A stretch of 25,154 nucleotides of DNA from Ectocarpus siliculosus. Lineage: Eukaryota > Sar > Phaeophyceae > Ectocarpales > Ectocarpaceae. The notes beneath the pieces are model-generated. The model had not been told where the DNA came from. It did not search any database and saw nothing but the letters and a program-made list of their open reading frames with translations. Below, in pieces: positions 1 through 25,154 of this stretch (position 1 is the stretch's first letter; each line of letters starts with the position of its first letter). The DNA lies in the NCBI GenBank assembly GCA_000310025.1, contig FN648758.1, forward strand, positions 26,892 to 52,045. Reading direction: 5' to 3'. A program made the translations under genes and the position numbers.

Positions 1-740
1 CAAGGGGGGGGGGGGGGGGGCGTACTCATTTGTTGCTTGCCGTAGTCATTTGACCATTGACCACGCGTCCCTTTCGAGACGGAGCACCGTTCCTACACCT
101 ACTAGAGACACCACCAACATTTGGGAGCTCTTTACGTTTCTGCCACAAACTCCATAAAAATTTCTTGCACATCTTAGGGGGGGGGGATGTACGGGTGTGT
201 CCCTCCAATGTGAAGTGCGACGCTGTGTTTGCTGTGCGTTTGTTAACGGTATTCGGTGTTTGTCTCCTCGCTCCGTGTGTCTTGCTGTGCGGCGCTAAAG
301 GTCCCTCTTTGAGCGTTTCAAAAAGTGTCCGCGACTGTCCATCAATTCGCCGCATCGGCTCCCTTTCTCAGCTGTCAAGACAACGCATCACTTTGTCGCC
401 AAGAGCATGAGTTTGGCCCGCATATTTGGCCAAGTTCATCTGTATGTGCAGCAGAGTCATCTTGGGGCATTTGGATTTTTTTTCGCAGTACCGTCTGCCC
501 GGTGGGTGATTATTTCTATCTCCCCGTAGCTTTTCCCGCCGGGCGCTGCTGAGCAGAAATGCATGCGGTGTGAGGAATTCATGCACCGTGTCCGAGTTCA
601 GCCTGGGTATACTGCTGGCACGGTGCAGTAGGTCAACAGCAGTGTCTACGAAAAAATCCGGGATTAATCGGAGCCCACAGCTAAGCCCTAACTTCTAATG
701 CACGCAAAGGGGCGCTTAGGCAAACGGTTCAAGGCCCGCC
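1..740. other. Unassigned repeat-like region with poly-G tract
   Basis: No gene is supported here. A run of 17 G occupies 4-20, and a second G run lies near 177-187. Positions 22-66 are closely repeated at 22047-22092 in the same orientation, also directly after a G-rich run. The open frames on both strands overlap each other, lack recognisable domains and look like chance. The region may be the edge of a dispersed repeat. Confidence 0.5.
22..66 (+). repeat. Copy 1 of a poly-G-preceded dispersed repeat
   Basis: The segment begins GTACTCAT and contains TGCCGTAGTC and GACCATTGACC. The same words in the same order and spacing occur at 22047-22092. In both copies the segment follows a long run of G. 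Two copies 22 kb apart, each joined to poly-G, suggest the terminus of a repeat family; its class is unknown. Confidence 0.6.
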
Positions 741-876
741 TCAGGCATGAAAAGGTGGATTAAGGCACGATCTAAGACCCATGTTTATGGTCGCCAAATC
801 TTTGCGAAAATGTTTATATTTCCAAACATTTGCGGACAAAGATTTTGTTTCACTGTTTATGGGAGAAAATCTTCGC

Positions 877-956
877 CAAAATATTCTCAAACATTTTGAA
901 ATGGGGCAAAAGTCGCTCGTTTGACAAAATATTCTCAAACATTTTAAAATGGGGCA
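877..956. repeat. 48-bp-period direct repeat inside the fold-back element
   Basis: A 32-bp segment starting CAAAATATTCTCAAACATTTT occurs at 877 and again at 925 with one mismatch, followed in both by ATGGGGCA. It lies just inside the left outer arm and has no matching pair at the same place in the right arm, so it probably arose after the inverted structure formed. Confidence 0.65.
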
Positions 957-1203
957 GGTCGCGAAAATGTTTCCCAAGAGCGGCGAGATTAGTAGCCGAC
1001 TGCCCCTTCCGTCCTAAACACCAACCACTGCGCGGCGCACACTCAACGTAGCAAGCTCATAGAGGGATCCGGACAACCCTAGAGTCACCGTGTCAATGTT
1101 TTGCCGGCTGATACATGGCGGGAGCTCGTCAAGCGTGCACAAAAAAACAAACAGACAGGGGTGGTTTGGAGGGCACGGACAAAGCGTGGTTTGTGTCTCC
1201 GAA

Positions 1204-1335
1204 CGGCAAAAAGTTGGCTGCTTGAGAGGAGAGGTGAGCACAAAACTATCCAGCTCTCGTCCTCTAGACCATCGATTCATGTTTTGTTTTCTTGGGTGTC
1301 TTCTCCATCAACGGCTCTCATCCGGGTGTGCGTGG
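1204..1335 (+). repeat. Inner left arm of the fold-back element
   Basis: This segment matches the reverse complement of about 1528-1660. Shared landmarks are CGGCAAAAAG at the outer end, CTCTAGACCATCGATTCATG in the middle and CTCATCCGG at the inner end. Differences are scattered single bases. Confidence 0.7.
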
Positions 1336-1527
1336 TTCAGCAGTGGACGTGCTCAACAGGCAGGGAGGCGCGTCGCTGTGAACTCGATGTGTTGAAAAAG
1401 TCTTTTTTGGGACGGAGGAACAAGCCCTCTATATTCAAGTGAAAAAATAGACCGAAAAAACGTGGTGTCCACAACTTTGCGCGCACAACGATATGCCCCC
1501 CTGGCGACTCAGTACGGCCGCTGCTAA

Positions 1528-1660
1528 CCCACGCGCAACCGGATGAGAGTCGTTGATGGAGAAGACACCCAAGAAGACAAAACATGAATCGATGGTCTAG
1601 AGGACGAGAGCTGGATAGCTTTGTACTCACATGTCCTCTCAAGCGGCCGACTTTTTGCCG
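1528..1660 (-). repeat. Inner right arm of the fold-back element
   Basis: Inverted partner of 1204-1335. The arms differ at scattered positions, so the hairpin is old enough to have drifted or was not formed by simple recent inversion. Confidence 0.7.
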
Positions 1661-2049
1661 TTGGGAAGCGCTGACGCACGTTTTGGTCTCTTTTTGACAC
1701 CGAGAACATTTTTTCTCGCACGCCCGGAGCGCTATCGCCACATATTGGCGGGCACAGCATCAGCTAAGTGCATCAAGGGTTGTGGGAAGCCCTTTGCGAG
1801 CTCGTTACATTCAGTTTCCATGACGCATTTGTGGTTTGTCTGTCACAAATCGTTTGATAGCAGTAGACCACGATTCCCGCCGCACGTGCGATGCATTTCG
1901 AGAAAACCACACGATGAAGATTTTTTTGCCCATAAAAACGGTACTCAAATGTTCCTCTGGCAGATATTCGCGCGCAAATGTTTGACAACATTTGTAGATT
2001 TTTTTCAAAGATTTGGCGACCATAAACATGGGTCTAAGGCACATTTCTT

Positions 2050-2809
2050 CAATGAAAAGGGGGTCCGCACCAGAGATTTCCATGTACTACGTCTCTGACG
2101 GCACCCCTAAATCGACCCGCACGACCGCACGACCCCACCTGCCCAGGGACACGAGTTGGCGTTGGTGTAGCCGGGGCTTGTTCGTGGAAATAAGGCATCT
2201 CAGGAACAAAAACGCCGTCTCAGGCAACCCCTCAGGCACAAAACACCGTCTCAGGCAACCCTGTCTCAAGAAGGGGCTCTAAGGCAAAAAGTAAGGCATG
2301 CCTTAGAAGTCAGGGTTTACCCACAGCGCAGCGGAACCTCGTTTTTTTGTGATTCTCGCCGCATTGATCCCGACACGTAACATTTTTCCGAACCTTTTTT
2401 TGAAGTTCTATCGCCCTTCCTCTTTCCTCTCACACCTTCCCCCGTCCTCCTCTCTCTCTCTCTCGCAGGCAGCACGGACATCGGACTCACGGTAACAGGA
2501 AGCAACAGCAGCAGAAGGTAAGCCTATGTAGAGCTATAGGGGGCGAGGCGTGTAGTTTTGTCTCTGTCTACGTGCGGTCATGCGCGTGTTTTTTTGACGC
2601 GTCAGCGGCCGGTGGCGTACCATCGCGCGCATTTCCAAACTTGTCTGGCGACCGCGTGCCCGCGATACATCCCCACGGCACGAGAAACCGCCCGCTTTCG
2701 CCTCCCATGGGCCTCGTGTGACTCTGTGTGCGCTCGTTTTTATTTTCAGGGCGTCGCTGTGATGTTGCGTTGATCGCCCCTCCCACGCACAACAGCAACC
2801 GCCACAAAT
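2050..2809. other. Non-coding flank with short AGGCA-type repeats and a CT microsatellite
   Basis: No gene is supported. A 16-bp word CCGTCTCAGGCAACCC occurs at 2215 and 2246. A 14-bp perfect palindrome TAAGGCATGCCTTA lies at 2292-2305. A CT dinucleotide run lies near 2448-2464. The AGGCA words also appear at 700-770 to the left of the fold-back element, so they may belong to a larger repeat enclosing it. None of the open frames shows the N-terminal motifs expected for the endonuclease that follows. Confidence 0.45.
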
Positions 2810-3175
2810 TTGAATTTTTTGGCGGGTTTGAATTTTTTTAATCTTTATATGAGTGCACTAATGGCCATGAGGTTTCTGTTGGCAGGCCACCGTGGAGCGG
2901 TCAACTTCGTAGCCGCGTATGCTCCAACCAAACCTTCAACCGCCGACAGCAAGCGCGTGTTGTGGGGAAAAATTGACAGTCTCGTGCGGAGGATCCCTTC
3001 CAAAGAATGTGTGTATGTCCTATTGGACGCCAACGCGCGGACGGGAGATAGGTTGGACGGAGGGGACGGAAGGGTAATAGGAATGTACGGGCGTGATGAG
3101 CTCAACGACAATGGCATGCTACTGTTGTATTTCGCAACGGAAAACAGGCTAGCTCTCACGAACACGTTCTTCTAG
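2810..3175 (+). pseudogene. LINE endonuclease domain fragment, ended by in-frame TAG
   Basis: This piece carries the middle of an AP-type (EEP family) endonuclease: VNFVAAYAPT near the start of the similarity and the LLDANARTGD block around 3020-3055, typical of the D-x-N catalytic strand. It stops at TAG 3173-3175. The same frame continues immediately after the stop with [11 protein letters not shown] and then the RLDYIL and SDHNMV blocks of the same domain, so the stop interrupts one domain rather than separating two proteins. The N-terminal third of the domain is absent. Confidence 0.75.
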
Positions 3176-3211
3176 ACACGCAAGGGCGGAATATGGCACA
3201 CATACAACGGT

Positions 3212-5959
3212 GTGTCGGGAAACGATTGCAAGCGCCTTGACTACATCCTGACAAGGCAGGCACATCACGGCCGAGTATCTAACGTGGTTGTCACCCCCCA
3301 GCCGGTTCGCCCAGTCAAAGCAGACTCAGACCACAACATGGTAGTAGCCACCGTCAACCTCGGTGGCAGGCTTGCCCGCAACCGTGCAGTCCGGACTAAA
3401 CCGAAACAGCAGCAATTCAACCGACGGGAATTGCAGTTCGAAGCAGCACGAGGTGCGGTGACTAATCGGTTCCTCCTCAACCTCGACACACGACTGGACG
3501 AACGAACAACCACCGCCGCGGAATTGGCGGCCGACTTTACCAATGCTCTCCTCGAAGCAGCGCGGACGACCCTAGGGGAGGAACCGCGGAGACGCCGCAC
3601 GCAGGGGTGGTGTGAGACCCCAGAGACGAGAGCAGTGCTGGAGGAGGCCCTCACCACACGGCGGGAAGCGCGCCGGGCGATGAGGGGCAACTGGAACTCA
3701 GCAACGTGGAGAACTCTCAAAGCAGCGTGTAAGGGAGTGGCTACAGCAGTCGAAACGGGCATTTATGCCCACCTGGACGGATATGTGACTGAACTCGAAG
3801 CAATCTACAAAGATCGCGACATGAGAGGACTGTACCAACACCTCAAGAGATCAGTGGGCCTCAGCGGGAGACAAGCGGGGGGACAGCAGTTCGTCGCGGA
3901 TGAGAACGGCGTGTTGCTCCGGAACAGGGACGACATCCTCCAACGGTGGGCGAGATTCTTCAGCACCCTACTCAACACCAACCCCCCCACCCTGAACCCA
4001 GACATCATCGAACGAGTGACGCAGCGGCCAGCGACACGTGACAGTCAACGGTTGGGAGAGGTGCCAGACCTCGAGGAGGTGGCACGGGCAGCGAAAGGCC
4101 TCAAGAACTGGAAGGCACCCGGCCATGACTACCTCCCTGCCGAGTTGCTCAAGATCGATGACGACGAACCGGTTGTCCTGAAACACCTCCATACCATCCT
4201 CGTCAAGGTGTGGAACGGAGGAGATATCCCCCAAGAGTGGAAGGACGCAACCATCAATGTGCTGTACAAGAAGGGTGACCGGTCCAACTGTAACAACTAC
4301 AGGGGGATTTCGCTACTATCTCACGTAGGCAAGGTTCCCATCAAGATCATCACCAACCGTCTAAGCGCCTTCTGCGAAGCCAACAACATCCTCCCGGAGG
4401 AACAGTGCGGATTTCGACCCGGGCGATCCACCGTCGACATGCTGTTTGTCGTGCGTCGCCTCCAGCAGCTGGGGCGGAGAAAGAGAATACCGCTCTACAT
4501 GTGCTTCGTCGACTTGAAGAAGGCGTATGATTCGGTGGACCGAGAGATGCTATGGAAGGTGCTGGCCAGGGCCGGGATTCCCGCGAAGCTAATCAAAGTC
4601 ATCCGCCAATTCCACGATGGAATGCGGGCCCGGGTGCGCATGGACGACGGAGAACTATCGGACTGGTTCTTCGTCACACAGGGTGTGCGACAAGGATGTG
4701 TGCTATCCCCACTGCTGTTCAACATCTTCTTCGCCGAGGTCCTCGAGGTCGTCGTTATCCGATTCAGCGAGGATGATGTTGTTCTGCGGATTTTGGTGTG
4801 CTTGGAGGAGGGGAAGACGGAAGCGGGGGGGGGGGAGGAGACACCCCTTGACCGAGTACGGAGGGCAGTATGGGGGATGCTGTATGCCGATGATGCCGGC
4901 GTCGTATCAAGGTCTGCAGAAGGACTGGCGAGAATGATGACCATCATCGTTGAGGTGTTCGGAGAGTTCGGGCTAACGGTGTCGGAGAAGAAGACGGAGA
5001 CGCTCCTGATGCGCGCTAAGGACAAGCCGACTGCAACATCACAGCCCCCCCCGCCTCCTCCACCACTGACTATCGAAGCCGCGGGACAGAAATACGCCCA
5101 GACGACCGAGTTCACCGAGTTCCGGTACCTCGGTGGCCTCGTCAACGAACATGGCGACCTCACCCGGGAGATCAGCTACAGGAGCAGAGGAGCGTGGGCG
5201 TGCCTCAGGCGATATGGCCAGGAGCTCTTCGACAGACCGAAAGCGCCATTCCGACTCAAGATCCGCCTCCTCCAGGCGGAGGCGATGGAGGCACTGCTGT
5301 ACGGCTGCATGACATGGTCACCACTCAGCGGCCACTATCAGACGCTGCGGTCGACACACCACCGACTGCTCCTTCGAGTTATCGGGTACAAGCGCAAGCA
5401 AGACACCTACCGGCAGCTCTCGTACGCCCAGACGCTGAAGAGGGTCGAATGCCAGAGCGTTGAAGCCACGATCCGACAACGACGCCTACTGTTCGCGGGA
5501 GCACTGGCAAGGCAGCCGGACGGGCGACTCCCGAAACGACTGATGCTCGGCGAGCTGGCGGGGGGGGAGAAGCCACGTAGGGGGGGACAGGAACAGAACT
5601 GGCCGAAGTGTGTGCTCGACGACCTGAAGGCATTCGGGGCCGACCACGGATCTACGAAAACCGACCCAAGTTGTCTCGGAATTCCCGTACCGAAAGACAC
5701 GGCACCGAAGTTTAGGTGGACGGAAGCCGCGAAGGTGGAGGGGGGAGTACCCTGGCATGCGGCGGTGCTGCAGGGAGCTGAGAGGTTCATGACCTCCTGG
5801 CACGAGAAGGAAGAAGAGGACAGCCGACAACGAGCGCTCAAACGAAACCACAAGCCAACAACCAATGGGGCGGGAGGGGGGCAGGAGACGGACGAGACGG
5901 CGAGGGAAGAAAGCAAACGAGAAGAGACGGACCGAGTGGCACGACACGTGCCGGAATGA
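3212..5959 (+). CDS. LINE ORF2: endonuclease C-terminus plus reverse transcriptase
   Basis: The 915-residue open frame begins inside the endonuclease domain; residues around 25-50 hold RLDYILT and the catalytic SDHNMV. The reverse transcriptase follows. Recognisable blocks are [16 protein letters not shown] (about 300), [12 protein letters not shown], motif [10 protein letters not shown] with D434, [15 protein letters not shown], and the catalytic YADD at 558-561. After RT come FRYLGGLV and a C-terminal region containing [19 protein letters not shown], as seen at the end of many LINE ORF2 proteins. The product would nick target DNA and copy its RNA there. The RT half has no frameshift, so the copy may be fairly young, but the truncation and upstream TAG make it inactive on its own. 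The ATG at 3212 is only the first in the frame and not a natural start. A poly-proline stretch at about 612-618 sits between RT and the C-terminal region. Confidence 0.9.
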
Positions 5960-6420
5960 ATTTCTATGCGCCAATTCCCCCCCCCCCAACGCTGCACCAT
6001 TGCACCAACCCCCCAGTAGTAGTGATTTCCTACCATTACAATGTATCGCTGGTTGGTGGCCATGTTTGCGTGTTTGCTTGTTCGTTAGTGGTCTCTCCAC
6101 CGTGTGCCTTGTTCTGCCTCATACTTCCTGTTATTTTCGGCCTGGTCCCTCTTTGTCCTCGCCCTTTTTCATTTTATGTTCATTTATTTTCTCTTCTCCT
6201 TACGGTTTCCATTTTTATTTTTTATTTTTTTTCCTTTTTCTCCTTTTTTTTCTCTTTTTGTTCTTTCTCTCTTTTTTTCTCTCTTTTTCTGTGCCAGATG
6301 GCCTTGTCTCTGCTCGCGTTGTGAAGTACCAAGATTGAACCAAGGGGGTGTACCTCTTTCTCTCCGGCCCATGATAGATAGTGACTGCTAGTCTCAGTTG
6401 ATACCTCGCATAGCGCGAAG
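5960..6420 (+). other. 3' untranslated part of the LINE, pyrimidine-rich
   Basis: After the TGA at 5957-5959 comes C-rich sequence and then about 130 bases that are almost all T and C (about 6165-6295). No open frame here has domain content; the hydrophobic or charged peptides translated from it reflect the T/C tract. No clear poly(A) or tandem tail was found marking the LINE's end. Confidence 0.5.
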
Positions 6421-7219
6421 AGGGAGTGGAGGATTCCAGAATATCTGTCGTTGATTTCTATTGACTTGCGGACCCCTCGGGGCCAGTATATTTGAGTGTA
6501 CCTTTTTAGGGTAAGTTAACCTGTGACCACGGGAATCGACCGCGTCGAGTGTCGGATCAGTACGGACATACGAAGGTAGAGATCGGAACGGTTTTTAATG
6601 TGAAGACAACAACAACGACAACAACAACCCGCCCCCGCACGATATACGAACTTTGCTGTGGTGCACCTGGCACACACACCCCTACCGGCCACTAAAATCA
6701 CGGGGGAGGGTCGGAGGTGCAGATAGACGAAAGAATGGTTGAAATCGGATCATTCGTTGAAAAGTTTTCGCGAAGACACTGTTTTACAGCAGTCTTATGT
6801 ATTGAATGTGTAGACGTTTTGCTACATTTTTCGCCCCCATGTTGGAGTTTAATCACGAAACTCGACGTGCACGTGCGTTGATGTATGTGCGCCCATCGAC
6901 GCAAAAATGGCGGTCAAATACAACGTGTGTGGCGCTCTGTGCCCACCGTTCTGTGTCAAATCGTACCCACGGGGCCCCTTTTTCCACTGTTTGCGGTCGC
7001 ATTCGCCCCAGTAGTCACTGTTGGCTCCCAAGATCGGCACACATGTGTGTTGTGGCCATGTCTACCCACCTCCCAGCACCGCCGTGCATTCCCCGCCATC
7101 GTGCGTGCGTCATTACCCCACCCCCTCCCCCGTCTTTTCGCATATTTGAGCTAACCTGCTGCAGGTGTCGCACGAGACGCAAACGACCAACGCGAGAAGT
7201 TCCGGGAGCATATTACACA

Positions 7220-7366
7220 CAGCTTACAGGGGACGTTGATTTGGGTCGTGTTTTGGGCACTTTTTTGTACCAGTTGATACACCCTCAAGATTCCTGTGTG
7301 CAGTGTATTAGAGCCAGCTTACAGGGGTGTTGATTTGGGCCGTGTTTTGGGTCATTTTTTTACCCA
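7220..7366. repeat. Pair of ~50-bp direct repeats, 95-bp period
   Basis: CAGCTTACAGGGG followed by TTGATTTGGG, a CGTGTTTTGGG word and a T-run occurs at 7220-7270 and again at 7315-7366 with a few substitutions and a small indel. About 45 bp of unrelated sequence separates the copies. Confidence 0.7.
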
Positions 7367-8364
7367 AGACAATATATAGGATTTGGCCTGAATTGATTCG
7401 GGTTCGATTCGGGTCATAGTTTCTTCAAGTAGTCGGGTCGAATGATGACCGGAACGGGGAGGTCGCGAATCCGTTTATACAGTTGGTATGCATGTCCGTC
7501 TGCGCCACGGTCCGCTGGCGTGCTGTAGAATGAAACGTTTACCCGTCGGATCCATCCGTGCATCCGTCCACCCCTCCACTTCTTCGGTTGTTTCTGAGGG
7601 CATGTTGTTTGAGACCTGGCATGTCTTCAGAGCACACTCGCTTGCTAAATGGCCACACACCACACACCCACACACGTACAGTACATATGTAGTTTGGGCT
7701 TGCTTGCCGTGACGTGGAGACCATGGTGGTGGTGGTGCACGGTGGAATGAAAGATCGCCCCGGATCGCGGATGAACGCGGATGAATATTTACCCGCCGTC
7801 GTCGGATCATGGATCGTGGGTCGTGCCGAACTTCGTTCATGCTGTCGACATAGACTCCAGACTACTGCCGTGGGACCGTTACAAGCACGGCCATGTCTTC
7901 AATGCACACCCTGACCAATTGGCATGAACACGTGTCCTGCGGCAAGGTGGATATAGGATATATGGTATTGTCACGCTTCCGTTTTAGGTGGTGTGGTGTG
8001 GTCGGGGGGTGGGGGGCCATACCCCCCCGGGTGTTTTTTGTTTGAGCTTGGGAAAAGAATGAGAGACAGCCACTGCTGCAAGACTGAGGCAACGTGTAGG
8101 CACAAATCGATCGAGATCGGAGCAATTTGGTGTCGGCAGCACCTGCTGCATGCTCGCTCGTGTTTCGTGCTTGAGAGTGCCGGTCATCGACACAGCCAAC
8201 CGTCAACAACGCAAAAGGCATTAATTATGCGGAAGGCTTCTAAAGTAGTGCAGGACGGCCGATGGGGTGATTTCTCGCGTCTCGGGCGTTCGGCTACGAA
8301 ATGTATGTGGTTCAGGCTTTCGGACTGAAAGTGATCATTCATTCACATTTGTCTTACCTTTCCT

Positions 8365-8469
8365 TGAGACCTCTAGAGACCTTATCGATCTCTTTGAGGA
8401 ACTCCGTGCAATTCAAAAAATGAAAATCCGTTCTGTGAGACCTCTAGAGACCGTCTCGGTCTCTTAGAG
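8365..8469. repeat. Two 34-bp direct repeats, each able to form a hairpin
   Basis: TGAGACCTCTAGAGACC starts at 8365 and at 8436. In the second copy GAGACC-GTCTC-GGTCTC is a perfect stem-loop, extended by flanking CTCTA and TAGAG. The first copy has a weaker stem (AGAGA...TCTCT) around TTATCGA. No coding or transposase sequence is attached. Confidence 0.6.
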
Positions 8470-9162
8470 AACGAGAGCGATTGCCCTGGCAATGTAGAGA
8501 GAGTGTTGACAGATCGCGCATGTTGGACGAAATTCATGGGTTGGAAAGGGACTTCATATGCTTTACGGACTGCGTCAGCGACGGGTATGAGATTTGTGGG
8601 TCCACCGTAGAGATAGAGACCTTTTATTTTTATTGAGGAGGGTTCAGTAGGAGATGGTTGTTGACTGCGCAAGAGATCGATCCAAAGGTGTGAATTACAC
8701 CGTGGCGAGCGGTCATTTTGGCCAGCCGGGGGCAGCGTTGGGCTCTCGGGCTGCAGCCGTTAGCGAGGCCGAGGGAGTCACGTTTCGGTAGAGCCTGGGG
8801 AATGTGCATGTTTCGTCCCGATTGCCCTAGGCTCGCGGTTAGTTTCATAGGCCGTACCTAATCTATTGGCAACCATTCCGCTGCCCTCGGATCTCGAAAG
8901 GAAGGGAGACAAGGGAGTGACTAAGTCATTCGGGATTGTGCACCTGACATCTGTTTCGTGTGTGTGTTTTTGGTTTGTTTCCTTATTTTTGTTTAGTGAC
9001 AACACTCGGTTTCTTTGACGCGAAAGGCCCCCTTTTCGATTCTTGCAACACGCTTGGTTGTTTATGTGGCGGTGGGACGCCCTGTTTCCTTGGTTTTGCC
9101 GCTTGGGCGAAGGAAAAAGGGAAATTGACCATCTTTGCACAACAGACAGGAACCAATACGTC

Positions 9163-10762
9163 CTACGCAGCGTTCACAATTTCACTCGGTGAGACCGAGC
9201 CTACTCGACCCTTTCTGCTAGCCCTTCGTTGATGACTCTCCCCATTTCTCTCTCCCCTTGCACCCTCCACCAATACGCCGGCCGCCTCTCCACTGCCAGT
9301 GGCCTCGTCGGTGGGCAGTATCGCTGATGCTCGATGCGCAAACACGGCTCGGGGCTCCCCGACCCTCTCCTCGCTCGGCTTTCGTCTGGGTCGACCTGTC
9401 GTTCCGCCCACTCCTACATCTTTTGGCGGCGATGAGACCGCCGTCAAGTTAGCTTCCGCTTCCCCCTGTGGAGCGTTCCTGCTGTGTCCACGCGAGTGGG
9501 ATGTTCGCTTGTTACCCGACCGTTCCCGCAAGGCGTCGTTGGCGGCGGTGGCGACAGCGGCGGAACCAGCTTGCGCGGTCGTCCCGGGGAGGGGCGGAGG
9601 AAGAGCGCCACGCTCCTTGTTGTGCCTCTCGACGTCTCGATGACCCGCAGCAGTCGTTCTTCCCCTCCCACCTTCACTAGCCTCCCGGCTTTTCGTCTTT
9701 CGCTTCCCCTTTTTCGGCTCGTCGGTAGCGAAAGCATGCCTCGTCTCTCCCGCAAGCGCGGTGACCTCCTCGTTGTCATCCGCGAGTGCAGCGTTCGCGT
9801 GTGTCGCGGGGAGGCCGTGGCCAACGGCTTTGCGAGATCGTCTCCTTGTCGCGGTCATATTAGTTTTGCTGGGACTGTCATCGCCATCGCCCAAGACGCT
9901 GGGTTGATGGCCCTTTCTTTCCTGTTCCGGGCCACCGCCGTCGCGCCGCTCTTCTTCTAGAACCGTCTTTTTGCTAAAATTCACTCCTGGTACCCGGCGA
10001 TCACGAGTGGTCCCCGCCTTGGCTGGCTCATCGACAACGCCACGACCGTCGGCGGTGGTACCTGCCCCTGACGCCACGGCTGCGATGGCCTCCACCGCCT
10101 TCCTCTGCATGGTGCGCAACAGGCGAGTCGGTACGGCGGCCGCGTTCTCGGCTTCCTGCGCTTCGCTCAACAAACGCAAGCGCTCAGCGTCTTCTGCTTC
10201 GCGGACGGCCCGCGCCACCTCGCGGTCCCGTCGTGCCTTGTCTGCGCGCATCCTTCGCCGCTCGCTCTCTCGCTCCGCCTCCTTGCGCCGGACGTCTTCC
10301 TGGTGGGCCTGACGCCGCTCCCTCCGCCGCTCCCTCCTCCGCTCTGCCATCGTGGGCGTCCTACTTCCTCCACCTCTACCCTCTACTGCGGATGGATCGA
10401 CGCCGCTACCGCCGACCACCATCATCATCGACGTTTTCAAGCTCAACGGGGGCTCGAGGCTTCCGTCTTCGTGGTCGCCACGTGGCACGCAAAGGCCGTC
10501 TGCGTTGGCAACGGTCAAACTACCGGTGTTCTCCACTGGTTCGTTTGTGCTGTCGCTATCTCTGCCACTGTCGCTACCGCTTCGTTCGTCCCGGCGAGAG
10601 TGCTGGTGAGTCGACTCTTGGGTCCGATGCCCCTTGCGGAGACCGTGACGCTCCGCCAGAAGCTTGCTTTCCCGAAAGTTCTGCCTGCTGTAGTATCCCA
10701 CAACGATGTCGGCCACCAGGTATCGGTCTTTCTCGCTTACTCGAATGATCCCGTTCAGACCC
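9163..10762 (-). CDS. Exon 11: end of module 4 and long charged coiled-coil/disordered tail
   Basis: The last exon is 1,600 nt. It follows CCCCATAG and completes the split Arg codon, then reads GLNGIIRVSEKDRYLVADIV, which continues the module after its VRY-type strand. Next come S/R/D-rich sequence, a strongly charged helical stretch from MAERRRERRRERRQ (about 10350) to SEAQEAENAA (about 10140) predicted as coiled coil, and then low-complexity sequence rich in R, G, S, T, P and K with several basic clusters (KKGKRKTKSR). The stop is TAG at 9165-9163. Taken alone the frame is open from 10854, but the splice acceptor and module continuity favour a start at 10762. The basic clusters could direct it to the nucleus or to RNA or microtubules; this is speculation. 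Confidence 0.7.
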
Positions 10763-13700
10763 CTATGGGGGTTGGGTGTAGGTGGGAGGTGTTTCGTTAT
10801 TGTGGGTGGTCCACGTAGGAGAGCACAATGAGCGAGGCAATCGATGTATTGCAATTCTGAACGCTGACATCAATAACTAGCGTTCGTTGTAATCGGACCT
10901 AGTGGAGGATCAGACCCATAAAACATCTCCGCTGACTTAGCTTAAATTTAGATCATGCCGCCAAAGCAAGGTTGGGTGGGGTGCAAGCCTGTCGTACGAC
11001 ACGTCGGCGGTTTACCTGGCCACGTAGGTGATGTTGATCTTCTTGCGCACACCTCGGCAGGGGTCGTCGAAAAGCTCCTGGAGGTCGGTGTTACAGTCGA
11101 TCACAAGTTTTTCACCACCCTGGTTGCCGGCAAAGAGGAAGGAATGACGGACGAACGGGCACAGACCAAAATGTCGGCCGAGTTTTGAGGGCGCCACAAT
11201 CATCTTGGAGATACGTATCTTGAACCTTCCATGGATCTCCTATCAACGTTTTTTTCACACTTGACGGATGAGCCAAATACATTTAGCGCGGCTAGCTCAA
11301 ACTGTAGTCGTTGGCACGTGCGAGTAAGCGTGGACTCTTCAGTGAGTCCGGTCGGTTGGTCCTCAGCGTACTAAGGAAGAAGACAGCGCGCCTCACGATC
11401 CCGAAACCAACCCGTGGCTTATCTTCAACCATTCTCCCACGAGATCACCAGCCAGAGGTCGTTAATACGCCATCCTCCACAACTAACTGCCGGCACTTAA
11501 CCTCGACGTACCACAACCTGCCGCAAATATCAAAGATACTATCTAGTTGGCAACGTTTCAGAGTACTGTACGTGCTTAGTGCCAGGCGGCGACAATGTTG
11601 TAGTTGGGCATGGCATCGTGTGGCTGGCTCGCCTGCCTCTCGATCATTTGCCGGAGCTTGCTCGAGATGTCGTAGGTCTTGGTGGGGTTACGAGGGTGGC
11701 CATAGCGAGAAGTGAGCACATCGATCACCGACAAGACCTTCGGACTATCGACGAGAACGTCCTCTTCAAGGATCCCTCTTCCCATGCGATCATCTTTCGC
11801 CTGCGAGTAAAAGGGCGGGAAATATCGAGGCCTACTGAGCAGGACGGTGTTCGACAAGCTGTTCCCGATTAAAACCCCTTGGGGGGTTGGGCAAGTGTTT
11901 CTGTATCAACACAATACTGTCAAATGGTGTATCTGTCCTTGTCAGCATTCATCGTTCCGGCAATGTTCTTCCGCCTAAGAAGCGGCGATCAATCCGCAGC
12001 TCGACAAATGGATCTATCTAGCTCGGGCGCACACATGCTAAACAGCAGCAGGGTAGAAAATCTCGGCGCAGCGAAGCCCCACCGACGACAGCCTTGGCCG
12101 AGGCGCTCTCAACCCTAACCCCATAAACAAACGCCTTCTGGTGCACGCGGCACACACGCGAACCTCAAAGAACGTTGACATCGCTTCCGCACCTGCACGA
12201 CCACCTGACCCTGGCGCTGCAAGATGAAGTTTCGCGGGTAGCCGCTGGATGTGGTCTCCTCAAGGGATGTCAGCCGCTCACTGTCGTGCCCCTGGCAGGA
12301 AAGAAGAATTGAAAAAGACATGCACAGAAGATGCTCTGACACTTTGACGTCGATCTGAAAAACGAAACCCGTACCCGCATGTCGTACTTTTCGATACCCA
12401 TTAAACGAAACATGGGCGTTCAACGCAAGTGTGGTGGTCACCCTAGCGTGGTGTTCTCGTCGTGTGTCGTTAGGCACGAGGCTAGATATCTGATTGAGCT
12501 CATCTTAAATAGTTAACGCATCACCTTCTGAGACTCGGATTAGACCGGTCGAGAGTGCTACGGAGAGATGAGCCTCATTTTTGTGTTTTTTATTTTGCCG
12601 GATGACGCGTCTCCTTTTGGTCGTATCTCGATGGTTTTCGCAAGCAGGTGGAGGTGTTCATGTTGGAGGGATCAGGCGTATGTTTTCTGAGATCCTGGCA
12701 CAAACAAGTAGATGAAATAGCTGTATGTACGCTTTCCAATCGTAAGACGTGCATAAAAAAAACTAAACTCTAGCGCATTGCACGCCAGAGTACGCACGCG
12801 CGCTCTCGCTCACCACGACGAGATACCGCACCCGCAGTTCCTTTCTTTTCCCGGGCATTGGGTTCCCGAAGAGCTGATTGACATCTGTTTGAGCCGCCAC
12901 GAACTCCAGCAGCCCCCCACCGTGCTCCTCCACCCTCGCCTGCAGACGCGCCCTGATATCCACGTACCTGGGAGTCAGCTTCTTCAGGTACCTGAAGGGC
13001 AATGGAAAGCAGCGGCGAAAGGAACGAACAACGCACCGTGTCAGGCATTCGCAATAGGTGATGGGGCGAAACTTGTGGGAATCCAGGGAGTCATAGACAC
13101 GTAAACGCCAAAGCCTTTCCCGCCTTCTCTTTCGTGAAATGAGATTGCGATCAACACCCAGGACTTGTGGCATTTTAGCTCTAATCCATGCTCGAGACAG
13201 ACGCCGTCCGTGGCCTACGTACAGTATTTCCCTCTCCGGATACTCTTTCTCCATCGATACAACTCACTTGAGATCACCGATGAGAGGTCTGAGCCCCATG
13301 AGCCTCTTGTTGTCCTCACGGCTGAGGGGCATCCCGATGTCTTTGCGGTTCTGGATGGCGAACAGGTCGGAAAGTTCTCTCTGCACCAGCTGCAGACGCT
13401 CATCGATGCCCTCTCGTGTCTGCCCGTAGGTTGCGGATTCCACGAGGATCAGCGGCGCCAACATAGGCCTGCGAAAGCGATAGAGGAGTGTACCAGCAAA
13501 TACAAGCAAAATGCTTTCGTTCAAAAGGTGTGTCGAGCATTGTGCGGGCAGGGGGTTGGGTGTGGGTGTGATTGACCAAATTGCCGAGCTTTTTTCGTGA
13601 CTCTGCTTAACTGCTGTACCGGTGTGGGGGGCAGCCATAAATCTTTGTCGGGAGTGGTTTTCATGAACAGCTATCGCTGTCTCCCTTGCGTTGCCTAGAA

Positions 13701-15644
13701 ACCAACCAAGCTACCCCGAGCACGTTGACAAGCAGGCCATTACTTTCTTTGCCCGCGGGGCTTTTTCTTGTTTGCTCATCGGTGATGCGTATTGATGCTC
13801 CATATTTCTCACGTGCAGCTGATGCTGATTGGTGTCAACAGCCGTCCGTCCGACTCGATCGCCTCCGCCCTTCCTTCCGTACCGACGATCTCGTACCGGA
13901 TTACCAAGCATTTATCCCGGCCAGGGCAAGGGTCGCCGAAGAGATCCGTGAGCGGTTCCTTTCGAGACATGAAGAGGTACTTTCCGTCCGCGAGGTCGAC
14001 CCTCCCCTGCATGAACTCTGTCACGTCCATCTGCGTGTGAGAGATACACGGACAAAGTATTATTGATGAGCGTTATGAGTCCTGTTTGAGTCTTGCATGC
14101 AACAACAGCAAGACGTCCAGATGTCATGGACGCTGACGCTGCACAGCTTCTGTACCACACACAAGACAACGTCAACCAATGACTTGAAGCCCGTTCTGGG
14201 CATGAGCAAGATGCGACAGCAATCTCCACGTCCAGGTTCACAATCAACGTTTGCTCGTTTTTCTCTACGTCCAGGTTCACAATCAACGTTTGCTCGTTTA
14301 TTCTGGTGGGTGTCTCACCTTGCCACGCCCCCGCGAAGGTTCGCCGGGAGAACCATACACCGCAGAGAACACCACCACGAGGGGCAGCTTCGTCGGCACT
14401 TGAAGAGATACCGCCTCCGCAAGGTGGCCCTCCTATTGTTGAATGGGTTGCATCCATAGTGGTGGTGCTTATGAGGTGGGGATATTTGGTGTCTGAACAC
14501 GGGGTGTCCGGAGAAATGGCCACGTATGAACTCGTGTTATGAGCCACAGGCCACTGTAGCGAAGCGACACGTCCGCGGATGCGACACATCAGTACCACAG
14601 GGGCATGTTGATAGGTTGGGCTAACTATTAGTCGAAGCTTGAGGCATCGTACCTCTGACTCTTGGAGCCACACTTCTCGTCGCCGCCCTTTCGCGACGCC
14701 TTCCAGAGAGACGTACCGAACGCGCAGAACCTTCAGAACGCCCGGGCAGGGATTTCCTAGCCAGTCTGTTAGGCTCTCCTCTCGTCTTATGTCCAAGCGA
14801 TCCGATACCCCCTATCGCTTGTGCCGAATATGCAATGCGTCATGCGGTAAGGTTTGTAGTGCACAATTCGATGTGTCAAAGCTTCATGTGGTCAGAGTCC
14901 TTGAGACTCGTCTGTCTATATCATAGAAGAAACAAGGTTTTTTGGCAGGGTGATCTTACAACATTGTTGGAATTGGCAAGAAAACCCGGGGTATCGACTA
15001 TTGTCTTGCGTGGATGATGCACCGACCCGCAACGCTTGTTCGCAGGAACTCCAAGCAGCGTGCCTACTCTGCAGTGTATACCCATGTCAAGATTGATTGC
15101 GTGTACAGGTGCGATTTGTGGTTAGAAACTCACCACGCGTGTTTGCAGCTGTCGGCGGACGTCGATGGCCAACTTTGGGTCTCGCGGGTGGCCGTACGAC
15201 GCTGCAACAACTCGGAAAGGCCCTAGACCGAGAGGGGTGTCCCAGTACAACGTGGCTGGGTCCTGGAGCACGGTGCAGCAGCGCATGCACCACCGATACG
15301 TATCCACCACTGCTTCGTTCCCCTGAGTATTGCAAGCGAGATTGGCGAGAAGCAAGAGTTATACCTGGCCGACAGTCCCGTCACATCAAGACACCCAAGG
15401 GCGAAGTACGGCGCGATGCATACGTACATGTGTGTGAGTGGATTATTTCCCTCAGGAGAAGACTACTGTACCTGCGCCCTCGCACGCCTACCTGCCAGTA
15501 CCCGCAATTGGGGCACCGTATCCTTGGGCCGGGGTACATCTTAGGTAGCACATAATTGTCCCCTTCTTCTTCCTCGCTGCTTCCCTCCCCCTCCCATATC
15601 GCTTGCCACTCTTCTGCTGTCAGTGTACGGCCATCGTCTCGCAT
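9163..15644 (-). CDS. Multi-exon protein with four tandem DNAJC11-C-like modules and a coiled-coil tail
   Basis: The model has 11 exons: 15644-15492, 15322-15134, 14811-14653, 14432-14319, 14030-13813, 13468-13268, 12991-12814, 12291-12154, 11800-11633, 11119-11016 and 10762-9163 (3,222 nt, 1,073 residues). Splice sites are GT-AG except one GC donor at 11632. Reading phase matches at every junction, including three phase-2 introns. Joined exons give a CxxC...CxxC zinc-ribbon-like start, then four copies of YG-x(n)-DV-x(n)-GDPCPG-x-x-K-x-L-x-VRY, then a tail rich in R, E, K and S. The module resembles the DNAJC11 C-terminal domain (DUF3395 family), normally single and attached to a J domain; no J domain is seen. 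Function is unknown; tandem beta modules suggest scaffolding or binding. The ATG at 15644 is the first Met, but the frame is open upstream to about 15722, so a 5' exon may exist. The donor at 12153 is the weakest site. Confidence 0.65.
11016..11800 (-). CDS. Exons 9-10: module 4, joined through a GC-AG intron
   Basis: Exon 9 (11800-11633, 56 codons) follows TACTCGCAG and contains VIDVLTSRYGHPRNPTKTYD, then KLRQMIERQ. No GT donor fits: the in-frame stop TAA at 11578-11576 comes first, and the only phase-0 junction that restores the module is CAG|GCGAGC, a GC donor. Exon 10 (11119-11016) follows GCAACCAG with GGEKLVIDCN and LQELFDDPCRGVRKKINITY, ending GCCAG|GTAAAC in phase 2. The intron is 513 nt. 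Arg replaces the second Pro of the usual DPCPG turn (DPCRG). Confidence 0.6.
12154..12291 (-). CDS. Exon 8: linker between modules 3 and 4
   Basis: It begins after CTGCCAG in phase 0 with GHDSERLTSLEETTSSGYP and contains a beta-like stretch QGQVVVQVRKRC. The acceptor and its phase agree with the preceding exon. The donor is uncertain: TGT|GTGCCG (ending 12154) keeps phase 0 with the next exon, while GAG|GTTCGC ten bases earlier would not. An additional small exon between 12153 and 11801 cannot be excluded. Confidence 0.5.
12814..13468 (-). CDS. Exons 6-7: module 3, with a longer insert
   Basis: Exon 6 (13468-13268) follows TTTCGCAG in phase 2 and reads PLILVESATYGQTREGIDER, then a longer helical stretch with SDLFAIQNRKDIGMP. 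It ends AA|GTGAGT. Exon 7 (12991-12814) follows CCCTTCAG, completing the split lysine codon, and reads YVDIRARLQARV, then VNQLFGNPMPGKRKELRVRY, ending at GTG|GTGAGC. Compared with modules 1, 2 and 4 the distance between YG and the DV segment is about 45 residues longer. Met replaces Cys in the GNPMPG turn. Confidence 0.65.
13813..14432 (-). CDS. Exons 4-5: module 2
   Basis: Exon 4 (14432-14319, 38 codons) contains PLVVVFSAVYGSPGEP and ends at AAG|GTGAGA. This frame is easily missed because another frame is open over the same bases; it is chosen for its phase match on both sides and the YG motif. Exon 5 (14030-13813) starts after CACACGCAG with MDVTEFMQGRV, then LTDLFGDPCPGRDKCLVIRY. It is the most canonical module copy. 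Exon 5 ends in phase 2 at CAC|GTGAGA. The 288-nt intron between them contains a 39-bp tandem duplication. Confidence 0.7.
14226..14306. repeat. 39-bp tandem duplication in an intron
   Basis: TCCAGGTTCACAATCAACG recurs at 14231 and 14270 with nearly identical flanks, giving two units of 39 bp with a few differences. By the gene model it lies within the intron between exons 4 and 5. The length is a multiple of three and the minus strand stays open, but the splice phase places it outside the coding sequence. Confidence 0.75.
14653..14811 (-). CDS. Exon 3: second half of module 1
   Basis: 53 codons in phase 0 on both sides. It reads LTDWLGNPCPGVLKVLRVRY, the GDPCPG..K.L.VRY half that pairs with YGHPRDP of the preceding exon. 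It then continues with a charged stretch RRREVWLQESE that leads into the next module. Acceptor CGATAG|GGGG, donor GAG|GTACGA. Confidence 0.7.
15134..15644 (-). CDS. Exons 1-2: zinc-ribbon-like N-terminus and first YG half-module
   Basis: Exon 1 (15644-15492, 51 codons) has an acidic stretch GSSEEEEGD and ends in RCPNCGYWQ with a CAG|GTAGGC donor. Exon 2 (15322-15134, 63 codons) starts after ATACTCAG with GNEAVVDTYRWCMRCC. Splicing joins CPNC to CMRC 19 residues apart, the spacing and aromatic context of a zinc ribbon, which neither exon shows alone. Exon 2 ends with VVAASYGHPRDPKLAIDV, the first half of module 1, and a GTG|GTGAGT donor. The intron is 169 nt. Zinc binding is inferred from cysteine spacing only. 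Confidence 0.65.
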
Positions 15645-16057
15645 CGTTTCCAGCTTGTTTTGGTCACTGTCTTCACTCGTGGTCCGCGGTGCTACGGTAG
15701 TCCGAGAAGAGCTACACCCTTTAACTCAAGACAGACGGCCTCCAGCAGGAATATCGAGGGAGAGAGACCACACTAACACTAGGGGCTAAGGGTTAGAGAG
15801 AGACAGAGAGAGGAGGAGGAGGAGGAGGAGGAGATTAAACTCAACGGCGGCACAGCGGCGCGATCTACGCAGACATGCGACGGTTTCAAAGTTCTCAGCA
15901 GTTCCCATTTTTGTCGAACAGGCACATATTGCGCCGCATCGTTTGTGAGAGAGATCCATTGTTGACCTGGCGTGCATCTTTTCCCCCAGCGAGTATGAAC
16001 ACGCTATCAAGTACATGAAGCAGCAGGCCTGGTTGGAGAGATTGCGTATTGTGATTC
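15645..16057. promoter_or_regulatory. Divergent intergenic interval with polypurine tract
   Basis: It lies between the first Met codons of the minus-strand module gene and the plus-strand EF-hand gene. A purine-only tract of GAGA and (AGG)n units covers about 15795-15835. No TATA box or initiator is claimed. A possible plus-strand exon at 15993-16062 overlaps the right end, so the real spacer may be shorter. Shared promoter use is inferred from head-to-head orientation and short distance. Confidence 0.35.
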
Positions 16058-16062
16058 ATGGA
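15993..16062 (+). CDS. Possible upstream plus-strand exon (helix EYEHAIKYMKQQ)
   Basis: A strong acceptor (CTTTTCCCCCAG) is followed by a frame reading EYEHAIKYMKQQAWLERLRI, a convincing amphipathic helix, before TGA at 16060. A donor ATT|GTGATT and an acceptor GACTCAG at 16111 would, in phase, splice it directly to RKWASVVLL of the next exon, replacing the ATG at 16058. Alternatively it is the end of another short transcript or chance. Confidence 0.3.
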
Positions 16063-16234
16063 TGATGAACTCGAATCGCCAGCGGCTGCTCTAGCAGCGA
16101 GCTCGTCGACTCAGAGAAAATGGGCGTCTGTAGTGTTGCTGGGTCCTTTGATGCCGAGCTTGATGGCGACAGTGATCATCGTGGTTGGTGGGGCCATCGT
16201 GAAGGCGAGTGGCGGCATGGTTGACATAAGACAG
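16058..16234 (+). CDS. Exon 1 of the membrane/EF-hand gene: first TM segment
   Basis: The exon reads MDDELESPAAALAASS, then a hydrophobic stretch from WASVVLLGPLMP to IIVVGGAIV (residues 22-48). Two phase-0 donors are possible: CAG|GTTGAC ending 16234 and the GC donor AAG|GCGAGT ending 16204. The latter matches the donor consensus better apart from its C. Confidence 0.5.
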
Positions 16235-19200
16235 GTTGACATGGCAGAGAGTGAAGCTGCCGTCCACGTGTTTCGAGCAGAGCTGGTTCACGACTTGAGA
16301 CGAAGAGACTGTGCTGTAGGCTAATGGCGGGGTCTGCACTCCGTACTGCGATAGACTACCCTACGTCGCAAGACTTGATGGGCAGTCTATCACTAGTCTA
16401 TTGTGTAGAATAGTGCTCATAGAAGATATAGGCATGGAGTCACCGAAACGAAAGGTCCCACCAGGTGAGATGCGAACCTGCAACACGTTAGATTCATGCA
16501 ACTTTTCGTGCAGAGCTGTGAATGCACCACTCCTCTCAAGCCGCGGCCACGTGACGATTTTGAGGGTCTACTTCTCAATCAGACAAGCACGTTTACATCC
16601 CCACTCTATCATGAAGGCACTGGATTAGCTGGGCATGTCCTGCGTCTGTACATGTATGTGAAGGGGTATGCTACTGATCTTGGGGTGTTGTAGCTCCATG
16701 AAATTATCTGTCTACTGAAGGTAAACGACTCAGCCAATCCCGGTGCTTCGAGCATTTATTTACGGAGACGAAGCTGCGTCTTACGGACGGTGCACACCAC
16801 GTGCTGTACGACAACCATTGGCGTCAAGGCAGCGCAATAAATGATATTGTATGATGACCCAGTGAACATTGCACAAACAGGCGTGCTCAGAGTATCCAAA
16901 TATACTCATGTTGTGCGGAGCCCTTCGAAAGAAAAACCTCACTCGCCCGCACAACCTCCCGGAACGGTATGCCTTTCGGGAAAAACCGCATATCTACATC
17001 GACTGGGAGTTGTCAGGCATCGTCAGAGTGTCCTGTCCCAAAACCGTTGTTCTGTTATGGACACCCCCGTTAAAATGCCGTCCTTCGCAGCTCCTACCAA
17101 CCCTACGGCATTCACTTTTCGGCAGCTCAGATCCTCATACCAAACGTAGGAATTTCAGACCTACATATCTGTATACAGCTATCAACGCAAGATCTGCTAC
17201 GGGGCAAGCACTCGGCATGGCTCACACCCAACAAGTTTGTTTGTTGTTTGCACCATCTACAGGCGGACGTTGTCGGCGAGCTTGAGGACGATCGGTGCGG
17301 GTACAGAATCGACAATTTCCTCAAGGCGGCGATCGTGAACAGCTACTTGCTGCTCATGGTGTTCGCGTGGTCGTTCCTTGGGTTCGAGACCCACTTCTCC
17401 ATTCGAGGCCGAAAAAGGCGCTTCTTGCGGCCCTTTTCGAGCCTCTCGTTCGTGGCATTGCTGTACCTGCTGTTGTTCAGCATGAGCATGGCCATGTGAG
17501 CGCACGTGCCGACAACTTTCCTTCAAATCATTCGTTTCGGGAGGGTTGTGTTGTATTGACTCATTGGTGATCGTGACGAGGCCGAGCTTGTGTTGGGTCC
17601 TAGTCACCGGGGTGAAGACAACGGAGATGTCACACGCTTTGTCTTCCACTTGACTCTCAGCCGAAATTACCAACATCAAATAGTACACAAAGGTGGTGAT
17701 CCCATCAAAACGTAGCGAAGGCGTGGTCTACACAGCGCTGTTTGCGCTAAGCGAGTTGCTCTAATCCCAACAAAAAATATTTGTTCGCCTTCCACAAACC
17801 TTTGCATCTCTGCCTAGTGGTAGTTCTTGGACGTTGACACCAAAAGAGCGGAAAAGTAATGCAAAACTTGGATTTGCTAGAAGGAAAATCGACACCCGAC
17901 CAGGCGAACCCGCCAGCATGAGAAAAGTCCTAGCTCTTGGAGTCAATCGCACGTTTTCCACCACCACCTAACAGTACCTATCCATCGCTTTGCTGCTTAC
18001 CACGACCACCGCATCAGATGGATATTCGGCACTTGGGCCATCGTCAAGGACCGCGTAGGCAACAGTTGCGCGAACGAAGTTCCCCTGCTTTACTCCTTCT
18101 GCGTGGCCTTGGTCGCCGTGTACTGGGTCGGTGTGGTGTTCGGAGCCGTCGGTCTGATAAAGGTCCTGTTCGGCAAGAAGATCCAGAGCGGGGCCCAAGC
18201 GACCGTCGAGAAGGTGCCCATCGTAAAAAAGACACGGTCGAACCTCTACCGCCCCGTCCTTGCTTTGTGGTCCCGACACACGACGAGAAGCTTCCCAGCC
18301 CTTGGGTGGCCTTCGCTCCCCCTGTGTGACCCTGCCTGTTGGCAAATGCCGATGAAACAAAGACAAAGACTGATATATGGCCTTCCTCTTCCCTGTGTGT
18401 CCCTGTTTATTGAGAAACGATCCCGCCTGATGCGTCCAGAAAGAAAAAGAAGAACATATGTGCATCGGATGGTGAAGCGGACGCCCCCAAATGAACGTTT
18501 TCGTTGCTTCGATTGTCGCACTGTCGTCTGTCTGATCTAGGCCTGTCAAGACACGTTATTCGTGCGTACCCAACGCTGACGAATTACTGATAGTCGGATA
18601 GAGGGCTCAGGGCGACGTGCAAGAAACCATCGAAGAGATTTGCTACCAGTATGGCTGCGTATGCGAGGATAGATTGGGTACAAGAACGATGCGAATCACA
18701 CCAAAGTGAATTTACCAGATATATTGTGCGCTGACGAGCCGAACTCATAGCGCACCCATTATTCGCCACTCAGAGGTGTGAATACATACTATACCCTTGT
18801 ACCCTTCTATGGCGATATCTCGCTTGTTCGCTAGTCAAAAACCTATTTGGTGGTACGGTGGTGCGTCAGTTCTGTCTGTTATGCTCACACGAGATGTCTC
18901 AATGTTGTCATGGTCGTCCAGGGGAAGCAATTCGCGCAGAACAGAGACAAGGAACAGGTTCTCGAGGCGGAGCAGCAATTGGTCGCACGAAAGTTCGACG
19001 CTCGCGACGAGGAAGGAAATGGCACCATCGATCGTCAACAGGTTAGTCGAAAAAAATACGGGAGGCAATCATACGCTAGGCCGTTACAATGACAATCCCC
19101 GCCAAAACTATCCTCTCCGAGCACTGGCAAGGAAAAACGAATACGTTGAACGTCGGTGGCATCCAGAGAAGATTGCTCTCAGCAAGATATCTCGCTCCTC

Positions 19201-19553
19201 CTATAAAATCGTATCCCCTGCAGAAAGATTCACGTTGGTGAAACCCTACGACCAGCGCCCCTCTCTCAGTCTTGGGGAGCTCCGTCTCCAGCCTTCATAG
19301 CTGACAGAAGAGAAGACGGAGAGGATATTTATCGCCCCCGACAAATGCTAAATATTGTGCGTACGCAAACCACCTTCTTGGCCGCGCCAAATCCCTAAAC
19401 AACAAGGCGGAGGAGCTAATAGAGGAGCTGGGCATTGGGCTGAGCAGCAAGAAGCTGAAGAAGGCCATGGGCCAGCTAGACCCAGCAGGGGAAGGGGTGG
19501 TTTCGAAACAAGACTTCATCGAGTGGTATGCCGAGAACGGCCAAGGAGGGTGA
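16058..19553 (+). CDS. Predicted four-pass membrane protein with C-terminal EF-hand pair
   Basis: The model has exons 16058-16234 (or ending 16204), 17263-17495, 18018-18213 (or ending 18222), 18922-19041 and 19407-19553. Phases agree at all junctions, including the phase-2 join of exons 2 and 3. Four hydrophobic stretches fall in the first three exons; two EF-hand-like motifs fall in the last two. The expected product is about 270 residues with both termini on the same side of the membrane and the C-terminal EF-hands probably cytosolic. It would act as a membrane protein responding to calcium. I do not recognise the family. The start ATG is not certain: a plus-strand exon just upstream could be spliced to 16112 instead. 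Large introns (1.0 kb between exons 1 and 2) could hide further exons. Confidence 0.55.
16235..17262. other. Long intron region of the membrane/EF-hand gene
   Basis: No exon is firmly supported. Two places deserve note: GAGTCACCGAAACGAAAG ending in CCAG|GTGAGA at about 16463, and an open stretch around 16930-17040 reading PERYAFREKPHIYIDWELS, which looks protein-like but has no clear matching splice pair. AATAAA occurs at about 16836. Confidence 0.35.
17263..18213 (+). CDS. Exons 2-3 of the membrane/EF-hand gene: TM segments 2-4
   Basis: Exon 2 (17263-17495) follows a fine pyrimidine tract and CATCTACAG. It has an acidic start GELEDDRCGYRID, TM2 (NSYLLLMVFAWSFLGF), a basic loop RGRKRRFLRP and TM3 (SFVALLYLLLFSMSM), then the donor CAT|GTGAGC. 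Exon 3 (18018-18213) follows CCGCATCAG and completes an Ile codon. It reads WIFGTWAIVKD, a loop with NSCANE, TM4 (LLYSFCVALVAVYWVGVVFG) and a basic end FGKK. The intron is 522 nt. The WxxGxW...C...LLY pattern recalls multi-pass proteins such as membrane RING-finger proteins, but no RING is present. Confidence 0.65.
18922..19553 (+). CDS. Exons 4-5 of the membrane/EF-hand gene: EF-hand pair
   Basis: Exon 4 (18922-19041) encodes a helix rich in E, Q and K followed by a loop DEEGNGTIDRQQ, and ends CAG|GTTAGT. Exon 5 (19407-19553) follows AACAACAAG and starts AEELIEELG, which is exactly the exiting helix expected after that loop. It continues KKLKKAMGQL and the second loop DPAGEGVVSKQD, then FIEWYAENGQGG and TGA at 19551. 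Both loops keep D1 and G6, but position 12 is Gln in the first and Asp in the second rather than Glu, and position 3 of the second is Ala. Calcium affinity may therefore be reduced. Confidence 0.75.
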
Positions 19554-20500
19554 CAGCCCCGAAGAGCCGACTCTGCACCACCCAGACGAGATCTTCGCCG
19601 GTTGTGCCATCGCAAGGGGTTGGCTGTTGATGACTGTGGTGGCACAGTGCTGCGTAGTAGGTGGTGATGGCGAAGCTAGTCCTCACACATTGAGTGACGA
19701 TAAGGCTCAGATGCTGCGGAGACCCAGGAATGCGCACTGCTTCATGCTTGCCCGACTGCGCACTGCCGGCGGGAGGTCCTCAAGTTAGTGCATGGCCATG
19801 CCCTAGCCGTGTCACCGACCGCAGGAGGAACACGCCTCCCGATCGAAACGGCGCGCTTGTGTTGAGCAAGGCGTTCATTTTGGTACTGTTGTTGCCTTGC
19901 CGACCCGCTTAAGCTCATGAAGATGGTACACAGAGGAGCAGGGAGTGTTATAGCACCGATGTGTCACAGAAAACACCTCCCACGGGTTTTCTTCAAACGT
20001 GTTGATGTCGGGTGGGAAAGCCGTGCGACAAAGCGCCCCCCCTCATTTTGGGCTTTGCCCCCGCGCGCTGTTGGATCTGGACTATCCCGTTCCTTGCGCT
20101 CACTCGTCGCCAGCTGTGTGTGTACGGCTGTCAAGGATTCAACATTCCTCCTACGGCAATCGCCACCACCACACAATGACGCTAGCGAGCTGCCTTCCCT
20201 CTGCCAACCTGAACGTTGGTCGTTGAAATTCCCAACTCCGGCGCAAGAATGGAAACCGTCGAACGACGTTCACTCGGGGAACTACGAGAGTGGACGGTCT
20301 AGTCGGCGAGCCAGGGAAAAAAACGACTTCAAGTGCGGCGATACGATTCCCTGTACTCCGTGAAAACAATGGCATGCCAGCCACCGCGGGGGTTTCGAGA
20401 GATGAAGCATGGGCCGGGTAATCGCAGCTGTGTCATATCTCGGGGATGCTTTGTATCCTCGGGGTGCGGCGGCAACACGCCACTCGATTGCAACTAGCGG
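19554..20500. other. Downstream non-coding interval
   Basis: This follows the EF-hand gene stop. I see no domain, splice chain or RNA gene. Open frames on both strands are moderate in length but have no recognisable content. Confidence 0.4.
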
Positions 20501-20515
20501 CGTACCTCCCAAGAG

Positions 20516-20540
20516 AGACAGAGAGAGAGCTAGAGAGAGC

Positions 20541-20625
<85 letters not shown>

Positions 20626-20630
20626 AAGAG
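20516..20630. repeat. GA dinucleotide microsatellite
   Basis: An almost pure (GA)n tract with occasional AAAG and GCTAGAGA interruptions covers about 115 bp. Apparent Arg/Glu or Ser/Leu repeat peptides here are products of the microsatellite. Confidence 0.95.
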
Positions 20631-22028
20631 ACCGAGAACAGCGGCGGTGCGGCCGTTCAGCAACGGTGTCCCCTTCCAGACAAAATTTGGGGGACCAGCA
20701 GCGGTAGCAACCGAATGGTGCACATATCCAATGACCATGCCCTCCATAACCTTGGACCTCTTAGCATAAGGAACTCGCTTGGGACTCCTCTCTTGCCCTT
20801 GCCTTGCCCTTGCCTATTATTTTCTAAGACATGTACTGACCTCGGATGCCTATGAAGCGCATTCTACACACCAATCAATCAAAAAAGCCAACAACGAGAT
20901 AACAAACCAAAACTGTTAAAAATGACAACGTCAGCAGCGGCCGGATGTACACTAATAGTATTGCCAAAACCGACAAACCAAAAAATCACAACATCGAACA
21001 TAGACAATCCGAACGAGCGCAACCAGCGAACTATTTTTACAACCACCGTCTTCCACCGTTGAGCAAACAACACCCAACGCACAAGCAAGCGCGGAGGACT
21101 CAATCAAGCGGGCTACGTCCAACTTGCAGAAGTCTCGTTTTGGCCCCGTAAGAAGAGAAGACTGGTCGACCGCCTTTTCCCATGGGTCACCCTAACCCGT
21201 ACGTGCGATCGATGCTAGCAAATCCCAAAATCACACACAAAACTCTGGTGGAAATTTTTCACCGTTCCGGTACACCGGAAAACGCATCGCGGTCGGTGCC
21301 AAGCTCGAAAGTATCAACACACGCGCCTTCCTTGCTCACCCACTCAAAAGTGGCTTGTTAAATACCTGGTACCTCAAGAAACACGCGCAGCCCCCCCTTC
21401 CAGTCTCCGCACGCCCCCCCCGTCTCATCAGCGGAGCCCCTCGGACCACCAAATACCTGTAGCGTGTGCACGGTGCTATGTAGCGTATTCTTGTCTAACC
21501 GAGACAGTTCTATTCTTGACAGTTCTAGATAATCAGCCGGTCTGTGCACTCGATGCTGCAGCACGCAAAGAACCCACACACACACGTACACACACACCCG
21601 CGCGCATAGGTTTGCAAGATACCACGATAGGAACAACGAAGATCAGACGGGAACTATTCCGTCGCGCACTGTATCGCGCATTCGGCGCCACCGGTCTGCC
21701 AGCCGGTCTCCCATGACGCCGCTCCCGGATTGGTTCTTGATGTCGAATCTGATTGGATAACGCCATCGAAAGAGACGAATTGACAAGGGATAGGGTAAGG
21801 GATTGCCGGGAGAGCATGCAAGAAAGAAAAAAAAGGGTGTACAGAAGAGTGGGGCAGGGACTATTTATCTCGACCCTGATTGGACGAGGGTATCGTCCAA
21901 TGAGAAAGGGCGGAATGGGGGGCTTGTCCACCATGCCTCCGCGCCCGTTGGCGTAGCCCCCGGTTTCTTTAGATAGTCTTAGGACCCCACAAAAAGAGGT
22001 GTTCAGGGAGGAAAAAAAACTACCAACA
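20631..22028. other. Non-coding interval, A-rich in part
   Basis: No gene is supported. Positions 20870-21070 are A/C-rich. A CTTGCC-type short repeat lies near 20794-20815, CA/CAC repeats near 21578-21600, and a 9-bp inverted repeat ATTGGACGA...TCGTCCAAT at about 21881-21904. Confidence 0.4.
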
Positions 22029-22092
22029 GGGGGGGGGGGGGAGGGGGTACTCATAGTTGTGCATGCCGTAGTCGTTAGACCATTGACCTCGC
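22029..22092 (+). repeat. Copy 2 of the poly-G-preceded dispersed repeat
   Basis: A G-rich run (13 G, A, 5 G) is followed by GTACTCAT, TGCCGTAGTC and GACCATTGACC, matching 22-66 in order and orientation with a handful of substitutions. Confidence 0.6.
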
Positions 22093-22929
22093 ATACCAAC
22101 AAGGGGATGGCTAAAAAATAGGTAGCTTTCTTTCTAGAGGACGGTATCATCATAAGTACCATCTCAACCCCGACGCAGGCAGATAGAAAGACTTTGCGGC
22201 TCCTGTACAGTCGGCTTTCACGCTCATTCGAAATCACAACATTGAGCAGTCGTTGCCTTCAGGATAGACGAGGAACGACGCTGATTGGCCAACATTTTCT
22301 TACTAAAAAATCCATCGACTCCCCCGCCCCCCCGCCCCCCCGACGTCCGAAATAAGCTCCTCCCCGCTCAGGACGATCCCGTAAAATATTTCGGGCGGCG
22401 TACACGTGTGCGATCGATGGATTCTCTAACTTGTATTGTGGCTCGATTTCTTCACGCCCAAGAGGTTACCAATGCCGGCAGGGGTGGTTTGGGAAAATAT
22501 ATGTACCGTCACCGAGAGCTGTATTTCCTTTCGCACGCGTCCCGTCGGGCTTCACACCCACTCGGTTTGTGGAGCTTCCAATCAGTCTCGAAGAAAACCG
22601 ATCAGACACCCAAGTTTTTATGGGCCCATTATTATTTGGCTCTTTGATTCCTAGAAAGGTGTGCTGTATTGTAATCCCCCTGTGGTTAGTCTATGGCCAC
22701 GGAGGGCGTTCGCATCAGTTGGACCAGTACACATACGGACATTAAAAGGTACTGAGCGGAGGCCGGAACGGCCACTGATGTGAAGATAACAACAACAAAA
22801 AAAAAAACACCGCGTTCGCCCTCCTGCACTCGTTACGGCCTATGTATCGAGCAAGCATGCATATACATTTACATTTCCGCTAAAAAAAACGGCGTCTGCA
22901 TGTACATGTCTAGATTGTAGATTGTGTAC
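22093..22929. other. Interval left of the partial minus-strand gene
   Basis: No exon is convincing. It contains C-runs at about 22320-22341 and a segment at 22730-22800 (ACATACG, GGAACGG, TGTGAAGATAACAACAAC) resembling 6565-6620. Further exons of the minus-strand gene, whose last assigned exon ends in phase 2 at 22930, could lie here but were not identified. Confidence 0.35.
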
Positions 22930-23063
22930 CTCGTGGAGACGTCCGACTCGGTGAATCTCCCGCACGTGTTGGCCAGGCGTTCCACGAACTCTCTCCTCTG
23001 TCTCATTTCCTCCACGCCCCTGCGGCCCTGCATCCCGACCACCATCATCACCACGTCCGTCCC
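22930..23063 (-). CDS. 45-codon exon of the partial gene
   Basis: It starts in phase 0 after GGGAGCAG with GTDVVMMVVGMQGRRGVEEM, continues RQRREFVERLANTCGRFTES and ends GAG|GTACAC in phase 2. Sequence to its right (upstream on this strand) is open but becomes the 22-bp minisatellite, so the acceptor at 23064-23065 is preferred. Confidence 0.55.
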
Positions 23064-24816
23064 CTGCTCCCGGTGGAGGCGTTCCGTCGTGGTATTTCCG
23101 GGGGCGACGTCAAAGGTTTTTTTCCGAGGATGATGTCGCGGGTTTCCGAGGGCGATATCGCGGGTTCCCGAGGGCGATATCGCGGGTTCCCGAGGGGAAT
23201 GTCGCGGGAGAAACGGGGGCGGAATCGGGACAACAGGCGCGAATCGAAGCGCGGTGTCGTGAGAACAGAAAAAGATAGCATCAGTCGCGGAAACCGAAAA
23301 GACCCGCAAAAACAGAAGAAACATACACATATGCACAACGCGGACGAAACCCCGTTGTGCATATGTGTATAGAAAGCTTCCTGCAACACCAAGGCCCCGT
23401 GCAATGAAAGCAAGGGTCGTGCTGAGAGTTGTAACCGCGTGGAGAAGAGAAACACGCACCTTGCTCTTGAACTCCCTCACGAGGCGTTTTATCGCCGCCT
23501 GCACCAAGCTGCCCTGAAGGCGGTCCATCCCATCATCGTCCGCCTGAGGACAACGGCCCAATACAAAAAAACACCGAAGAAATGAGGGGGAAAAAAACCC
23601 ATCGAAATCGTAATCATAGTAGAAAGAGAAAGAAAAGGTTCCGGGGAAGCTAAGATAATTAGTACATGCAATGTTAAGCAGCAACAACAACAGCAATACA
23701 CCAACCAAGCGAGTCGCTCTTCACCTTCAACACAGGAAAAGGAACAACAGTTAACAGCGTAACACCAGTTGACTCATGAAGAGCCAAAAAAGTCTGGAGA
23801 GGATACCGCCAGATGTTCTCTACCACGCGGAGAGCGCAGTTTTTTTTTTTTTCAGCAAAACAGAAACAAAACAGACTTTTGTCGTGCAGGACAAAACTAG
23901 TGATGACCTCAGAGTGCAAATGGCCTACCTGTGCCAAAACTACAATTTGTCGAGAAACAGACGGCGTTGTCTCCCCTTTATGGGTAACAGGATCAACAAG
24001 ATGGTGCTCCGTGTTTGCTCAGGACAATGTACGGTGCCCACAACTACATACCGTTTTCTGTTTCTAAACGGGAACGGGTCGGCAAATTTGATTGTTCCGA
24101 CTTTCGAAACGTGCACCTCCTTCCCCTTCCCTCCTCTCCTTGCCACAAACGCGCCCTCTGCTTCTGTAAGGATTGCGCTCATACGGCTAACTCCGCATGA
24201 CGGCGTTAGCCAAGGAAGAGTCGGTAACGCCATCTAGGGTTGCTCGCCGAAAATCTTCTGGACTCACGCCCAGAATGATTGCAAAGCTGCCAGTCAGTGC
24301 TTACCAAAAACATAGAACTGTTTCTATGGGCACTTCACCAGCGACGGCAGTAAGTGAGACCAGGCAACAATAGAAACAAAAACAACCAAACGAAATCACA
24401 CAAAAAAAAAAGCCACCTCAAAGGCGGTGGCGGCATCTCTCGCTGCCTGCGCCACGTCGTCCATCGCGCCGACCTCGATGATGATAAATGGGACAAAACT
24501 GAAAAAAAACACACACAAACACACACACACACACACACACACAAAAAGTCACCTCAAAGGCGGTGGCGACATCTCTCGCTGCCTGCGCCACGTCGTCCAT
24601 CGCGCCGACCTCGATGATGATAAATGAGATAAAACTGAAAAAAAAAAAAAACACAAGAAAAAGAAAACTCACCTCCAAAACGGTTGCAGCATCTCTCGCC
24701 GCCTGCGCCACGTCGTCCATCGCGCCGGCCTCTCTTATCCCCGCCTGAGCGAGGTACTCCTTCATCGTTGTGCTCGACCCTGGCATGGCCTCGTTCGTGA
24801 AGAACTGGATCAAGAG
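22930..24816 (-). CDS. Partial multi-exon gene with tandemly repeated 19-codon exon
   Basis: A phase-consistent chain is 24816-24673, 24609-24553, 24473-24417, 23928-23725, 23543-23460 and 23063-22930. The gene probably starts outside the window to the right and continues left, since the last exon ends in phase 2 at GAG|GTACAC. The sequence is helical and rich in E, Q, R and A, with three copies of GAMDDVAQAARD. I do not recognise the family. The first, fifth and sixth exons have good splice sites; the 23928-23725 exon carries an odd FCFCFAEKKKN stretch and may be wrong. Another open exon-like piece at 24163-24052 (good GTATGT donor) does not fit the phase. Confidence 0.45.
23124..23211. repeat. 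22-bp minisatellite, four copies
   Basis: Copies start at 23124, 23146, 23168 and 23190 with CCGAGG and end in CGCGGGTT-type sequence. The middle two contain the palindrome GCGATATCGC. The array lies within the predicted 396-nt intron of the minus-strand gene. Confidence 0.85.
23323..23370. repeat. Perfect 18-bp inverted repeat with 12-nt loop
   Basis: ATACACATATGCACAACG at 23323-23340 is exactly complementary to 23353-23370. The 12-nt loop is CGGACGAAACCC. It lies in the same predicted intron as the minisatellite. Confidence 0.9.
23460..23543 (-). CDS. 28-codon exon of the partial gene
   Basis: It follows GTTGTCCTCAG and reads DDDGMDRLQGSLVQAAIKRL, ending AAG|GTGCGT, phase 0 on both sides. 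Strongly helical, acidic at the start and basic at the end. Confidence 0.6.
24052..24163 (-). CDS. Exon-like segment not fitting the chain
   Basis: It follows CCTTACAG and ends AAACG|GTATGT, both good sites. The frame reads GKGKEVHVSKVGTIKFADPF, which looks like beta structure. It starts in phase 1 and ends in phase 2, so it does not join copy C or 23928-23725 without shifting frame; it could be an alternative exon or chance. Confidence 0.3.
24417..24473 (-). CDS. Repeat exon copy C (19 codons)
   Basis: 57 nt, nearly identical to copy B, encoding VGAMDDVAQAARDAATAFE. The copy and part of its upstream intron (ATGATGATAAATG) are shared with copy B at 136-bp spacing. The donor is GAG|GTGGCT, weaker than in copies A and B. 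Confidence 0.5.
24509..24542. repeat. CA microsatellite in the intron between repeat exons B and C
   Basis: A (CA)n run of about 30 bp sits within the 79-nt intron. It accounts for most of the length difference from the 63-nt intron between copies A and B. Confidence 0.85.
24553..24609 (-). CDS. Repeat exon copy B (19 codons)
   Basis: 57 nt, symmetric phase 0, encoding VGAMDDVAQAARDVATAFE. It lies between introns of 63 and 79 nt. Donor GAG|GTGACT; acceptor ATCATCGAG. A much stronger acceptor (T-run plus CAG) lies 25 nt upstream, but using it shifts the frame to a stop at the exon's end. Confidence 0.5.
24673..24816 (-). CDS. First seen exon, containing copy A of the repeat
   Basis: 48 codons: QFFTNEAMPGSSTTMKEYLA and then AGIREAGAMDDVAQAARDAA, ending GAG|GTGAGT. 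The acceptor CCACAG is taken at 24817-24819. The frame is open further right to an ATG at 24951, but that part is Pro/Arg-rich and looks intronic. Confidence 0.55.
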
Positions 24817-24819
24817 CTG

Positions 24820-25154
24820 TGGTCCGTATGTTGGAAGCAGCCGTTTCAATGTTCGGAATGGGGGTGGGTGGGTTGAAGAGAGGGGTCTAAGAACGGGGAC
24901 GAACATTCGTCCCCCGTTGATGCTTGATCGATCCCGGCAAGGCTGTCTCAAACGGGTAGAATTACTTTCATGTTACGCCTATTACCAGGTACAGTAATTC
25001 GTACATCTTACACCGTACTCTTCGGGCAGCACTGTAAAACCGATCGAAATAAATAGAATTAACAGGGCGAGAGCAAAATCAGCTACAGCGACAGGGTATC
25101 ATTGAATACGAAGGGGGGAAAAGGCTTCATATTGAGGGAGAGAGAAAGCGTGGG
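24820..25154. other. Right edge of window, no exon assigned
   Basis: On the minus strand this would be the 5' part or an intron of the partial gene. A TTTTACAG acceptor-like site lies near 25033-25040, but no protein-like frame follows for more than a few codons. I see no other feature. Confidence 0.35.

Follow-up and report, generated by a model that had tools for sequence, protein, structure and literature searches.

The window, by which we mean the whole stretch of Ectocarpus siliculosus DNA that was analysed (25,154 nucleotides), carries on its minus strand a predicted gene with four tandem modules of the type that ends DNAJC11 (PF11875), and the module is related by sequence to the rhamnose-binding (SUEL) lectins, with which it aligns over its full length only after circular permutation. 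The four-module array is real by computation and was correctly described in the initial annotation. The identification of the domain as DNAJC11-C also holds by Pfam; what the annotation missed was the relation to rhamnose-binding lectins. We lean, with modest confidence, toward one joint reading, namely that the modules are permuted-lectin-like, would bind sugars in bacteria and would form an intracellular four-module scaffold in this eukaryote.

Gene model and four-fold repetition

An eleven-exon model on the minus strand (15644-9163) gives a predicted protein of 1060 amino acids whose joined frame is open throughout. Exons were placed by eye, using frames, splice signals and the module motif:

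Exon 1, 15492-15644, minus strand: putative start methionine and CPNC, the first CxxC of a zinc-ribbon-like motif; open frame, donor TGGCAG/gtaggc
Exon 2, 15134-15322, minus strand: CMRC, the second CxxC, then the first half of module 1 (YG strand, DV); AG/GT sites, frame in the top 10 of 625
Exon 3, 14653-14811, minus strand: second half of module 1 (GNPCPGVLKVLRVRY)
Exon 4, 14319-14432, minus strand: first half of module 2 (VYG)
Exon 5, 13813-14030, minus strand: second half of module 2 (DVT ... GDPCPGRDKCLVIRY ... ESDG)
Exon 6, 13268-13468, minus strand: first half of module 3 (TYG), with the greater part of its insert
Exon 7, 12814-12991, minus strand: second half of module 3 (VDI ... GNPMPGKRKELRVRY)
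Exon 8, 12193-12291, minus strand: tail of module 3 and linker; AG/GT sites, phase 0
Exon 9, 11633-11800, minus strand: first half of module 4 (RYG ... DI), GC donor at its end; junction picked to complete the module
Exon 10, 11016-11119, minus strand: second half of module 4 (DDPCRGVRKKINITY)
Exon 11, 9163-10762, minus strand: end of module 4 (SEKD), then an extended Arg/Glu-rich C-terminal region of low complexity up to the stop codon; open frame 10869-9163, junction phase 2

Nine of the ten introns have GT-AG ends and one (11632-11120, donor CAG/GCGAGC) has GC-AG ends, with phases consistent at all junctions. The GC-AG junction is the least sure, as it was chosen among several candidates because module 4 is thereby complete. 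GC content by codon position in exons 1-10 is 0.638, 0.424 and 0.715, vs. 0.504 in the nine introns between them. By eye, the introns within modules 1 and 4 fall at a near-identical profile position (about columns 29-31, phase 0) and those within modules 2 and 3 cut upstream of D[VI]. The intron between exons 4 and 5 also contains two near-identical copies of about 33 bases with a spacing of 39 bases (14228-14299, by eye).

The predicted protein, of about 1060 amino acids, would comprise a zinc-ribbon-like CxxC...CxxC start, four tandem PF11875-type modules and an Arg/Glu-rich tail that is probably disordered or coiled-coil. The start, a CxxC-15-CxxC pattern spanning exons 1 and 2, is without a Pfam match, and the tail has none at 0.01. 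No signal sequence was seen by eye in exon 1 and no enzyme domain was found with Pfam in the window gene.

After splicing, the module region (568 amino acids, minus strand) has four stretches that match PF11875, with 56.3 bits (3.7e-15) against a cut-off of 27.1 bits, which bears out both the four-fold repetition proposed initially and the resemblance to DNAJC11-C. Taken singly, the modules score 22.0, 20.3, 17.9, and 12.1 bits, each below the same cut-off, and among ten unspliced frames only two gave matches (0.0047 and 0.12). A profile of 66 bacterial modules was built for independence from Pfam and from our own splicing. It scores 92.9 bits on the spliced protein in five alignments, module 3 being matched in two pieces, and the best value in controls (1000 shuffles and one reversal) was 6.1 bits. 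In an unspliced six-frame scan with this profile (frames of at least 25 amino acids, n = 625), the predicted half-modules were the first five frames and eight of the ten best, all eight on the minus strand. Two exons build the core of each module, as had been suggested.

Some details of the initial description need adjustment. Module 4 extends into the exon starting at 10762, outside the span of 11016-15322 proposed for the array. The GDPCPG string described for all four copies is literal in module 2 only, the others reading GNPCPG (module 1), GNPMPG (module 3) and DDPCRG (module 4). Module 3 has, in addition, an insert of about 50 amino acids and a third exon. By eye, the window modules contain from none to three cysteines each. 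In a tree, the four modules sit on one branch with support of 100/95, found in 200 of 200 bootstrap trees, with long branches and few columns; this topology agrees with a putative duplication inside the lineage.

PF11875, or DnaJ-like_C11_C (DUF3395), is the C-terminal domain of DNAJC11, and DNAJC11 proteins have an N-terminal J domain with an HPD tripeptide. Like DNAJC11, the window gene has a module region above the PF11875 cut-off and a YG...DV...DP..G..K.L.V.Y core, but it differs in its four copies, its zinc-ribbon-like start, the insert in module 3 and the J domain, of which none was seen. As the annotation had remarked, no J domain is visible within the window: its six frames contain six HPD tripeptides, none of which has J-like surroundings by eye, and no J-domain match was obtained among the selected frames searched with Pfam. 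In the passages cited here from a 2014 paper, DNAJC11 had no assigned function, its C-terminal domain, residues 410-549 of the mouse protein, was a domain of unknown function, and DUF3395 was proposed to mediate protein-protein association (PLoS One 2014, PMC4128653).

Elsewhere in the window, a plus-strand open frame of 927 amino acids (3176-5959) with a reverse transcriptase domain (RVT_1, 1e-33) resembles an element of the LINE type. For the frame immediately preceding it, 2774-3172, Pfam has no match at 0.01. A weak EF-hand pair on the plus strand at 19305-19553 (7.8e-4, below the cut-off) is perhaps an exon of a neighboring gene. At 24358-24748, a segment resembling SLAACATSSIAP appears three times in the frames, by eye a tandem repeat with simple-sequence spacers.

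Bacterial relatives of the module

A DNA pattern for GDP[A/C/G/S/W]PG..K.L.V.Y was run over a collection of bacterial and archaeal genomes and over viral contigs, and 86 stretches were obtained from the bacterial and archaeal genomes. In each of the 86 loci the motif lies in an open frame (84 to 1612 amino acids); a looser motif detects multiple copies in nine of these frames, and the taxa among the 80 of 86 loci listed are mostly Planctomycetes, Verrucomicrobia, Acidobacteria, Bacteroidetes, and Proteobacteria. Three queries, among them the DNA pattern and a 277-aa spliced sequence, brought up no relative in viral contigs, phages yielded one chance match (E 7), and no relative was found on plasmids. 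Pfam's own PF11875 model is rare in sampled genomes (1/149 and 2/149), and the bacterial-module profile was found in 10 of 149 sampled genomes of one phylum.

The Pfam scan took 75 of the 86 bacterial module proteins, leaving out 10 near-duplicates and L079. PF11875 was matched in 33 of the 75, SUEL_Lectin in 11, HEAT_2 (PF13646) in 25, GH106 in nine, a GH78-type N-terminal rhamnosidase domain in seven and alpha-L-fucosidase in two, and there was no J domain among the matches listed (25 of 34 families). By blastp, GH106 sequence is present in 11 of the 86 proteins (one as a 135-aa alignment only) and GH78 in eight (one over 171 amino acids only). The module is fused to alpha-L-rhamnosidases of two families. 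By comparison, GH106 was found in only 16 of 149 genomes sampled from one phylum, a rough yardstick given the different taxon mix. On these rhamnosidases the module is as in the window gene, but there are only one or two copies and they are attached to an enzyme. HEAT-repeat proteins make up about a third of the bacterial module proteins (28/86 by blastp, in addition to the Pfam count above), so sugar enzymes are not the module's sole company. The HEAT-repeat carriers (L014, L007, L017, and others; mostly planctomycetes) have one module, C-terminal in most of those listed. At the limits applied, neither Pfam nor NCBIfam named the L014 module, and NCBIfam has no model for the module in the seven proteins tried.

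Among the closest known arrangements are head-to-tail arrays in Acidobacteria. PF11875 matches six stretches in L041 (2.1e-51), four in L022 (3.2e-39) and four in L002 (3.0e-34). None of the Pfam matches in these three is a J domain, and a further array, L013, was identified by motif count. Unlike the window gene, the bacterial frames are uninterrupted, the modules of L041 and L022 look more alike, and in these two, inhibitor I36 and DUF3011 segments lie C-terminal of the modules. An inhibitor I36 segment also follows the array in L071, as it does in L041, and in L071 a weak beta/gamma-crystallin match falls there.

These relatives change how the arrangement should be viewed. It had been thought undescribed, but J-less tandem arrays exist in Acidobacteria and the eukaryotic array is a variant of these. 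The bacterial copies found here occur in arrays or beside glycosidases and HEAT repeats, and give no general support to the view of one copy placed behind a J domain. The DNAJC11 label is right by Pfam, and the family, judged by sequence, is wider than DNAJC11. The bacterial rows nearest to the window modules in the tree are L011 and L045, which lie in frames with GH106 sequence (in L045 as the 135-aa alignment only); the position of the window modules is unsure because of long branches.

Sequence relation to rhamnose-binding lectins

PF02140 is the rhamnose-binding or SUEL lectin domain of proteins such as CSL3 and latrophilin, with eight cysteines in four disulphides; it binds L-rhamnose or D-galactose and occurs as tandem repeats in egg lectins (PMC2430599 for the repeats). 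Exon 5 alone, used as a PDB query, had ten matches with E up to 10, every one a rhamnose-binding lectin or a latrophilin (best 1.7e-4), and the bacterial profile hit this family in 12 of 13 matches (E up to 1; best 4.9e-16). With the 277-aa N-terminal part, the best match was an L-rhamnose-binding lectin (0.0048); this lectin family accounted for four of 21 PDB matches (E up to 10), the rest being mostly antibody chains. PF02140 scores 27.2 bits (E 5.1e-6) on the spliced window protein, below its cut-off of 31.4. L041 and L022 are above the cut-offs of both families, with PF02140 values of 1.7e-11 and 4e-8 beside the PF11875 values given above, and their best PF02140 stretches are under 30 residues long, around the motif.

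The lectin motifs named in the cited part of one study are YGR, DPC, and KYL (PMC10817417). All four window modules have YG and the K, two have a literal DPC (NPC and NPM elsewhere), and none has the R of YGR or a KYL. The window modules resemble SUEL lectins in part, in YG and DPC.G..K type motifs and in the Glu, Tyr, Gly, and Lys pocket positions, and the predicted fold of a bacterial relative has its helix and strands in an order that agrees with theirs after permutation. They differ in lacking the lectin disulphide cysteines and in scoring under the PF02140 cut-off, and their strand order would be permuted. A cysteine-bearing version of the module (CGDPAPG...C) occurs in the Proteobacteria L021, L026, L051, L055, L057, and L073; these are perhaps intermediates between the PF11875 and lectin families.

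The bacterial rows had been chosen by a motif common to lectins, and the rest of the module was therefore tested separately. The SUEL domains were taken from loci that PF02140 had picked out in 15 of 140 genomes, and the SUEL profile was made from 22 of 29 domain matches (>70 amino acids), some representing one gene in overlapping loci; the search seed, L067, came from the motif search. The tail downstream of the motif matches the beginning of the lectin domain and not its end, with a score of 18.7 where 200 shuffles reached no more than 8.5. Upstream of the motif, the module aligns with SUEL at A.YG with a score of 14.6, the best of 100 shuffles being 11.8; this alignment spans just 13 columns and has a low hhalign probability, 6.6 percent. 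Unpermuted, the bacterial-module and SUEL profiles align at 45.7 over 34 columns; with 18 tail columns moved to the front, a single cut chosen by eye, the score rises to 62.1 over 75 columns, a value reached by none of 100 tail-shuffled controls (maximum 50.8).

The positions that contact sugar in latrophilin appear to be largely kept in the modules. The rhamnose contacts of latrophilin-1, in the cited part of its description, are Glu42 in the b1-b2 turn, Tyr63, Gly117, and Lys120 (PMC2430599). The 104 bacterial motif copies were reduced to 78 by dropping short and similar ones, and to 66 rows by 12 exclusions by hand (L008, one L009, L012, L025, L032, both L038, L049, L060, L066, L067, L068), these rows being cysteine-rich or SUEL-like and a few poorly matching. 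At the Glu42 position, 65 of the 66 rows have an acid (E in 50, D in 15) and one has Q; Y fills the Tyr position in 58, and Gly and Lys are each present in all 66; Gly and Lys belong to the selection motif, the acid and Tyr do not. All four window modules have the pocket Y, G, and K, and, by eye, an acid can be assigned to the corresponding turn of modules 1, 2, and 4 but seems to be missing in module 3. The loop Asp is replaced by Asn in modules 1 and 3.

In the open-access literature we found no paper joining the rhamnose-binding lectin with DNAJC11 or with circular permutation, and none joining the SUEL lectin with bacteria and rhamnosidase; for SUEL and brown alga, no title on the subject was among the matches listed, although these include a marine glycomics editorial and the Acanthamoeba genome paper, which may mention SUEL lectins.

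Predicted fold, rival readings and meaning

AlphaFold2 modeled one L022 module with a pLDDT of 88.7 and a pTM of 0.74, in the order b3, short extra strand, helix, b4, one turn, b5, b1, b2, with a Lys just before b5 and an acid just after b1. Exon 5 alone, without the first strand of its module, folds poorly (pLDDT 66). The order given for the latrophilin-1 lectin domain in the cited part of its description is b1, b2, b3, helix, b4, 3-10 turn, b5 (PMC2430599), and the predicted L022 order agrees with that of a permuted latrophilin domain. A Foldseek search of the PDB with the L022 model found neither a match at E 0.001 or better nor a lectin among the matches listed (50 of 533). This result counts against the permuted-lectin reading, although the permutation itself may be the cause, since it would weaken a sequential comparison.

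On our preferred reading each module would be, judged by sequence, a relative of the rhamnose-binding lectins that has undergone circular permutation, the lectin order b1-b2-b3-helix-b4-b5 having become b3-helix-b4-b5-b1-b2, and its pocket would be largely kept as the Glu of the b1-b2 turn, the Tyr of YG and the Gly and Lys of the DP.PG..K loop. The bacterial module most likely binds deoxyhexose-containing glycans, on rhamnosidases among others, a ligand that we infer from the fusions to rhamnosidases and fucosidase. The eukaryotic protein is presumably intracellular, and its four non-identical pockets most likely act jointly as a multivalent scaffold; a modular binding or scaffold protein, as first suggested, remains the likeliest role. 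The probable ligands of the window modules are protein partners, with glycans less probable, by analogy with receptor-borne lectin domains, for which non-carbohydrate ligands are argued in the cited part of the latrophilin-1 study (PMC2430599).

Other readings draw on parts of the same evidence. The exons could belong to a pseudogene or to several genes, given one GC-AG intron, a putative start codon and predicted exon joins, but ten phase-compatible junctions, no internal stop over 1060 codons, the codon-position composition and half-modules lying in order on one strand make this very improbable. It is also unlikely that the lectin resemblance is a convergent short motif (DPxxGxxKxLxVxY) with no common origin or fold. 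The bacterial rows were picked by that very motif, Foldseek gave no lectin among the matches listed and the half before the motif aligned over 13 columns only; nonetheless, parts outside the motif align above shuffled controls, and L041 and L022 exceed both the PF02140 and PF11875 cut-offs, the former with stretches of less than 30 residues around the motif.

The remaining two readings concern function. A relative of DNAJC11-type co-chaperones, with its J domain outside the window or lost and its modules serving as oligomerization domains as proposed for DNAJC11, would fit the PF11875 score above the cut-off and the protein-protein association suggested for DUF3395 in the cited part of that work (PMC4128653), but has only a small chance of being right, considering that neither the HPD scan nor the selected frames showed a J domain in the window and that the gene model has four modules, not one, and a zinc-ribbon-like N terminus. 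By analogy with what is proposed for the bacterial relatives, the modules might instead be active lectins, intracellular or secreted, for deoxyhexose glycans. The largely kept pocket residues, the bacterial fusion to rhamnosidases and the nearest tree rows, L011 and L045, in frames with GH106 sequence (135 amino acids only in L045) speak for such activity, which we nevertheless hold to be rather unlikely, as no signal sequence was seen by eye in exon 1, module 3 seems to lack the pocket acid, the tree position is unsure on its long branches and receptor-borne lectin domains are argued, in the cited part of their description, to have non-carbohydrate ligands (PMC2430599).

Returning to the permuted-lectin reading, the PF11875 family probably has a permuted rhamnose-binding-lectin fold. 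We see an even chance that a broader account is right, in which the entire family, including mitochondrial DNAJC11, would share a permuted cysteine-free lectin fold that arose or spread in bacteria as a deoxyhexose binder and would appear here as a four-module intracellular array with a zinc-ribbon-like start. The array points to eukaryotic use of the module with no J domain attached. Of the two claims, the permuted-lectin link is of greater interest. Circular permutation could explain why the lectin relation is easily missed by fold comparison, and the link, with its mapped pocket, would make the acid/Tyr/Lys pocket of the DNAJC11 domain directly testable for ligands.
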